Position numbers and translations under genes: made by a program. Shown one piece after another: positions 1-64,000 of a DNA stretch of 64,000 nucleotides. The notes under the pieces were generated by a model. It was not told the DNA's origin. It did no database searches and was given only the letters and a program-made list of their open reading frames with translations. Each line of letters begins with the position of its first letter. Position 1 is the stretch's first letter. The DNA lies in NCBI RefSeq assembly GCF_026619415.1, contig NZ_JAOVZR010000001.1, positions 3,208,501 to 3,272,500 of the forward strand, in the 5' to 3' direction. This DNA comes from Hoeflea algicola. Lineage in GTDB: Bacteria > Pseudomonadota > Alphaproteobacteria > Rhizobiales > Rhizobiaceae.

Positions 1-641
1 GATCACCCGGGCGCCCTTGCCCGGCCGAACACGGTCATAAAGATCCATGATGTCCTGATTCATCAGCCGGATACAGCCGGACGAGGCGGCGGTGCCGATG
101 GAATTCCATTCCGGCGTGCCGTGCAGGCGGAACAGCGTATCTTCGCCCTTCTGATTGAACAGATAGAGCGCACGCGCGCCAAGCGGGTTTTTCAGGCCCG
201 GCTTCATGCCGCCGTCGCCATAGCGAGCCAGTTCCGGCTTGCGCTGGATCATTTCCGCGGCGGCGTCCATGTCGGCCATTGCTGCTTCCAGGCGATGTAG
301 GCTTCGCCTTCCCAGGCAAAACCCGCCTTGCCGACGCCAATACCATAGCGCACGGCCTTTTTGCCCGGCAGGATGAAATAGAGGAAGCGGTTGGGCGTAT
401 CGACAATGATGGTGCCCGGCTTTTCCTTGGTGGCGTAGCTGATGATCTGGCGGTGGAACCGCTTATCGACCTTGCTGATCGGCACCGCCGGAATCGAGTA
501 TCCGGCATCGGTGACGGTGCCGTATTCCGAGGTAAAGATCTGCGAGGTGGCGCCGGAGGTGCCGTTTTCCGAGGTGGTGCAACCGGCCAGCGCGAAGGCG
601 GCGATAAGTCCGGCAATGGTAAGCGATAAACGTGGTTTCAT
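1..641 (-). pseudogene. L,D-transpeptidase (YkuD) lipoprotein, frameshifted and cut by window edge
   Basis: Periplasmic L,D-transpeptidases make 3-3 peptidoglycan cross-links or anchor lipoproteins. The start chosen is the ATG at 641, which follows a GGGGGA/GGAAG ribosome site. It gives a lipoprotein signal (MKPRLSLTIAG, then a run ending LAGC with the lipobox Cys at about residue 21). The first frame reads a YkuD N-terminal half (VDTPNRFLYFILPGKKAVRYGIG, quoted here as a region, then TWTPP) and stops at a TGA at 249-251. From about 256 the continuation is in another frame: AEMIQRKPELA, then HGTPEWNSIGT and the catalytic motif SSGCIRLMNQD. It runs off the left edge at base 1. One missing base near 255-262 explains everything. 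Family identity is clear. Whether this is a true pseudogene or a sequencing error cannot be told from the sequence. Confidence 0.8.
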
Positions 642-711
642 CTGAAATCTTCCGGGGGGAACAGGGCGATTGCGTCGGGTGGGAATCGGGCCCAACATGG
701 CACTGGTTATT

Positions 712-726
712 TTAAACAAACCTTAC
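712..726. promoter_or_regulatory. CtrA-like box (TTAA-N7-TTAC)
   Basis: TTAA at 712-715, seven bases, then TTAC at 723-726. This is one base off the alphaproteobacterial CtrA consensus TTAA-N7-TTAA. It lies about 70 bp upstream of the L,D-transpeptidase start, a plausible place for cell-cycle control of an envelope gene. It is a short motif match only. Confidence 0.25.
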
Positions 727-740
727 CTATGCAACCATCA

Positions 741-759
741 TTTGCGAAAAATTTGCGAA
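741..759. repeat. Helically phased direct repeat TTTGCGAA x2
   Basis: TTTGCGAA occurs at 741-748 and again at 752-759, an 11-bp period (about one DNA turn). Related TTGCG strings follow near 763 and 787. The repeat sits in the gap between the divergent L,D-transpeptidase and mmcB genes, so it could be a regulator site. No known regulator is recognised. Confidence 0.3.
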
Positions 760-850
760 TGGCTTGCGCTTTGACGACCATCATTGCTTTTGCGCAACAA
801 AACCGCTCGGCTGCGTTGCGATGCCGGCCAAGTCGTGGCACCTAGGATGC

Positions 851-1321
851 ATGCCGATCATATCGCCGCACGCTGACAATCCGCTGATTGACGGTCGCCA
901 GTCCGACCGGGCGCTGATGGTGCGCCGCGGCGTACAGCGTCTGTTTGCGGACTTGCGGTTGGCGATGGTGCCGGAACTGGCGCTGGCCTCGGGGCGTCGC
1001 GCCGACCTTGTCGCGCTCAGCGAGAGCGGCGAAATCTGGATAGTCGAAATCAAGTCTTCGGTTGAAGATTTCCGGGCCGATCACAAATGGCCGGATTACC
1101 GCCAGCATTGCGACCGGCTGTTTTTCGCCACCCACTCCGAGGTGCCGGCGGAGCTGTTTCCGGTCGAGTGCGGGCTGATCATTGCCGATGGCTGGTCGGG
1201 CCACATGTTGCGCGATGCGCCCGAGCATCGTCTTGCTGCGGCCACCCGCAAGGCGATGCTGCTGCGTTTTGCCCGCGCCGCCGCCAATCGGTTGCTGCAG
1301 GCCGAATTGTCGGCCTGCTAG
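851..1321 (+). CDS. mmcB: MmcB family DNA repair protein
   Basis: This is a small nuclease-fold-like protein of the MmcB (DUF2290-like repair) family, found mostly in alphaproteobacteria. In Caulobacter mmcB belongs to the DNA-damage response, but its biochemical activity is poorly defined. The core reads GRRADLVALSESGEIWIVEIKSS followed by DFRADHKWPDYRQHCDRLFFA; the D...EIK arrangement resembles a restriction-endonuclease-like active site. The frame is open from 764, but the ATG at 851 gives 156 residues, the usual family size. Its ribosome site (AGGA) is weak and close. The gene ends tail to tail with actR, the two stops overlapping by a few bases (1318-1321). No SOS box was seen upstream. 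Confidence 0.8.
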   Translation: MPIISPHADNPLIDGRQSDRALMVRRGVQRLFADLRLAMVPELALASGRRADLVALSESGEIWIVEIKSSVEDFRADHKWPDYRQHCDRLFFATHSEVPAELFPVECGLIIADGWSGHMLRDAPEHRLAAATRKAMLLRFARAAANRLLQAELSAC

Positions 1322-1887
1322 CGCGGCGCCCGTTTGGCCAGAATCCGCTGCAAGGTCCGCCGGTGCATGTTCAGGCGCCGGGCGGTTTCCGATACATTGC
1401 GCTCGCACATCTCGTAGACCCGCTGGATATGCTCCCAGCGGACCCGGTCCGCCGACATCGGATTTTCCGGAACTTCTGCGCGTTCACCGGGCTTGCGGGT
1501 GAGTGCGGCAAACACTTCGTCGGCATCTGCCGGTTTGGCGAGATAATCGATGGCGCCGAGCTTTACCGCGGTAACCGCGGTGGCAATATTTCCGTAGCCG
1601 GTCAGCACGACGATGCGGGTGTCGTCGCGGCGTTCGCGGATCGCTTCGATCACGTCGAGTCCGTTGCCGTCCTGCAGCCGCATGTCGATTACGGCAAATT
1701 TCGGAGTTCGCTGCCGCGCCCTGGCAAGGCCTTCTGCCACGCTCTCGGCAATTTCCACCTCGAAACCGCGGGCTTCCATGGCGCGCGCGAGCCGGCGCAG
1801 AAACGGACCGTCATCATCGACCAGCAGCAAGGTCGCATCAGGTCCGATGGATACTGTTTCAGTTGAATGGGCGTCTTCGCCTGTCAT
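1318..1887 (-). CDS. actR: ActR/PrrA/RegA family redox response regulator
   Basis: Response regulator of the RegB/RegA two-component system. In alphaproteobacteria it controls respiration, carbon and nitrogen fixation and acid or redox responses. Receiver domain about residues 17-130: acidic pocket LLVDDDG, phospho-acceptor Asp in FAVIDMRLQDGNG, conserved Thr in VLTGYG and Lys in YLAKPAD. A short linker leads to a Fis-type helix-turn-helix at the C-terminus (SETARRLNMHRRTLQRILAKR), almost invariant in this family. 189 residues matches the family. It is encoded 81 bp downstream of the sensor kinase gene on the same strand, the usual actS-actR order, so the two are probably co-transcribed. Confidence 0.93.
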   Translation of the reverse strand: MTGEDAHSTETVSIGPDATLLLVDDDGPFLRRLARAMEARGFEVEIAESVAEGLARARQRTPKFAVIDMRLQDGNGLDVIEAIRERRDDTRIVVLTGYGNIATAVTAVKLGAIDYLAKPADADEVFAALTRKPGERAEVPENPMSADRVRWEHIQRVYEMCERNVSETARRLNMHRRTLQRILAKRAPR

Positions 1888-1968
1888 GATTTCACCTCTC
1901 GGGTGCGGCCAGCGGGTGTCAGCATCAAGAATTTTGCCAGCACCGCAGTTCTAATGCCTCTTTGCGTT

Positions 1969-3315
1969 TTATCCAGCTCCAACCACTGTTGATCGGGGCG
2001 GTTCACTTCCAAAAAGGTCCATTTTATCCCTCGGCCAGGTTATTTGGACCCGGGCGCCTGTCTCAGGCGCCAACCGGTTGGAAAAATGCAGCTGGGCGCC
2101 GGAACGCTCGAGCAGGGTCTTGGCAATGAACAATCCAAGTCCCAGACCGCCAGCCTTCTCCCGAACCAGACGGTTACGTCTGTTCATGAACGGAACGCCG
2201 ATCTGGGTCAATACATCGGGGGCGAATCCCGGGCCATCGTCGCTAATCACAATGACTACATAGTCCTGGTCATGCCCGACCGCGACCGTCACCTCGGCAT
2301 CGGCGAAATCGACCGCGTTCTCGACCAGGTTCCCCAGGCCAAACAGGATGCCTGGGTTGCGGCGGCCGATTGGCTCGCGGCCGCTGCTTTTGCCTTCCAC
2401 CACCTTGATGGCGATTCCGAATTCACGGTGCGGCGCGATGATTTCTTCGATCAGCGACCCCAGCGGCAGCCGCACCATGTGCGCCTCGTCTTCCGCCGAC
2501 AGCGTCGTCAGCCGGCGCAGGATGTCGCGACAGCGCTCGGTCTGGCTGCGCAGCAGCATCAGATCGTCGGTAAACCGCGGATCCGACGCCAGTGCCTTCT
2601 CCATTTCGCGGGCCACCACCGAGATCGTCGCTAGCGGCGTGCCAAGTTCGTGTGCCGCCGCCGCCGCTAGCCCGTCCAGCGCCGAAATATGCTGCTCACG
2701 CTGCAGCACCAGTTCGGTTGCTGCCAGCGCGTCAGCCAGCTGGTTGGCCTCCGCCGACACCTGGTAGGCATAAAATGCTGCAAACGCGGTGGTCGAGACA
2801 ATGGCGATCCAGCCCCCGGCAATCAGCAGAAACGGAACCTCGTAAGAGCTGTCGGCATACCAGGGCAACGGCAGCGAATAGAATGCCAGCAGCGTCACCG
2901 CTGTCACCGACAAGGCGCCCAGCCCAACCGTGTGCGGCACCGGTTGTGACGCTGATGAAATGATCACCGGAACGCACAGCAGCACCGAAAACGGATTGGC
3001 CAGCCCGCCGGTCATGAACAACAATCCGGACAATTGCAGCACATCGAACGACAGCACGCCCATGGCGCCAACCGGTGGTAGCCGGTGTGCGGTGGGAAAC
3101 CGCACCGTGAGAAAGATGTTGAGCCAGGCCGAGCACGCTATCAGCGTAAAGCACAGCAGTTCGGGAAACACGAACCCGTAGCCCTGGGCGACGATCACCA
3201 CCGCGGCGGTCTGGCCGGCGACGGCCAGCCAGCGAAGCCGGGTCAGGGTTTGCAGCCGCAGCCGGTGCCGCAGCGAGCGATCCTCGATGAAGGGAGGAAA
3301 TGTGTTCATGGTCAT
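1969..3315 (-). CDS. actS: ActS/PrrB/RegB family redox-sensing histidine kinase
   Basis: Membrane sensor kinase partnering ActR. Six transmembrane segments occupy about residues 25-185. The quinone-binding motif GGxxNPF of RegB is present as GGLANPF at 103-109. The H-box is AAAAHELGTPLAT with His222. A Cys follows at 262 in ERCRDILRR, matching by spacing the redox-active Cys of RegB (Cys265 in Rhodobacter capsulatus). N and G boxes (LVENAVDFA, DDGPGFAP, GGLGLGLFIAK) form the ATPase domain. 448 residues is normal. Two ATGs lie at 3315 and 3309 and the first is used here. The gene starts 52 bp after hrpB ends on the same strand. Confidence 0.93.
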   Translation of the reverse strand: MTMNTFPPFIEDRSLRHRLRLQTLTRLRWLAVAGQTAAVVIVAQGYGFVFPELLCFTLIACSAWLNIFLTVRFPTAHRLPPVGAMGVLSFDVLQLSGLLFMTGGLANPFSVLLCVPVIISSASQPVPHTVGLGALSVTAVTLLAFYSLPLPWYADSSYEVPFLLIAGGWIAIVSTTAFAAFYAYQVSAEANQLADALAATELVLQREQHISALDGLAAAAAHELGTPLATISVVAREMEKALASDPRFTDDLMLLRSQTERCRDILRRLTTLSAEDEAHMVRLPLGSLIEEIIAPHREFGIAIKVVEGKSSGREPIGRRNPGILFGLGNLVENAVDFADAEVTVAVGHDQDYVVIVISDDGPGFAPDVLTQIGVPFMNRRNRLVREKAGGLGLGLFIAKTLLERSGAQLHFSNRLAPETGARVQITWPRDKMDLFGSEPPRSTVVGAG

Positions 3316-3367
3316 GATCTACCCCATCGCGGCATCGGTCGCCAATCGGCATTAAGTCGTTGTCGTT

Positions 3368-5833
3368 CTAGCTGCCTCTGGGCTTGGTGCGCCGGGTTGG
3401 ATCGGCCAGCGCCGGGTTTTCGGGCCAGGGATGGCGGGGATAGCGGCCGCGCATCTCGGAGCGGACATCAGCCCACGAGCCGGCCCAGAACCCCGGCAGA
3501 TCCCGGGTCGTCTGAATCGGTCGATGCGCCGGCGAGAGTAATTCCAGTGTCAGCGGCAACCGGCCGCCCGCAATGGCAGGATGGCGGGTTTCGCCAAAAA
3601 GCTCCTGCACGCGGATTGCCAGCACGGGTGCAGCCTGATCGTAGCGGATCGGAATCCGCGACCCGGTCGGCGCCTCGTAGTGGGTTGGCGCCAGCCGCGC
3701 AATCTCGCTCTGCGCGGCCCCGCCGCACAATGCCAGCAGACCCTGGTTGAGCCCGTCGCGGTCAATCGTCTTGAGCGACATCACTCCGGGCTGAAACGGT
3801 GCGAACCAGCTCTCCAGACTGTCGAGCAGCGCCTGGTCGGACACATCCGGCCAAGGTGCTCCAAGGCTGCGGTGCAGAAAACCAACCCGGTCGCGCAATT
3901 GTTGCCCGGCGGCGGAAAATGGCAGCGCCTTGAATCCGAGCTTGCGAATTCCGGCGCACAGCGCCGCCATCGCCTCCGCACCGGCGACAGCGGGCAGCGG
4001 CGCTTCGGCCAGCACGATGGCGCCCAGCCGGGTCACGCGCCGGGCCCGCACCGCGCCGGCATCGCTGTCAAACAGGTATTCTTCGCCGGCTGTCGAGCGC
4101 TGTTCCAGTATTTCCGCGAGCGCCTCGCCCGACAGTTCCGCTGCCGCCAGAATCCGCGCCGCCGCGGCTTTGCCGCTGAGATCGGCGATCACCAGGAATT
4201 CGGCGCCAGCCAGCCTTTCGGCAACATCCATCACTGCACCGCGCCCGTTGGCCATGACAAACCGCCCGCGCCCGCCGCGCTGTTTGGCGATCCGGTCAGG
4301 AAAGGCGGTGGCCAGCAGTGTCGCCGCGGAAATCGGGCCGCCATGCGACTTGGCGGCCTTGCCCCCGGCCAATCGCGCCGCCAGTCCTCGTGCGGCGGTT
4401 GCCCGAGCGCCACGATCATTCCGGAAGCGGGACAATCTGGTGTCAAGGTCGATGTCCAGCCCGCCGAGGCCCTGCTCGGTGAGCACCACGGCAAGCTCGG
4501 CAGCGTCCTGGCCAAACCCCTCATTCTGGCCGGCCACCACCATCGCCGCCAGCCGCGGCGGCAGTGCCTGTGCGCGCATGCGTTCGCCGCGTTTGGTCAA
4601 GGCGCCATTGGCGTCGAGCGCGCCGAGGTCGCTCAAGAGACGTCGCGCCTCTTCCAGCGCCGGTTCCGGCGGCGGGTCGATGAAGCGCAGGGTGCGCGGA
4701 TCGCGAACTCCCCATGCGACACAGTCGAGCAGCATCGCCGACAGGTCACTCGCCAGAATCTGCGGAACCGAAAAAGCCGGCAAAGCCTTGCTCTGTTCGG
4801 CTCGCCATAGCCGCACGGCAATGCCCGGCCCGGTACGCCCGGCGCGCCCGGCGCGCTGATCGGTGGAGGCGCGTGAGGCGCGAATGGTTTCCAGCCTGGT
4901 AATGCCGGTTGCAGGTTCATAGACCGGTTGCCGAACCAGCCCGCTGTCGATGGCGATGCGCACGCCGTCAATGGTGATCGAGCTTTCGGCCACCGGCGTC
5001 GACAGCACCACCTTGCGGCGGCCCTTGGCTGCCGGCTTGATCGCCGCGTCCTGCTCGGCCGAGCTCAAACCGCCATAGAGCGGCTGGATATCTGTATCCG
5101 CGCCAAGCCTGTCTTCAAGCCGCTTCGCCACCTGCCTGATTTCGCCCTGGCCGGGCAGAAATGCGAGTATCGAGCCGGCTTCCGAGCTATGCAGCGTCTC
5201 GATCGCCCGCGCCATGGTGATTTCAATCCGTTCGCCCGCAGGCCGGTCGGTATGCCTGATTTCGACAGTATGGCTGCGGCCCTGGCTTTCGATCACCGAA
5301 CAACCATCCAGCAACTTTGCCACCCGCTCGGTGTCGAGCGTCGCCGACATCACCAGAATGCGCAAATCCTCGCGCAGACCAGACTGGATATCGAGCGCCA
5401 GCGCCAGGCCGAAATCTGCCTCCAGCGCGCGTTCGTGAAACTCGTCGAAGATCACGCAATCAATGCCCGCCAGATCGGCGGATGCCAGCGCCATGCGGGT
5501 AAACACGCCTTCGGTCACCACCTCGATACGGGTTTGGGCCGAAACCCGGGTGTCGAGCCGCATCCGGTAGCCCACGGTTGCGCCAACCTCTTCGCCGAGC
5601 ATCGACGCCATTCGCCGCGCTGCCGCCCGCGCCGCCAGTCGCCGTGGCTCGACCAGGATGATCTTGCCGCCGAGCCAGGGTTGATCGAGCAACACCAGCG
5701 GCACCAGCGTGGTCTTGCCGGCACCCGGTGGCGCCGCAAGTACTGCGTTGGGCGCCGCCTCGAGCGCCGCACACAAAGCCGGCAGCGCGTCGGAAACCGG
5801 CAGCTCGGCATGCCGAGCTGCGATGTCGCTCAC
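3368..5833 (-). CDS. hrpB: ATP-dependent helicase HrpB
   Basis: DEAH-family helicase of the HrpB type; its physiological role in bacteria is not firmly known. Walker A APPGAGKTT at about 34-42, Walker B variant DEFH at 130-133, SAT motif (VMSATLDTERV), and motif VI QRAGRAGRTGPG. The HrpB-specific C-terminal region follows, ending in a Trp- and Pro-rich stretch (PGFWAGSWADVRSEMRGRYP) typical of the family. Length 821 fits. The start is a GTG at 5833 whose first bases overlap the TGA of the upstream ABC ATPase gene (GTGA), implying translational coupling. An operonic link to a transporter is odd functionally and may only reflect gene packing. Confidence 0.93.
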   Translation of the reverse strand: MSDIAARHAELPVSDALPALCAALEAAPNAVLAAPPGAGKTTLVPLVLLDQPWLGGKIILVEPRRLAARAAARRMASMLGEEVGATVGYRMRLDTRVSAQTRIEVVTEGVFTRMALASADLAGIDCVIFDEFHERALEADFGLALALDIQSGLREDLRILVMSATLDTERVAKLLDGCSVIESQGRSHTVEIRHTDRPAGERIEITMARAIETLHSSEAGSILAFLPGQGEIRQVAKRLEDRLGADTDIQPLYGGLSSAEQDAAIKPAAKGRRKVVLSTPVAESSITIDGVRIAIDSGLVRQPVYEPATGITRLETIRASRASTDQRAGRAGRTGPGIAVRLWRAEQSKALPAFSVPQILASDLSAMLLDCVAWGVRDPRTLRFIDPPPEPALEEARRLLSDLGALDANGALTKRGERMRAQALPPRLAAMVVAGQNEGFGQDAAELAVVLTEQGLGGLDIDLDTRLSRFRNDRGARATAARGLAARLAGGKAAKSHGGPISAATLLATAFPDRIAKQRGGRGRFVMANGRGAVMDVAERLAGAEFLVIADLSGKAAAARILAAAELSGEALAEILEQRSTAGEEYLFDSDAGAVRARRVTRLGAIVLAEAPLPAVAGAEAMAALCAGIRKLGFKALPFSAAGQQLRDRVGFLHRSLGAPWPDVSDQALLDSLESWFAPFQPGVMSLKTIDRDGLNQGLLALCGGAAQSEIARLAPTHYEAPTGSRIPIRYDQAAPVLAIRVQELFGETRHPAIAGGRLPLTLELLSPAHRPIQTTRDLPGFWAGSWADVRSEMRGRYPRHPWPENPALADPTRRTKPRGS

Positions 5834-6492
5834 GGCTGGCCGACCTTGTGAACCTGGCCGTTGGCGGCACGCGCATCGTCTTCGTCATGGGTCACCAGAA
5901 CCACCGGCAACCCCACCTGTCGCGCCTTGCCAAATACCATCTTGCGGGTCTGGTCGCGCAAATCGGCATCGAGCTTGGAAAACGGTTCATCCAGCAATAG
6001 CAGGCAGGGTTGTGACAGCAGCACCCGCTGCAGCGCCACCCGCGCCTTTTGCCCGCCTGACAGCGTATCGGGATCACGGTTGCCAAACCCGGCGAGGCCT
6101 GCGTCTTCCAGCGCCGCATTTGCCAGCAACCGGCGCTGCTTGCGCCCGCGCACGGTCTCGGGAATGGCGATCGCGATGTTGTCGACGACGCTGAGATGGG
6201 GAAACAGCAGCGGATCCTGAAACAGGATTCCGGCATGGCGGTTTTCAGCCGGCAACCCGGTCAGTTCGACGCCGTCGACGCGAACGCTGCCGCTGGCCGT
6301 AAACGCCGGATCGAGAAAGCCGCCGAGATAGGCAAGAAGGGTGGATTTGCCGGAACCTGACGGGCCCATCACGGTTAGCGTTTCGCCCCGCCGCACCCGC
6401 GCGCTGAGCGCCACCAGCAGACGGTCGCCAAGCTGGATCTTCACATCATCCAGGACCAGGCCCTGATTATCGGTCATCTTGTTCAATGTCAC
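5830..6492 (-). CDS. ynjD: YnjD-type ABC transporter ATP-binding protein
   Basis: ATPase of the YnjBCD-type importer. Walker A GPSGSGKST, Q-loop region FQDPLLFPHL, signature LSGGQKARVAL, Walker B LLLDEPFSKLD and switch His in LVTHDEDDA are all intact. It is 220 residues when started at the GTG at 6492, which overlaps the permease stop as GTGA. An in-frame ATG at 6477 is an alternative but has a poor ribosome site. E. coli YnjBCD is often called a putative thiamine transporter, but substrate evidence is weak, and no TPP riboswitch is visible upstream of this operon. Confidence 0.85.
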   Translation of the reverse strand: MTLNKMTDNQGLVLDDVKIQLGDRLLVALSARVRRGETLTVMGPSGSGKSTLLAYLGGFLDPAFTASGSVRVDGVELTGLPAENRHAGILFQDPLLFPHLSVVDNIAIAIPETVRGRKQRRLLANAALEDAGLAGFGNRDPDTLSGGQKARVALQRVLLSQPCLLLLDEPFSKLDADLRDQTRKMVFGKARQVGLPVVLVTHDEDDARAANGQVHKVGQP

Positions 6493-8177
6493 ACCCGCAA
6501 GCCGCGCCGGTTGCGGAATACCAAGCCCGGCAATCCGGTTGCAAGGGCGAAGGCGAGAAACGGCAGCACAATCTGCATGAAGGCATAGACGCCGATCACC
6601 CGGCGGTTGCCGCCCGCTGCCAGCGCCACCGCTTCGGTGGTCACCGTGGGCAGCCGCCCGGCGCCGATCAAGACGGTCGGCAGATATTGCCCGACCGAGA
6701 CCGAAAACCCCACAGCTGCAGCAGTCAGGATCGCGCGTGTGAGCATCGGCAGCCGGATCCGGATCAATGTTCGGGTGCGGCTCATCCCGAGGCCCGCGGA
6801 AATCAGGTCATGGCGGCGGTCGTGGGCGCGCCAGGGATCGCTCATCGAAAGAAACACATAGGGAAGCACGAACACCAGATGCGCCAGCACCAGTGCGCCG
6901 AAACTGGCGTCAACGCCGAGCCAGATCGAAAGTACCTGCAAGCCGAACATGAACGAGATCTGCGGCACGATCAGCGGCAGATAGATCAACAGCAAAGCGT
7001 CGCGACCGCGGCCAGTCTCGTATTCGCGCTCCAGGCACAGGATTGTCAGCACCAGAGCGATCAGCGTCGAAAGCGCGGCGACGGAAAGCGTCGTTGCCAG
7101 CGGCCCGGCCATGCGCGGCAATGCCTGCACCCACGATCTCAGCGTAAAACCGGACGGCAGCGCATCGGGAAACTGCCACAACCCGGAGACCGACCACAGT
7201 GCCAGCACGGCGATGCCGCCAAACACGATCACCGCCGAGGACACCATCACCGTCCGGGCGCAGACACGCAGCAGTGCGTCGCGCCGCCAGCGGCTGCCGG
7301 CATCGCGAATGATGCAGACCATCATCGTGCCGGCGCGCTCGAGCCCGACCCAGGCGATCAGCGCCGCCAGGGTGACGCCGAGCTGCATCACTGCGCCGGC
7401 CGAGGCCAGGAACCGGGTTTCGAGCTCCGGATCGTTCATCCAGTCGAGCAGCCGTACCGGCAGGGTCGGCGGCAGATGCGGGCCGAGGATCAGCGCCACA
7501 TCCACAACTGAGGTGGCATAGGCGACCACGGCAAAGACTGCGAGCCGGATCTGCCGGTACAGCGACGGCCACAACAGCAGCGTGAACGCGGCAACCCTTC
7601 CGTAGCCGAGCGAACGGCCCAGCCGGATGGTCTCGACATGCCGGGTTTGTGGCAGCGCGGCCAGCGTGACCAGGAACAGGAACGGGATTTCCTTGACGAT
7701 CAGCCCGGCCATCATCGACAGCGCCAGCGGATCGTTGACGATCAGCAGGTCCGGCGGTCGGTCGAGCCCTGTCAGCCACGGCGAAATGAGCCGCATGATC
7801 ATCCCCGATGGCGCAATCAGGAATGCCAGCCCGAAGGCGGCGGCTGCATGCGGCACCGAAAGAAGCGGCGAAATCATCCGCCGCATCCGCGCAAACACTG
7901 GCGTACCGAGATCGCTGGCGACAAACGCCGCCACAGCGATCAGCGCCGCCAGTGTCGAGCCGAGGCCGACAATGATCGACAACAGCGCCGAGCGATAAAT
8001 CCCCGGCACCGCGTCAAGCGCTACAAAATGGTCGGTGGTCAGCCGGTCGCCGCCCAGTTCAGGCAGGTAGCCAAAGGCCGGCAGCGCGGTTCCGGCCAAC
8101 CCGAAGGCGAGTGGGCCGAGCAGGATGATGAGTGTCAGCGGGGGCGCCAGCCGGGCCAGACGCACGCCACTGGTCAT
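6489..8177 (-). CDS. ynjC: YnjC-type ABC transporter permease (two-domain)
   Basis: Integral membrane permease of 562 residues with about 12 hydrophobic segments, built as two fused six-helix BPD-transport halves as in YnjC and the FbpB/thiamine permeases. Each half carries an EAA-like loop (around RLGRSLGYGRVAAFTLLLWP in the first half and SAGLGMSRTRTLIRIRLPML in the second) that contacts the ATPase. ATG at 8177 follows a purine-rich site. The gap from the binding-protein gene is 37 bp, and the 3' end overlaps the ATPase start. It lies in the inner membrane between YnjB and YnjD. Confidence 0.87.
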   Translation of the reverse strand: MTSGVRLARLAPPLTLIILLGPLAFGLAGTALPAFGYLPELGGDRLTTDHFVALDAVPGIYRSALLSIIVGLGSTLAALIAVAAFVASDLGTPVFARMRRMISPLLSVPHAAAAFGLAFLIAPSGMIMRLISPWLTGLDRPPDLLIVNDPLALSMMAGLIVKEIPFLFLVTLAALPQTRHVETIRLGRSLGYGRVAAFTLLLWPSLYRQIRLAVFAVVAYATSVVDVALILGPHLPPTLPVRLLDWMNDPELETRFLASAGAVMQLGVTLAALIAWVGLERAGTMMVCIIRDAGSRWRRDALLRVCARTVMVSSAVIVFGGIAVLALWSVSGLWQFPDALPSGFTLRSWVQALPRMAGPLATTLSVAALSTLIALVLTILCLEREYETGRGRDALLLIYLPLIVPQISFMFGLQVLSIWLGVDASFGALVLAHLVFVLPYVFLSMSDPWRAHDRRHDLISAGLGMSRTRTLIRIRLPMLTRAILTAAAVGFSVSVGQYLPTVLIGAGRLPTVTTEAVALAAGGNRRVIGVYAFMQIVLPFLAFALATGLPGLVFRNRRGLRV

Positions 8178-8214
8178 CGCACCGCCGCCTTATCAGCAAT
8201 AATCCTGCCGCAGC

Positions 8215-9447
8215 TCAATTGGCAGCGCCATAACGCCTCAGCCATTCGCCCTCGATCTGTTCCATCCAGTCGGGATGTGGCTCGTCCAGTGCCGGGCCCA
8301 GTTCATCGGGCTTCAACGTGGCGACGCCGAGATCAAGTGCCGCGAAGGCTGAGCGGTCGGCTTCAGACAACTTGTCCATCGCCAGCACGGTCGGGTCGCC
8401 CCAGATCGACGGATCCTGCTTGCGCGCCTGCGCTTCCGGCGAAATCAGGAAATTGGCCAGCACCAGCGCCCCGGCCTTGGAAGCCGCGTTGTAGGGAATG
8501 GCGACAAAATGGGTGTTGCCGAGGGTGCCGCCGGGATAGGTGAACGAGCGCACGGTATCGGGCAGTTCGCCGGCCGCAATTCCAGCCGAGGCTTCCGACG
8601 GATTGAACGCGAAAATGATGTCGAGTTCGCCATCGGCGAGCTTCTGTTTCATGTCCGGGTAGTTCTGCGGATAGGCCTTGCCACCGCGCCACAAATTGGG
8701 GTGAAGCTGGTCGAGATAATCAAACAGCGGCGCCGTATCCTGGCTGAAACTGGCCTCGGTCACCGGTTGAGAAAGCTTGGTCTTGTCGACGATAGTTTCG
8801 GAAAGCACCTGCTTGAGAAACGACGAGCCGATGAAATCCGGCGGCTGCGGGTAGGAAAAGCGCCCCGGATTTGCCTGCACCCATTCGATCAGTTGCGCTG
8901 ATGATTTAGGCATTTCCTCGGCTGGAGTGCGGGCGCTGTCGTGGAAGAACACCAGCTTGGCCCCGCCCCAGGGGCTTTCGAGCCCGTCGGTGGGAATGGT
9001 GAAATCGGTCAGGATGGTCGGCTTGTTCTCGTGATCGACATAGGCCCAGTTCGGCAGAGCCGTGGTCCAGTCCGGCGCCATCAGCAGGCCCTGACGCTTC
9101 ATCGAGGCAAAGTTCTCGCCGTTGATCCAGATCAGATCAACTGACCCGCCTTCATCCTTGCCGGCAGCCTTTTCGGCCAGAACCTTGGCCACCGCATTGG
9201 CGGTATCGTCCAGCTTGACGTGGGTGACGGTAACGCCATAGCGCTGTTTCAGCGTCTGTCCGGCCCAGTCGATGTAGGAATTGATGTTTTCCGAGCCGCC
9301 CCAGGCGTTGAAATAGACGGTTTGACCGCGCGCAGCCTCCAGCACCGCATCCCAGTCATGCGGATCCGGATCGACGGCATTGGCGGAGGGGGCGAGCGCC
9401 AGCGCGGCGGCAAGCGCGCCAGCGAAAACAAATGGCAATTTGAACAT
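8215..9447 (-). CDS. ynjB: YnjB-type ABC transporter substrate-binding protein
   Basis: Periplasmic solute-binding protein of the YnjB family, first gene of the importer operon. The chosen ATG at 9447 is preceded by AGGGA and gives a signal peptide MFKLPFVFAGALAAALALA cleaved after SANA; the frame stays open to 9489. The mature N-terminus carries the family hallmark VYFNAWGGSENINSYIDWAG, followed by VDLIWINGENFASMK. 410 residues from this start. The substrate is unknown; the thiamine label in the literature is tentative. It begins 124 bp before polA's 3' end, and that gap shows no riboswitch. Confidence 0.87.
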   Translation of the reverse strand: MFKLPFVFAGALAAALALAPSANAVDPDPHDWDAVLEAARGQTVYFNAWGGSENINSYIDWAGQTLKQRYGVTVTHVKLDDTANAVAKVLAEKAAGKDEGGSVDLIWINGENFASMKRQGLLMAPDWTTALPNWAYVDHENKPTILTDFTIPTDGLESPWGGAKLVFFHDSARTPAEEMPKSSAQLIEWVQANPGRFSYPQPPDFIGSSFLKQVLSETIVDKTKLSQPVTEASFSQDTAPLFDYLDQLHPNLWRGGKAYPQNYPDMKQKLADGELDIIFAFNPSEASAGIAAGELPDTVRSFTYPGGTLGNTHFVAIPYNAASKAGALVLANFLISPEAQARKQDPSIWGDPTVLAMDKLSEADRSAFAALDLGVATLKPDELGPALDEPHPDWMEQIEGEWLRRYGAAN

Positions 9448-9613
9448 CGTGTCCCTCATCAGTCGGCTGGTGTTGAAGTCAGACACCACACGGCCCCGTT
9501 GCCGTCAATCGAAGCGACCTTGCCGCAGCGTCACAATTTGGTGATTCGCGCGTGTATCGCTGTCGCTGATCGCAGCGTTTTTGATGGGCATGCCGTCGAC
9601 CGGAGGGCGCGTG

Positions 9614-12556
9614 TTAGTGTGCTTCATCCCAGTTGAGCGCGGCGCGGGCGTCGACTTTCAGCGGCACAGCCATGTCGATGGCCGGCATGGCTGCGTTTTC
9701 CATCACCTCGACAATGGTTGGAATGATCTTTTCCGCGTCAGTTTCCGCTGCTTCGAAGATCAGTTCGTCGTGCACCTGCAACAGCATCCGCGCCTTCAGA
9801 CCGGCGGCGTCGAGCGCCGGCTCCATCCGCACCATGGCGCGGCGGGTGATGTCGGCGGCGGAGCCCTGAATCGGTGCATTGATGGCGGCGCGCTCGTTGA
9901 AGGCGCGCACTTGCGCGTTCGGTGACTTGATTTCGGGGTAATGCGCCCGGCGGCCGAAGATTGTCGTCACAAACCCGTTCTCGCGAGCTTCCGCCTTGGT
10001 GGCGTCCATGTAGTCCTTGATGCCGGGGAACCGCTCGAAATACTTGCGGATATATTCGCCCGCCTCCGAACGTTCGATGCTGAGCTGGTTGGCCAGCCCG
10101 AACGCCGAAATGCCGTAGATGATGCCGAAATTGATTGCCTTGGCGCGCCGCCGCACTTCCGACGGCATGCCTTCCACCGGCACGCCGAACATTTCCGACG
10201 CAGTCATGGCGTGAATGTCGATGCCATCGGCGAAAGCCTGCTTGAGCTGTGGAATGTCGGCGACATGCGCCAGCACCCTGAGTTCGATCTGGCTGTAATC
10301 TGCCGAGATCAGCACATTGCCGGGCTCGGCGATGAAGGCAGTGCGGATCTTGCGGCCCTCGGCGGTGCGCACCGGGATGTTCTGGATGTTGGGATCGGAC
10401 GACGACAGTCGGCCGGTGGTGGTCGCAGCCATCGCAAACGAGGTGTGCACCCGTTTGGTTTCCGGATTGATGAAGCCCGGAAGCGCGTCGGTATAGGTCG
10501 ATTTCAGCTTGGTCAGCTGCCGCCAGTCGACGATCTTGCGCGGCAGTTCATGGCCAGTCGCGGCAAGGTCTTCGAGCACCTGCGCCGAGGTCGACCATTG
10601 CCCGGACTTGGTCTTCGATCCGCCGGGAAGGCTCATCTTGCCGAACAGAATCTCGCCCAGCTGCTTGGGCGATCCGACATTGAAATTCTCGCCGGCCAGT
10701 TCCTGGATTTCGGCTTCCAGCGCCGCAGCACCCTGCGCCAGTTCGCCTGAAAGCCGCGACAGGATTTGCCGGTCGACGCGGATGCCGCGTTCTTCCATGC
10801 GCATCAGCACCGGCGCCAGCGGCCGCTCCAGCCGCTCGTAGACCGTGGCCATGCCCTCGGCCACCAGCCGTGGCTTGAGCACATGCCAGAGCCGCAATGT
10901 CACGTCGGCATCTTCCGCCGCATAGGCGGTGGCCTTGTCGATCATCACTTCGGCAAACGGGATCGAGCTTTTGCCGGATCCGGCGACATCCTTGTAAGAG
11001 ATGGTTGTGTGGCCGAGCAAGCGTTCGGCCAGTGCATCCATGCCATGGCCGCCCCGGCCGGCGTCGAGCACGTAAGACAGTAGCATGGTGTCGTCAAAGC
11101 TGACGATCGAGATGTTGTGGCGGGCGAGCACCAGCATGTCGTATTTGAGGTTCTGGCCGATTTTGAGCACCGACGGGTCTTCCAGCAGCGCCTTGATCTC
11201 GTCGAGTGCTTCGCGCACCGGCATCTGTCCCGGTTGCAACCCGCCGCCGCCAAGCAGGTCGCCGGCGCCGTTGGAATGGATCAGCGGCGCATAACAGGCC
11301 TTTACCTTCAGCTCACCGGTATCGGGTGCGGTTTCGGGAACCGCCAGCGAAAAGCCGACCAGTTCCGCCTGCATCGCGTCAAGCGAGGTGGTTTCAGTAT
11401 CAAACGCCACCACTCCGGTTTCGCGCGCCATTGCGCGCCACAGCTTCAGCTGCTCGATGTCGCGCAGCGTTTCGTACCCGCTGGTGTCGATCTTGGCCGC
11501 CACCGCAGCTTCCGCGCGCCGTTTTGCAAGATCCTGCGGCGTGTCGTCGCCGCCAGATCCTGTTGAGTTTTTAGCCGCTGCAGATTGGCCCGGATCGAGA
11601 TCGGGTCCGCGCAGTTCCGCAGCCGCGTCAACCGCGATCTCGGCGGCGTCGACTGCAGCTGCGTCGGTATCGGTGGCCTCGGCCACCCGCCTTGTCAGCG
11701 AGGTAAATTCCATGCCCTTGAGGAAAGCCACCAGCTTCGGCCCGTCGAGCGGGTTGAGCACCAGCTCGTCAAGCTTTTCGGTGACCTCGACATCGTCGCG
11801 AAGCCGCACCAGCTCGCGTGAAATCCGCGCCTTATCGGCAAATTCGATGATGTTTTCGCGCCGCTTGTTCTGCTTGATCTCGCCGGCCCGCTCGAGCAGC
11901 GTGTCGAGATCGCCGAACTCGCCGATCAGCTGTGCCGCGGTCTTCGGCCCGATGCCGGGGATGCCCGGCACGTTATCAACCGAATCACCGGTCAACGCCT
12001 GCAGGTCGATCATTTTTTCGGGCGGCACGCCCCATTTGTCGATGACTTCCTGCACGCCGATCTGCCGGTCCTTCATCGAATCGTACATCGACACCTGCGG
12101 GCCGACCAGCTGCATCAGGTCCTTGTCCGACGAGATCACCGTGACATCGGCGCCGGCTTCGCGCGCCAGCCGCGCATAGGTGGCGATCAGATCGTCGGCC
12201 TCAAAGCCTTCCATCTCGATACAGGGAAGGTCGAAGGCCCGTGTCGCCTCACGGATAACGGCAAATTGCGGCACCAGATCTTCAGGCGGCGCCGAGCGGT
12301 TGGCCTTGTATTCGGGATAGAGCTCGTTGCGGAAGGTTTTCGATGAATAGTCGAAAATTACCGCGAAATGGGTCGGCGTCACCCCCACCGAGGTGTCGCG
12401 GGTGTCCACCATTAGCTTCCACAGCATGTTGCAGAAACCGGCCACGGCCCCGACCGGGAGGCCGTCGGACTTGCGCGTCAGCGGCGGCAAGGCGTGATAG
12501 GCGCGGAAAATATAGCCGGAGCCGTCAACGAGGAAGAGATGATCACCTTTTTTCAT
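9614..12556 (-). CDS. polA: DNA polymerase I
   Basis: 980-residue repair and replication polymerase with all three domains. The 5'-nuclease domain spans about residues 1-290 (DGSGYIFRAYHA, EADDLIATYAR, GIPGIGPKTA). After a linker rich in Ala, Asp and Gly (about 300-365) comes an apparently active proofreading exonuclease: DTETTSLD, NLKYDML and the Exo III segment AAEDADVTLR are intact. The polymerase domain has motif A DYSQIELRVLAH, motif B RRRAKAINFGIIYG and motif C QVHDELIFE. It starts at ATG 12556. The next upstream gene (marR) is divergent, so polA has its own promoter in 12557-12905. Confidence 0.97.
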   Translation of the reverse strand: MKKGDHLFLVDGSGYIFRAYHALPPLTRKSDGLPVGAVAGFCNMLWKLMVDTRDTSVGVTPTHFAVIFDYSSKTFRNELYPEYKANRSAPPEDLVPQFAVIREATRAFDLPCIEMEGFEADDLIATYARLAREAGADVTVISSDKDLMQLVGPQVSMYDSMKDRQIGVQEVIDKWGVPPEKMIDLQALTGDSVDNVPGIPGIGPKTAAQLIGEFGDLDTLLERAGEIKQNKRRENIIEFADKARISRELVRLRDDVEVTEKLDELVLNPLDGPKLVAFLKGMEFTSLTRRVAEATDTDAAAVDAAEIAVDAAAELRGPDLDPGQSAAAKNSTGSGGDDTPQDLAKRRAEAAVAAKIDTSGYETLRDIEQLKLWRAMARETGVVAFDTETTSLDAMQAELVGFSLAVPETAPDTGELKVKACYAPLIHSNGAGDLLGGGGLQPGQMPVREALDEIKALLEDPSVLKIGQNLKYDMLVLARHNISIVSFDDTMLLSYVLDAGRGGHGMDALAERLLGHTTISYKDVAGSGKSSIPFAEVMIDKATAYAAEDADVTLRLWHVLKPRLVAEGMATVYERLERPLAPVLMRMEERGIRVDRQILSRLSGELAQGAAALEAEIQELAGENFNVGSPKQLGEILFGKMSLPGGSKTKSGQWSTSAQVLEDLAATGHELPRKIVDWRQLTKLKSTYTDALPGFINPETKRVHTSFAMAATTTGRLSSSDPNIQNIPVRTAEGRKIRTAFIAEPGNVLISADYSQIELRVLAHVADIPQLKQAFADGIDIHAMTASEMFGVPVEGMPSEVRRRAKAINFGIIYGISAFGLANQLSIERSEAGEYIRKYFERFPGIKDYMDATKAEARENGFVTTIFGRRAHYPEIKSPNAQVRAFNERAAINAPIQGSAADITRRAMVRMEPALDAAGLKARMLLQVHDELIFEAAETDAEKIIPTIVEVMENAAMPAIDMAVPLKVDARAALNWDEAH

Positions 12557-12905
12557 GGCGCAGGATTAGCGCGGGGTGCCGCCAAGGTCCATCCGCTTTG
12601 CGGCCTATGAGCATGCAAAATGCACAGGCACGCCGTTTACCGGCCATCGCCGGCGCAAACGACGCAGACACGGCCATGCGCAAAATTGCTCCATTCGTAT
12701 CCGCAAGCGGTCGACGGCATCCATAGCGATTTGACCCGGTGCAAGTGATAGAAACCACATCGTTTATCTGGTATCGCGCTTCGCAAGGTGGCTTGCGGTA
12801 CAGGCTGTGCGAAAATTGCCCGTTGCCGATGTGCAGCTCCGCGACATATTTAGTTAACTAGGAAATCATAATGATATAGTTTCCTAGTCAACTAATGAGG
12901 TTGCA
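12557..12905. other. Intergenic region between divergent polA and marR
   Basis: 349 bp without a convincing gene. A 71-codon minus-strand frame (12543-12758) lacks recognisable similarity and is not called. The left part should hold the polA promoter. The right end is AT-rich and carries the MarR operator pair listed separately. A weak sigma-70-like pair (TTGCCG at 12823, CATATT at 12845) could serve marR. Confidence 0.6.
12850..12895. promoter_or_regulatory. Paired MarR operator sites (inverted repeat)
   Basis: Arms TTAGTTAACTAGGAAA (12850-12865) and TTTCCTAGTCAACTAA (12880-12895) pair at 15 of 16 positions around a 14-bp spacer. Each arm contains its own palindrome: TAGTTAACTA at 12851-12860 (perfect) and TAGTCAACTA at 12885-12894 (one mismatch). 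Centres are 34 bp apart, about three helical turns, so two dimers could bind the same face. The second arm ends 10 bp before the marR ATG, ideal for autorepression. Confidence 0.75.
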
Positions 12906-13367
12906 ATGTCTTCCACCCAGCCTGTTTCGGACCTCACTGCTCACATCGGCTTCTGGCTGCGCATGGTGTCCAACCACGTGTCCCACGCCTTCGCGGCCAA
13001 GCTGGCTGACAAGGAGGTGACTGTAGCCGAATGGAGCCTGATGCGCGCGCTCTATGGTAAGGAGCCGATGCTGCCCAGCCGGCTTGCCGACGATATGGGT
13101 ATGTCAAGGGGAGCGATCACTAAGCTCGCCGACCGATTGATCGCGAAGTCGCTGGTCATGCGCGAGGCCAGCGCGGACGACGGCCGCGCGCAGACACTCG
13201 CGCTGACGGATCGCGGCAGTGCCCTCGTGCCGGATCTGGCCGCGCTTGCCGACTGCAACGATGCCGAATTCTTCGAATGTCTCACCAGGGCTGAGCGGGA
13301 AACACTGGGGCGACTCCTGAAGAGCCTGGCCCAACGCCGCCACATGACTGCAATCCCGATCGAATGA
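12906..13367 (+). CDS. MarR family transcriptional regulator
   Basis: 153-residue winged-helix repressor. The recognition region LPSRLADDMGMSRGAITKLADRLIAKSLVMRE and wing SADDGRAQTLALTDRG are typical MarR features; the acidic D-D-G-R wing tip is conserved. The leader carries two TAGTYAACTA boxes, so it very probably represses its own transcript. Its stop lies 41 bp before the DUF1398 gene, so the two form an operon and the effector may concern that protein. The ligand is unknown. The gene sits beside a transposase remnant, compatible with lateral acquisition. Confidence 0.87.
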   Translation: MSSTQPVSDLTAHIGFWLRMVSNHVSHAFAAKLADKEVTVAEWSLMRALYGKEPMLPSRLADDMGMSRGAITKLADRLIAKSLVMREASADDGRAQTLALTDRGSALVPDLAALADCNDAEFFECLTRAERETLGRLLKSLAQRRHMTAIPIE

Positions 13368-13408
13368 ACGTCATCCAGCCCTACCACGGATACCACGGAG
13401 AAATCACA

Positions 13409-13813
13409 ATGGACGAACACCAGAAAGCCATTGCCCGGACCTGTCTTGAGGCAGCCGAGGGAAACACCATGGCCTTTCCACACATCGTGGGAATGTTAAT
13501 GGAAGCGGGCTTCGAAAGCTACGCGATTGACTTTCGGCGGGCAACCGCAACCTACTACCTGCCCAACGGCGAGAGCGTCGAACTACCGGCGCACCGGGTC
13601 GATGCGTCGATCGCACCGGCATTCGATACAGCGCGCATGCAGGCGGCGATCCGGGAAGCACAACAGCAGGTCCCCGGCTACACCTACAGGGGCTTCTGCG
13701 AGAAGGCGCTTGTGGCGGGCTGCGCCGGCTATATCGTGTCGTTCTCCGGCCGCCGCGCTTTGTACCTCGGGCGCACCGCCGAAACCCACGTTGAGCACTT
13801 TCCAAATCAATAG
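13409..13813 (+). CDS. DUF1398 family protein
   Basis: 134-residue cytoplasmic protein of the DUF1398 family (some members are named phage envelope protein without support). Family-like segments are FPHIVGMLMEAGFESYAIDFR near the N-terminus, ATYYLPNGESVELP in the middle, and a C-terminal region with GCAGYIVSFSGRRALYLGRTAETHVEHFP. The function is unknown. The ATG at 13409 has a CGGAG site and is preferred to an in-frame upstream start inside marR (13364). Co-operonic with the MarR regulator; DUF1398 genes often travel with small regulators, but no role can be inferred. Confidence 0.8.
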   Translation: MDEHQKAIARTCLEAAEGNTMAFPHIVGMLMEAGFESYAIDFRRATATYYLPNGESVELPAHRVDASIAPAFDTARMQAAIREAQQQVPGYTYRGFCEKALVAGCAGYIVSFSGRRALYLGRTAETHVEHFPNQ

Positions 13814-13828
13814 GCGACGAGCCGCCCC

Positions 13829-14140
13829 ATGACGATGGGGACGAAGGAAGTGTTGAAGGTCGAACGGCTTCAGATGCTGTCCGATGGCGGCTATTCGAAT
13901 GCCGAGGAAATAGCCCACTATGAACGTGACGACATAGAAGTGGCCGCGCCTATCAAGCACAGCGCGATGAACTCCGAGCATTTCCGCCCGGTCCGGTTTA
14001 TCTTTGACGAGGCCAGCGACACGATTCGCTGCCCAGGAGGCCAAACGCTCCGGCCGTCATGGATTCACACGCGCAACCGGGCGATCCGCTATCGGACGTC
14101 GGCCTGCAAGGCCTGGGTAGCGGTGATGCGCCGCTCCACG
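13829..14140 (+). pseudogene. Remnant of IS1182-type DDE transposase
   Basis: A fragment resembling the internal and C-terminal part of IS1182-family transposases: LSDGGYSNAEEI matches the LADSGYS catalytic-Asp block. It continues through a region equivalent to the IxxxxP segment (DDIEVAAPIKHS) and then DTIRCPGGQTLRPSW, the Cys-Pro-Gly/Ala-Gly block. Similarity fades after RTSACKA near 14115, where the frame runs into unrelated sequence. The N-terminal two thirds, the other catalytic residues and both terminal repeats are absent. It is therefore a dead remnant, directly downstream of DUF1398. Confidence 0.7.
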
Positions 14141-14152
14141 ATCACACAATGG

Positions 14153-14216
14153 TTACCAAATTGTAATCTTTGCGCGCAGTTCGTGTCCTTGAAAAGCCAT
14201 AATAGCTTACCAAATT
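14153..14216. repeat. Direct repeat TTACCAAATT x2
   Basis: TTACCAAATT at 14153-14162 and again at 14207-14216, 54 bp apart, in an AT-richer stretch downstream of the transposase remnant. It could be a leftover of mobile-element activity or a pair of binding sites flanking a promoter-like TTGAAA at 14189. Confidence 0.35.
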
Positions 14217-14224
14217 ATCATTAC

Positions 14225-14372
14225 CGGCACATAAAAAGCCGACGTCTGGACCTCCGGCTCGTCCCCCGCCGCATCCAGACTTAGGACAAGGGCCGCCCCG
14301 CCCCTCAATCGGTCCTTGTCCGACCAATACGCCGCCATGGCCTCCCCTCCGGCCATGGCGGTTTTTTCTTTT
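14225..14372 (+). ncRNA. Candidate small RNA (two hairpins, C-rich loop)
   Basis: This is a 385-bp gap with no convincing protein gene. TTGAAA at 14189-14194 and AATTAT 18 bp later form a weak promoter. Downstream lie a perfect 8-bp hairpin (GGACAAGG 14284-14291 with CCTTGTCC 14314-14321) and then a strong terminator. Loop sequences CGCCCCTC and CCTCCCCTCC are anti-Shine-Dalgarno-like, as in several alphaproteobacterial sRNA families. Alternative: the minus strand encodes a 43-codon frame starting MAAYWSDKDRL with a GGAGG site exactly in the hairpin, ending at about 14207. Neither reading is proven. Confidence 0.3.
14332..14367 (+). terminator. Strong intrinsic terminator
   Basis: Perfect 11-bp stem CCGCCATGGCC (14332-14342) with GGCCATGGCGG (14351-14361), 8-base loop TCCCCTCC, followed by six T residues (14362-14367) and more T. 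Only the plus strand has the T tract. It closes whatever transcript crosses the MarR patch or the candidate sRNA. Confidence 0.85.
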
Positions 14373-14524
14373 GTCCGATCCCGGCTTCCCACCCCTTGCG
14401 CGAAAGTGGCGTACCACCGATTGGATGCGTGGAACAGGAGTCCATCTAATCTGCGGCTCGATGATTCCGCCTGATCGCCGGATGTTCTAGTCTGCCCGCT
14501 TCTGATTCCCTTCCGGAGCTTGCC

Positions 14525-15916
14525 ATGACCGATCTGACCGCCGCCCTATCCGCTGCCGATGCCCAGTTTGACGAGAGCCTCGAGCGCTTGTTCGGGCTGT
14601 TGCGGATTCCTTCCATCTCCACCGATCCCGCCTTTGCTGCCGATTGCCGCCGTGCTGGCCAGTGGCTGGTTGATGAACTCATCGGTCTTGGCTTTGACGC
14701 CAGCCTGCGCGACACGCCCGGCCACCCGATGGTGGTCGCCCATCATGACGGTGCGACGCCGGATGCGCCGCATTTCCTGTTTTACGGCCACTATGATGTT
14801 CAGCCGGTCGATCCGCTGGAATTATGGACCAGCCCGCCATTCGAGCCGGAAATCAAGGAGATCGCGCCGGGTCGCAAGGCGATCACCGGCCGCGGCGCCG
14901 CCGATGACAAGGGTCAGCTGATGACCTTCGTCGAAGCTTGCCGCGCCTGGAAGGCAGCGTCCGGATCGCTGCCGTGCCGCATCACCATCCTGTTTGAAGG
15001 CGAGGAGGAATCCGGTTCGCCATCACTCAAGCCGTTCCTCAAGGCCAATGCCGAGGAACTCACGGCCGAATGCGCGCTGGTTTGCGACACCGGCATGTGG
15101 GACACGGAAACGCCGGCAATCTCGGTCGGGTTGCGCGGCCTGGTCGGGGAGGAAGTGACCATTCATGCCGCCGACCGTGACCTGCATTCGGGCCTGTTTG
15201 GCGGGGCTGCCGCCAACCCGCTGCAGATCCTGTCAAAAATTCTCGCGGATCTGCATGATGAAACCGGACGTGTCACACTCGAAGGCTTTTATGACGGTGT
15301 CGAGCATACCCCGGCACAGGTGCTCGAGAGCTGGAACAATCTGGGCAAGACCGCCGAGAGTTTCCTGGGTGAGGTAGGCCTTTCGGTTCCTGCCGGTGAA
15401 AAGGGCCGCTCGGTGCTCGAACTCACCTGGGCGCGCCCGACCGCCGAGATCAATGGCATGTGGGGTGGCTATACTGGCGAAGGTTTCAAGACCGTGATTG
15501 CCGCGCAAGCCGCCGCCAAGGTGTCTTTCCGTCTGGTCGGCAAGCAGGATCCCGACCAGATCCGCGCCGCGTTCCGCGCCCATGTCGAAGCGCGGTTGCC
15601 GGAAGATTGCAGCGCCAGCTTCTCCCCGCATGGCGGATCGCCGGCGATCCAGTTGCCGTTTGATTCGCCGATGGTCACCAAGGCCCGCAACGCGCTCACC
15701 GATGAATGGCCGAAGCCGGCGGTGATGATCGGCATGGGCGGCTCGATTCCGATTGTCGGCGATTTCCAGAACATTCTCGGTCTGCAGTCGGTGCTGTGCG
15801 GTTTCGGATTGACCGATGACCGGATTCACTCGCCCAACGAGAAATACGACCTGACATCGTTTTCTAAGGGAATCCGCTCCTGGGTGCGGATTCTGCAGGC
15901 TCTGTCGAAGCCGTAA
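14525..15916 (+). CDS. M20/M25/M40 family dipeptidase
   Basis: 463-residue zinc metallopeptidase of the carnosinase/CPG2-like M20 group. The first metal block is FYGHYDVQPVDP (His and catalytic Asp), the bridging Asp is in GRGAADDKGQ, and the general-base Glu pair is EGEEESGSP. Another metal ligand is in VCDTGMWD, and a C-terminal His lies in RIHSPNEKYD. The lid/dimerisation domain is inserted in the middle (about residues 200-350). ATG 14525 follows CGGAG. Cytoplasmic, with no signal peptide. Likely cleaves dipeptides or N-acyl amino acids; exact substrate unknown. It is monocistronic, between the terminator at 14.35 kb and the hairpin at 15.97 kb. Confidence 0.9.
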   Translation: MTDLTAALSAADAQFDESLERLFGLLRIPSISTDPAFAADCRRAGQWLVDELIGLGFDASLRDTPGHPMVVAHHDGATPDAPHFLFYGHYDVQPVDPLELWTSPPFEPEIKEIAPGRKAITGRGAADDKGQLMTFVEACRAWKAASGSLPCRITILFEGEEESGSPSLKPFLKANAEELTAECALVCDTGMWDTETPAISVGLRGLVGEEVTIHAADRDLHSGLFGGAAANPLQILSKILADLHDETGRVTLEGFYDGVEHTPAQVLESWNNLGKTAESFLGEVGLSVPAGEKGRSVLELTWARPTAEINGMWGGYTGEGFKTVIAAQAAAKVSFRLVGKQDPDQIRAAFRAHVEARLPEDCSASFSPHGGSPAIQLPFDSPMVTKARNALTDEWPKPAVMIGMGGSIPIVGDFQNILGLQSVLCGFGLTDDRIHSPNEKYDLTSFSKGIRSWVRILQALSKP

Positions 15917-15938
15917 CCTGGGTTAAACGATGTTTTAC

Positions 15939-15954
15939 GCATCCAATTGGATGC
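15939..15954. promoter_or_regulatory. Perfect 16-bp palindrome
   Basis: GCATCCAATTGGATGC is a perfect palindrome without spacer, 22 bp after the dipeptidase stop and about 200 bp upstream of the PBP start. It looks like a dimeric regulator site. A related half, CGATTGGATGCG, occurs at about 14418, upstream of the dipeptidase. No regulator is assigned. Confidence 0.4.
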
Positions 15955-15964
15955 ACTGCGTTGC

Positions 15965-15993
15965 AAGGGGTGGTTTCCTTAACCACCCCTTAA
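15965..15993. terminator. Hairpin downstream of dipeptidase with overlapping CtrA box
   Basis: Perfect 11-bp stem AAGGGGTGGTT (15965-15975) with AACCACCCCTT (15981-15991), loop TCCTT, but almost no T tract, so termination may be weak. The right arm also spells TTAA-N7-TTAA (15979-15993), an exact CtrA consensus 160 bp upstream of the PBP gene. Either function, or both, is possible. Confidence 0.45.
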
Positions 15994-16152
15994 ATCGTCG
16001 CATTTAGGGTGTCTCACGATCGCAACGCGGCGACGGACTGAGTCAATCAGGGTTCGTTTCCGATCTGCGTCGAACCGAAAACCCGGATTGCTTCGCGCCA
16101 TGATGAGTTGACGCCAAGCCGCTCCCGGGACCAGAGAGCATCCGGACCCTTC

Positions 16153-18333
16153 ATGGCGCGCAAGACAACTCCCCGAAGCCGCATCGAACCGTCCTTTGAG
16201 CGCGGCAAGCCGAAAGCTGCCGGCCGGACCGTTGCCGATGAACGGGTTGCGGGCAAGAAGCCGCCGGCCAAACGCCGCAAGAAAGCCGCTCCGAAGGCGA
16301 GACAAGCCAAGGCAAGGACCTCGCGCGGCCGCCTGGTGCGGGCGCTGCGTGGGCTGGTCTACTGGAGTTTCGTATTTGCCATCTGGGGCGGCATCGGCAT
16401 CGCCGGGATCGTCGCCTTCTACGGCGCGCGCATGCCGAGCGCCGCCACCTGGTCGATTCCCGATCGTCCGCCCAACGTCAAGATCATGTCGGTCAAGGGC
16501 GAGATTATGGCCAACCGCGGCGCCACCGGCGGCGAGGCGCTGTTGCTGGGAGACATGTCGCCTTACATTCCAGAAGCGGTGGTCGCCATCGAGGACCGGC
16601 GATTCTATTCGCATTTTGGGGTCGATCCGATTGGCCTGGCCCGCGCCATGCTGGCCAATGCGATGGCCGGGCGCATGGTCCAGGGCGGCTCGACGCTGAC
16701 TCAGCAACTGGCCAAGAACCTGTTTCTCTCACCCGAACGCACGATTGAGCGCAAGGTCCAGGAAGTGCTGCTGGCGTTGTGGCTCGAGCACAAGTTCACC
16801 AAGGACCAGATACTGGAAATGTATCTCAACCGGGTGTTCTTCGGTTCCGGCGCCTATGGTGTCGAGGCGGCTTCGCGGCGCTATTTCCGCAAACCCGCCC
16901 GTGATGTCACGTTGGCCCAGGCTGCGTTGCTCGCAGGCCTGCTCAAGGCGCCGTCACGGCTGTCGCCGGCGCGCAATCCCAAGGGTGCCGAAGCCCGCGC
17001 CCAGGTGGTGTTGGCTGCGATGCGGGACCAGGGTGTTGTCTCCGATAGCGAAACCGCCACCGCGCTGACCAGCCCGCAGGTGCGGGCCAAGAGTTACTGG
17101 AGCGGCTCGGAAAATTATGTCGCCGACCTGGTGATGGACCGGATCACCGATCTTGTCGGCCCGGTCACCCAGGACCTGGTGGTCGACACGACGATTGATT
17201 TCCAGCTTCAGCGCGAAGCCGAGAAGGCGCTCAAGGCCAGTCTCGACGCCAAGGGCGCCAAATTCCGTGTCGGTCAGGGTGCGCTGGTATCACTGGATGG
17301 CACCGGTGCGGTGCGGGCGCTGATTGGCGGTCGTGAATACGCCACCAGCCAGTTTGACCGCGCGACCGAAGCCAAACGCCAACCCGGCTCTGCCTTCAAG
17401 CCTTTTGTCTATGCCGCAGCACTCGAGCAGGGCCGGACACCGCAATCGGTGCGCAATGATGCGCCGGTCAAGATCGGCAAGTGGACGCCCGAAAATTACG
17501 ACGGCAAATACCGCGGCGAGGTAACACTGTCGGATGCATTGACCTTTTCGCTCAACACCATCGCCGCACAGCTGGTCATGGAAGTGGGCCCGAAAACCGT
17601 GGTCAAGACTGCGCATCGGCTCGGCATCGAGGCCAAGATGCAGGCCAATGCGTCAATCGCACTGGGCACATCCGAGGTCACACTGCTGGAGCTGACCGCA
17701 GCCTATGCGCCGTTCATGAATGGCGGTTACAAGGCGACGCCGCACGTCATTCGCCGCATCACTACCCATAGCGGCAAGGTGCTTTATGAAAACACCTACA
17801 ACAACCCGCCACGGGTGCTTGACGCCGGAGTTGCGGCGATGATGAACCGGATGATGGTCCGTGTCGTCGAACAGGGCACCGGTCGCAAGGCCAGGCTTGA
17901 TGGCTGGCAGGTTGCGGGCAAGACCGGCACCAGCCAGTCGTTCCGCGATGCGCTGTTTGTCGGCTACACCGCCAATTTGGCCACCGGTGTCTGGTTTGGC
18001 AATGATGATGGTGCGCCGATGAAAAAAGTCACCGGCGGCGGGCTGCCCGCCGAAACCTGGAAAACCTATATGCAGGCCGCCCATGCAGGCCTCAAGCCGG
18101 CGGGCCTGCCGCTCGGCGGACCGCTGCCGCCGGTGGCGATTGAAGGTCCGGCATCGGCCGCCGATCCGATGGCGGAACTTGTTCGCGATCTAGCCCCGAT
18201 TCCTGTTTCCCGCGACGCCACCGGCGCCCCCACCACCGGTGGACCGACACCGCCGGCCGAGATCGGCGCCCCGCCTCCGGCCGACGCGCAAGGCCGACGC
18301 ACCACCCTGCTCGACATTTTAATGGGAAATTAG
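16153..18333 (+). CDS. Class A penicillin-binding protein, PBP1A family
   Basis: Bifunctional peptidoglycan synthase of 726 residues. A long basic cytoplasmic tail (about residues 1-65, rich in Lys, Arg and Ala) precedes one transmembrane anchor at about 70-92. The glycosyltransferase domain has EDRRFYSHFGVD (catalytic Glu), QGGSTLTQQLAKN and KVQEVLLALWLE. The transpeptidase domain has the SxxK motif in PGSAFKPF, SLN in FSLNTIA and KTGTS in VAGKTGTSQ. The C-terminus is Pro- and Ala-rich and low-complexity. The ATG at 16153 gives the basic tail; the frame is open from 16108. A perfect CtrA-like box lies 160 bp upstream, suggesting cell-cycle control. Periplasm-facing inner membrane enzyme. Confidence 0.93.
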   Translation: MARKTTPRSRIEPSFERGKPKAAGRTVADERVAGKKPPAKRRKKAAPKARQAKARTSRGRLVRALRGLVYWSFVFAIWGGIGIAGIVAFYGARMPSAATWSIPDRPPNVKIMSVKGEIMANRGATGGEALLLGDMSPYIPEAVVAIEDRRFYSHFGVDPIGLARAMLANAMAGRMVQGGSTLTQQLAKNLFLSPERTIERKVQEVLLALWLEHKFTKDQILEMYLNRVFFGSGAYGVEAASRRYFRKPARDVTLAQAALLAGLLKAPSRLSPARNPKGAEARAQVVLAAMRDQGVVSDSETATALTSPQVRAKSYWSGSENYVADLVMDRITDLVGPVTQDLVVDTTIDFQLQREAEKALKASLDAKGAKFRVGQGALVSLDGTGAVRALIGGREYATSQFDRATEAKRQPGSAFKPFVYAAALEQGRTPQSVRNDAPVKIGKWTPENYDGKYRGEVTLSDALTFSLNTIAAQLVMEVGPKTVVKTAHRLGIEAKMQANASIALGTSEVTLLELTAAYAPFMNGGYKATPHVIRRITTHSGKVLYENTYNNPPRVLDAGVAAMMNRMMVRVVEQGTGRKARLDGWQVAGKTGTSQSFRDALFVGYTANLATGVWFGNDDGAPMKKVTGGGLPAETWKTYMQAAHAGLKPAGLPLGGPLPPVAIEGPASAADPMAELVRDLAPIPVSRDATGAPTTGGPTPPAEIGAPPPADAQGRRTTLLDILMGN

Positions 18334-18398
18334 CCTGCAAGCGGCTCGTTTTCTGCACAAAAACCGCTGCCCACCGGCAATCAGTACTGTTCGCGGCG

Positions 18399-18430
18399 CT
18401 TGCAGTCTTCAAGCGACATTCTTATATACC
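18399..18430 (+). promoter_or_regulatory. RpoH-type heat-shock promoter of dnaK
   Basis: CTTG at 18399-18402, 18 bases, then CTTATATACC at 18421-18430. This matches the alphaproteobacterial heat-shock consensus CTTG-N17/18-CYTATNT. It leaves a leader of roughly 150 nt before the dnaK ATG. In that leader ACCGGA (18487-18492) can pair with TCCGGT (18505-18510) before a T run, a weak attenuator-like hairpin. Confidence 0.65.
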
Positions 18431-18589
18431 CGACAACGCCCCTGACGATGACCGCAACAACCGGCGGACGACAGGGGGGCGAAGGGACCGGACGGCGCAT
18501 GTCATCCGGTTTTTAACAATGTCCCGTTAGGGGCTGTCGTATGGAACGCCTGACCGGGTCCCGGCAGCTCGCTTCAAGGAGAAAGTAAT

Positions 18590-20509
<1,920 letters not shown>

Positions 20510-20529
20510 TAGGCGGATGTAACAAAACC

Positions 20530-20553
20530 CGGGAACTACGGTTCCCGTGTTTT
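20530..20553 (+). terminator. Intrinsic terminator or attenuator between dnaK and dnaJ
   Basis: Stem CGGGAAC (20530-20536) with GTTCCCG (20541-20547), tetraloop TACG, then TGTTTT. A short stem with modest T tract probably terminates part of the dnaK message, giving more DnaK than DnaJ while allowing read-through. Confidence 0.65.
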
Positions 20554-20605
20554 CGTCCGGCTATGCCGGAAGCGATGACAGCAATCAGGACGTCGACGGA
20601 GCATC

Positions 20606-21748
20606 ATGGCCAAGGCGGATTTTTACGAAACACTCGGTGTGGCGCGTGGCGCGGACGAGAAGGAGCTCAAGGGCGCCTTCCGCAAGCTGGCCATGAAGTT
20701 TCACCCGGACAAGAACCCCGATGATTCCGATGCAGAACGCAAGTTCAAGGAAATCAACGAGGCTTACGAGTTCCTGAAAGATCCACAGAAGCGCGCAGCC
20801 TATGACCGGTTTGGTCACGCCGCCTTCGAACAGGGCGGCCCAGGCGGTATGGGCGGCGGCATGGGTGGCGGCGGCGGTTTTTCGGATATTTTCGAAGACA
20901 TCTTCGGCGAGATGATGGGCGGCGGCCGTGGTGGCGGGCGGCGGTCATCGGGCGGCCGCGAACGCGGTGCCGACCTGCGCTACAACATGGAAATTTCGCT
21001 CGAGGAAGCCTATGAGGGCAAGACCGCGCAGATCAGGGTTCCGACCTCGATCACCTGCGATGTCTGTACCGGATCAGGAGCCAAGCCCGGCAGTCAGCCA
21101 ACCACTTGCGCCACCTGTGGCGGTGCAGGCCGGGTTCGCGCCGCCCAGGGTTTCTTTTCGATTGAGCGTACCTGCCCGACCTGCCACGGTCGCGGCCAGA
21201 CCATCACTGACCCCTGCACCAAATGCGGTGGCCAGGGCCGTGTCACCGAAGAACGCTCGCTGTCGGTCAATATTCCGGCCGGCATCGAGGATGGTACCCG
21301 CATTAGGCTCTCCGGTGAGGGCGAAGCCGGTATGCGCGGCGGTCCCTCCGGTGATCTCTACATTTTCCTTTCCGTGCGCCCGCACGCAGTGTTTCAACGC
21401 GAAGGCGCGGATCTGTTCTGCACCGTGCCGATTTCGATGACCACGGCCGCACTTGGCGGCAAGTTCGACATTACCACCATGGACGGGGCACGCTCACGCG
21501 TCAGTGTTCCCGAAGGCACTCAGCCCGGCAAGGAACTCCGGCTGCGCGGCAAGGGCATGCCGGTGCTTCGCTCGGCCCAGTTGGGTGATCTGTATATCCG
21601 GATTTCGATCGAGACGCCGCAGAAGCTGTCCAAGCGCCAGCGCGAACTGTTGATGGAATTTCAGGAACTTTCGTCCAAGGAGAACAGCCCGGAATCCTCC
21701 GGCTTCTTCTCGCGGATGAAGGGTTTCTTTGACACGCTGACGGACTGA
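20606..21748 (+). CDS. dnaJ: Chaperone protein DnaJ (Hsp40)
   Basis: Type I Hsp40 of 380 residues. J domain with the HPD motif in [10 protein letters not shown] (about 32-42); Gly/Phe-rich region [16 protein letters not shown]; four zinc-binding repeats [24 protein letters not shown] and CTKCGGQG at about 150-215; then the C-terminal substrate-binding domains. It stimulates the DnaK ATPase. ATG 20606 with GGAG site. Follows dnaK in the usual order, behind a partial terminator. Confidence 0.97.
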
Positions 21749-21856
21749 TCTGCCGCACCCGGGCCGATTTGAACTTTCTGCAGCGCGGTGTCTGGCGGCA
21801 TGATGTCGCCAGATGGCGGAAGGGTGGGGCGCCAGCGGGTGGCGCGGGGAGTGAGC

Positions 21857-22457
21857 ATGAATTTTCCCAAGCGAGATCGCCGCGCGTTTCGACGAGGAAA
21901 TCCGTTTCTTCAGGGTCTGGATGGATGGACCTCGTAATATTGGCGCGATCATGCCCACGTCATCGATCGCTGCCCGTTCAATGGCATCCGTCGTCAATCC
22001 CGGCTCCGGTTTGCCGGTGCTCGAACTCGGGCCCGGTACCGGTGTCATCACCCGTGCCATTCTTGCCCGCGGTGTGGCGCCGGTCCAGCTTGTCTCGGTA
22101 GAATTCTCGCATCAGTTCTACACTCGGCTGAAACTCGATTTCCCCGAAGTCCGGTTCATTCACGGCAATGCCTTCGAACTTGAAACGACGCTCGGCGCGC
22201 TCAATGAACAGCGTTTCGACTGCGCAATATCGGGCATCCCATTGCTGAATTTCCCTGTCGCAGACCGGGTTGCGCTGATTGAAGATCTGCTCGACCGCTT
22301 GCCCTGTGGACGGCCGGTGGTGCAGTTTTCCTATGGGCCGGCCTCGCCGGTGCCACCGCGCAGCGGCAGTTTCGACGTGATCCGTCACGATTTTGTCATG
22401 CGCAATGTGCCGCCGGCGCGGCTATGGCTCTATCGCCGCAAGGCAATTATCGCCTGA
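21857..22457 (+). CDS. pmtA: PmtA-like phospholipid N-methyltransferase, N-terminus frameshifted
   Basis: SAM-dependent methyltransferase resembling rhizobial PmtA, which methylates phosphatidylethanolamine toward phosphatidylcholine. SAM motif I is VLELGPGTGVITRAIL, with SVEF as motif II and the segment AISGIPLLNFP as motif IV. The open frame begins at ATG 21921 (MDGPRNIGAIMP), but homology extends upstream in the same frame (EIAARFDEEIRFFRVW). It is then cut by a TGA just before, with no start codon. The ATG at 21857, which has a good GGGGAG site, joins this frame if one T of the TTTT at 21862-21865 is removed. An indel is therefore inferred. It lies 108 bp after dnaJ. Confidence 0.78.
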
Positions 22458-22537
22458 GGCCTTTGCGCCTTGTCCCCGCCCTTGCCCAGTGCCATTGCGC
22501 CGTCCCGCAGGCGGCAAATTATCCAGCGGAGTAATTC

Positions 22538-23119
22538 ATGATTCCCAATATCCTCGTCATCCCCGGCTCCAACCGGAGCGGTTCCTTCAATGCCTCCCTG
22601 GCTGCCGCCGTATCGGTCGAACTCGCCCACCAGGGCGCCGACGTCACCCGGATTTCGCTCGTCGATTATCCGTTGCCGCTAGTCGATGAGGATTTGAAGA
22701 ACCAGTCGGGCATTCCCGACAATGCCCTGAAGCTGGGCCGGTTGATTGCCGCTCAGGATGGCGTCTTCCTGTGTTGCCCCGAATACAATTCGTCAATTCC
22801 GCCCTTGCTCAAGAACATGATCGACTGGGTCAGTCTGATCGCCAGGGATGGCGACAAGCCGTTCAAGCCCTGGAAGGGCCGTTTTGTGGCGCTGGGATCA
22901 GCTTCCAATGGCCGGTTCGCGGGTATTCGCGGTCTCTACCATGTCCGCTCGGTGATGATGAATGTCGGAACCCAGGTAATCAGCGAGCAATGCTCGGTCG
23001 GCGGTGCGGCCAATGCCTTCGACGCTGACGGGCGGCTAAAGGACGAGCGGACGGCAGCAATGATGGCCAGCACTTGCACCTCCTTGATTGCCCATTGCAC
23101 CATGATGAACAGCCGCTGA
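22538..23119 (+). CDS. NADPH-dependent FMN reductase
   Basis: 193-residue flavodoxin-fold enzyme of the NADPH-dependent FMN reductase family (ChrR/ArsH-like group). The phosphate-binding loop is PGSNRSGSFNASLA near the N-terminus, and the flavin-binding signature CPEYNSSIPPLLKNMIDW sits at about 80-97, both well conserved. Predicted activity is reduction of FMN, quinones or azo/chromate compounds using NAD(P)H; the substrate is not determinable. ATG 22538 follows CGGAG. Same strand as the pmtA-like gene, 80 bp apart. Confidence 0.87.
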   Translation: MIPNILVIPGSNRSGSFNASLAAAVSVELAHQGADVTRISLVDYPLPLVDEDLKNQSGIPDNALKLGRLIAAQDGVFLCCPEYNSSIPPLLKNMIDWVSLIARDGDKPFKPWKGRFVALGSASNGRFAGIRGLYHVRSVMMNVGTQVISEQCSVGGAANAFDADGRLKDERTAAMMASTCTSLIAHCTMMNSR

Positions 23120-23322
23120 GCTTGGCCGCCTGTAGCAACGGCAGGCGAGGGCTTATCGTTGCGACAGGTCTTGCGAACGCTGGCTCTTCATGCGAGGACC
23201 GATAATGACTGCATGAAGGTTTCCAGCGCCTCACGGCGACGAAACCGGCTTGCCTGGTTTCAAGCGAAAAAAGCGTCGATCAAGCGTTGCTGCGAACGCC
23301 CGGCGCTTGGGAGAACAGCGTC

Positions 23323-24051
23323 ATGGCCAACGCCGCGATACACCTCGACAATTCAACACGGGCAATTGCCGATCCCCGTCTCATCGTCGCTCTCGACGTG
23401 CCGACGGTTGCCGAAGCCGAAGCGCTGGTGGAGCGGATCGGTGACGAAGCGGTGTTCTTCAAGATCGGCTACCAGCTGGCCTTTGCCGGCGGCCTGCCGC
23501 TGGCGCGCGAGCTCAAGGCCGCTGGCCGCAAGGTGTTTCTGGACATGAAACTCCTCGACATCGACAACACCGTCGCCAAGGGCGTCGAGAATGTCGCCCG
23601 GATGGGCGTCGACATGCTGACACTCCATGCCTACCCGAAAGCGATGAAGGCTGCTGTTGAAGCCGCCAGCGGCAGCGGCCTGTGCCTGTTGGGCGTCACC
23701 GTGTTGACCTCGATGGACGCCGCCGACCTATCCGACGCCGGCTATGCATTCACGCCCGAACAACTGGTTTTGCGCCGCGCAGCGCAGGCGCGCGAGGCTA
23801 ACATGGGCGGCATCGTCTGCGCCGCCGCGGAGGCCGCCGCCGTGCGCGCCGTTGTCGGCCCGGGTATGGCGATCGTGACGCCGGGTATCCGGCCCTCGGG
23901 TGCCGATCATGGCGACCAGAAGCGGGTGATGACGCCGGCTGACGCGCTGACTGCCGGTGCAACCCATCTGGTGGTGGGCCGACCGATTTCGGCCGCATCC
24001 GATCCGGCTGCCGCCGTCCGCGCCATCCGCACCGAAATGTCAAACGCCTGA
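23323..24051 (+). CDS. pyrF: Orotidine 5'-phosphate decarboxylase
   Basis: Last step of UMP biosynthesis: OMP to UMP plus CO2. TIM-barrel enzyme of 242 residues from ATG 23323 (GGGAG site); the open frame extends to 23287 without support. IVALDVPT near the N-terminus and the catalytic Lys-Asp array [13 protein letters not shown] are intact, as is the C-terminal phosphate loop TPGIRPSG ... VVGRPIS. Cytoplasmic. Followed after 35 bp by the DUF1330 gene. Confidence 0.96.
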
Positions 24052-24086
24052 AAAGATCAAACACCAAGCAATAGAAGGATGAGAAT

Positions 24087-24380
24087 ATGGCCAAGGGATA
24101 CTGGATCGGACGCATCGATGTGCGCGACCCCGAGGGCTACAAGGCCTATGTGGAAACCGCGAAGCCGGCTTTCATCGAACACAATGCGAAATTTCTGGTT
24201 CGCGGTGGCGAACTCGACTCTCTCGAAGGCACCGCCCGCGCCCGCAATGTGGTCATCGAGTTCCCCAGTCGTGCCGCCGCACTGGCGTGCTACAATTCCG
24301 AGACCTACCAGAAGGCCCGCGCCATCCGGCAGCAATATTCCGAGGGCGAACTGATCGTCGTCGACGGCTACGACGCCTGA
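24087..24380 (+). CDS. DUF1330 domain protein
   Basis: 97-residue ferredoxin-like (dimeric alpha/beta barrel) protein of the DUF1330 family. Typical segments: GYWIGRIDVRDPEGYKAYVE, FLVRGGE, and VVIEFPSRAAALACYNSETYQ. Function unknown; related folds act as small enzymes or monooxygenases. ATG 24087 follows AAGGATGAG. Probably co-transcribed with pyrF, and ended by a small hairpin at 24486. Confidence 0.88.
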   Translation: MAKGYWIGRIDVRDPEGYKAYVETAKPAFIEHNAKFLVRGGELDSLEGTARARNVVIEFPSRAAALACYNSETYQKARAIRQQYSEGELIVVDGYDA

Positions 24381-24485
24381 TCCGACAAAATCCGCCGCCG
24401 CTGCTCCGTGATCATCCAAGGATCTTCGGGGCGGCGCGGTGCCGATAAAGGCGAAGATAGACGATGGGACGCATCCTCAGGCTCT

Positions 24486-24504
24486 TCACCTTGCGGTGAT
24501 TTTT
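24486..24504 (+). terminator. Short intrinsic terminator
   Basis: Stem TCACC (24486-24490) with GGTGA (24495-24499), tetraloop TTGC, then TTTTT. It lies 105 bp after the DUF1330 stop. The stem is only 5 bp, so strength is uncertain. Confidence 0.5.
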
Positions 24505-24591
24505 GATTATGAGCGTGGCTGGAATGCGTCCACGGCCCAATCCGTCTGCTCAGGCCGGGCGGCTTAAATGATCCTGTCAGGGAGTGCATGA

Positions 24592-25572
24592 ATGTCATCG
24601 CTGAACCAACCCAAGCTCGTCACGGTATTTGGCGGCTCCGGCTTTGTTGGCCGCCATGTGGTGCGCGCGCTCGCTCGCCGCGGCTACCGCATTCGCGTTG
24701 CCGTGCGCCGTCCCGATCTTGCCGGTCACCTGCAGCCGCTCGGCGGGGTCGGCCAGATCGTCGCCATTCAGGCCAATTTGCGCAACCGTGAGTCCGTCAA
24801 CCGCGCCGTGGCCGGATCGGATCATGTGATCAACTGTGTCGGCATTCTTTTCCAATCCGGACGCAACACCTTCGATGCGGTCCAGGATTTCGGCGCCCGC
24901 GCGGTTGCCGAGGCTACCCGTGCCGCGGGCGCCAGCCTGACCCACATCTCCGCCATCGGCGCGGATACCGAAGCCGAATCCGATTACGCCCGCACCAAGG
25001 GGTGTGCTGAAGCCGCGATCGCCAAGATTCTGCCCGATGCGGTGATCTTGCGCCCGTCGATCATTTTCGGCCCGGAAGACGACTTCTTCAACAAGTTCGC
25101 AGAAATGGCCCGGTTTTCACCGTTCCTGCCGCTGATCGGCGGCGGCGAGACCAAATTCCAGCCGGTCTTTGTCGGCGACGTCGCCGAGGCCGTGGCGCGC
25201 AGTGTTGATGGCCTGCTTGTCCCCGGCACCATTTACGAACTTGGCGGTCCGCGGGTCTTGAGCTTCAAGCAATGTCTTGAGGAAATGCTCGACGTCATCC
25301 AGCGCAAGCGTGTGCTGGTGCCGCTGCCATGGAGCCTGGCCTCGCTGATCGGCAAGGTCGCATCGCTGATTCCGTTGATCGAGCCGCCTCTGACTGGCGA
25401 TCAGGTAACCCTGCTGAAGACCGACAACGTCGTCTCCGCTGAAGCTGTGCGCGAGAACCGTACGCTCGCCAGCCTCGGCATGCAGCTTGCCACGATCGAG
25501 GCGGTCCTGCCGTCCTACCTCACCCGCTACCGGCCGCAAGGCCAGTATAGCGGCACCGGCAACGAAGCCTGA
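24592..25572 (+). CDS. NDUFA9-type complex I SDR family protein
   Basis: 326-residue atypical short-chain dehydrogenase similar to mitochondrial complex I subunit NDUFA9, common in alphaproteobacteria. Rossmann motif VFGGSGFVGRHVVRAL at the N-terminus; HISAIGADTEAESDYARTKGCAE contains the Y-x-x-x-K pair in degenerate surroundings. NDUFA9 binds NADPH and supports complex I assembly. In bacteria the equivalent role is inferred, and some homologues act in ubiquinone or sugar-nucleotide chemistry. ATG 24592 follows GGGAG. Its stop is 33 bp before the TauE/SafE permease. Confidence 0.87.
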   Translation: MSSLNQPKLVTVFGGSGFVGRHVVRALARRGYRIRVAVRRPDLAGHLQPLGGVGQIVAIQANLRNRESVNRAVAGSDHVINCVGILFQSGRNTFDAVQDFGARAVAEATRAAGASLTHISAIGADTEAESDYARTKGCAEAAIAKILPDAVILRPSIIFGPEDDFFNKFAEMARFSPFLPLIGGGETKFQPVFVGDVAEAVARSVDGLLVPGTIYELGGPRVLSFKQCLEEMLDVIQRKRVLVPLPWSLASLIGKVASLIPLIEPPLTGDQVTLLKTDNVVSAEAVRENRTLASLGMQLATIEAVLPSYLTRYRPQGQYSGTGNEA

Positions 25573-25604
25573 GCGCTCAGTTTTACGAGACTGTCGCAGC
25601 CCTT

Positions 25605-26354
25605 GTGCCGCAAGGGCTCGACTTCTGGGTTGCGGCGTCGCTCGTGATTGCGAGTTTCTTCACCTCGGCGCTGACCGTCTCGGTCGGCATTGGTGGCGGC
25701 GTCGCCATGCTTGCACTGATGGGCTATCTGGTTCCGGTTGCGGCCATCATCCCGCTGCACGGCGCGGTGCAGTTGGGCTCCAATCTCAGTCGCAGCTCGA
25801 TTCTGCGCAGCCACATCGCCTGGATCTGCCTCGCCGCCTTCCTGGCCGGCGCCATACCCGGCGCCTGGGCCGGCGGGCTGGCGGTCGGCGCGCTGGCCGA
25901 TCCGACGCTCAAGGCGCTGCTCGGCGGTTTCATCTTGCTCATTACCTGGCTCAAGCTGCCCCGACTGGCTGCCATCGGGCCGCGCGGCTTCGCGCTCACC
26001 GGCGCCATCACCACCTTCCTGACGATGATCTTCGGCGCCACGGGCCCCTTCAATGCTATGGTGCTTTCGAAGACCTTTCCCGACCGTTTGCGCTTGCAGG
26101 CGACCACGGCGGCGGTGATGAGCCTGCAGCATCTGGTCAAGACGGTTGCTTTTGCGCTTGCAGGCTTTGCCTTTACCCCCTGGCTGCCGTTGATTGCGGC
26201 GATGATTGTGACCGGATTCGCCGGAACGTGGGTCGGCGCCAATTTTCTGCAGAAAATGCCTGAGGAGCGGTTCCGGATGGCTTTCCGCGTCTGTCTCACC
26301 GTGCTTGCGCTCGACATGATCCGGCGTGGTGTTGTCGGAATGGCGCATGGTTAG
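25605..26354 (+). CDS. TauE/SafE (TSUP) family anion permease
   Basis: 249-residue inner membrane protein with about seven or eight hydrophobic helices, of the TSUP family, which exports sulfite, sulfoacetate or related organosulfur anions in characterised members. Family-like features are the paired motif regions (GIGGGVAMLALMGYLVP near the N-terminus; TMIFGATGPFNAMVLSK in the second half). The start is a GTG at 25605. The same frame stays open back to about 25572, so an alternative upstream start is possible; no ATG is available. The substrate is unassigned. A sulfite oxidase is encoded 31 kb away in this window, but no direct link is seen. Confidence 0.82.
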   Translation: MPQGLDFWVAASLVIASFFTSALTVSVGIGGGVAMLALMGYLVPVAAIIPLHGAVQLGSNLSRSSILRSHIAWICLAAFLAGAIPGAWAGGLAVGALADPTLKALLGGFILLITWLKLPRLAAIGPRGFALTGAITTFLTMIFGATGPFNAMVLSKTFPDRLRLQATTAAVMSLQHLVKTVAFALAGFAFTPWLPLIAAMIVTGFAGTWVGANFLQKMPEERFRMAFRVCLTVLALDMIRRGVVGMAHG

Positions 26355-26586
26355 GAATGATTTAAGTTTCCTCGGCTTTATTGGCCCCGCCAGCGGTTTG
26401 CCACTTGCCTGGACCTGCCGGTCCGGGTAGATCGCCCCTGCCTTTGGCTGAGCCGGCAATTGCCGCGCGCCAGACGCCGTCACCGTCCCTTACGGGTCTT
26501 GGTGAAATATTTAATTATCCTGCAGAAGCGGGAACCGACCGAATGTGCGCAGCATTGGGCATGAAATGGATCAAGGAAGTAAAGTC

Positions 26587-26733
26587 ATGGGCAAAACCGT
26601 CATATCTGCATTCGCCTTCGCGGTTGTTGTGATTCTCTCCGCGTCTGCCTTTGCGCCCCGCAGTGTTGCTGATTCCAAGGGCTGCGCTCCGGCCTACGGC
26701 GTCGATCCCTGCCTCGCCCAACTCAGCGAATAA
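26587..26733 (+). CDS. Small predicted secreted peptide
   Basis: 48 residues: a hydrophobic signal-like N-terminus (MGKTVISAFAFAVVVILSA) and a short tail containing two cysteines (KGCAPAYGVDPCLAQLSE) that could form a disulfide. ATG 26587 is preceded by AAGGAAG at good spacing. The frame continues up to 26545, but those residues do not look like a signal peptide. No family recognised. The 230-bp gap before it is AT-richer just upstream (TATTTAATTATCC near 26507), where a promoter could lie. Confidence 0.5.
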   Translation: MGKTVISAFAFAVVVILSASAFAPRSVADSKGCAPAYGVDPCLAQLSE

Positions 26734-26804
26734 TCACCGCCTCATGCATGCCGCGCTCGAATGGTCTCATTTGAGCGCGATTTTATATGCATCAGATCAA
26801 AGTG

Positions 26805-27608
26805 TCAGAGAAGCCACAGCCCGACCAGGCCGAGTGTGCCAACCACGATCCGCCACCAGCCAAACAGCGTGAACCCGCGCCGTGACACGAAGTCCAGCAG
26901 GCTGCGCACGACCACCACTCCGGCAATAAACGCCATCACGAAGCCGACGACGATGGCCGCGACATCATCGGCGGCCAGCAAATCGTAATTCTTGTAGAGA
27001 TCGAGCGTGAAGGCGCCGGCCATGGTCGGCATCGCCAGGAAGAACGAAAATTCCGCCGCCGATCGCTTGTCCGCCCCGAGCAGCAGCGCGCCGACAATGG
27101 TGGCGCCGGAGCGCGACGTGCCCGGAATCATCGCCAAGGTCTGGCACAGCCCGATCTTGAAGGCCATCGACAGCGGATAGTCCATCACATTGGTGTATTT
27201 CGGTGTCAGCTTCATCCGGTCGACAACCAGCAGCACGATACCGCCGGCAATCAGCACCCAGCAGATCAGCGCGGTTGATTCGAACAACACCGACTTGATG
27301 AACCCGTGCGCCATTGCGCCAATCACCGCTGCCGGCAGAAAAGCCAGCAGGATGGCGCCGACAAAATGCCGCGCCTTCGGGCTTGACGGCAGGTCGGTGG
27401 CAAGTTTCCACAGTCGGGCGAAATACACCGACAGGATTGCCCCGATCGCTCCCAACTGGATCAGCACCTCGAAGCTGTTGCCGGGCGATTTGAATCCGAG
27501 AAAATGGCCCACCAGCAACAGATGCGCGGTCGAGGATACCGGAATGAATTCGGTCAGGCCTTCGATCAGGCCAAGCAGGGCCGCGCCCACGAGTGTCGTT
27601 TCATTCAT
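26805..27608 (-). CDS. uppP: Undecaprenyl-diphosphatase (BacA/UppP)
   Basis: Recycles undecaprenyl pyrophosphate to the monophosphate lipid carrier for peptidoglycan and polysaccharide synthesis; gives bacitracin resistance. Integral membrane enzyme of 267 residues with about eight helices. Catalytic motif 1 [20 protein letters not shown] near the N-terminus and motif 2 [11 protein letters not shown] are intact. The ATG at 27608 (MNETTLVG) gives the family length; the longer open frame to 27722 lacks support. Monocistronic, converging on the small secreted peptide gene. Confidence 0.95.
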
Positions 27609-27796
27609 TCGGAGCCGTCCCCGTGTCGCTTTGTGGCCGTCATTGGCGTTTATCCAGGCGCCAAGGGCGAAACAGCGCCGGCATAGCCGGATCAGTGATT
27701 CGCTTGTCTTGCCGCGTGTCAAACCCTATAGCTCTATTTTCCAGAATCTGACCAGTCCTGCGCCCCGGCGCCAACACAATCACGTCCAGCTTCATC

Positions 27797-28489
27797 ATGC
27801 CAATTTTGTATCATCATAAAGCCTCTACAGCGTCCCGCTTCATTCGTGTGTGCTTCGGTGAAGTCGATTTCGAGGCCGAGCTTGTGGAAGAAAATGTCTG
27901 GGAAAAGCGTCCGGAGTTTCTCAAGATCAATCCGGCCGGCACCCTGCCGGTCTGCATGACTGACAATAATCACGCGCTGTGCGGGCCGCACATCATCGCC
28001 GAATGGCTCGATGAATCCTTTGGCGTGTTCAAGCGAGATCGGCGGCTTCTGGCCGAGGACCCGTTCCGGCGCGCCGAAATCCGGCGGTTGATGGAATGGT
28101 TCCTGATCAAATTCGAGCACGATGTCGCGCGGCCGCTGGTGCGCGAGCGCGTTCTCAAACTGATGATGCCGGCAGATAAGGGCGGTGGCGCCCCCGATCC
28201 GAAGATGCTGCGCGCCGGGCGGGCCAATATCCGCCAGCATATGAAATATCTGTCCTGGCTCGCCGGTTCTCGTGCCTGGCTAGCCGGAGACAGGCTCAGT
28301 TACGCTGACCTCGCTGCCGCAGCAGCCATCTCGATGATGGATTATCTCGGCGAGATCGACTGGAATGCCAACCCGCAGGCCAAGGACTGGTATCAGCGGG
28401 TCAAGTCGCGGCCCTCGTTCCGGCCAATTCTGGCTGACCGGATTCGTAATCTGGCGCCGGTCTCCCACTACGCCGATCTCGATTTCTAA
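27797..28489 (+). CDS. Glutathione S-transferase family protein
   Basis: 230-residue cytosolic GST-like protein: N-terminal thioredoxin fold (ILYHHKASTASRFIRVCFGEV, cis-Pro in NPAGTLPVC) and C-terminal all-helical domain with the N-capping motif region RLSYADLAAAAAISMMDYLGEIDW. The catalytic Ser/Tyr is uncertain: a Ser lies in KASTASRF. Its stop is 4 bp before the queG ATG, so the two are co-transcribed, as seen in other rhizobial genomes. The substrate is unknown. The ribosome site is weak, but no better start exists. Confidence 0.88.
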   Translation: MPILYHHKASTASRFIRVCFGEVDFEAELVEENVWEKRPEFLKINPAGTLPVCMTDNNHALCGPHIIAEWLDESFGVFKRDRRLLAEDPFRRAEIRRLMEWFLIKFEHDVARPLVRERVLKLMMPADKGGGAPDPKMLRAGRANIRQHMKYLSWLAGSRAWLAGDRLSYADLAAAAAISMMDYLGEIDWNANPQAKDWYQRVKSRPSFRPILADRIRNLAPVSHYADLDF

Positions 28490-28493
28490 AACG

Positions 28494-29687
28494 ATGACGA
28501 CAGCTGACCCCTCCGCACCAGCCACGATGACCGACAAGGCCGCGGAGAAGGCTGCCATCAAGGCTGAGCGCCTGAAGGCCTTTCTGGCCGCCGAGGCCGA
28601 GCGGCTCGGCTTCTGCGCGCTGGCGATAACCGCGCCCGATCCGGGACCCGACGTCGCCGAGCGGCTGGCACGCTTTGTCGAGCTTGAGCGCCACGGCTCG
28701 ATGCAGTGGCTCGAGGAAACCAGCGCCCGCCGCGCCGATCCGAAAACCCTGTGGCCCGAAGTCGGCTCGGTGATCATGTTGGCGATGAATTACGGCCCCG
28801 ACACCAACCCGATGGCCAATCTTGAGCAAAAATCCAGCGCCAACATCTCGGTCTATGCTCGCAACCGCGATTATCATGACCTGATCAAGGGCAAGCTGAA
28901 GGAACTGGCGGGGAAATTCGCCTCCCGCTCGGGCGGCGACGTCAAGGTATTTGTCGACACCGCGCCGGTGATGGAAAAGCCGCTGGCCCGCTCGGCCGGG
29001 CTCGGCTGGATCGGCAAACACACCAATCTGGTCAGCCGCAGCCATGGCTCCTGGCTGTTTCTGGCCTCGATCTTTACCACCGTTGTTCTGGACCCCGACA
29101 CCGCCGAGGTCGATCACTGTGGGTCCTGCCGGGCCTGTCTCGACGCCTGTCCGACCAACGCCTTTCCTGCGCCCTATCAGATCGACGCGCGGCGCTGCAT
29201 TTCCTATCTCACCATCGAGAACAAGGACGCGATCCCGCACGAATTCCGTACCGCAATCGGCAACCGCATCTATGGCTGCGACGATTGCCTGGCCGCGTGC
29301 CCGTGGAACAAATATGCGCAGGTCGCCCACGAAGCGAAGCTGGTTGCCCGCGACGATCTGCAATCGCCGCCGCTGATTGATTTCCTGGCCATGGATGACG
29401 CGAGTTTTCGCACCTTCTTCTCGGGTTCCCCGGTCAAGCGGATCGGCCGCGACCGGTTCATGCGCAATGTGCTGATTGCTGCCGGCAACAGCGCCGACCA
29501 GACACTGGTTCCGGCCTGCAAGGCGCTTCTGAGCGATGCCGCGCCACTGGTGCGTGGCGCGGCGGTCTGGGCGCTGTCACAGTTGCTGGACCCCGAAGAG
29601 ATGCATAGCCTGGCTGCTTCCTTCGGGACCGATCCTGACGACGGGGTTGCGGATGAATGGCGCATCGCCTTGAAGGGCAAGGTGTGA
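28494..29687 (+). CDS. queG: Epoxyqueuosine reductase QueG
   Basis: Final step of queuosine synthesis in tRNA wobble position 34; a cobalamin and two-[4Fe-4S] enzyme. 397 residues from ATG 28494, which sits 4 bp after the GST stop (open frame extends to 28365 inside it). Conserved segments: GLGWIGKHTNLVSRSHGSW, first cluster CGSCRACLDACPTNA, second cluster CDDCLAACPWN joined by the ferredoxin-like fold, and a C-terminal HEAT-like repeat region (PLVRGAAVWALSQL). Cytoplasmic. Confidence 0.95.
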   Translation: MTTADPSAPATMTDKAAEKAAIKAERLKAFLAAEAERLGFCALAITAPDPGPDVAERLARFVELERHGSMQWLEETSARRADPKTLWPEVGSVIMLAMNYGPDTNPMANLEQKSSANISVYARNRDYHDLIKGKLKELAGKFASRSGGDVKVFVDTAPVMEKPLARSAGLGWIGKHTNLVSRSHGSWLFLASIFTTVVLDPDTAEVDHCGSCRACLDACPTNAFPAPYQIDARRCISYLTIENKDAIPHEFRTAIGNRIYGCDDCLAACPWNKYAQVAHEAKLVARDDLQSPPLIDFLAMDDASFRTFFSGSPVKRIGRDRFMRNVLIAAGNSADQTLVPACKALLSDAAPLVRGAAVWALSQLLDPEEMHSLAASFGTDPDDGVADEWRIALKGKV

Positions 29688-29706
29688 GGGCAGAAGTGGA
29701 ACAACG

Positions 29707-30579
29707 ATGCGATTGATGATCCTTGGCGCCGGTTTTTCCGGTCTCGCCATCGCCCGGGCGCTGGCGCCGACCTGCGAATTTGCCGGTGGCACCACACGCA
29801 GCAAGACTCGCTTTGCCGAATTGGCAAACGCCGGACTTGCGCCCTATGTCTACGCTGGCGGCGTGCCCGAAGCGGAGTTGGCAAGAGAGTTGACCCAAAC
29901 CACCCACCTTGTGATGTCGATTTCCCCGGATGCCGGTGGCGACCCGATTCTGTCGGCATTTGAGGGCGGGCTAGCAGCAGCTATGCCGAAACTCGAATGG
30001 ATCGGCTATCTCTCGACCGTCGGGGTCTATGGCGACCATGGCGGGGCCTGGGTCGATGAACAGTCCATCTGCCGCCCGGTATCCCGGCGCTCGATCGCCC
30101 GGCTCGAGGCCGAGCAGGGCTGGAGCAAATTGACCGCTGACGCCGGTGTGGCGCTCGCCATCATCCGCCTGTCAGGCATCTATGGACCTGGCCGCAATGC
30201 GCTCAAAACACTTGATGCAGGCAAGGGCCGGCGTCTGATCAAGCCGGGCCAGGTGTTCAACCGGATCCACGTCGAAGACATCGGCGGCGCCACCGCGATG
30301 CTTGCCAAAAACCGGGGCGAGGGGATTTTCAACGTTACCGACGACAAACCGGCGCCACCGCAGGATGTTGTCGCCCATGCTGCCACGCTGATGGGGATCG
30401 AACCACCGCCGGAGACCGATTTTGAAACAGCGGAACTGACGCCGATGGCGCGCTCGTTCTATGGCGAAAACAAACGCGTTTCCAACAAGGCGATCAAGGC
30501 CGCCGGCTATCAGTTTCTCTATCCGGACTATGCTGCCGGCCTCGGCGCGCTATGGCGCGATGGACGTTGGGCGCGCTGA
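29707..30579 (+). CDS. SDR family NAD(P)-dependent oxidoreductase (YeeZ-like)
   Basis: 290-residue extended-type SDR similar to E. coli YeeZ. Rossmann loop LGAGFSGLAIARAL at the start; LSTVGVYGDHGGAWVDE resembles the S/T-x-YG segment, while the YxxxK pair is replaced by RSIARLEAE, as in YeeZ-type proteins, so catalysis may differ from classical epimerases. A substrate region RLSGIYGPGRN and C-terminal KRVSNKAIKAAGYQFLYPDY follow. Starts 19 bp after queG, hence likely the third gene of a GST-queG-SDR operon. Confidence 0.82.
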   Translation: MRLMILGAGFSGLAIARALAPTCEFAGGTTRSKTRFAELANAGLAPYVYAGGVPEAELARELTQTTHLVMSISPDAGGDPILSAFEGGLAAAMPKLEWIGYLSTVGVYGDHGGAWVDEQSICRPVSRRSIARLEAEQGWSKLTADAGVALAIIRLSGIYGPGRNALKTLDAGKGRRLIKPGQVFNRIHVEDIGGATAMLAKNRGEGIFNVTDDKPAPPQDVVAHAATLMGIEPPPETDFETAELTPMARSFYGENKRVSNKAIKAAGYQFLYPDYAAGLGALWRDGRWAR

Positions 30580-30787
30580 CGCCTGTCGGGCTCAAATCGA
30601 CCCATTTGCGCGAAAATATCCACGCATGAAATCCGAGTGTTGAAATGATCCTTGCGGATACATCTGCGCGCGCGGCAAATTGGTTTTGCTGCATTGCAAC
30701 AAAACGCAACAACAAGTGATTTTGGGGATCTTCTTTTGGCCCGGTTCGGTGTGCAACACCCGAGGCATCACCAAAAGGGATTGAAAA

Positions 30788-31171
30788 TTGACTTCAACAA
30801 GAACCAACGCACGTATCGGCAAGATGTTCCTTGCCGGCATCCTGGCCGCCGCAGCAACCGTCGCTGTCATCTCTCCGGCTTCTGCCGCTCAGCCCTCTTG
30901 CGGGCGCGCGTCTTGGTATGCGTTGACCTCGCTCACCGCGTCGGGTGAGCGCATGAACCCGGCCAAGCTCACGGCCGCTCATCCCAAGCTTCGCTTCGGC
31001 ACCAAGGTTGAAGTGGTCAATCCGCGCAACGGCAAGTCGGTGGTGGTGCGGATCAATGACCGTGGCCCCTTCGTCAAGGGGCGCATCATCGACGTTTCCA
31101 AGGCGGCTGCTGGTGAGCTCGGGATGATCAAGTCGGGCGTTGCCAAGGTCTGCTTCCGCGTCGTTTCCTGA
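30788..31171 (+). CDS. RlpA-like double-psi beta-barrel protein
   Basis: 127-residue secreted protein with a signal peptide (hydrophobic run [21 protein letters not shown], cleaved after SAA) and one DPBB domain: [21 protein letters not shown], then [28 protein letters not shown], the RlpA signature. RlpA proteins bind or cleave denuded septal glycan. This short version lacks a SPOR domain. Start is a TTG at 30788 with AAAGGGA upstream; ATG 30824 is the alternative and would still leave a signal peptide. Confidence 0.85.
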
Positions 31172-31313
31172 ACCTGTCCATCTTGCCAGACCGGTTTGTC
31201 ACGCTATTGTGCGCTGCGACGAATGCATGGGCGCCCGAATTCGACTATTTGGGCGCTGATACCATGCAGTAAATCAAAGCGTTACAGTGACCCCGCGCGG
31301 TCGGAGGCAGGAC

Positions 31314-32621
31314 ATGATGGACAGTGCGGCAATTTCGACACGACAAACGTCCATGGCGGCGGCAATTGCCGCCCGGCGCGATGATCTGGTGGCGCTGACC
31401 CAGGAACTTATCCGCATTCCAACCCTTAATCCGCCGGGCGAATGCTACCGCGACATCTGCGAATATCTGGCCCAGCGCCTCAAGAAATCCGGCTTTGACA
31501 TCAAGCTGCTGCGCGCCGAAGGCACGCCCGGCGACAGCGAGCGGCATCCGCGCTGGAATGTCGTCTGCCGCCGTGAAGGCGGTCGTGCCGGCCCTTGCGT
31601 GCACTTCAATTCCCATATCGACGTGGTCGAGACCGGTGCCGGCTGGACATACGATCCGTTCGGCGGAACGGTTTCCGATGGCAAGATCTATGGCCGTGGC
31701 GCCTGCGACATGAAAGGCGGGCTGGCAGCCTCGATCATCGCCGCGGAAGCCTTCATTGCGCTCTGGCCCGATTATCCCGGCGCCATCGAGATTTCCGGCA
31801 CCGCGGACGAGGAAACCGGCGGTTATGGCGGCGTCGCCTGGCTTGCCGAGCAGGGTTATTTTTCACCCGAGCGGGTCCAGCATGTGATCATCCCCGAGCC
31901 GCTCAACAAGGACCGCATCTGTCTGGGTCATCGCGGCGTGATGTGGGCCGAAATTCGCACCCACGGCCGCATCGCCCACGGGTCGATGCCGTTTCTGGGC
32001 GATTGTGCGGTTCGGCACATGGGCGCGGTGATTTCCGAAATGGAAACCTCGCTGTTTCCGGCTCTCGCGCGCAAGCACACGGCAATGCCGGTGGTTCCCG
32101 ATGGCGCCCGGCAATCGACCATGAACATCAATTCGCTGCATGGCGGCCAGGCCGAGCCGGAGCCGGATTTCACCGGCTTTCCTTCAGCCTGCGTCCCCGA
32201 TTCCGCGCGGATGGTGATCGACCGGCGCTATCTGATCGAGGAACAGGCCGACGAGGTGCGCGAGGAAATCATCACGCTGCTGGAGCGGGTGAAATCGGAA
32301 CGGCCGGGGTTCCGCTATGATTTCGAAGAACTCTGGCAGGTTAGCCCGACTATGACCTCGGTCGATGCGCCGGTGGTCAAGGCCGTTGAACGTGGCATCC
32401 GCTCGGCGCTTGCCTGCGAGCCGGTGCATGTGGTTTCGCCCGGAACCTATGACCAGAAACATATTGACCGCATAGGTCGCTTGAAAGACTGTATTGCGTA
32501 TGGGCCCGGCATTCTCGATCTGGCGCATCAGCCGGATGAATATGTGGGGATTGACGACATGGTCGATTCGGCGAAGGTGATGGCCTTCGCACTGGATGAT
32601 CTTTTGCATGGTCGCGCGTAA
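31314..32621 (+). CDS. M20 family deacylase (ArgE/DapE-like)
   Basis: 435-residue cytoplasmic zinc hydrolase of the acetylornithine deacetylase/succinyl-diaminopimelate desuccinylase group. FNSHIDVVETG and GRGACDMKGG hold the first His, catalytic Asp and bridging Asp; TADEETGGYGG holds the Glu pair. A histidine ligand lies in HVVSPGTYDQKHI near the end. ATG 31314 follows GGAGG at six bases. First gene of an operon with a peptide-type ABC importer (36 bp gap), an aldehyde dehydrogenase and an SDR, so it probably hydrolyses the imported compound, an N-acyl amino acid or peptide. Not a biosynthetic argE or dapE by context. Confidence 0.87.
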   Translation: MMDSAAISTRQTSMAAAIAARRDDLVALTQELIRIPTLNPPGECYRDICEYLAQRLKKSGFDIKLLRAEGTPGDSERHPRWNVVCRREGGRAGPCVHFNSHIDVVETGAGWTYDPFGGTVSDGKIYGRGACDMKGGLAASIIAAEAFIALWPDYPGAIEISGTADEETGGYGGVAWLAEQGYFSPERVQHVIIPEPLNKDRICLGHRGVMWAEIRTHGRIAHGSMPFLGDCAVRHMGAVISEMETSLFPALARKHTAMPVVPDGARQSTMNINSLHGGQAEPEPDFTGFPSACVPDSARMVIDRRYLIEEQADEVREEIITLLERVKSERPGFRYDFEELWQVSPTMTSVDAPVVKAVERGIRSALACEPVHVVSPGTYDQKHIDRIGRLKDCIAYGPGILDLAHQPDEYVGIDDMVDSAKVMAFALDDLLHGRA

Positions 32622-32656
32622 AACGCCGCCGTCTCACTGGGAGCGAGGAAAGCCTG

Positions 32657-34147
32657 ATGACAAAGAACCCGATTGCGGCGGCTGCCGTTTCGATCCTGAC
32701 CTTGGGGCTGGCGCTCGGCGTCACGCCGGCGATGGCTGCCAAGATGGACGCCACCATCGGCATGCAGCTCGAGCCGCCGAACCTCGACCCCACCGGTGGC
32801 GCCGCGGCGGCGATCGACGAAGTGCTCTACGCCAACCTGTTCGAAGGCCTCACCCGTTTTGGTCCCGATGGCGAGATCCTGCCGGCGCTGGCCAAGAGCT
32901 GGACCATCTCTGATGACGGCCTGGTCTACACCTTCAGCCTGCGCGAAGGCGCCAAGTTCCATGACGGCACCGATTTCAACGCCGATGACGTCAAGTTTTC
33001 GCTCGACCGCGCCCGCGCCGAAGATTCGACCAATGCCCAGAAGGCACTGTTTGCCGACATCGCCTCGGTGGATGTGGTCGATCCGGCCACGGTCAAGGTG
33101 ACGCTGTCAAAGCAGAACGGCTCGTTCCTGTTCAACCTGGCCTGGGGCGACGCGGTGATTGTGGCGCCAGAATCCGCTGACGGCAACGCCGCCAAGCCGG
33201 TCGGCACCGGCCCTTTCATGTTTGCTCAATGGGTCAAGGGCGACCGGGTCGAACTCGATCGCAACCCCGATTACTGGGGCGAGGCGGTCAAGCTCGATCA
33301 TGTGACGTTCAAGTTCATTTCCGACCCGACGGCTGCTTTCGCGGCGATGATGACCGGCGACCTTGATGCTTTCCCGGCCTTTCCTGCACCGGAAAACCTC
33401 ACCCAGTTCGAGGCCGATCCGCGCTTTTCGGTGATCATCGGTTCGTCCGAGGGCGAAACCATTCTGGCGATGAACAACAAGAAGCCGCCGCTCGACAACA
33501 TCACGGTGCGCAAGGCGATCGCCCATGCCATCGACCGCAAGGCGATCATCGATGGCGCCCTGTTCGGCTACGGCACGCCGATCGGCACCCATTTCGCCCC
33601 GCACAACCCTGCCTATGTCGATCTCACCGCGCAGTCGGCTTACGATCCGGAACAGTCCAAGGCGCTGCTGGCTGAAGCCGGCGTCAAAGATCTGACCCTG
33701 TCGCTGAAGCTGCCGCCGCCGAGCTACGCCCGCCGTGGTGGCGAAATCATCGCCGCGCAATTGCGCGAGGTCGGCATCAATGTCGACATCACCAATGTCG
33801 AATGGGCGCAATGGCTTTCCGACGTGTTCAAGGCCAAGAATTTCGATCTGACCATCGTCTCCCATACCGAACCGATGGACATCGGCATTTACGCCCGTGA
33901 TGACTATTACTTCCAGTATGGCGACCCCGCCTTCAAGGCGATCATGGCCGATCTCGACAAGGCCACCGACCCCGACAAGCGCACTGAACTGATGCAGGCG
34001 GCGCAGAAGAAGATCGCTGACGACTACGTCAACGCCTATCTGTTCCAGTTGCCCCGTACCGGTGTCGCCAACGCCAAGCTCAAGGGGTTGTGGCCCAATT
34101 CGCCGACCCAGGCCAACGACATGACTGGCGTCTTTTGGGAAAAGTGA
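32657..34147 (+). CDS. Peptide/opine-type ABC transporter substrate-binding protein
   Basis: Periplasmic solute-binding protein of family 5 (Dpp/Opp), 496 residues. Signal peptide MTKNPIAAAAVSILTLGLA ending in PAMAA. Hallmarks: TIGMQLEPPNLDPTGGAAAAIDEVLYANLFEGL, GTDFNADDVKFSLDRA, PVGTGPFMFAQWVKGDRVELDRNPDYWG, and KAIAHAIDRKAIIDGALFGYG. Binds peptides, opines or other small solutes; not specified by sequence. Starts 35 bp after the M20 deacylase stop. A GC hairpin follows before the permease gene, fitting higher steady-state message for the binding protein. Confidence 0.92.
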   Translation: MTKNPIAAAAVSILTLGLALGVTPAMAAKMDATIGMQLEPPNLDPTGGAAAAIDEVLYANLFEGLTRFGPDGEILPALAKSWTISDDGLVYTFSLREGAKFHDGTDFNADDVKFSLDRARAEDSTNAQKALFADIASVDVVDPATVKVTLSKQNGSFLFNLAWGDAVIVAPESADGNAAKPVGTGPFMFAQWVKGDRVELDRNPDYWGEAVKLDHVTFKFISDPTAAFAAMMTGDLDAFPAFPAPENLTQFEADPRFSVIIGSSEGETILAMNNKKPPLDNITVRKAIAHAIDRKAIIDGALFGYGTPIGTHFAPHNPAYVDLTAQSAYDPEQSKALLAEAGVKDLTLSLKLPPPSYARRGGEIIAAQLREVGINVDITNVEWAQWLSDVFKAKNFDLTIVSHTEPMDIGIYARDDYYFQYGDPAFKAIMADLDKATDPDKRTELMQAAQKKIADDYVNAYLFQLPRTGVANAKLKGLWPNSPTQANDMTGVFWEK

Positions 34148-34164
34148 CACCTGAGACCAGCACG

Positions 34165-34188
34165 GAGGCCGGTCAGATTTCCGGCCCC
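34165..34188 (+). repeat. GC-rich stem-loop after the binding-protein gene
   Basis: GGCCGG (34167-34172) pairs with CCGGCC (34181-34186) across TCAGATTT. No T tract, so it is more likely an mRNA-stabilising or attenuating 3' hairpin than a terminator, common between binding-protein and permease genes. Confidence 0.5.
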
Positions 34189-34217
34189 CGCGCCCTGATG
34201 CCCGGGGATCCTGCCCG

Positions 34218-35168
34218 ATGACCGCCTATTTCCTGCGGCGATTCGTGTCGCTGTCGCTCAGCCTGGTTGCGGCAAGCCTGGTCATCTTCCTGGTGATGGA
34301 AATGGTGCCCGGCGATCCGGCGACGTTCATGATGGGACTGAACGCCGACCCGGCGGCGGTGGCGGCACTGCGCAGCCAGCTTGGTCTCGATGGTCCGTTG
34401 CCGCTGCGCTATCTGAGCTGGGTGGCGGGCTTGCTTCACGGTGATTTCGGCGTCTCCTACACCTACCGGGTTCCGGTTTCCGAGCTGATCTCCGAGCGGG
34501 TGATGATCTCGCTGCCGCTGACGCTCTATGCGCTGGTGTTGTCGACATTGATCGCCTTTCCCGCCGGTATCCTTGCCGCCGCCCGCCGCAATTCGGCCAC
34601 TGACTTTTCGGTCATGGGCGTCAGCCAGCTTGGCGTGGCAATCCCGAACTTCTGGTTTGCGATGATCCTGGTCCTGGTCTTCGCAATCAATCTGCGCTGG
34701 TTTTCCGCCGGCGGTTTCCCCGGTTGGGAATCAGGCTTCTTTCCGGCCATCAAGGCGCTGACATTGCCGGCAATCGCGCTGGCGCTGCCGCAGGCATCGA
34801 TTCTCGCGCGGGTGATGCGCTCGTCGCTGATCGACACGCTGGACGAGGATTTCATGCGCACAGCCCGTGCCAAGGGGCTGAGCCGCAGCCAGGCATTGTG
34901 GCGGCACGCGCTGCGCAACGCGCTGATCCCGGTGCTGACCATCATCGGCCTGCAGTTCTCGTTCCTGCTCGCCGGCGGCATCATCATCGAAAACGTGTTC
35001 TACCTGCCCGGCCTTGGCCGGCTGGTGTTTCAGGCCATCACCCAGCGCGACCTGATCGTGGTCCGCTCGGTGGTGATCCTTCTGGTCTTTGCTGTCATTG
35101 TCGTCACCTTCCTGGTTGATCTTGCCTATGCTGCAGCTGACCCGCGCCTGCGCCGGCGGCGCCCATGA
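34218..35168 (+). CDS. Dpp/Opp-type ABC transporter permease (DppB-like)
   Basis: 316-residue inner membrane permease, first of two. Six hydrophobic segments with the DppB N-terminal motif (FLRRFVSLSLSLVAASLVIFLVMEMVPGDPA, here described as a region) and the EAA loop EDFMRTARAKGLSRSQALWRHALRNALIP contacting the ATPase. ATG 34218 with GGGGA nine bases upstream. It overlaps the next permease gene by four bases (ATGA). Confidence 0.92.
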   Translation: MTAYFLRRFVSLSLSLVAASLVIFLVMEMVPGDPATFMMGLNADPAAVAALRSQLGLDGPLPLRYLSWVAGLLHGDFGVSYTYRVPVSELISERVMISLPLTLYALVLSTLIAFPAGILAAARRNSATDFSVMGVSQLGVAIPNFWFAMILVLVFAINLRWFSAGGFPGWESGFFPAIKALTLPAIALALPQASILARVMRSSLIDTLDEDFMRTARAKGLSRSQALWRHALRNALIPVLTIIGLQFSFLLAGGIIIENVFYLPGLGRLVFQAITQRDLIVVRSVVILLVFAVIVVTFLVDLAYAAADPRLRRRRP

Positions 35169-36025
35169 GCGGTACGGTCTCCAACCGCTCGCTGTTGCGC
35201 ATGGCGCTGGGCCATCCCGCCTTCGTCATCGGCCTTGTGCTGTCGGCGGTGTTCATCGTGGCCGCGCTGATGTCCTTTGTCTGGACCCCGTTCGATCCGA
35301 CCAAGCTCGATATCGCCAACAAGCTCCAAAATCCGTCGTGGGTTCACTGGTTCGGCACAGATCATTTCGGGCGTGACATGTTCTCGATGATCATGGTCGG
35401 CGCCCGCGTGTCGATTGCCGTGGCCTTTGTCGCAGTCGGCATCGGCATGGTGTTGGGGGTGCCGCTGGGGCTCTATGCAGCGTCCCGGCGCGGCAGCCTG
35501 ATCGACGAAATCATCATGCGCGGCAATGATCTGGTGTTTGCGTTCCCGTCGCTGCTGCTGGCAATCATGATCACTGCGGTGTTCGGCCCCGGCGCCATCA
35601 ATGCCATCATCGCCATCGGTATTTTCAATGTGCCGGTGTTCGCGAGACTTGCCCGCGGCGCGGCGTTGTCGCTGTGGACCCGGGATTTCATTCTAGCCGC
35701 CCGGGTTGCCGGCAAGAACAAGGCGCGGATCTCGGTCGAGCATATCCTGCCCAATATTGCCAATCTGATGATTGTCCAGGGCACCATCCAGTTCTCGCTG
35801 GCGGTTCTTGCCGAAGCAGCACTTGCCTATGTCGGGCTTGGTGCGCAGCCGCCGCTGCCAAGCTGGGGCCGAATGCTGGCCGATGCCCAGACGTTGATCT
35901 CGCTGGCGCCGCACATGGCGCTGTTTCCAGGCTTTGCGATTATCATCACCGTGCTTGGCCTCAACCTGATGGGCGACGGGCTGCGCGACCTGTTCGATCC
36001 CAAGCTCAGGCATGGCCGCTCATGA
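35165..36025 (+). CDS. Dpp/Opp-type ABC transporter permease (DppC-like)
   Basis: 286-residue second permease with a DppC-type N-terminal segment (IVAALMSFVWTPFDP, HWFGTDHFGRDMFSMIMVGAR) and the EAA loop RDFILAARVAGKNKARISVEHILPN. Starts by ATGA overlap with the first permease and ends by ATGA overlap with the fused ATPase gene, so translation of the three is coupled. Inner membrane. Confidence 0.92.
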   Translation: MSGTVSNRSLLRMALGHPAFVIGLVLSAVFIVAALMSFVWTPFDPTKLDIANKLQNPSWVHWFGTDHFGRDMFSMIMVGARVSIAVAFVAVGIGMVLGVPLGLYAASRRGSLIDEIIMRGNDLVFAFPSLLLAIMITAVFGPGAINAIIAIGIFNVPVFARLARGAALSLWTRDFILAARVAGKNKARISVEHILPNIANLMIVQGTIQFSLAVLAEAALAYVGLGAQPPLPSWGRMLADAQTLISLAPHMALFPGFAIIITVLGLNLMGDGLRDLFDPKLRHGRS

Positions 36026-37632
36026 GTGTGCTCTCGATTTCCGATCTGAAGGTCGATATTCACGGCTCTACCGTGCTGCACGACATCGATCTGACGCTCG
36101 ATCCCGGCCAGATCCTCGGTGTTGTCGGCGAATCCGGTTCCGGCAAATCAATGACGGCGCTGTCGGTGATGCAGCTTCTTCCGCGCGGCAGCCACTGGTC
36201 GGGCGCCATCAACGTCGCCGGCAACGATCTGGCGGCGATGGACGAGCGGGCGCTGTGCCAGATGCGCGGCCGCGATGTCGGCATGATCTTCCAGGAGCCG
36301 ATGACCGCGCTCAACCCGGTCCGCACCATCGGTGACCAGGTCGCAGAAACCGTGCGGATCCATACCGGCGCCAGCCGCCGCGGGGCCTTGGTGATTGCCC
36401 GTGAAATGCTCAACCGCGTCGGCTTGCCCGAAGACCGGTTTCCACTCGACCGGTTTCCGCATGATCTCTCTGGTGGCCAGCGCCAGCGGGTGGTGATCGC
36501 CCAGGCGATTGCGCTGAGGCCCAAGCTGCTGATTGCCGACGAGCCGACCACGGCACTGGACGTGACCACCCAGGCCCAGATCCTCGACCTGCTCAAACAA
36601 CTGGTGCGGGAAGAGGATATGGGCCTGATGCTGATCACCCACGATCTGGCAGTGGTGGCGGGTCTGGCCGATAGCATCGCCATTCTCAGGGAAGGCGCGG
36701 TGGTCGAGGCCGGGCCGACCGGCGAGGTCTTCCGTGCCATGCGCCATCCCTACACAAGAGCGCTGTTTTCGGCCTCAGCGCATGTGCCCGATCGTGGCCG
36801 CAAGCCGGAGCCCTCCGCCACGCCGGTGCTGTCGGTCAAGCAGGTGGTGCGCGACTATGAACAGCCGCGCCGCAACCTGTTCGTTCGCCAGCCGCCGTTT
36901 CGCGCCGTCGATCATGTCGGCTTCGAGATTTCGCATGGCGAAAATGTTGGATTGGTTGGCGAATCGGGCTGTGGAAAATCGACGCTGGCCCGCGCCATCC
37001 TGGCGCTGGATCCGCTGCAGGATGGCGAGATCCGCCTCAATGGCCATGCGTTTTCAAGTGCCGGCGAAGGCCCGCATCCCGAACTGCGGGCGCGGATGCA
37101 GGTGGTGTTTCAGGATCCCTATGATTCCTTCAACCCGCGTCACCGAGTCCGACGGCTTGTTACGGAGCCGTTCCATCTCGTCAAATCGCCGCCACAAGGC
37201 GCCGAGCTGGAGCGCCGGATCGACCGGGCGCTGACCGAGGTGGGTCTCAAATCATCGGACGCTGACAAATATATCCATGAATTTTCCGGCGGCCAGCGCC
37301 AGCGTATTGCCATCGCCAGGGCGCTGATCATCGAGCCGGCGTTGATCGTGCTGGACGAGGCCGTCTCTGCGCTTGATGTGTCAATTCGGGCGCAGATCCT
37401 CGATCTGCTGGCGGCATTGTCGGATCGGCTTGACCTGTCCTACCTGTTCATCTCGCATGATCTGTCGGTCGTGCGCGCCATTACCGATCGGGTGCTGGTG
37501 ATGAAGGATGGTCGGATTGTCGAGCAGGGCGAGACCGAAACCGTCTTTCGCAATCCGCAGCATCCCTATACACAAAAACTGGTGGCCTCGACGCCATCGC
37601 TGCAGGCCGCGCTGGCGGCGCGCGCAAGCTGA
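36022..37632 (+). CDS. Fused Dpp/Opp-type ABC ATPase (two NBDs)
   Basis: 536-residue protein with two complete nucleotide-binding domains in tandem, equivalent to DppD fused to DppF. First domain: Walker A GESGSGKS, signature LSGGQRQRVVIAQA, Walker B LLIADEPTTALD. Second domain (from about residue 280): Walker A GESGCGKST, signature FSGGQRQRIAIARA, Walker B LIVLDEAVSALD, where Ala replaces the usual Pro-Thr pair after Glu. Start ATG 36022 overlaps the permease stop; the longer open frame to 35674 is shadow sequence. Such fusions are frequent in Rhizobiales. Confidence 0.93.
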   Translation: MSVLSISDLKVDIHGSTVLHDIDLTLDPGQILGVVGESGSGKSMTALSVMQLLPRGSHWSGAINVAGNDLAAMDERALCQMRGRDVGMIFQEPMTALNPVRTIGDQVAETVRIHTGASRRGALVIAREMLNRVGLPEDRFPLDRFPHDLSGGQRQRVVIAQAIALRPKLLIADEPTTALDVTTQAQILDLLKQLVREEDMGLMLITHDLAVVAGLADSIAILREGAVVEAGPTGEVFRAMRHPYTRALFSASAHVPDRGRKPEPSATPVLSVKQVVRDYEQPRRNLFVRQPPFRAVDHVGFEISHGENVGLVGESGCGKSTLARAILALDPLQDGEIRLNGHAFSSAGEGPHPELRARMQVVFQDPYDSFNPRHRVRRLVTEPFHLVKSPPQGAELERRIDRALTEVGLKSSDADKYIHEFSGGQRQRIAIARALIIEPALIVLDEAVSALDVSIRAQILDLLAALSDRLDLSYLFISHDLSVVRAITDRVLVMKDGRIVEQGETETVFRNPQHPYTQKLVASTPSLQAALAARAS

Positions 37633-37670
37633 AAACCACGGGCAAGTGAGAATTGAAGAAGGATTTCGCC

Positions 37671-39137
37671 ATGAGCGACAAATTGGACGCCGGCTTTGAC
37701 ACCAGCCAATGCCTGATTGGCGGCCGCTGGATTGGCGCCAGCGGTGGCAAGACCCTGACTGTCGAAGACCCATCGACCGGTCTGGAGATCGGCCGCATCG
37801 CCCGTGGCGGCCGTAGCGAGATCGATGCCGCGGTGACCGCCGCCCAGGCAGCGCTTGTCGGCGAATGGGGACGCATGACCGCTGCCGAACACGGCCGGTT
37901 GCTCGCCAAGATCGGCCGCGCCGTGGAAGAAAACATCGAGTGGCTGGCCAAGCTCGAGGCCCACGATGTCGGCAAGCCGTTGAGCCAGGCCCGTGCCGAC
38001 GCCAAGGCACTGGCGCGCTATCTCGAATTCTATGGCGGCGCCGCCGACAAGCTGCACGGCGAAACCATCCCCTATCTCAATGATTACACGGTATTTACCC
38101 TGCGCGAGCCGCATGGCGTGACCGGACACATCATTCCCTGGAACTACCCGATGCAGATCCTCGGGCGTTCGGTCGGCGCGGCCTTGACCATGGGCAACGC
38201 CGCGGTTTTGAAGCCGGCTGAAGAAGCATCACTGACTGCACTTGCCTTTGCCCGCATCGCCGCTGATTGCGGATTGCCCGATGGCGCGCTCAATGTCGTT
38301 CCCGGCCTTGGTGAAGAAGCCGGCGCCGCGCTCTGCGCCCATCCCGGCGTCAACCATATTTCCTTTACCGGTTCGCTCGAGACCGGCCGCAAGATCCAGC
38401 AGGCCGCTGCCTATAACGTGATCCCGGTGACGCTGGAACTGGGTGGAAAATCACCACAGATCGTTTTTGCTGACGCCGATCTCGACCGGGCCTTGCCGTT
38501 CCTGGTCAATGCCGGCATTCAGAATGCCGGGCAGACCTGCTCGGCCTCCTCGCGTATCCTGGTCGAAGCCTCGATCCACAAGGATGTGGTTCGGCTGATG
38601 AGCGAACGCTACAAGGAGCTCACGGTTGGCGCGGCGATCGAGGACAAGTCTGTTGGCCCGCTGATCTCGGAGAAGCAGAAGAACATCGTTCAGGGCTTTC
38701 TGGCCGAGGCCGACGAGGACGGCCTGGCGCCGGTGGCCGAGGGCCAGATGCCGAAATCGGCGCCGATGGGCGGCCATTACGTGCGCCCGACGCTGTATGG
38801 TGACGTCGATCCGAGCCACGCCCTGGCGCGTGACGAGATCTTCGGCCCGGTTCAGGTGATCATCCCGTTCCGCGACGAGGAAGAGGCTGTTGCTATCGCC
38901 AATGGCACCGATTACGGCCTCGTCGCCGGGGTCTGGACCCGCGATGGCGGACGCCAGATGCGGCTGGCCCGGTCAATTCGCTCCGGCCAGGTGTTCGTCA
39001 ATAATTACGGCGCCGGCGGCGGCGTCGAATTGCCTTTTGGCGGCGTCGGCAAGTCCGGTCACGGTCGCGAGAAGGGTTTCGAGGCGCTGTATGGATTTTC
39101 AGTGCTGAAGACCGTCGCCGTCTGGCATGGCCAATAA
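37671..39137 (+). CDS. Aldehyde dehydrogenase family protein
   Basis: 488-residue NAD(P)-dependent aldehyde dehydrogenase. Cofactor-proximal IIPWNYPMQILGRSVGAALTMGNAAVLKPAEEAS, glycine motif SFTGSLETGRKI, catalytic Glu in VTLELGGKSPQIVF and catalytic Cys in NAGQTCSASSRILV are all present. ATG 37671 (AAGGA seven bases upstream) is better than the in-frame TTG at 37653. Fits oxidation of an aldehyde released from the imported substrate; closest types are betaine/aminobutyraldehyde-like ALDHs, but specificity is not readable. 38 bp after the ABC ATPase, same operon. Confidence 0.9.
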   Translation: MSDKLDAGFDTSQCLIGGRWIGASGGKTLTVEDPSTGLEIGRIARGGRSEIDAAVTAAQAALVGEWGRMTAAEHGRLLAKIGRAVEENIEWLAKLEAHDVGKPLSQARADAKALARYLEFYGGAADKLHGETIPYLNDYTVFTLREPHGVTGHIIPWNYPMQILGRSVGAALTMGNAAVLKPAEEASLTALAFARIAADCGLPDGALNVVPGLGEEAGAALCAHPGVNHISFTGSLETGRKIQQAAAYNVIPVTLELGGKSPQIVFADADLDRALPFLVNAGIQNAGQTCSASSRILVEASIHKDVVRLMSERYKELTVGAAIEDKSVGPLISEKQKNIVQGFLAEADEDGLAPVAEGQMPKSAPMGGHYVRPTLYGDVDPSHALARDEIFGPVQVIIPFRDEEEAVAIANGTDYGLVAGVWTRDGGRQMRLARSIRSGQVFVNNYGAGGGVELPFGGVGKSGHGREKGFEALYGFSVLKTVAVWHGQ

Positions 39138-39156
39138 AACAATTTGGGAGAATTCG

Positions 39157-39903
39157 ATGAGACTTGAAGGCAAGACCGCGCTGGTGACCGGCGGCGCATC
39201 CGGGTTCGGCGCGGGCATTACCCGCAAATTCATCAGTGAAGGCGCGCGCGTCGCCATCGCCGATATCAATCCCGACGCGGCTGCTCAACTCGCCTCCGAC
39301 CTCGGCGACAATGCCTTTGCCGTCACCGTTGACGTATCCCGCAATGACAGCGTTGCGGCGATGGCAAAGACCGTTCTTGATCGTTTCGGCGGCCTCGATA
39401 TCCTGGTCAACAATGCCGGCATCACCCATCTGCCCGCTGCCATGGAAGACATCACCGAGGATGACTTCGACCGCGTGTTGGCTGTCAATGTAAAGTCGGT
39501 ATACCTTACCGCACGTCACTTTGTTCCGGCCATGAAACAAAAGGGGGCGGGCGCCATTCTCAACGTCGCCTCCACCGCCGGCGTCAGCCCGCGGCCGCGG
39601 CTAAGCTGGTACAACAGCTCCAAGGGCTGGATGATTACCGCCACCAAGTCGATGGCCGTCGAACTCGCGCCCTCGGGCGTCAGGGTCAATGCCATCAACC
39701 CGGTGGCCGGCGAGACGCCGTTGCTCAAATCATTCATGGGCGAGGACACCCCCGAGATCCGCGCCAAGTTCCTCTCGACCATTCCGCTGGGCCGGTTTTC
39801 GACGCCCGAGGACATGGGCAACGCTGCCTGTTTCCTCTGCTCAGACGAGGCCGCGATGATAACCGGGGTTGCCATGGAGGTTGATGGCGGCCGTTGCGTC
39901 TAG
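39157..39903 (+). CDS. SDR family oxidoreductase (FabG-like)
   Basis: 248-residue classical short-chain dehydrogenase. Cofactor loop TGGASGFGAGI, NNAG motif in ILVNNAGITH, catalytic Ser in NVASTAGVS and YxxxK as YNSSK. The C-terminal AMEVDGGRCV is typical. ATG 39157 follows GGGAG and is preferred to an in-frame upstream ATG at 39127 inside the ALDH gene's end. Last gene of the deacylase-ABC-ALDH-SDR operon; presumably an alcohol or keto group oxidoreductase of the same pathway. Confidence 0.9.
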   Translation: MRLEGKTALVTGGASGFGAGITRKFISEGARVAIADINPDAAAQLASDLGDNAFAVTVDVSRNDSVAAMAKTVLDRFGGLDILVNNAGITHLPAAMEDITEDDFDRVLAVNVKSVYLTARHFVPAMKQKGAGAILNVASTAGVSPRPRLSWYNSSKGWMITATKSMAVELAPSGVRVNAINPVAGETPLLKSFMGEDTPEIRAKFLSTIPLGRFSTPEDMGNAACFLCSDEAAMITGVAMEVDGGRCV

Positions 39904-39974
39904 CCGACTGCGGGTGAATCGCTTGCTATGCGCCACCTGACAAGCTAGCACGGGCCAACCCTGGAGATCAGACC

Positions 39975-41267
39975 ATGCGCCTAGGCGGACGCCTGCAAGC
40001 AGCCATTGAAGTCCTGTCGGAGATCGACACCCGGCACCGACCGGTCCCTGAGGCCCTCAAGGATTGGGGACTGTCGCACCGGTTTGCCGGTTCCGGTGAC
40101 CGCGGGGCGATCTCCAACCTGGTCCACGACGCGCTTCGCATGAAGCTTTCGCATGGTTTCATCATGGATGGCGACCAGCCTGCTGATCTCGCCATCGCCA
40201 CCCTGCTGCGGCAATGGGACCTCACCCCGGAAGCGCTCGCCGCAAGTCTTGATGGTGACCGTTTCGCGCCCGAAATTCCGAGTGTGGAGCATCTCGACGC
40301 CTGCCTGGCGCGGGATCTTTCGGCGGCGCCTGCGCATGTGCAGGCCGATATTCCTGAATGGCTGGCAGCCTCGTTCGAGAACGCCTTTGGCGAAGACTGG
40401 ATCGCCGAGGCGCAGGCGCTGACCGCCCGTCCACCGCTCGATCTGAGGGCCAACACCCTGTGCACGAGCCGCGAACAGGTGCTTGAAGCCTTTGCCGATC
40501 AGGGCGCGATCCCGACCCGTCTGGCACCTCATGGCGTGCGCATTGAATCCGGCAAAGGACCCGAACGCCAGATCGCTGCCACCAGCGAAGTCAGCTTTGC
40601 CCGCGGATGGTTCGAAATTCAGGACGAGGGCTCGCAACTGGCGGCCGCGCTGGTGGGCGCGGAACCCGGCGAAGATATTCTTGATTACTGCGCAGGCGGT
40701 GGCGGCAAGTCGTTGGCCTTTGCCGCGGCCATGCAGAACCAGGGGCAGATCAACGCCTATGATGCCGACCGCCGCCGGCTGGCGCCGATTGTCGAGCGCA
40801 TGCGCCGCGCCGGTGCAGAGATCATCCAGATCCGGGAACGTCCGTCAAACCTGGCCGGGCTCGAGTTGCAGATGGACCGGGTGCTGATTGACGCGCCCTG
40901 CACAGGAACCGGCACCTGGCGCCGTCGTCCCGATGCCAAGTGGCGGATTTCCGACAAGAACATCGCTGATCGCATGGCCGATCAGGACAAGGTGCTTGAT
41001 GCCGCCGCCGTTTATGTGCGTCCCGGCGGAGAACTGGCCTATGTCACCTGCTCGCTGTTACCTGAGGAAAACACCGATCGGGTCAAGGCGTTCTTGCAGC
41101 GTCATCCCGAATTTGAAACCATCAGCCTCAAGCAGCGTTGGGGCAGCGTGGCGGCGGATCCCGATGCGCCGGTTCCCTATGCGGACCAGAATCTGGGGCT
41201 GTTGCTGTCGCCACGGCGTACCGGCACAGACGGATTTTATTTCGCCGGCTTCAGACGCAAGATCTGA
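39975..41267 (+). CDS. RsmB/NOP family RNA (cytosine-C5) methyltransferase
   Basis: 430-residue SAM-dependent RNA m5C methyltransferase. SAM motif I DYCAGGGGKSLAFA, motif IV DAPCTGTGTWRRRPDAKWR with the product-release Cys, and motif VI YVTCSLLPEENTDRV with the catalytic Cys. The N-terminal 130 residues form an RsmB-like helical extension. rRNA is the probable target, but the position is not predictable. ATG 39975 follows GGAG. Separate from the preceding SDR by 71 bp. Confidence 0.9.
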   Translation: MRLGGRLQAAIEVLSEIDTRHRPVPEALKDWGLSHRFAGSGDRGAISNLVHDALRMKLSHGFIMDGDQPADLAIATLLRQWDLTPEALAASLDGDRFAPEIPSVEHLDACLARDLSAAPAHVQADIPEWLAASFENAFGEDWIAEAQALTARPPLDLRANTLCTSREQVLEAFADQGAIPTRLAPHGVRIESGKGPERQIAATSEVSFARGWFEIQDEGSQLAAALVGAEPGEDILDYCAGGGGKSLAFAAAMQNQGQINAYDADRRRLAPIVERMRRAGAEIIQIRERPSNLAGLELQMDRVLIDAPCTGTGTWRRRPDAKWRISDKNIADRMADQDKVLDAAAVYVRPGGELAYVTCSLLPEENTDRVKAFLQRHPEFETISLKQRWGSVAADPDAPVPYADQNLGLLLSPRRTGTDGFYFAGFRRKI

Positions 41268-41337
41268 CAGCCTTCAGGGGTGGTGAGGTCTGCGCAGCGC
41301 ACTAGATGATGGATCTTGACCGACAAAAGGTGGAATT

Positions 41338-41802
41338 ATGACCAAATCGCATGCGCTGACGCTGATCCTGTTTGTCGTCCTGACCGTCGCCGCCGGTAGC
41401 CTGGTCGGATATTCATCAATTCCGGGCCCTTGGTACCAAGACCTGCAAAAGCCGGCCTTCAATCCGCCGAACTGGATCTTTGGACCCGTCTGGACCGCAC
41501 TCTACGTACTCATTGGCATCGCCGGTGCGCGGGTCTATATCCGCGAACGCGGCAATTGGCTGCCCAAAATCTGGTTCCTGCAGATGGCGCTGAACCTCGT
41601 CTGGTCACCGATTTTCTTTACGTTGCACAGGCCGGATCTGGCGCTGGCGGTACTGGTTGCCATGCTGCTGGCGATCCTGACCTTTATCGCAATGGCCTGG
41701 TCCCGCGACCGTCCTTCAGCACTGCTGTTTCTGCCCTATGCGGCTTGGGTAAGCTTCGCCGGCCTGCTCAACGGCGCAATCTGGTGGCTAAACCCGCTCT
41801 AA
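41338..41802 (+). CDS. tspO: TspO/MBR family protein
   Basis: 154-residue membrane protein with five hydrophobic helices, of the TspO (peripheral benzodiazepine receptor) family; binds tetrapyrroles and in some alphaproteobacteria modulates photosynthesis or stress genes. Family motifs: PGPWYQDLQKPAFNPPNWIFGPVWTALYVLIGIAG and a Trp-rich C-terminus (WVSFAGLLNGAIWWLNP). ATG 41338 follows AGGTGG. Monocistronic or loosely linked to the downstream thioesterase (76 bp). Confidence 0.93.
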   Translation: MTKSHALTLILFVVLTVAAGSLVGYSSIPGPWYQDLQKPAFNPPNWIFGPVWTALYVLIGIAGARVYIRERGNWLPKIWFLQMALNLVWSPIFFTLHRPDLALAVLVAMLLAILTFIAMAWSRDRPSALLFLPYAAWVSFAGLLNGAIWWLNPL

Positions 41803-41878
41803 GCTGGTCATCATCGAAAATTCGCTTGCCGTTTGACCGCCTGCTTGGCACCTTCGCACCTGCGAAAGGAATTGCCGC

Positions 41879-42328
41879 ATGAATGAGAGGCCAGACGAGA
41901 ATTTCCGCCAACGCGTGACCGACAGCTTTGCCCGTCAGAACGCCATGCGCACCATCGGCGCAGCGCTGACCAGCGTTGAATATGGCGTTGTCGAGATCGA
42001 AATGCCGTTTCGCGACGACCTGACCCAGCAACATGGCTTTCTTCATGCTGGCATTCTGTCGGCTGCGCTCGATTCGGCCTGCGGCTACGCGGCACTTTCG
42101 GTGATGCCCGAGGAAGCCGCGGTTCTGACCATCGAATTCAAGATCAACCTCATGTCGCCGGGCAGGGGCGAGCGCTTTCTGTTTCGCGGCGAGGTCACCA
42201 AGCCGGGCAGCACCATCATTGTCAGCGACGGACGCGCCTATGCCATCGGCGACGGACCGGCCAAGCTGATAGCCTCGATGACCGGCACCATGATGGTGGT
42301 GCGTGGACGTGAGGGAATTGCTGGATGA
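41879..42328 (+). CDS. PaaI family (hotdog) thioesterase
   Basis: 149-residue hotdog-fold protein. The acyl-CoA thioesterase block QQHGFLHAGILSAALDSACGYAA carries the HG and D positions used by PaaI-like enzymes. Predicted to hydrolyse acyl- or phenylacyl-CoA in the cytoplasm. ATG 41879 with AAAGGA site. Overlaps the next gene by four bases (ATGA at 42325), so the two are translationally coupled. Confidence 0.87.
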   Translation: MNERPDENFRQRVTDSFARQNAMRTIGAALTSVEYGVVEIEMPFRDDLTQQHGFLHAGILSAALDSACGYAALSVMPEEAAVLTIEFKINLMSPGRGERFLFRGEVTKPGSTIIVSDGRAYAIGDGPAKLIASMTGTMMVVRGREGIAG

Positions 42329-42957
42329 AGGGCGAAATCAAGCAGGTCGGAGACCGCCGCATTCTCTATGTGATGGCGGCCGCGCCCGAATATGGCCCGC
42401 ATCTCAAGGCCCGTTTTCAACCGCTTTTGACCGGCGTTGGCCCGGTCGAGGCGGCAATGAGAGTGGCTGCACGTCTGGCGGGTCTTGCCGGCGAGCCGGT
42501 CGACGGGCTGATCTGCCTGGGCTCCGCCGGTTCCCGCACGCTCGAGCAGACCGCGATCTACCAGGCTTCCTCGGTGAGCTACCGCGACATGGATGCAAGC
42601 CCGCTCGGCTTTGAGAAGGGTCGCACCCCGTTTCTGGATCTGCCCGCCACGCTCGCCCTGCCGGTGCTTGCACAGGAGATCCCCACAGCGCGGCTATCGA
42701 CCGGGGCCAACATCGTGTCCGGCGCAGGCTACGACCTGATTGATGCCGACATGGTTGACATGGAAACTTTTGCGGTGCTGCGGGCGGCAAGCCTGTTTGA
42801 TATCCCCGTCATCGGCCTGCGCGGCATATCCGATGGAAAGGCAGACCTCACACATGTCGACGACTGGACCGAATATCTGCATGTGATTGACGAAAAACTG
42901 GCGCAAGCGGTGGATCGCATAGAGCAGGCGATTGCATCCGGCGCGGCTTTGGCTTAA
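42325..42957 (+). CDS. 5'-methylthioadenosine/S-adenosylhomocysteine nucleosidase-like protein
   Basis: 210-residue nucleoside phosphorylase-fold enzyme. LLTGVGPVEAAM, LICLGSAGS, and the purine/ribose block VDMETFAVLRAASLFDIPVIGLRGISDG with catalytic Asp resemble MtnN-type nucleosidases, which cleave adenine from MTA and SAH. Its first residues VMAAAPEYGPHL correspond to the AMxxE segment, slightly atypical, so substrate could differ. Coupled to the thioesterase gene, and 9 bp upstream of guaA. Confidence 0.85.
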   Translation: MKGEIKQVGDRRILYVMAAAPEYGPHLKARFQPLLTGVGPVEAAMRVAARLAGLAGEPVDGLICLGSAGSRTLEQTAIYQASSVSYRDMDASPLGFEKGRTPFLDLPATLALPVLAQEIPTARLSTGANIVSGAGYDLIDADMVDMETFAVLRAASLFDIPVIGLRGISDGKADLTHVDDWTEYLHVIDEKLAQAVDRIEQAIASGAALA

Positions 42958-42966
42958 TCGCTCGCC

Positions 42967-44538
42967 ATGAACGATATCCTCCACACCACCCATCCCGATT
43001 CCATTCTGATTATCGATTTCGGTAGTCAGGTGACGCAGCTCATTGCCCGCCGGGTGCGCGAAGCCGGCGTGTATTGCGAAATCGTCCCGTTCCAGCTCGC
43101 CGATGAAGGCTTTGAGCGGATGCAGCCGAAAGGCGTGATCTTCTCGGGCGGTCCCGATTCTGTCACCCGCGAAGGCTCACCGCGCGCGCCGCAGGCGGTG
43201 TTTGATTCAGGCGTTCCGATCCTTGCCATCTGCTACGGTCAGCAGACCTTGTGCACACAGATCGGCGGCAGCGTCGAAGGCGGTCATCACCGCGAATTCG
43301 GCCGCGCCGACGTCGAGATACTCAAAGCCTCGCCGCTGTTTGAAGGTTTCTGGGAAGTCGGCAAGAAATACCCGGTCTGGATGAGTCATGGCGACCGCGT
43401 CACCCGGCTCCCGGACGGTTTCGAGGTTATCGGCACCTCACCGAACGCGCCGTTTGCCATCTCGGTCAATGAAGACAAGCGTTATTACACCACCATGTTC
43501 CATCCCGAAGTGGTGCACACGCCCGATGGCGCAAAGCTGCTATCCAATTTCGTGCACAAAATCGTTGGCCTGAAAGCCGATTGGTCGATGGCTGCCTACC
43601 GCGCCGAGATGGTTCAGAAGATCCGAGACCAGGTTGGTTCCGGCAAGGTCATCTGCGCATTGTCCGGCGGCGTGGATTCTTCCGTTGCAGCGCTTTTGAT
43701 CCATGAAGCCATCGGCGACCAACTGAGCTGCATCCTGGTCGATCACGGCCTGATGCGGATGAATGAGGCTGCCGATGTCGTTGCCATGTTCCACGAACAC
43801 TACAATCTCAACCTGAAAATGGTGGATGCGTCTGACCGGTTCATTTCGCAGCTTGAGGGCGAAGCCGATCCCGAAACCAAGCGCAAAACCATTGGCCGGC
43901 TGTTCATCGAGGTCTTCGAGGAAGAAGCCAGGAAGATCGGCGGCGCCGATTTCCTTGCTCAAGGCACGCTCTATCCCGACGTCATCGAAAGCGTCTCGTT
44001 CTCCGGCGGTCCTTCGGTGACGATCAAGTCGCACCACAATGTCGGCGGCCTGCCTGAACGCATGAACATGCAACTGGTTGAACCCTTGCGCGAATTGTTC
44101 AAGGACGAGGTCCGGGCACTGGGCCGCGAACTCGGCCTGCCTGACAGCTTTATCGGCCGTCATCCGTTCCCCGGACCGGGCCTGGCAATCCGCTGCCCCG
44201 GCGGCATCTCCCGCGAAAAGCTCGACATCCTGCGCCAGGCCGATGCGATCTATCTCGACGAAATCCGCAAGGCCGGCCTGTATGACACCATCTGGCAGGC
44301 TTTTGCCGTGCTGCTGCCGGTGCAGACCGTTGGCGTGATGGGCGATGGACGGACTTACGAGTTCGTCTGCGCGCTGCGCGCCGTCACCTCGGTTGATGGC
44401 ATGACTGCGGATTTCTTCCCCTACGACATGGATTTCCTCGGCAAGACCGCGACCCGGATCATCAACGAGGTCAAGGGCATCAACCGCGTCGTCTACGATG
44501 TCACCTCCAAGCCGCCCGGCACCATCGAGTGGGAGTAG
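42967..44538 (+). CDS. guaA: GMP synthase (glutamine-hydrolysing)
   Basis: XMP plus glutamine and ATP to GMP. 523 residues: class I glutamine amidotransferase (catalytic Cys in [12 protein letters not shown], His-Glu in FHPEVVHT) at about 15-205, then the ATP pyrophosphatase with PP-loop [13 protein letters not shown] and the C-terminal dimerisation domain ending [18 protein letters not shown] 42967; ribosome site weak, 9 bp after the nucleosidase stop, probably translated by coupling. Confidence 0.97.
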
Positions 44539-44566
44539 GTTTTTAGGCGGCTGAAGGCAGGGAAAA

Positions 44567-45610
44567 ATGAAGATACTGATTACTGGCAATCTTGGTTATC
44601 TGGGGCCAGTCGTGGTCCGTCACCTCAGGGAAACCATCAAGGATGCCTATATCGTCGGCTACGACACGGGCTATTTTTCCCACTGCCTGACCACCAGCGA
44701 TCGGCTGGCGGACACAATGTGCGATCAACAGGTGTTTGGAGATTTGCGCGACATAACTAGGGAATTTGTTTCCCAGTTCGATGGCATTGTCCTGCTGGCG
44801 GCGATTTCCAATGACCCGATGGGCGAGAAGTTTGCCGAGGTCACCGATGAAATCAATCACAAGGGCTGCCTCAACGTCATCGAGAAGATTGATGATCTGT
44901 CGTCAAAAACCATCGTGTTTGCCTCAAGCTGTAGCATGTATGGCGCAGGTGGCGATGAGCCAAGGAAAGAGACCGACACGCTGAACCCGCTGACGGCCTA
45001 TGCGCGGTCCAAGGTTGATGTCGAACAGGCACTTGAGAATATGGCGGCCCACAAGCCGGTGATTACCTCGCTGAGGTTTTCGACCGCGTGCGGAATGAGC
45101 GATCGGCTGCGTCTTGATCTGGTTCTCAATGATTTCGTAGCCTCTGCCATGCTCAAGGGCGAGATCGAAGTCTTGAGCGACGGTACGCCCTGGCGGCCAC
45201 TGATTGCGGTCAAGGACATGGCGCGGGCGATAGAATGGGCGTTGCTGAGAAAGGCCGATAATGGCGGCCATTATCTGGCGGTCAACGTCGGATCGGACGA
45301 ATGGACCTATCAGATTAAGCAGCTCGCAAGGGCTGTGGGCGAGATCATTCCGGACGTGAATGTGAAAATCAACAGCGCCGGTCAGCCCGACAAGCGATCC
45401 TACAAGGTTGATTTCACATCCTACAAGAAGCATGCCCCACATCACCAGCCGCAGTGCTCACTGGAGGATACGGTCAAGGAATTGGTCGATGGGATTGCTC
45501 AAATCTCCGGTATTCCGCAAAATTTTCGTGATTCGGGATATGTGCGATTGTCGGTGCTGAACGATCTGATCGAGAAAAAGCTTCTGAATTCCAAATTATA
45601 CTGGAATTGA
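44567..45610 (+). CDS. NAD-dependent sugar-nucleotide epimerase/dehydratase
   Basis: 347-residue extended SDR. Rossmann loop ITGNLGYLGPVVV; catalytic Ser in FASSCSMYGAG and Tyr-Lys in AYARSKVD. Likely converts a nucleotide sugar for surface polysaccharide, but no partner glycosyltransferase or other sugar gene is nearby. It sits alone between guaA and an ArsC-like gene (28 bp and 10 bp gaps, same strand). Codon use differs from its neighbours: several AGG Arg codons and an ATA Ile codon (for example DITREFV), suggesting insertion by transfer. ATG 44567 has GGCAGGGA. Confidence 0.85.
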   Translation: MKILITGNLGYLGPVVVRHLRETIKDAYIVGYDTGYFSHCLTTSDRLADTMCDQQVFGDLRDITREFVSQFDGIVLLAAISNDPMGEKFAEVTDEINHKGCLNVIEKIDDLSSKTIVFASSCSMYGAGGDEPRKETDTLNPLTAYARSKVDVEQALENMAAHKPVITSLRFSTACGMSDRLRLDLVLNDFVASAMLKGEIEVLSDGTPWRPLIAVKDMARAIEWALLRKADNGGHYLAVNVGSDEWTYQIKQLARAVGEIIPDVNVKINSAGQPDKRSYKVDFTSYKKHAPHHQPQCSLEDTVKELVDGIAQISGIPQNFRDSGYVRLSVLNDLIEKKLLNSKLYWN

Positions 45611-45620
45611 AAGGTTAGGC

Positions 45621-45968
45621 ATGTCCGTCATCATCTATGGCATCAAGAACTGCGACACCATGAAGAAGGCTCGGGCCTGGCTCGCTGATCATGGTGTCGA
45701 GGCCGCGTTTCATGATTACAAGAAGATGGGTGTTGACCGCACCCATCTGGAGCGCTGGTGCAAGGAAGCTGGCTGGGAAACCGTTCTCAACCGCGCCGGA
45801 ACCACTTTCCGCAAGCTCGATGACGCCGACAAGCAGGATCTCGACACCGACAAGGCGATCGCCCTGATGCTGGCTCAGCCATCAATGATCAAACGGCCGG
45901 TGCTTGAGGCTGATAGCCGGATCATCATCGGTTTCAAGCCTGACCTCTATGAGCAGTTCTTCGCTTAA
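45621..45968 (+). CDS. ArsC family (Spx/YffB-like) reductase
   Basis: 115-residue thioredoxin-fold protein of the ArsC/Spx group. GIKNCDTMKKARAWL places one Cys in the CxxxK/M position typical of YffB, not a full CXXC. FRKLDDADKQDL and PSMIKRPVLE match the family. Characterised YffB-like proteins may be glutathione-dependent thiol reductases; arsenate activity is not implied. ATG 45621, AAAGG site. Followed by ybaK after 11 bp. Confidence 0.88.
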   Translation: MSVIIYGIKNCDTMKKARAWLADHGVEAAFHDYKKMGVDRTHLERWCKEAGWETVLNRAGTTFRKLDDADKQDLDTDKAIALMLAQPSMIKRPVLEADSRIIIGFKPDLYEQFFA

Positions 45969-45979
45969 GGAGGGTTGAA

Positions 45980-46453
45980 ATGGCCAAAACCACCCGCGCC
46001 ACCCAGGCGCTCGCCAAACTCGGCATCGGCTTTACGGTTCACGACTACGCCTATCATGCCGACGCCCACAGCATCGGCTTGCAGGCTGCCGATGCGCTGG
46101 GCGAGGACCCGGCCCGGGTGCTCAAGACGCTGATGGCGGAACTCGACGGCAAGCCGGTCTGCGCCGTGTTGCCGTCGGACCGGGAAGTCAGCATGAAAAA
46201 ACTTGCGGCAGCCCTTGGCGGCAAATCGGCGGCGATGATGAAGCCTGCCGATGCCGAACGCCTTACCGGTTACCATGTCGGCGGCATCAGCCCGTTCGGT
46301 CAGAAAAAACACGTGCCGACCGTGATCGAAGCCGCAGCGCTCGATCAACCCTATGTCTTCATCAATGCCGGCCAGCGCGGGCTGCAGCTCCGGCTCGATC
46401 CCAAGGATGCGCAGGCAGCATTGCAGGCGACCGCCGCGGCCATCGTTGCCTGA
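45980..46453 (+). CDS. ybaK: Cys-tRNA(Pro)/Cys-tRNA(Cys) deacylase YbaK
   Basis: 157-residue editing hydrolase that clears mischarged Cys-tRNA(Pro). Family segments: DYAYHADAHSIGLQAADALGEDPARVLKTLMAE, VLPSDREVSMKKLAAALG (catalytic Lys), and GGISPFGQKKHVPTVIE. Excellent AAGGAGG site before ATG 45980. Co-operonic with the ArsC-like gene. Confidence 0.92.
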   Translation: MAKTTRATQALAKLGIGFTVHDYAYHADAHSIGLQAADALGEDPARVLKTLMAELDGKPVCAVLPSDREVSMKKLAAALGGKSAAMMKPADAERLTGYHVGGISPFGQKKHVPTVIEAAALDQPYVFINAGQRGLQLRLDPKDAQAALQATAAAIVA

Positions 46454-46543
46454 ACCGCTGCGGCAAAAACCCGCTTGGGCCTTCATATTCGCGGCCGGGG
46501 GTATTAAGTCTCGGTCATCCACTCCATTGCAGACAGGCGCCTC

Positions 46544-47797
46544 ATGACCAATCTCTCCGTTTCCGCCGAACCCGTAGATCCCGTCCAGCTTGATAAACTT
46601 GCACAGGTCGCCGTCCACACCGGTCTGCAATTGCAGGTGGGGCAGGATCTGGTGATGACGGCGCCGATCGCCGCCTTGCCGCTGGCGCGGCTGATCACCA
46701 AACACGCCTATGCGGCCGGTGCCGGTCTTGTCACCACATTCTATTCCGACGAGGAGGCGACGCTGGCGCGTTACAGCCATGCGCCCGACGCAAGTTTCGA
46801 CCGGGCGCCGAGCTGGCTCTATGATGGCATGGCCAAGGCCTATGAGAATGGCGCCGCACGGCTTGCCATCGCTGGCGACAACCCGCTGCTACTTGCCAGC
46901 CAGGACCCGGCCCGCGTGTCGCGCGCCAACACCGCCAATTCCATCGCCTACAAACCGGCGCTCGAGCATATCTCCAACTTCGACATCAACTGGAACATCT
47001 GTGCCTATCCGAGCCCGTCCTGGGCCGCGCAGGTGTTCCCCGACCTGCCGATCGACCAGGCCGTGCGCAAGCTGGCAGAGGCGATCTTTGCCGCTTCGCG
47101 GGTCAATCTCGAAGATCCGATCGAAGCCTGGCGCAGCCACAACGCCGTGCTCGCCGAACGCTCGGCCTGGCTCAACGGCCAGCGTTTTTCGGCGCTGCAC
47201 TACAGCGGTCCCGGCACCGATCTCACCATTGGCCTGGCCGATGATCACGAATGGCATGGCGGCGCTTCCGTCGCCAAGAACGGAGTGACCTGCAACCCCA
47301 ACATTCCCACCGAGGAAGTTTTCACCACGCCGCATGCGCACCGGGTCGAAGGCACCGTCTCCAGCACCAAGCCGCTGTCCTACCAGGGTACCTTGATTGA
47401 TGAGATCCAGGTCCGGTTTGAAGCAGGCCGGATTGTCGAGGCCAGCGCCTCCAGGGGCGAAGATGTGTTGCTCAAGGTGCTCGACACCGACGAAGGCTCG
47501 CGCCGCATCGGCGAAGTCGCGCTGGTGCCGCATTCCTCGCCGATTTCGGCCAGCGGCGTGCTGTTCTACAACACCCTGTTTGACGAGAATGCCTCCTGCC
47601 ATATCGCGCTCGGCCAGTGCTATTCCAAGTGCTTTGTCGATGGTGCGTCGCTGACGCCCGAGCAGATTGCCGCCAAGGGTGGCAATTCCAGCCTGATCCA
47701 CATCGACTGGATGATCGGCTCCGACCAGATCGACATCGACGGCATTCGCGCCGATGGCGAGAAGGTGCCGGTGATGCGCAAGGGCGAATGGGCCTGA
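46544..47797 (+). CDS. M29 family aminopeptidase
   Basis: 417-residue metallopeptidase of the thermophilic aminopeptidase (AmpS/PepS, M29) family. Metal-binding elements: the pair of glutamates in the central region (NIPTEEVFTTPHAHRVEG), Tyr/His in LHYSGPGTDLTIGLADDHEWHGG, and the C-terminal GGNSSLIHIDWMIGS. Cytoplasmic peptide turnover. ATG 46544. Converges on xseA, 97 bp apart stop to stop. Confidence 0.92.
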   Translation: MTNLSVSAEPVDPVQLDKLAQVAVHTGLQLQVGQDLVMTAPIAALPLARLITKHAYAAGAGLVTTFYSDEEATLARYSHAPDASFDRAPSWLYDGMAKAYENGAARLAIAGDNPLLLASQDPARVSRANTANSIAYKPALEHISNFDINWNICAYPSPSWAAQVFPDLPIDQAVRKLAEAIFAASRVNLEDPIEAWRSHNAVLAERSAWLNGQRFSALHYSGPGTDLTIGLADDHEWHGGASVAKNGVTCNPNIPTEEVFTTPHAHRVEGTVSSTKPLSYQGTLIDEIQVRFEAGRIVEASASRGEDVLLKVLDTDEGSRRIGEVALVPHSSPISASGVLFYNTLFDENASCHIALGQCYSKCFVDGASLTPEQIAAKGGNSSLIHIDWMIGSDQIDIDGIRADGEKVPVMRKGEWA

Positions 47798-47894
47798 TCA
47801 AGACACCCAGGCATCCGAAGGAAACTGCGTCCTGTGCTTTGTTGCGGGATCGCAGGTTTATGCATCGGCCATTTCAGTCCGGATACGAAACGAT

Positions 47895-49478
47895 CTAGAA
47901 CAAGGACCCTTGGTCGGTCTTGGTTTTGACTGGCTTTGCCCTTGCCGGCTTTGCGGCTTTGGCGGCCGGCCGGTCGGTTCCGCTGACCAGTGCCGAAATC
48001 TCGCCATCGGCAAACTCGATGGCAATCGCCGCGCCTGCTTTTACCTGCGCCGCACGTGACAGCAATTGCCGGTCCTGATCGCGGATCACCGCAAAGCCGC
48101 GCCCGAGCACGCTCTGGTAGGACAGCGACTGCAGCATCCGCGTCTGCGCCGCCAGCCCGCGGCGATGCTGGCTGAGCATCTGCGTGAGTGCTGCATCAAT
48201 GCGACGGGTGAGTTCGGTCAGCCGTTCGCGACCGTGTACCTGCGCTTCGCCGATCCGTCGCGGTACCGCTGAGAGCACCAGCGCGTGCCGGTCCAGCCGG
48301 GTGCGCAGCACCTCCAGGCGTCGGTCCATCGCCCGGTCGCCGCGGCCGCTCTTCTCGCCCACCAGTTGCCGCTTTTCGCGCAATGCCGAAACCAGCGCAA
48401 AGGGCGTCACCCGTGCGGCTTGCCGTTCAAATCCCTGCCGGCGATTGGCGGTGTTGAGTTCGAGCGCACGGCCCAGCGCCTGGCCCGAGCGGTCCAGCCT
48501 TTGCCGGGGCAGCGCCAGCACGCTGTCGAGCGTCGGCAATGCCCGCGCCAGCCCGCGCAGTGCCTCGCGACGCCGGTCGAGCATCCGCGATTGCGCGGAT
48601 TTGAGCCTTGCTGCGAGTGCGGCCAGTTGTGCCTCGAGATCGGCTTTCACCGGAACCGCCATCTCTGCTGCCCCGGTTGGTGTCGGTGCGCGGCGGTCGC
48701 TGGCGTGGTCGATCAGGGTCCAGTCGGTTTCGTGTCCGACCGCCGATATCAGCGGGATCCCCGATGCGGCTGCCGCGCGCACCACCGCCTCGTCGTTGAA
48801 GCCCCACAGATCTTCGAGGCTGCCGCCACCACGGGCGACGATGATCAGGTCCGGCCGCTTGATTGGTCCATTCGGGTCGAGTGCATTGAAACCGTTGATT
48901 GCCCGCGCCACCTCGTCGCCCGAGGTGTCGCCCTGCACCCGCACCGGCCAGACAATGACGTGTACTGGAAAACGGTCCTCGATCCGGTGCAGGATATCGC
49001 GGATCACCGCCCCGGTGGGCGAGGTGACAACGCCGATCACCCTCGGCATGAACGGTAGCAGCTGCTTGCGTGCGTCCTCGAACAGACCCTCGGCGGCAAG
49101 CTTGCGCCGCCGCTCCTCGATCAGCGCCATCAGCGCGCCGGCGCCGGCCGGTTCGATCGAGTCGATCACGATCTGGTATTTGGACGAGCCGGCATAGGTG
49201 GTGATCTTGCCGGTGGCGATCACCTCCAGCCCCTCTTCGGGGCGGTGCTTGAGCTTGGAAAACGTGCCCTTCCAGATCACCGCCTCGATGCGGGCGCGAT
49301 CATCCTTCAGTGAAAAATAGGCGTGACCGGAGGAATGCGGGCCGCGATACCCGGAAATCTCGCCGCGCACACGCACATGGCCGAACGCGTCTTCGACGGT
49401 GCGGCGGATCGACCCCGACAGTTCACTGACCGTAAATTCGGCGGCATTTGTGGGCGAATCATCAAGAAGCGAAGCCAT
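47895..49478 (-). CDS. xseA: Exodeoxyribonuclease VII large subunit
   Basis: Single-strand exonuclease subunit, 527 residues from ATG 49478; the frame also opens with a TTG two codons earlier. N-terminal OB-fold ([32 protein letters not shown]), then the catalytic domain with [23 protein letters not shown] and the [28 protein letters not shown] block, and a long coiled-coil C-terminal region. Low-complexity Ala/Lys tail. The small subunit gene xseB is not nearby. Monocistronic. Confidence 0.95.
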
Positions 49479-49655
49479 GGCCAATTCGGCACGTCCACGC
49501 GCCCGGCGTCAAGCTGGGTGGCAGGTTCTGCTGAAAGAAGATCGCGCAGGTGGCGCTGATTCGCACCGCTGGTCCATCTGCACTGCACCCTGATTGTGGC
49601 TACCCATAAATATACCGGGACTTAACCGCGCTCTGATATGGGGTGTTAAAGGGGT

Positions 49656-50039
49656 ATGATCGAGGCCGAAGTGAGCAAGGACGGACACTATCTCACACGC
49701 GTGGGGGGCACCGAGCGCCGCGCCCATCACCGGCGTGCGACCAACGTGCCGGGCAAGGTGTATTACCTGCGCCGCGGTGTGCGGGGCTACACGTCGCAGC
49801 CGTGCAAAATGCTCGATCTGTCCGAAAGCGGCTGCCTGGTCTCCGTCGGGTTGAGCGATCAGGTGCCGGAACACCTTTACCTGGTGCTTGACGGGTTGCC
49901 CGCGAAAATTTCCTGCGCCGTTATTGCCCGGTCGGAATCCAGATTGCACATCAAGTTCAGTGCCGAGATGACAACCGAAGTCGTCGACCGGATTGCCCGC
50001 GCCAAATTCTCCCCAAGAAAAACCACCAGCGATTCCTGA
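49656..50039 (+). CDS. PilZ domain protein
   Basis: 127-residue single-domain protein. The c-di-GMP-binding arginine motif is plausible in ERRAHHRRATN and the second motif DLSESG (DxSxxG) is intact, followed by the beta-barrel (VSVGLSDQVPEHLYLVLDG). Predicted c-di-GMP effector or degenerate PilZ scaffold. ATG 49656; an upstream in-frame start is possible at 49643 in another reading, which was rejected. Flanked by divergent xseA. Confidence 0.8.
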   Translation: MIEAEVSKDGHYLTRVGGTERRAHHRRATNVPGKVYYLRRGVRGYTSQPCKMLDLSESGCLVSVGLSDQVPEHLYLVLDGLPAKISCAVIARSESRLHIKFSAEMTTEVVDRIARAKFSPRKTTSDS

Positions 50040-50122
50040 GTTTGTCATCGTGCTTGTCAGCACCGTTGCACCGGCGATAAATCCCGGTGCAGGATGCGCC
50101 GGAAATCGCGAGGTGGATCAAC

Positions 50123-51730
50123 ATGAAGCATGCAGTTGTGATCGGCGGCGGCCATAACGGGCTGGTATGTGCGTGGTATCTGGCTGAAGCTGGCCACAAG
50201 GTAACCGTTCTGGAAAAACGTGAAATTGTCGGTGGCGCGGCGATCACCGAGGAGTTTCATCCCGGTTTTCGCAATTCGGTGGCTTCCTACACCGTCTCGC
50301 TGCTCAATCCCAAGGTGATCAACGATCTCGAGCTCGGCCGTCACGGGCTTGAGATTGTCGAGCGGCGCATGAACAATTTCTTTCCGCTGGATGATGGCAG
50401 CGCACTCGAAGCCGGGCCCGGCCTGACCAAGGCGTCCGTTGCGCAGTTTTCACCCCGCGACGCCGAGGCGCTTGATGGCTTTGATGCGATGCTCGCCGCT
50501 GCCGCCAATGTGTTGCGGGATCTGTTGCTGCGCACGCCACCCAATGTCACCAAGGGCAACTGGATTTCAGCGGTTCCCGAACTTCTCAAGGCTGCATCGC
50601 TGGGCCGCCAGTTTGCCGAGTTATCGCTGGAAGCACGCCGCGATGTGCTGGATCTCTTTACCTGTTCCGCTTCCGAAATCCTTGACCGCTGGTTCGAGAG
50701 CGATCCGGTCAAGGCGCTGTTCGGTTTTGATGGCATCGTCGGCAACTGGACCAGCCCGGAAGCGCCCGGCACCGCCTATGTGCTGCTGCACCATCATTTT
50801 GGCGAGGTTAACGGCAAGCGCGGCATCTGGGGCCACGCCATCGGGGGCATGGGCGCCATCACTCAGGCGATGCAGAAGGCTTGCGAGGAAAAGGGCGTGA
50901 CCATCCGCACCAGCGCACCGGTTGCCCGCATAGATACCCGCGACGGCCGCGTCAGCGCGGTTGTCACCGAGGATGGCACGCGTATCGAAGCAGATCTTGT
51001 GGCCTCCAACATTCACCCGCAATTGCTGGTCGGCACGCTGCTTGCGGATGCGCCGCTGCCTGGCGATTTTCGCCGCCGCATCGGTTACTGGCAAAGTGGC
51101 TCGGGCACGTTCCGGATGAATCTGGCGCTCGACAGACTGCCCGAGTTCACGGCGCGACCTGAACCCGGCGACCACCTGACTTCGGGCATCGTCATCGCCC
51201 CTTCGCTCGACTACATGGACCGTGCCTATCGCGATTCGCGCGATCATGGCTGGTCGCGCCAGCCAATTATCGAGATGCTGATTCCCTCGACACTGGACCC
51301 GATGCTGGCGCCCGAGGGCAAGCATGTCGCCAGCCTGTTTTGCCAGCATGTGGCACCGAAACTGCCTGACGATTTTCCCGGCGGCTCTTCCTGGGATGAT
51401 CACCGCGAGGCCGTCGCTGATCTGATGATCGCCACAATCGACCGCCATGCCCCCGGCTTTGCCCAAAGCGTGCTCGGCCGACAGGTGCTCTCACCGCTGG
51501 ATCTGGAGCGCAAGCTGTCGCTTGTTGGCGGCGATATCTTCCATGGCGAGCTCAGCCTCAACCAGCTGTTTTCGGCGCGGCCGGTGCTCGGCCACGGCGC
51601 CTACCGTGCGCCGCTACCGGGGCTTTACATGTGCGGCTCGTCAACCCATCCGGGTGGCGGGGTCACCGGCATTCCCGGGCACAATGCGGCGCGGGAAATA
51701 CTCAACGACATCCGCGCCCGCCGGGTGTAA
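50123..51730 (+). CDS. FAD-dependent oxidoreductase (phytoene desaturase/PYROXD2-like)
   Basis: 535-residue flavoprotein. N-terminal dinucleotide-binding loop VVIGGGHNGLVCAWYLAEAG followed by VLEKREIVGGAA, and a C-terminal FAD segment GLYMCGSSTHPGGGVTGIPGHNAA, typical of the CrtI/PYROXD2-like amine oxidase superfamily. No carotenoid genes are nearby, so a phytoene role is unlikely. ATG 50123 follows GAGGTGG; the longer frame to 50087 lacks support. Downstream deacylase and TAXI importer suggest a shared catabolic setting. Confidence 0.87.
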   Translation: MKHAVVIGGGHNGLVCAWYLAEAGHKVTVLEKREIVGGAAITEEFHPGFRNSVASYTVSLLNPKVINDLELGRHGLEIVERRMNNFFPLDDGSALEAGPGLTKASVAQFSPRDAEALDGFDAMLAAAANVLRDLLLRTPPNVTKGNWISAVPELLKAASLGRQFAELSLEARRDVLDLFTCSASEILDRWFESDPVKALFGFDGIVGNWTSPEAPGTAYVLLHHHFGEVNGKRGIWGHAIGGMGAITQAMQKACEEKGVTIRTSAPVARIDTRDGRVSAVVTEDGTRIEADLVASNIHPQLLVGTLLADAPLPGDFRRRIGYWQSGSGTFRMNLALDRLPEFTARPEPGDHLTSGIVIAPSLDYMDRAYRDSRDHGWSRQPIIEMLIPSTLDPMLAPEGKHVASLFCQHVAPKLPDDFPGGSSWDDHREAVADLMIATIDRHAPGFAQSVLGRQVLSPLDLERKLSLVGGDIFHGELSLNQLFSARPVLGHGAYRAPLPGLYMCGSSTHPGGGVTGIPGHNAAREILNDIRARRV

Positions 51731-51809
51731 TCGTCGCTGCAAGATGGGCGCGTTCGCAATCGCGCCGGCTAATTTCCCCCTTTGGCCTGCATGTTCAAGG
51801 TGAGAGACA

Positions 51810-52874
51810 ATGAAAACAGAAATCGAAACCATTGCCGGCGAAACACCCGGTGTCGCCTATCAGCTGACCGTCCACCGGCTCACCGGCTCAGATGCCGGCG
51901 CTCCCCGGACCTATATCCAGGCCGGGCTCCATGCCGATGAACGCCCCGGCGTGGCGGCGCTGCACTATCTCATCCCGATGCTCGAGCAGGCCGAGGCCGA
52001 AGGCCGCCTGCTCGGCTCGATCACGCTGGTGCCGCATGCCAACCCGATCGGCGCGGCGCAGCATCTGTTTGGCGATCACATGGGCCGTTTTTCGATGGGT
52101 ACGCGGGTCAATTTCAACCGTGATTTCCCCGTGCCCGGCAAGGATGGGGTCCGGGCTCTCGATACAGCGACTGCCCCGGTGTTTGCCGAGCGCCGGCTCA
52201 AGAGCCGCCTGCTGGAACTCGCCGACGATTGCCCGATCGTGCTCGACCTGCATTGCGATGATGAAAGCGTGCAATATCTCTATGTTCCCGAACCGCTGTG
52301 GCCGGAGATGGCCGATCTTGCCGCATGTCTCGATGCCGAGGCCGCGCTGTTGTGGGATTCGGGGTCGGATTGCGCTTTCGAGGAAGCGGTATTTGAGCAG
52401 ATGACAGCACGCGCCCGCGAAAGCGGCGGCAATCTATCGGGCCATTGCGTCACCACGGTCGAACTGCGGGGCCAGAATGATGTCGACGCCGGCCTGGCCC
52501 GAAAGGATGCTGAAGGGCTCTACCGCTTCTTGCAGGGGCGCGGCGTTGTCGCCGCCGATGATTCGGCCACCCCTGATCTGCGCGCGGATTTTGTCGCCAG
52601 GCAAATTCGCCATGTCGAGATGGTGGAAGCGCCGGCAGGCGGTACCATCCTGTTTCACGTGGCCCCCGGCGAGCGGGTTCAAGCCGGGCAGATGGTCGCC
52701 GAAATCATCGTTGACCCGGGTTGCAGCGGCGGCGCGGTGGCGGTCACGGCACCGCAGGCAGGCTATGTCCTGACCCGGCGCATCCGCCGTTTCGTTCGCA
52801 TGGGTGACAATCTTCTCAAGATCATCGGCGACAATCAGGCGGTAGCGTCGCGCACAGGTGCGCTCGAAGACTGA
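51810..52874 (+). CDS. Succinylglutamate desuccinylase/aspartoacylase family protein
   Basis: 354-residue zinc hydrolase. Metal-binding H-x-x-E is in AGLHADERPG, the second His in LDLHCDDES, and active-site Arg/Asn in GTRVNFNRDFP. The C-terminal 90 residues form a biotinyl-like beta domain (PAGGTILFHVAPGERVQAGQMVAEI). Cleaves N-acyl amino acids in characterised relatives (aspartoacylase, DoeB). ATG 51810. Starts 79 bp after the FAD enzyme, same strand. Confidence 0.88.
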   Translation: MKTEIETIAGETPGVAYQLTVHRLTGSDAGAPRTYIQAGLHADERPGVAALHYLIPMLEQAEAEGRLLGSITLVPHANPIGAAQHLFGDHMGRFSMGTRVNFNRDFPVPGKDGVRALDTATAPVFAERRLKSRLLELADDCPIVLDLHCDDESVQYLYVPEPLWPEMADLAACLDAEAALLWDSGSDCAFEEAVFEQMTARARESGGNLSGHCVTTVELRGQNDVDAGLARKDAEGLYRFLQGRGVVAADDSATPDLRADFVARQIRHVEMVEAPAGGTILFHVAPGERVQAGQMVAEIIVDPGCSGGAVAVTAPQAGYVLTRRIRRFVRMGDNLLKIIGDNQAVASRTGALED

Positions 52875-52917
52875 GGTCTGTGAACAACTCCGCCGTCAAG
52901 GGCAGAACAAGCAAAAA

Positions 52918-52945
52918 CCGGCTTTGACTTTCTCGTTCAAACCGG
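52918..52945 (-). other. Inverted repeat with T tract only on the minus strand
   Basis: CCGG-C-TTTGA (52918-52927) pairs with TCAAA-CCGG (52937-52945). The A run at 52913-52917 becomes TTTTT on the minus strand, so it resembles a minus-strand terminator, but no minus-strand gene ends here. It may simply close the plus-strand message weakly. Confidence 0.35.
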
Positions 52946-53147
52946 CATAGGTGTGCGCTGGCTTTCTGCAACTGGACCCGTTCCAGGCAGAATGAGTTCA
53001 CGAATGCATGCCGTGTTCAAATGGATTATTTTGAGCGATTACGTGCATGCGTTGATTCAAACATTCAGCGTTCGTTGCGTATTCAGTTGAATGCACGGCG
53101 CTGTAGGAAGGCCGCAGCAAGGCGGCCGCCAAAGCAGGGAGAGACTT

Positions 53148-54170
53148 ATGCGAGTTCTAGCTTCAGTGGTGTCGCGCGCAGCGACCGCAGCGCTGTTTGC
53201 CGCGACCTTGGTGGTCGGGGCAGCCGGTGTTCAGGCCCAGGAAATGAATTTCTTCACGATCGGCACCGGCGGTACCGGCGGTACCTATTTCCCGCTTGGT
53301 GGCGCCATCGCCAACTCGATTTCCAACCCGCCCGGTTCACGCGGCTGCGATGAAGGCGGTTCCTGTGGAGTTCCCGGCCTGGTCGCGGTGGCACAGTCCT
53401 CGCGCGGCTCGGTGGCCAATGTCAACGGCATCAAGTCGGGCATCATCAGCTCCGGCTTTTCCCAGTCCGATGTTGCGTTCTGGGCCTATTCCGGCACCGG
53501 CACTTTCGAAGGCCAGGAGCCGATGGAGGACCTGCGCGCCATTGCAGCGCTTTATCCCGAGCATATTCACCTGGTCGCCTCCAAGGCATCGGGCATCACG
53601 TCCGTGGCTGATCTCAAAGGCAAGCGTGTCTCGCTCGATGAGCCTGGTTCGGGCACCTATGTCGATGCGCAGCTGATTCTCGAAGCCTTCGGCCTGAGAG
53701 AAGCCGACATCACGGTCGAAAACCTCAAGCCGGGCCCGGCCTCCGACGCCATCCGCAACGGCCAGCTTGATGCGCTGTTCTTCGTTGGTGGCTATCCGGC
53801 AGGCACGCTTGTCGAACTCGCCTCCAGCGCCGATGTGACGTTGGTTCCGATTTCCGGCCCGGAAGTGGATTCGATGCTGGAAACCTACTCGTTCTTCTCC
53901 AAGGACCCGATTCCGGATGGCGTCTATCAGGGCGTTGCCGGAGCAGACACGGTTGCCGTGGGCGCCCAGTGGCTAACCAGCGCCACACAGAAGGATGAGC
54001 TGATCTACGAGATCACCAAGGCATTGTGGAACGACAGCACCCGCAAGCTGCTCGATGTCGGCCACGCCAAGGGCAAGTCGGTCAATCTCGAAACCGCGCT
54101 CGAAGGTATCGGCATCCCGCTGCACGCCGGCGCCGAAAAGTTCTACCGTGAAGCCGGCCTGATCAAATAG
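53148..54170 (+). CDS. TAXI family TRAP transporter solute-binding subunit
   Basis: 340-residue periplasmic binding protein of the TRAP-associated extracytoplasmic immunogenic (TAXI) family. Signal peptide MRVLASVVSRAATAALFAA ending GVQAQ. Hallmarks: FFTIGTGGTGGTYFPLGGAIANSIS and the SLDEPGSGTYVDAQLILEAFGL block. Imports carboxylates or unknown solutes with the fused permease downstream, using sodium or proton gradients. ATG 53148 follows AGGGAGAG; the frame opened earlier at 53091. Confidence 0.93.
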   Translation: MRVLASVVSRAATAALFAATLVVGAAGVQAQEMNFFTIGTGGTGGTYFPLGGAIANSISNPPGSRGCDEGGSCGVPGLVAVAQSSRGSVANVNGIKSGIISSGFSQSDVAFWAYSGTGTFEGQEPMEDLRAIAALYPEHIHLVASKASGITSVADLKGKRVSLDEPGSGTYVDAQLILEAFGLREADITVENLKPGPASDAIRNGQLDALFFVGGYPAGTLVELASSADVTLVPISGPEVDSMLETYSFFSKDPIPDGVYQGVAGADTVAVGAQWLTSATQKDELIYEITKALWNDSTRKLLDVGHAKGKSVNLETALEGIGIPLHAGAEKFYREAGLIK

Positions 54171-54195
54171 CGGCGAGCGGCCACCACTGAACAAG

Positions 54196-54219
54196 GGCCG
54201 TCCGGGTAACCGGGCGGCC
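54196..54219 (+). repeat. Strong GC stem-loop between TAXI genes
   Basis: GGCCGTCCGG (54196-54205) with CCGGGCGGCC (54210-54219), loop GTAA, one U-G wobble. No T tract. Fits the stabilising hairpin often left after a binding-protein gene to raise its message over the permease. Confidence 0.55.
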
Positions 54220-54363
54220 ACATTTGTCTAGAGCGCTGCATGGGCAGACTGAGCCATGCCGGTTGAGCCTTAGGGCTCCCGCCCAGCCGACGCCCGCTCT
54301 GGCAGCGAAAATGCAGAATTCAATCAATCCGACCGTAAAACGTGCCAGAGCCGGGAACACTCC

Positions 54364-56403
54364 ATGAGCCAGACCGACGATCCAGTTATCGACCTTGCCG
54401 AACTCGAGCGCAAATATGATCCGGAGATGGCTTTCCGGCCCACCGGCAAGGCCGTGGCGCTGCTGGTGACCGTCGCACTGGTCGCCATGTCGCTCTATCA
54501 TTATTATGCAGCTGGCTTCGGTCTTGTGCGCGAACTGGTTCATCGCGGCATCCACGTGTCCTTCGTGCTTGGCCTGATCTTCATCGTATTTGGCGCAACT
54601 CGCCGCGAAAACGACACGCTCTATCCGTCCAGCCTGCTGCGTCCCGGCGGCATCGGCCTTTGGGATTGGGCGTTCAGCGGCTTGGCCGTCGTTGCCGCGC
54701 TCTATCTGCCGCTGTTGCCTGCCAGCGCGGTCTCTGTCCGGGTCGGCAATCCCTCAGCCTTCGACGTGTTCATGGGCACAGCGCTGATCCTTTTGACACT
54801 GGAAGCGTCGCGGCGCTCGATCGGCTGGACGCTGACCGCCATTGCCGTGGCCTTCATGGGCTACGGCCTGTTCGGGCAATACATGCCCGGCGTGTTCAGG
54901 CACCCCGGTGCGTCCTGGAGCGCGCTCGTCAATCACCTCTACATGACCGACCAGGGCATCTACGGCATCGCCGTCGGCGCGGTTGCCAAATATGTCTTCC
55001 TGTTCGTGCTGTTCGGGGTTCTGGCAACGCGCATCGGGCTCGGCAAACTGTTCATCGATACCGCCTCGTCGATCGCCGGGCGCTATGCCGGCGGTCCGGC
55101 CAAGGTGGCGATCTTTTCCTCTGCGCTGCTCGGCACCATATCCGGCTCCTCGATTGCCAACACGGTGACCACCGGTTCGCTCACCATTCCGGCGATGAAA
55201 AAGGTTGGCTACCGCCCGCATTTCGCCGCAGCAGTTGAGGCCACGGCCTCGACCGGAGGCCAGATCACCCCGCCGATCATGGGTGCTGCCGCCTTCATCA
55301 TGGTCGAGTTTCTCGAAATTCCCTACCGTGACATCGTCTATGCGGCGATGTTCCCGGCACTGCTTCATTATGTCGGCATTTTCGCCATGGTTCATTTCGA
55401 AGCCAAGCGCCTGGGCCTGCGCGGCCTGCGCCCCGACGAGATGCCGCAGATCCTCAAGGTGTTTACCGACAACTGGCTGGCGGTGATCCCGCTATTGGTA
55501 TTGATGGCGCTGATCCTGACCGGCAAGACCCCCGATTTCGCCGCTGTGTGGGGGATTACCGCCTGCGTCGTTGTTGGCTTCATCACCCCGCACAACCGGC
55601 TGACGGTGAAGGACCTGATCGAAGCTCTGACACTGGGCGCCAAATACGCGCTTGCTGTTGGCGCGGCGGCAGCCGTTGTCGGTATTGTCGTGGGCGTGGT
55701 CACGCTCACCGGCACGGCCTTCCGGCTGTCCTTCATCATCACCCAGACCGCCGCCAATATCGGCACCGTGCTGACCGCGCTGTTGCCGGCGGGGTTGGTG
55801 ACCGTGAATGCGCTGGCGCTGTTCTTCACCCTGCTGTTTACGGCCTTTGCCTGCATCCTGATGGGCGCAGGCATCCCCACCACGGCCACCTACATCATCC
55901 TGGTTTCAGTGGCAGCACCGGCACTGGCGCTGCTCGGTGTCGAGCCGCTGGTGTCGCATTTCTTCGTGTTCTACTACGGTGTGCTGGCCGATATCACGCC
56001 ACCGGTGGCGCTCGCGGCCTATGCGGCTGCCGGCATCGCCGGTTCCAACCCGTTCCAGACCGGCAACACGGCCTTCCGACTCGGCATCGCCAAGGCGCTG
56101 GTGCCTTTCGTGTTCGTCTATTCGCCGTCGCTGCTGATCGTCGCCCAGGGTTTCACCTGGGAAGCGTTCTTCATCACGCTCACCGGCGCCACCCTAGGGA
56201 TTGTTATGCTGGCCGGCGCCTTCACCGGCTTCGTGGTCGCACCGTTAAGCCGGATCGAGCGGATCTGGCTCGGGCTGGTGGCGCTGTTGTTCGTGGCGCC
56301 GGGGCTGACCACCATGGTGATTGGTGTGGTACTGGCGCTGCCGGTGTTCCTGCGCCAGGGCGCCATCTGGCTCAAGCACCGGCGCGAGGCCAGAGCGGGA
56401 TAG
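54364..56403 (+). CDS. TRAP transporter fused permease (4TM/12TM)
   Basis: 679-residue inner membrane protein joining the small DctQ-like (about residues 20-120) and large DctM-like TRAP subunits, as always seen with TAXI binding proteins. Large-subunit signatures: ALLGTISGSSIANTVTTGSLTIPAM, EATASTGGQITPPIMGAAAFIM and MGAGIPTTATYIILV. About 16-18 hydrophobic segments. ATG 54364, 193 bp after the binding-protein gene. Ends 13 bp from the convergent soeC stop, so little room for terminators. Confidence 0.92.
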   Translation: MSQTDDPVIDLAELERKYDPEMAFRPTGKAVALLVTVALVAMSLYHYYAAGFGLVRELVHRGIHVSFVLGLIFIVFGATRRENDTLYPSSLLRPGGIGLWDWAFSGLAVVAALYLPLLPASAVSVRVGNPSAFDVFMGTALILLTLEASRRSIGWTLTAIAVAFMGYGLFGQYMPGVFRHPGASWSALVNHLYMTDQGIYGIAVGAVAKYVFLFVLFGVLATRIGLGKLFIDTASSIAGRYAGGPAKVAIFSSALLGTISGSSIANTVTTGSLTIPAMKKVGYRPHFAAAVEATASTGGQITPPIMGAAAFIMVEFLEIPYRDIVYAAMFPALLHYVGIFAMVHFEAKRLGLRGLRPDEMPQILKVFTDNWLAVIPLLVLMALILTGKTPDFAAVWGITACVVVGFITPHNRLTVKDLIEALTLGAKYALAVGAAAAVVGIVVGVVTLTGTAFRLSFIITQTAANIGTVLTALLPAGLVTVNALALFFTLLFTAFACILMGAGIPTTATYIILVSVAAPALALLGVEPLVSHFFVFYYGVLADITPPVALAAYAAAGIAGSNPFQTGNTAFRLGIAKALVPFVFVYSPSLLIVAQGFTWEAFFITLTGATLGIVMLAGAFTGFVVAPLSRIERIWLGLVALLFVAPGLTTMVIGVVLALPVFLRQGAIWLKHRREARAG

Positions 56404-56416
56404 GCGTGGCTGCTGT

Positions 56417-57328
56417 TCAGCGGTTGCCGTAATAGAGCGACACGACGTGTTCAGCTTCGGCGAAGAACAGCCAGCGTTCGGCAAGCAGTCCAGCCAGCAT
56501 CGACAGGACGGCAATCAGGTTGACCAGCGCCGGTGCGTCGCTCAACCAGACCAGCGCCAAGATGGCCACCGGCACCACGCAGCCGAGCAAGAGCGCCAGC
56601 CGGCGCAAGCTGCGCGCATGTTTGCGGCCGATCCGGTGGACCATCTCCCGGGTCAGGTAATTGTCGCCTGTATGGGGTGTTTCCAGAAGCCGCACTCTGC
56701 CGATGAACCCGAGTCCGGTCGCCGTTTCAGGCGAGGAGCCGGTATCGCTCAGCCGCGACCGGCTGGCCCGCGCCCACCACAGCCATTTCGCCCCCCAGGC
56801 CAGCACCACCAGCACGATGCCCCAGAGTTCGGGGGCTTCATGTGTGCCAAGGGCGGAAGCCAGCAGCCAGCCGGAGCCGAGCGCGAAACCGCAATAGACC
56901 ACAGGCGTGAGCTGGCTGTTCCATTGCGGCACGGTCTTGAGCTGGGCATAGATCATCGAGGTGGTGAACACCGTTGCAGCCGCGCCAAATGCTGCCAACA
57001 GTCCCAGAAGCTGGTAGCGCAATCCGGTCGCCATCCAGATCAGCACGTAGATACCGAACAGGATCAGCGTTGCGATTGCGGCGATGCCTTCGCGCGATAG
57101 CCAGCTCGAGCGCCATTGGCTCAGCGCCCGCCAGGCCCGCTCGGGATGGCCGAGATGGAACGTGGATGCCAGCAGTCCCGCGACCGCAAGCCCGCCACCG
57201 ACAACTGAGATGAAAAACACCCATTCAGCAGAGGCTTCGACCGGAAACCCGAGGCCGATGAGAAAGATCATGCCAAGCCCGGCGCCTGACGTGACGGTAA
57301 AGAAAATGACGGAAACAGCGGGGTGCAT
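56417..57328 (-). CDS. soeC: SoeC-type sulfite dehydrogenase membrane anchor (DmsC-like)
   Basis: 303-residue NrfD/DmsC-type membrane subunit with about eight hydrophobic segments (MHPAVSVIFFTVTSGAGLGM at the start). Anchors the cytoplasmic SoeA-SoeB unit and passes electrons to quinone. ATG 57328 lies 4 bp after the soeB stop; the longer frame to 57421 is an overlap of soeB. Annotated elsewhere simply as DMSO reductase anchor; the SoeABC assignment rests on the adjoining subunits. Confidence 0.78.
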   Translation of the reverse strand: MHPAVSVIFFTVTSGAGLGMIFLIGLGFPVEASAEWVFFISVVGGGLAVAGLLASTFHLGHPERAWRALSQWRSSWLSREGIAAIATLILFGIYVLIWMATGLRYQLLGLLAAFGAAATVFTTSMIYAQLKTVPQWNSQLTPVVYCGFALGSGWLLASALGTHEAPELWGIVLVVLAWGAKWLWWARASRSRLSDTGSSPETATGLGFIGRVRLLETPHTGDNYLTREMVHRIGRKHARSLRRLALLLGCVVPVAILALVWLSDAPALVNLIAVLSMLAGLLAERWLFFAEAEHVVSLYYGNR

Positions 57329-57332
57329 GGGA

Positions 57333-58079
57333 TTATCCGAGTTTGTCGAGCGCGGCGTCGAGCCAGCCGAGGAAGCCGTCGACCTTCGGCATCGGTGCGG
57401 TGGCCGCCATTGGCTTTGCATCCGGCGTCGGGCGGGTTTTCGGCCGTGGAGGCAGGTACCGGTTGACTGGGCGTGTGCCCATCTCCGGCATCAATTCGAT
57501 GCCGCCACGTTCGGCCACAAGCTGCGACACATGAGAATCCGGATCGTTGAAATCGCCAAAGTGCCGCGCGCTGGAGGGGCAGGTGCGCACGCAAGCCGGA
57601 ATCCGGTCTTCTTCAGCCAATGTGTCGCTGTAGATTCGGTCGACACACAGGGTGCATTTCTTCATCACGTTTTCGACCGGGTCCATCTCGCGTGCGCCAT
57701 AGGGGCAGGCCCAGGCGCACAGGCCGCAGCCGATGCACATGTCTTCATCCACCAGCACGATGCCGTCTTCGCTGCGCTTGTAGCTGGCGCCGGTCGGACA
57801 CACGGTCACGCATGGCGCATCATCGCAGTGCAGACAGGATTTCGGGAAATGCACGATCTGCGCCGGGGCATCGTCAGGCGTGACCTCGAAGGTGTGGATC
57901 CGGTTGAGCCAGGCGCCGGAGGGATCGGCGCCATAGGCGTCGACATCGCTCAGGGGCGAAGCACCGGCGCTTGTGTTCCATTCCTTGCAACTGACCGCAC
58001 AGGCATGACAGCCCACGCAGGTATCGAGATCGATCACCAGCCCGAGCCGCTTGTTGGTGGTTGACGGCAGACTGGTCAT
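57333..58079 (-). CDS. soeB: SoeB-type [4Fe-4S] subunit
   Basis: 248-residue four-cluster ferredoxin-like electron-transfer subunit. Cysteine groups: CVGCHACAVSCKEW, CLHCDDAPCVTVCPTGA, CIGCGLCAWACPYGA and CTLCVDRI...PACVRTCPSSA. Starts at ATG 58079, the position where soeA would normally end by ATGA overlap. The frame upstream to 58208 is shadow. C-terminal 60 residues are Pro-rich and less conserved. Confidence 0.85.
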   Translation of the reverse strand: MTSLPSTTNKRLGLVIDLDTCVGCHACAVSCKEWNTSAGASPLSDVDAYGADPSGAWLNRIHTFEVTPDDAPAQIVHFPKSCLHCDDAPCVTVCPTGASYKRSEDGIVLVDEDMCIGCGLCAWACPYGAREMDPVENVMKKCTLCVDRIYSDTLAEEDRIPACVRTCPSSARHFGDFNDPDSHVSQLVAERGGIELMPEMGTRPVNRYLPPRPKTRPTPDAKPMAATAPMPKVDGFLGWLDAALDKLG

Positions 58080-60915
58080 GGCTTTTTCCCCCGCTAAAAG
58101 CCACCGTGTCCGGCGCAGGCCCAACCGGGCTTGTCTGTGCTGCGGTTGCCGGCAGGCTGCGTTCGCCCGACTGGTCCGGATCGCGCCGGATCGCCACGCG
58201 CAGGTCAAACCAGGCCGCCTGACCGGTGATCGGATCGGAATTGGCCCAGCGGCGTCCGTCGCCTTTTGGTGGCAACAGCTCGTCGATCAGGTGATTGAGC
58301 AGAAACCCGCGGGTTGCCTCCGGCGCGTCTTTGTCGAGCGCCCAGGCGCCGGCGCGCTTGCCAATGGCGTTCCAGGTCCACAAGGTTAACCCGTTGACCG
58401 CCTCCATGCGCCGGATGCGAACCCGGATCTCGCCCGAGGGCGAACTGACCAGCGCCCAGTCATCGTCGGCAAGACCCTGCTGGTCGCACACCGCGCCCGG
58501 CACATAGAGCGCGTTCTCGCCGTGGATCTGCCGCAGCCAGGCATTCTGCGAGCCCCAGGAATGATACATTGCCGCCGGCCGCTGGGTGATGGCGTGCAGC
58601 GGATAGCCGTCTGCCTCAGAGCCGTCGTCGGCAAATGGTGGATACCAGCACGGCAACGGATCAAAGCAGCGCTGGATCCGCTCGCGGTGATGTTCCGGCG
58701 GAACTGGCTTGGCCTTGCCCTCGGCAGAAAGCTGAAACTTGCGCAGCGGTTCGAGATAGAGCTGAAAAATGTTCTCCACCGGCCCTTCCTGCAGGCCATG
58801 TTCGATCGCCCAGTCGCTCCAGGCTCGGTTGGCGTGTTTGAAGTAGAGCGCTTCGGCCGGCAGATGCACCTGCGAGAAACCGCCATTGTCGATGTAGCGC
58901 TGGAGTTGATCGGGATTGGGTTCACCGCGGCCGGTCTTGGTTCCGTCCGCCCCGCGCCAGCCCGACAGCGGACCGACGCCGGGCTTGCGCTGGTGATGGA
59001 CGATATAATCGGCATAGTCCTTGTAAATGGCTGTGCCCTGTTCATCGACCATGCCCGGCAGCTTCAGCCGAGCGCCGAGATCGAGCAGCACGCTCTGGAA
59101 GCCGCGCACATCCCGGTCCGGTCCGACCACCGGCCAGCGGATCGAATCGCACAGCGCCTCAGGCTCGCTGATCGGCCTGTCGAGCAGCGAAATGCAGTCA
59201 TGCCGTTCGAGATAGGTGGTGTCGGGGAGGATCAGATCGGCGAATGCCACCATTTCCGAGGAATAGGCGTCCGAATAGATGATCTTGGGGATCACATAGT
59301 CGCCATTCTCGTCCTTGTCGGTCAGCATATCCATGACCGAAGATGAGTTCATCGACGAATTCCAGGCCATGTTGGCCATGTACATGAACAAGACATCAAT
59401 GCCGTAGGGATCGCGCGCATGGGCGTTGGAAATCACCATGTGCATCATCCCGTGGGCTGACAGCGGTGCATCCCAGGAAAATGCCTTGTCGATCCGCTCG
59501 GCGGTTTCGCCGTCGGCTTCAAGCAGCAGATCTTCCGGCCCGCGCGGATAGCCCAGATGCGGACCGGCGAGTGGCGTGTCGGCACAAGCTCCGCCATGCG
59601 GCCGCGGCTGACCGGCGACCGGGCGCGGATAGGGCGGCTTGAAGCGGAACCCGCCGGGGCGGTCGATCGACCCGACCAGGATCTGCAGCAGGTGCAGCGC
59701 ACGGCAGGTCTGGAATCCGTTGGAATGGGCAGAAATCCCGCGCATGGCGTGAAACGCCACCGGACGCCCGATCATCTGTTCGTGGCGTTTGCCCTTCATG
59801 TCGGTCCAGGGCTGGTCGATGATGACTTCGCGCTCGAATGCCGCCTCGGCGATTTCATCGGCGATGCGGGCAATGGTTGCAACCGAAATCCCGGTGCGCT
59901 CCGCCACCGCCGCCGGGGCATAGTCCGGATCAAGGTATTTGCCGGCCAGCAGCTCGAACACCGGTGTTGCCGACCGCCCGTCGGCCAGCGTGAACCGGCC
60001 TTTTAGTGCTGCCTTGATGCCGGGCGCCGACGATGCCGCGATCTCGCCGCTGTCACGGCTCGCCACCAGCGGCGTGCCATCCTCGGTCCGCGCGAACAGG
60101 CCGTGCCCGGCGCCGTCTGGATCGTCAATCACCAGCCACGGAGCATTGGTGTAGCGCAACAGATAGTCGACATCGATCTTGCCGGCGCGGAGCAATTCAT
60201 GCACCAGCGCCAGGATCAGCAGCCCGTCGGTGCCGGGTGTTATGCCCAGCCATTCGTCGGCGATGGCGTTGTAGCCGGTACGCACCGGGTTGACCCCGAT
60301 CACCTTGACGCCGCGCTCCTTGAGCTTGCCCAGCCCCATCTTGATCGGGTTGGAATCATGGTCCTCGGCGACGCCGAAAATCATGAACAGTTCCGTTTTC
60401 TCCCAGTCCGGCGCACCGAACTCCCAGAAAGCGCCGCCCATCGTGTAGATGCCGGCGGCCGCCATGTTGACCGAACAGAACCCGCCATGGGCTGCATAAT
60501 TCGGCGTGCCATAGGCCTGCGCCCACCAGCCGGTCATCGACTGGCTCTGGTCGCGCCCGGTGAAAAACGCCAGCTTGCGCGGATCGGTCCGCCGCACTTC
60601 GCCAAGCCATTCTGTGGCTAGCGTCAGCGCCTCGTCCCACTCGATTTCCTTGAATTTGCCCTCACCGCGTTCACCGGTCCTCAGCAGCGGCTTCTTCAGC
60701 CGCGCCGGCGAATAGTGCTGCATGATCCCCGCCGAGCCCTTGGCGCACAGCACACCCTTGTTGATCGGGTGGTCACGGTTGCCTTCGATGTAGTGAACCT
60801 TGTTGCCCTTGATATGCACATTGATGCCGCAGCGGCAGGCGCACATGTAGCAAGTGGTCTTGCGAATTTCGCTCTGGCCATCGGCGGCTTTGGCTGGCCG
60901 GCTGGTCTGGTTCAT
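57874..60915 (-). CDS. soeA: SoeA-type molybdopterin sulfite dehydrogenase large subunit
   Basis: DMSO-reductase family molybdoenzyme of about 945 residues plus an anomalous tail. N-terminal [4Fe-4S] motif CYMCACRCGINVHIKGNKVHYIEGNRDHP with GVLCAKGSAG; it lacks a Tat signal, fitting a cytoplasm-facing SoeA. FTGRDQSQSMTGWWAQAYGTPNYAAHGGFCSVN-type block, GVAEDHDSNPIKMGLGKLKERG and GITPGTDGLLILALVHELL match SoeA. SoeABC oxidises sulfite to sulfate with quinone. ATG 60915 with GGGGGAG site. The literal frame runs past 58078 into soeB; restoring one base in the G5A5 run (58082-58092) yields the expected TGA at 58078, overlapping the soeB ATG. Confidence 0.82.
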   Translation of the reverse strand: MNQTSRPAKAADGQSEIRKTTCYMCACRCGINVHIKGNKVHYIEGNRDHPINKGVLCAKGSAGIMQHYSPARLKKPLLRTGERGEGKFKEIEWDEALTLATEWLGEVRRTDPRKLAFFTGRDQSQSMTGWWAQAYGTPNYAAHGGFCSVNMAAAGIYTMGGAFWEFGAPDWEKTELFMIFGVAEDHDSNPIKMGLGKLKERGVKVIGVNPVRTGYNAIADEWLGITPGTDGLLILALVHELLRAGKIDVDYLLRYTNAPWLVIDDPDGAGHGLFARTEDGTPLVASRDSGEIAASSAPGIKAALKGRFTLADGRSATPVFELLAGKYLDPDYAPAAVAERTGISVATIARIADEIAEAAFEREVIIDQPWTDMKGKRHEQMIGRPVAFHAMRGISAHSNGFQTCRALHLLQILVGSIDRPGGFRFKPPYPRPVAGQPRPHGGACADTPLAGPHLGYPRGPEDLLLEADGETAERIDKAFSWDAPLSAHGMMHMVISNAHARDPYGIDVLFMYMANMAWNSSMNSSSVMDMLTDKDENGDYVIPKIIYSDAYSSEMVAFADLILPDTTYLERHDCISLLDRPISEPEALCDSIRWPVVGPDRDVRGFQSVLLDLGARLKLPGMVDEQGTAIYKDYADYIVHHQRKPGVGPLSGWRGADGTKTGRGEPNPDQLQRYIDNGGFSQVHLPAEALYFKHANRAWSDWAIEHGLQEGPVENIFQLYLEPLRKFQLSAEGKAKPVPPEHHRERIQRCFDPLPCWYPPFADDGSEADGYPLHAITQRPAAMYHSWGSQNAWLRQIHGENALYVPGAVCDQQGLADDDWALVSSPSGEIRVRIRRMEAVNGLTLWTWNAIGKRAGAWALDKDAPEATRGFLLNHLIDELLPPKGDGRRWANSDPITGQAAWFDLRVAIRRDPDQSGERSLPATAAQTSPVGPAPDTVAFSGGKSHDQSAVNHQQAARAGDRSRYLRGLSCLCGQLQGMEHKRRCFAPERCRRLWRRSLRRLAQPDPHLRGHA

Positions 60916-61224
60916 GCGCTCCCCCGCCTTCGTGCAACCCGTCTCCCGGGGGCGGCACGGCATTTTTCTGCCATCGCTGGCTTGCAAGCGTGCGCATCGG
61001 CGCCGCACCGCAAATGGGCATTGCGGCCAGTCAATTGTCAAGGCTGGGCGGTAAAGCCAGAATGCCTTTCGGTATGATCAGATTGGCGCTGAAAGGGGCC
61101 GAACAGCAGGATAGGCCGTTCAGCCCGCGGGCGTGGATCAGGGTCGGACGGCCCGAAATCGAGCGGGCAGGTGGCAATCGACACCCTGGGTCTGCGGCGG
61201 AAAGTTTTCAGGTTTCATGCGGAT
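60916..61224. other. Intergenic gap between soeA and its regulator gene
   Basis: 309 bp, both flanking genes on the minus strand. No open frame has recognisable homology. TTGACA on the minus strand at 61041-61036 is an isolated -35-like element without a good -10. No copy of the AT-rich regulator operator is visible here, so soeABC may be transcribed from the regulator promoter or from an unrecognised one. Confidence 0.5.
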
Positions 61225-61551
61225 CTAGCCCGCGAGCGCATTCCGGCGCGCGCAATAGAGCCCGTGCAACACTTCAAGCACGGCGGAAACTTCCTCGCCC
61301 TTGAGCGAATAATAGATGGTTTGCGCGTCACGCCGGGTGGCGACCAGATCGGCATCGCGGAGCTTGCGGAGATGATGCGACATCGCCGGTTGTGACAGTC
61401 CCGCCATGTCGGCGAGCCTGAGAACGCTTTGTTCGCCGTCCAGCAGGATACACAGAATCCGCAACCGTACCGGTTGCGACAGCATCTCCATCAGCTTCGC
61501 TGCTTCGCTCAGGCGCGGTTCCAATTCCAGCATGTCATGGGAATCCAGCAT
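61225..61551 (-). CDS. ArsR family regulator, SqrR/BigR-like persulfide sensor type
   Basis: 108-residue winged-helix repressor from ATG 61551 (the frame opens at 61641 without support). Recognition helix region LADMAGLSQPAMSHHLRKLRDADLVATRRDAQTIYYSL is ArsR/BigR-type. Two Cys only: Cys34 in RLRILCILLDG and Cys100 in LHGLYCARR, 66 apart, the spacing of Cys41/Cys107 in SqrR and Cys42/Cys108 in BigR, which sense persulfides by tetrasulfide formation. No metal-site Cys pair is present. It lies immediately before soeABC, so sulfur-responsive control is likely. Autoregulation is suggested by the overlapping operator. Confidence 0.82.
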   Translation of the reverse strand: MLDSHDMLELEPRLSEAAKLMEMLSQPVRLRILCILLDGEQSVLRLADMAGLSQPAMSHHLRKLRDADLVATRRDAQTIYYSLKGEEVSAVLEVLHGLYCARRNALAG

Positions 61552-61575
61552 CGGCGAAAGTCCGTTCCGTGAACA

Positions 61576-61616
61576 TTTATTTTCTCTTATATAAACAGCC
61601 CGGATTGAGGTTTCAA
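61576..61616 (-). promoter_or_regulatory. Sigma-70-like promoter with overlapping ArsR operator
   Basis: On the minus strand: -35 TTGAAA (61616-61611), 17 bp, -10 TATATA (61593-61588), about 37 bp before the regulator ATG. An AT-rich imperfect inverted repeat (61595-61576, arms TTTAT and ATAAA) covers the -10 and the start region; TTATATAA at 61587-61594 is a perfect 8-bp core. Placement predicts repression by the ArsR protein. The -35 lies inside the lacI-family gene's stop region. Confidence 0.6.
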
Positions 61617-62638
61617 CCGCCCACTCGGCGGGTGCTGTCACGGGCGATCAGTTCGACATCCATGACGGTCTTTTCCAGCATCAGCGCCGATGGTACTTTG
61701 ACATGCCGGATCAGCATTTCTGCGGACGAAACGCCAAGTGCGGTGCGTGGCTGCCGCACGGTGGTCAGCGCCGGGATGAAGCGGCAGGCGATGTCGATGT
61801 CGTCAAAGCCGACCACCGAGACATCTGCCGGGGTCGAAATCCCGTTGTGCGCCAGTTCCGAGATGAAGCCGAACGCCATCAGGTCCGACTGGCAGAATAC
61901 GGCGCTGGGGCGGTCGGAAAGGCTGAGCCAGGCGGAGGCCGCGCGCACCCCGGCTTCGATCGAGAAATCGCCTGCAAACAGATGAGCCGCAGAAAACGCC
62001 AGGCCGCGCGCCTTGAGTTCCTGATCAGCACCCTCGCTGCGGGTCATTGTCAGCACATTTTCATCGGGCCCGAGAACCATGCCGATCCGGCTGTGGCCTA
62101 GATCGAGCAGATGCGCGATCGCCAGCCGGGCGCCATGCACATTGTCGGCGCGCACGGATGGAAAACGATCCGACGTGGTCCATTCGCAGGCGAAAATGAT
62201 CGGCGGCGCGCCGATGCCCGACCGCGCCGCCGACAGCACTTCATCGGGCAGCGATCCGTCAAGCGCAATGATGCCGTCGGCGCGGCTGGCGTGCAGATAT
62301 TCCGACACCAACTGCGGCTTGGTTTGCACCTGCCGTGTGTCGACCACCAGCATGTTGAAGTCGGCTTTCGCCAGCGCCAACTCGATCCCGGCGAGGATTT
62401 CGGAAAAAAACGGATTGCCCAGGTTGGGCACCAGCACAACGATCGCGCCGGTGCGCTGGCGCCTGAGGTTGCGGGCCGAGAGATTGACCCTGTAGCCACT
62501 CTCCTCTGCTGCGGCCAGCACCGCATTGCGCGTTGATTCAGCGACTGTTTCCGGCTTGCTGAGCGCCCGGCTCACGGTTGCGGTGGAGACGCCGGCAAGC
62601 CGCGCGACATCGATGATTTTCGGTGCTCGTTTTTCCAT
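61613..62638 (-). CDS. LacI family transcriptional regulator
   Basis: 341-residue repressor. N-terminal helix-turn-helix IIDVARLAGVSTATVSRALSKPETV with hinge helix region RVNLSARNLRRQRTGAIVVLVPNLGNPFFSE, then a periplasmic-binding-like sensor domain (DFSIEAGVRAASAWL, VSVVGFDDIDIACRFIPALTTVRQPR). Divergent from the sugar ABC operon, with two LacI-type operators between them, so it most likely represses that operon. ATG 62638; ribosome site modest. Confidence 0.92.
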   Translation of the reverse strand: MEKRAPKIIDVARLAGVSTATVSRALSKPETVAESTRNAVLAAAEESGYRVNLSARNLRRQRTGAIVVLVPNLGNPFFSEILAGIELALAKADFNMLVVDTRQVQTKPQLVSEYLHASRADGIIALDGSLPDEVLSAARSGIGAPPIIFACEWTTSDRFPSVRADNVHGARLAIAHLLDLGHSRIGMVLGPDENVLTMTRSEGADQELKARGLAFSAAHLFAGDFSIEAGVRAASAWLSLSDRPSAVFCQSDLMAFGFISELAHNGISTPADVSVVGFDDIDIACRFIPALTTVRQPRTALGVSSAEMLIRHVKVPSALMLEKTVMDVELIARDSTRRVGG

Positions 62639-62727
62639 GAAATGCGGTATTTCCGGTATTGCCAGTCTGCGTCAAAAGTCCAATTTAAATTACACTTGAC
62701 TCTTTTTCTGAACGCGGTCAACCTTGA

Positions 62728-62776
62728 TGTAATCGATTGCAGTGGAGCATTGGAGGATGCGATGTAATCGATTTAA
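62728..62776. promoter_or_regulatory. Two tandem LacI-type operators
   Basis: TGTAATCGATTGCA (62728-62741; one mismatched pair) and TGTAATCGATTTAA (62763-62776), start-to-start 35 bp. The shared core AATCGATT has the central CG typical of LacI-family sites. They sit between the divergent LacI gene (90 bp away) and the sugar-binding protein gene (83 bp away), fitting repression of both. Confidence 0.75.
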
Positions 62777-62778
62777 AA

Positions 62779-62798
62779 AGTGTCGGGTTACCGACACT
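62779..62798 (+). repeat. Perfect stem-loop in the sugar operon leader
   Basis: AGTGTCGG (62779-62786) with CCGACACT (62791-62798), loop GTTA, directly after the second operator and 60 bp before the binding-protein ATG. No T tract; possibly a second binding site or an mRNA leader hairpin. Confidence 0.5.
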
Positions 62799-62858
62799 GC
62801 CGCGTGGCTGCGATCCGCATCCTGGCCGGCAGGGAGATCAATTCTGGGAGGAAGATCG

Positions 62859-64000
62859 ATGAGCGCATTCAAGCATTTTCTGGCTGGCGCGTCCGTGCTG
62901 GCGTTGGCAACCTCGGTCAATGCGACCGACCTCGAAGTCACCCATTGGTGGACGTCCGGCGGCGAAGCTGCGGCCGTTGCCGAATTCGCCAAGGCGTTTG
63001 ATGCCACCGGCAACAAATGGGTCGATGGCGCCATCGCCGGTTCCGGCGGCACCGCCCGGCCGATCATGATCAGCCGGATTACCGGCGGCGACCCGATGGG
63101 TGCCACCCAGTTCAACCACGGTCGCCAGGCCGAAGAACTGGTCGAAGCCGGCCTGATGCTCGACCTCACAGATCTGGCCGAAAAGGAACACTGGAAGGAT
63201 GTCATTCGCCCATCCAGCCTTCTCGACAGCTGCACCCTTGATGGCCGTATCTATTGCGTCCCGGTCAACATTCACTCGCAACAGTGGCTGTGGTTGTCCA
63301 ACGCCGCCTTTGAAAAGGCTGGCGTGCCAGTGCCCACCAATTGGGACGAATATGCCGCTGCTGCGCCGCAGCTGGAAGCTGCCGGCATCATTCCGCTCGC
63401 CGTCGGCCAGCAACCCTGGCAGACAACGCTGGCTTTCCAGGTTCTGCTGGTAGCCCTCGCCGGTCCCGACGCCTACACAAAAATCTTCGGTGAAAAGGAT
63501 GCCGAACTGGCTGCAGGCCCTGAGCTGGCAAAGGTATTCCAGGCTGCTGACAAGGCCCGCGCCATGTCGGCCGGTTCGAATGTGCAGGATTGGAACCAGG
63601 CCACCAATCTGGTGATCACCGGCAAGGCTGCCGGCCAGATCATGGGCGATTGGGCCCAGGGTGAATTCCAGGTTGCAGGTCAGGTAGCGGGCAAGGACTA
63701 CACCTGCCTGCCCGGCCTTGGCGTCAACGAAGTGATCCAGACCGGTGGTGATGCATTCTACTTTCCCAAGCTCAAGGATGCAGCCCAGACAGAAGCCCAG
63801 GCCGTGCTCGCCTCGGTGATGTTGTCGCCGGAAACCCAGGTCGCCTTCAATCTCAAGAAAGGCTCGCTGCCGGTTCGCGGCGATGTCGATCTGGCCGCTG
63901 CCAATGACTGCATGAAGAAGGGTCTTGATATCCTGGCCAAGGGCAACATCATCCAGGCTCCTGACCAGCTGATGTCGCCGGATTCGCTGCAGCAGATCAA
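62859..64000 (+). CDS. Carbohydrate ABC transporter substrate-binding protein (partial)
   Basis: Periplasmic sugar-binding protein of family 1, cut by the right edge (380 codons visible, no stop). Signal peptide MSAFKHFLAGASVLALATS ending VNA, then LEVTHWWTSGGEAAAVAEFAKAF, GDPMGATQFNHGRQAEELVEAGL and QPWQTTLAFQVLL, close to glucose/mannose-type GtsA-like binding proteins. ATG 62859 follows GGGAGGAAG. First gene of an operon whose permeases and ATPase should lie beyond the window. Regulated by the divergent LacI protein. Confidence 0.9.
   Translation, partial: MSAFKHFLAGASVLALATSVNATDLEVTHWWTSGGEAAAVAEFAKAFDATGNKWVDGAIAGSGGTARPIMISRITGGDPMGATQFNHGRQAEELVEAGLMLDLTDLAEKEHWKDVIRPSSLLDSCTLDGRIYCVPVNIHSQQWLWLSNAAFEKAGVPVPTNWDEYAAAAPQLEAAGIIPLAVGQQPWQTTLAFQVLLVALAGPDAYTKIFGEKDAELAAGPELAKVFQAADKARAMSAGSNVQDWNQATNLVITGKAAGQIMGDWAQGEFQVAGQVAGKDYTCLPGLGVNEVIQTGGDAFYFPKLKDAAQTEAQAVLASVMLSPETQVAFNLKKGSLPVRGDVDLAAANDCMKKGLDILAKGNIIQAPDQLMSPDSLQQI

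Follow-up and report, generated by a model that had tools for sequence, protein, structure and literature searches.

Gene order of the locus

The window (64,000 nucleotides of Hoeflea algicola, the whole stretch that was analysed) carries on its minus strand the gene for a two-cysteine ArsR-family regulator (P0001, 61225..61551, 108 aa), characterised by translation and by profile and structure comparison. As a sequence-only reading had noticed, sulfite dehydrogenase genes lie beside it: soeABC follows downstream on the same strand, with soeA (molybdopterin subunit, 57874..60915, the frame of which runs on into soeB), soeB (4Fe-4S subunit, 57333..58079) and soeC (DmsC-type membrane anchor, 56417..57328, with a start inferred from the sequence). 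The domain set of SoeABC was recovered, with PF00384 and PF04879 in SoeA, Fer4 domains in SoeB and PF04976 in SoeC, and by eye the N-terminus of SoeA has no twin-arginine motif, i.e. the A subunit is without Tat signal. Relatives of SoeA at 70-75% identity are named SoeA by JGI in 8 of 120 cases among the matches listed; the other listed relatives are unnamed or carry general molybdopterin or dehydrogenase names. The three genes thus have the composition of a SoeABC sulfite dehydrogenase, with predicted activity.

In the window, soeA lacks the usual stop near the start of soeB; after a GGGGGAAAAA run, the frame enters soeB out of register (57874-58085, minus strand). In four other Hoeflea loci examined (L016, L018, L019, L021) the stop lies just before or at the soeB start, and its loss in the window reflects either a true indel or a sequencing error. 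Convergent with soeC, the region 53091-56403 (plus strand) encodes a fused TRAP permease (TIGR02123) together with what by eye is a TAXI-type binding protein; TRAP or TAXI genes are found past soeC on the opposite strand in all nine Hoeflea loci that extend beyond soeC. Upstream of the P0001 gene lies a gene for a LacI-type regulator (61613..62638, minus strand), which probably serves the divergent sugar-transport genes and stands outside the regulator/soe system. It is adjacent in Hoeflea loci L014-L023, but H. marina (L024), which also lacks the block before soeA described below, has it at a distance of about 5 kb.

The regulator protein

Translation of 61225-61551 (minus strand) yields exactly two cysteines, Cys34 and Cys100, 66 residues apart, as originally read. 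In HMMER alignments both fall on cysteines of BigR (3pqj) and of HlyU (4k2e, 5znx, 3jth), and SqrR (entries 13ct and 6o8k) was reached via an intermediate, the regulator of locus L222, the cysteines of which align with those of SqrR. The postulated equivalence with Cys42/Cys108 of BigR and Cys41/Cys107 of SqrR was therefore confirmed, for SqrR via the L222 regulator. The best solved relatives of P0001 are HlyU, BigR, NolR and YgaV. An AlphaFold model (mean pLDDT 86, pTM 0.75) predicts the ArsR winged-helix fold of the two-cysteine sulfane-sulfur-responsive ArsR subfamily (BigR, SqrR, SoxR, YgaV, HlyU), with Cys34 inside helix 27-37 and Cys100 directly past helix 86-99. Fold scores of the model were 16.5 for HlyU, 15.5 for BigR, 15.4 for SqrR and 15.2 for CzrA; as the last three are tied, the fold alone cannot separate persulfide from metal sensors.

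Two cysteines spaced by 66 residues are present in all 38 sequences with at least 65% identity to P0001, so that the arrangement is not due to chance. The same spacing is found in 85 of 92 sequences of the ArsR subfamily, including both nearest paralogues in the genome (L011, L012); the SqrR/BigR spacing pointed out at the start is thus well conserved among close relatives but, being widespread, not specific on its own. Nor is the number of exactly two conserved, six of the 12 Hoeflea-clade sequences (L013-L024) having a third cysteine at position 108. In an alignment of 32 sequences, out of 43 initially chosen, Cys34 is invariant and Cys100 is missing only from L041, which was trimmed at its end and has the equivalent cysteine in its untrimmed sequence.

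Against the NCBIfam BigR equivalog NF040642, P0001 scored 78.8 bits with a cut-off of 155, and it was therefore filed as BigR/SqrR-type and not as BigR itself. The two nearest paralogues were considered as the true BigR and rejected; by eye they sit beside haem-related genes, and queries with soe, blh, yeeE and SulP gave no match in either paralogue locus. Metal-sensing ArsR/SmtB proteins carry CXC ligands in helix 3. P0001, with Cys34 and Cys100 as its only cysteines, has no CXC motif, and most of its orthologues are linked to yeeE-blh-SulP (see below). Both observations speak against a metal sensor, or another redox sensor that shares the cysteine geometry only, a reading that draws on the tie in fold score with CzrA and other metal sensors, the wide occurrence of the 66-residue spacing and the missed BigR equivalog cut-off, and that we consider very improbable. 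Together, the comparisons support membership of P0001 in the two-cysteine sulfane-sulfur-sensing ArsR subfamily, from which we infer persulfide sensing itself.

Pairing of regulator and soeABC

The regulator lies directly before soeA, on the same strand, in all 18 Hoeflea genomes (the window genome and 17 others). A second genome scan found this order in 11 of 11 contigs (L014-L024), ten of them labelled Hoeflea, several of which probably duplicate the 18 genomes. The gap measures 309 bp to the soeA start in the window and 160-314 bp to the start of the soeA match across the genus.

For a survey beyond the genus, 289 genomes of the class were used, window genome included. Among the matches listed, soeA occurs in 73 of these and a regulator match (E ≤ 1e-12) in 113. 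Of 58 regulator matches in the 72 other genomes with soeA, at least four are found no more than 6 kb from soeA (in fact at about 3 kb or less), against 0.21 expected (Poisson P 7e-5, for a 6-kb limit that was set after the places were seen). As two of the genomes (G345 and G241) share a genus, the cases can also be counted as three events, with P 1.3e-3. Homologues adjacent to soeA, proposed as a target for a search, thus do exist in four other genomes of the class. In G327 (L221), one strand carries the regulator, rhodanese, TauE, Alph_Pro_TM, Usp, soeA, soeB and soeC in this order; G345 (L222) and G241 (L223) resemble it by eye, with middle genes that were not cleanly called and regulator cysteines 67 apart. 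In G121 (L224), a Blh gene comes after soeABC, and the regulator is convergent. A metagenome contig (L075) has a regulator convergent with soeC.

Outside Hoeflea, soeA is present in 43 relatives; a regulator match (E ≤ 1e-20) was obtained in 15 of these, in no case near soeA when places were compared by eye, and no regulator was found near soeA in 20 fetched non-Hoeflea soeA loci. The recurrence in four other genomes of the class and the absence from these relatives make the pairing uncommon but recurrent. The impression that it is less familiar than the sqr pairing agrees with the published record, in which we found no regulator-soeABC pairing; Table S1 of PMC12423496 may hold a case. The pairing is not described in the accessible sections of PMC12423496, PMC10451225, PMC5823870, PMC6620896 and PMC11507549, nor in those of PMC9774590, PMC7315123, PMC9995734, PMC6374484 and PMC5373536.

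Predicted operator

The predicted promoter of the regulator has the form TTGAAA-N17-TATATA on the minus strand, with its -35 at 61611..61616, overlapping the end of the upstream LacI-type gene, and its -10 at 61588..61593, 17 bp from the -35. By eye, TTGAA stands at the place of the -35 in Hoeflea loci; a sigma-70 scan did not report the -35 and -10. An AT-rich box extends from the -10 downwards and recurs in reverse before yeeE. This predicted operator (61566..61595, minus strand) overlaps the -10 and corresponds to the box found in the blh operon promoter and in intergenic regions between regulator and yeeE outside Hoeflea. The DNA singled out for gel shifts in the sequence-only reading (61576-61616) nearly coincides with this predicted promoter and operator.

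Fourteen non-Hoeflea loci were picked by hand, and 11 of their 12 distinct sites went into an operator matrix; L174, which gave no match, and a near-copy were omitted, and weaker or partial boxes of L029, L031 and L043-L045 (by eye) were not used. It was applied to the window plus four further stretches of the genome (about 116 kb, 231,718 positions, both strands). Scores were 43.2 bits for the blh operon promoter, 29.1 bits for the regulator promoter and 3.9 bits for the third best site. The regulator-promoter site is also the best of the locus in nine other Hoeflea regulator loci, seven of which score 21-30, with weak boxes in L016 and L018 (best scores 1.5 and 4.1), and the operators of six other Hoeflea blh loci score 26-42.

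Pattern searches were carried out on whole genomes, with patterns (first, genus-wide and looser) that were all drawn with the Hoeflea sites in view. Of the 16 Hoeflea genomes with blh, 15 have an exact blh-promoter site next to that gene and one, G002, has it on another contig; the regulator site shows no more than one mismatch in 16 of 18 Hoeflea genomes. In the genus-wide scan, 13 of 46 matches fell outside the regulator sites, the blh sites and a site in G008, where no blh was found; the reversed control gave 8. In the 5.18-Mb window genome, the first pattern gave two exact matches (regulator and blh), none at one mismatch and five at two, and its reversed control three; as it was drawn from the regulator and blh sites, only the absence of others is informative. 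The looser pattern gave three exact matches and six at one mismatch (control two), the latter scoring at most 10.9 bits. Its third exact match (L203 1499-1528, G000:C1 at about 2045660) precedes a DUF302 gene and scores 25.5 bits. This gene was considered as a shared third target and rejected: in 14 other Hoeflea genomes, the surroundings of the DUF302 genes (E ≤ 1e-20) reach scores of at most 9.5, with a different palindrome by eye, and the site is thus not a shared one.

The matrix is not fully specific, as seen from the DUF302 site and from other sites of 22.5-33.1 bits at a common locus in five Hoeflea. The latter site (L225-L229) lies between genes for thioesterase-like and TlpA-like thioredoxin proteins near argH (names by eye). 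In G036, of the same family (L178, minus strand, about 5346-5375), soeA has no adjacent regulator and an AT-rich palindrome of 13.1 bits lies about 115 bp upstream of it; control of this soeA in trans is possible.

The gap before soeA

In the gap between regulator and soeA no operator was found, the best matrix score being -18.0 bits (rank 537). Instead, it contains a promoter-like block of another type (61037..61081, minus strand), a direct repeat of 21 bp start to start followed by CTTGAC (CTGGnnYTA-N12-CTGGnnnYA-N9-CTTGAC), identified by pattern scan. Allowing 0-2 mismatches, 17 of 18 Hoeflea genomes have the block in front of soeA and at no other place, 16 of them as an exact match and the window genome with two mismatches; in the H. 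marina-type genome G009, the sole match lies elsewhere. It resembles a -35 with the direct repeat of an activator upstream; the sigma-70 scan did not report it. The repeat was considered as a box shared with other genes and rejected, its half pattern giving 16 matches and the control 35. Outside Hoeflea, no match was obtained in 20 loci with the strict pattern, a weak test, as this pattern also misses the degenerate copy of the window.

The sequence-only reading, in which the sensor would switch on SoeABC sulfite oxidation, was taken to mean direct repression of a soeA promoter that is relieved under persulfide or sulfite stress. Its adjacency to soeA and its subfamily are what this version has in its favour. 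It did not hold up against the placement of the predicted sites: conserved operators lie at the regulator -10 and at the unlinked blh operon, neither matrix nor pattern scans give a copy near soeA, and soeA has a block of its own. Direct repression of soeA is improbable on these grounds, and the persulfide dioxygenase operon, in trans, is on sequence grounds the better-supported target. Nothing observed speaks for sulfite as the signal.

The conservation of a block specific to soeA suggests separate control of soeABC and is the main evidence against its simple control by the regulator. The length of the gap also counts against a coupling of the two. The sensor could thus control itself and the blh operon, with soeABC run from its own promoter alone by another factor and the adjacency passive. 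To this we assign a minor but substantial share of the probability: the block, the gap devoid of operator and the relatives in which soeA has no such regulator nearby all point to it, but the order of regulator and soeA is kept in every Hoeflea genome, such neighbourhoods recur elsewhere in the class, and both genes are on the same strand with no terminator-like site found in the gap between them. One coding-strand terminator-like site lies inside the regulator gene (61479-61459), where shuffled sequences average 0.9 over the region. As the gap itself holds none, transcripts may read through into soeABC, and the safest model is one in which the regulator reaches soeABC, if at all, by such read-through.

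Origin of the regulator

Of 25 non-Hoeflea sequences with at least 65% identity to P0001, two of which (L037 and L175) are probably from one genome, 20 come from a fetched locus with blh, yeeE or SulP and five from one without them. Wherever open reading frames were mapped in these loci, the operon comprises a pair of YeeE-type half transporters, a Blh-type dioxygenase, in many cases a DUF442 sulfurtransferase, and SulP, with the regulator divergent from it.

A tree was calculated after exclusion of 20 chosen redundant sequences and of three sequences below 90 aa; with 110 columns, it has many unresolved forks. The 12 Hoeflea-type sequences form one clade with L025 and L177 (97/93), nested in a clade of 36 (99/94) with 19 members linked to blh, yeeE or SulP, 12 linked to soe and five linked to neither. 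Linkage to blh, yeeE or SulP thus holds for 19 of the 24 sequences in this clade that are not soe-linked. Neither soeABC nor blh adjoins L025 and L177, in the Hoeflea-type clade, or three Planktomarina-type sequences (L034, L036, L039). The tree thus shows, at the level of sequence, descent of the Hoeflea regulator from a mostly blh-linked clade. The regulators of L025 and L177 (74-81% identity) adjoin an acetate kinase-like gene (by eye), with no good operator match.

In the window genome, the blh operon lies at about 3.88 Mb of G000:C1 and the regulator at 3.27 Mb, so that the two are not linked as in a BigR operon. No adjacent regulator was found at the Hoeflea blh operon in seven of seven loci (L165, L167-L172); in the H. 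marina-type locus L172, blh is present with no yeeE or SulP detected. Family scans of the operon genes in the window genome matched DUF6691, Lactamase_B, Sulfate_transp and AhpC-TSA, and Sulf_transp with 26.1 bits, just under its cut-off of 27. Blh scored 375.6 bits against NF040641 over its dioxygenase part, where the cut-off of 625 is that of the two-domain protein.

Comparison with known systems

BigR of Xylella and Agrobacterium, encoded in an operon with blh and a TauE-related exporter, shares with P0001 the fold and the aligned cysteine pair, and most relatives of P0001 adjoin a Blh-type dioxygenase or its transporters, as bigR does blh. The accessible sections of PMC5823870 describe BigR as recognising the -10 region, which the predicted operator of P0001 likewise overlaps, and BigR operons as converting sulfide to sulfite and exporting it. 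In contrast to bigR, the Hoeflea regulator gene is unlinked from blh, precedes soeABC and forms no operon with a sulfite exporter. The BigR operon of Acinetobacter baumannii, with YeeE/YedE transporters and PDO2, has the gene content of the Hoeflea yeeE-yeeE-blh genes (PMC7315123, accessible part), but in Hoeflea no regulator adjoins the operon, which extends further into SulP.

SqrR of Rhodobacter capsulatus regulates sqr and a gene with a rhodanese domain (PMC9995734, as far as accessible), whereas none of the three best operator matches examined in the window genome (regulator, yeeE-blh, DUF302) is at sqr. SoxR and sHdrR of Hyphomicrobium denitrificans, an alphaproteobacterium, are two-cysteine sulfane-sulfur-responsive ArsR repressors of sulfur oxidation as well; they differ in their targets, sox and shdr (PMC12423496, PMC10451225, available portions). 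Section 2.1 of PMC12423496 places two-cysteine ArsR repressors near sqr, sox, pdo, rhd, shdr, RND, TauE, SoxT and PmpAB and does not name soe; in its accessible text, H. denitrificans is said to lack efficient sulfite-oxidising enzymes. For Beggiatoa leptomitoformis, the accessible part of PMC11507549 reports a working persulfide dioxygenase with no SoeABC detected, so that dioxygenase and SoeABC need not act together.

Proposed model and significance

The balance of the evidence leans slightly towards a model in which P0001 responds to persulfides and represses its own gene and, in trans, the blh operon, with soeABC coupled by read-through besides its own promoter. In its reduced form the repressor would bind the AT-rich operator, which covers its own -10 and, at the unlinked yeeE-yeeE-blh-SulP operon, the promoter. 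A sulfur bridge formed between Cys34 and Cys100 by persulfides or polysulfides would release it from the DNA, and derepression would turn on sulfane-sulfur import and Blh, the persulfide dioxygenase that makes sulfite. Transcripts from the regulator promoter would extend into soeABC, and the quinone-linked SoeABC enzyme could then convert Blh-derived sulfite to sulfate; soeABC probably has a promoter of its own in the 309-bp gap as well.

More broadly, and with the balance tipped somewhat against it, we tentatively propose that one persulfide sensor co-controls the making of sulfite by Blh and its respiratory burning by SoeABC. In Hoeflea, the regulator would have moved away from the blh operon to a place before soeABC, still acting on its former operon in trans by way of the operator that stayed there, and sulfite oxidation would stand in for the TauE export of the bigR operon. 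Similar wiring would have arisen independently in the regulator-rhodanese-TauE-Usp-soeABC and soeABC-blh clusters of other genomes in the class.

The sulfite made by persulfide dioxygenases is toxic, and the question at stake is how bacteria couple its making to its removal. If the proposal is true, one sensor would tie both together and add a quinone-linked sulfite dehydrogenase to the targets of two-cysteine ArsR proteins, and the operator retained at the unlinked blh operon would make this a clean case of a regulator that has moved with its old target still in its regulon.
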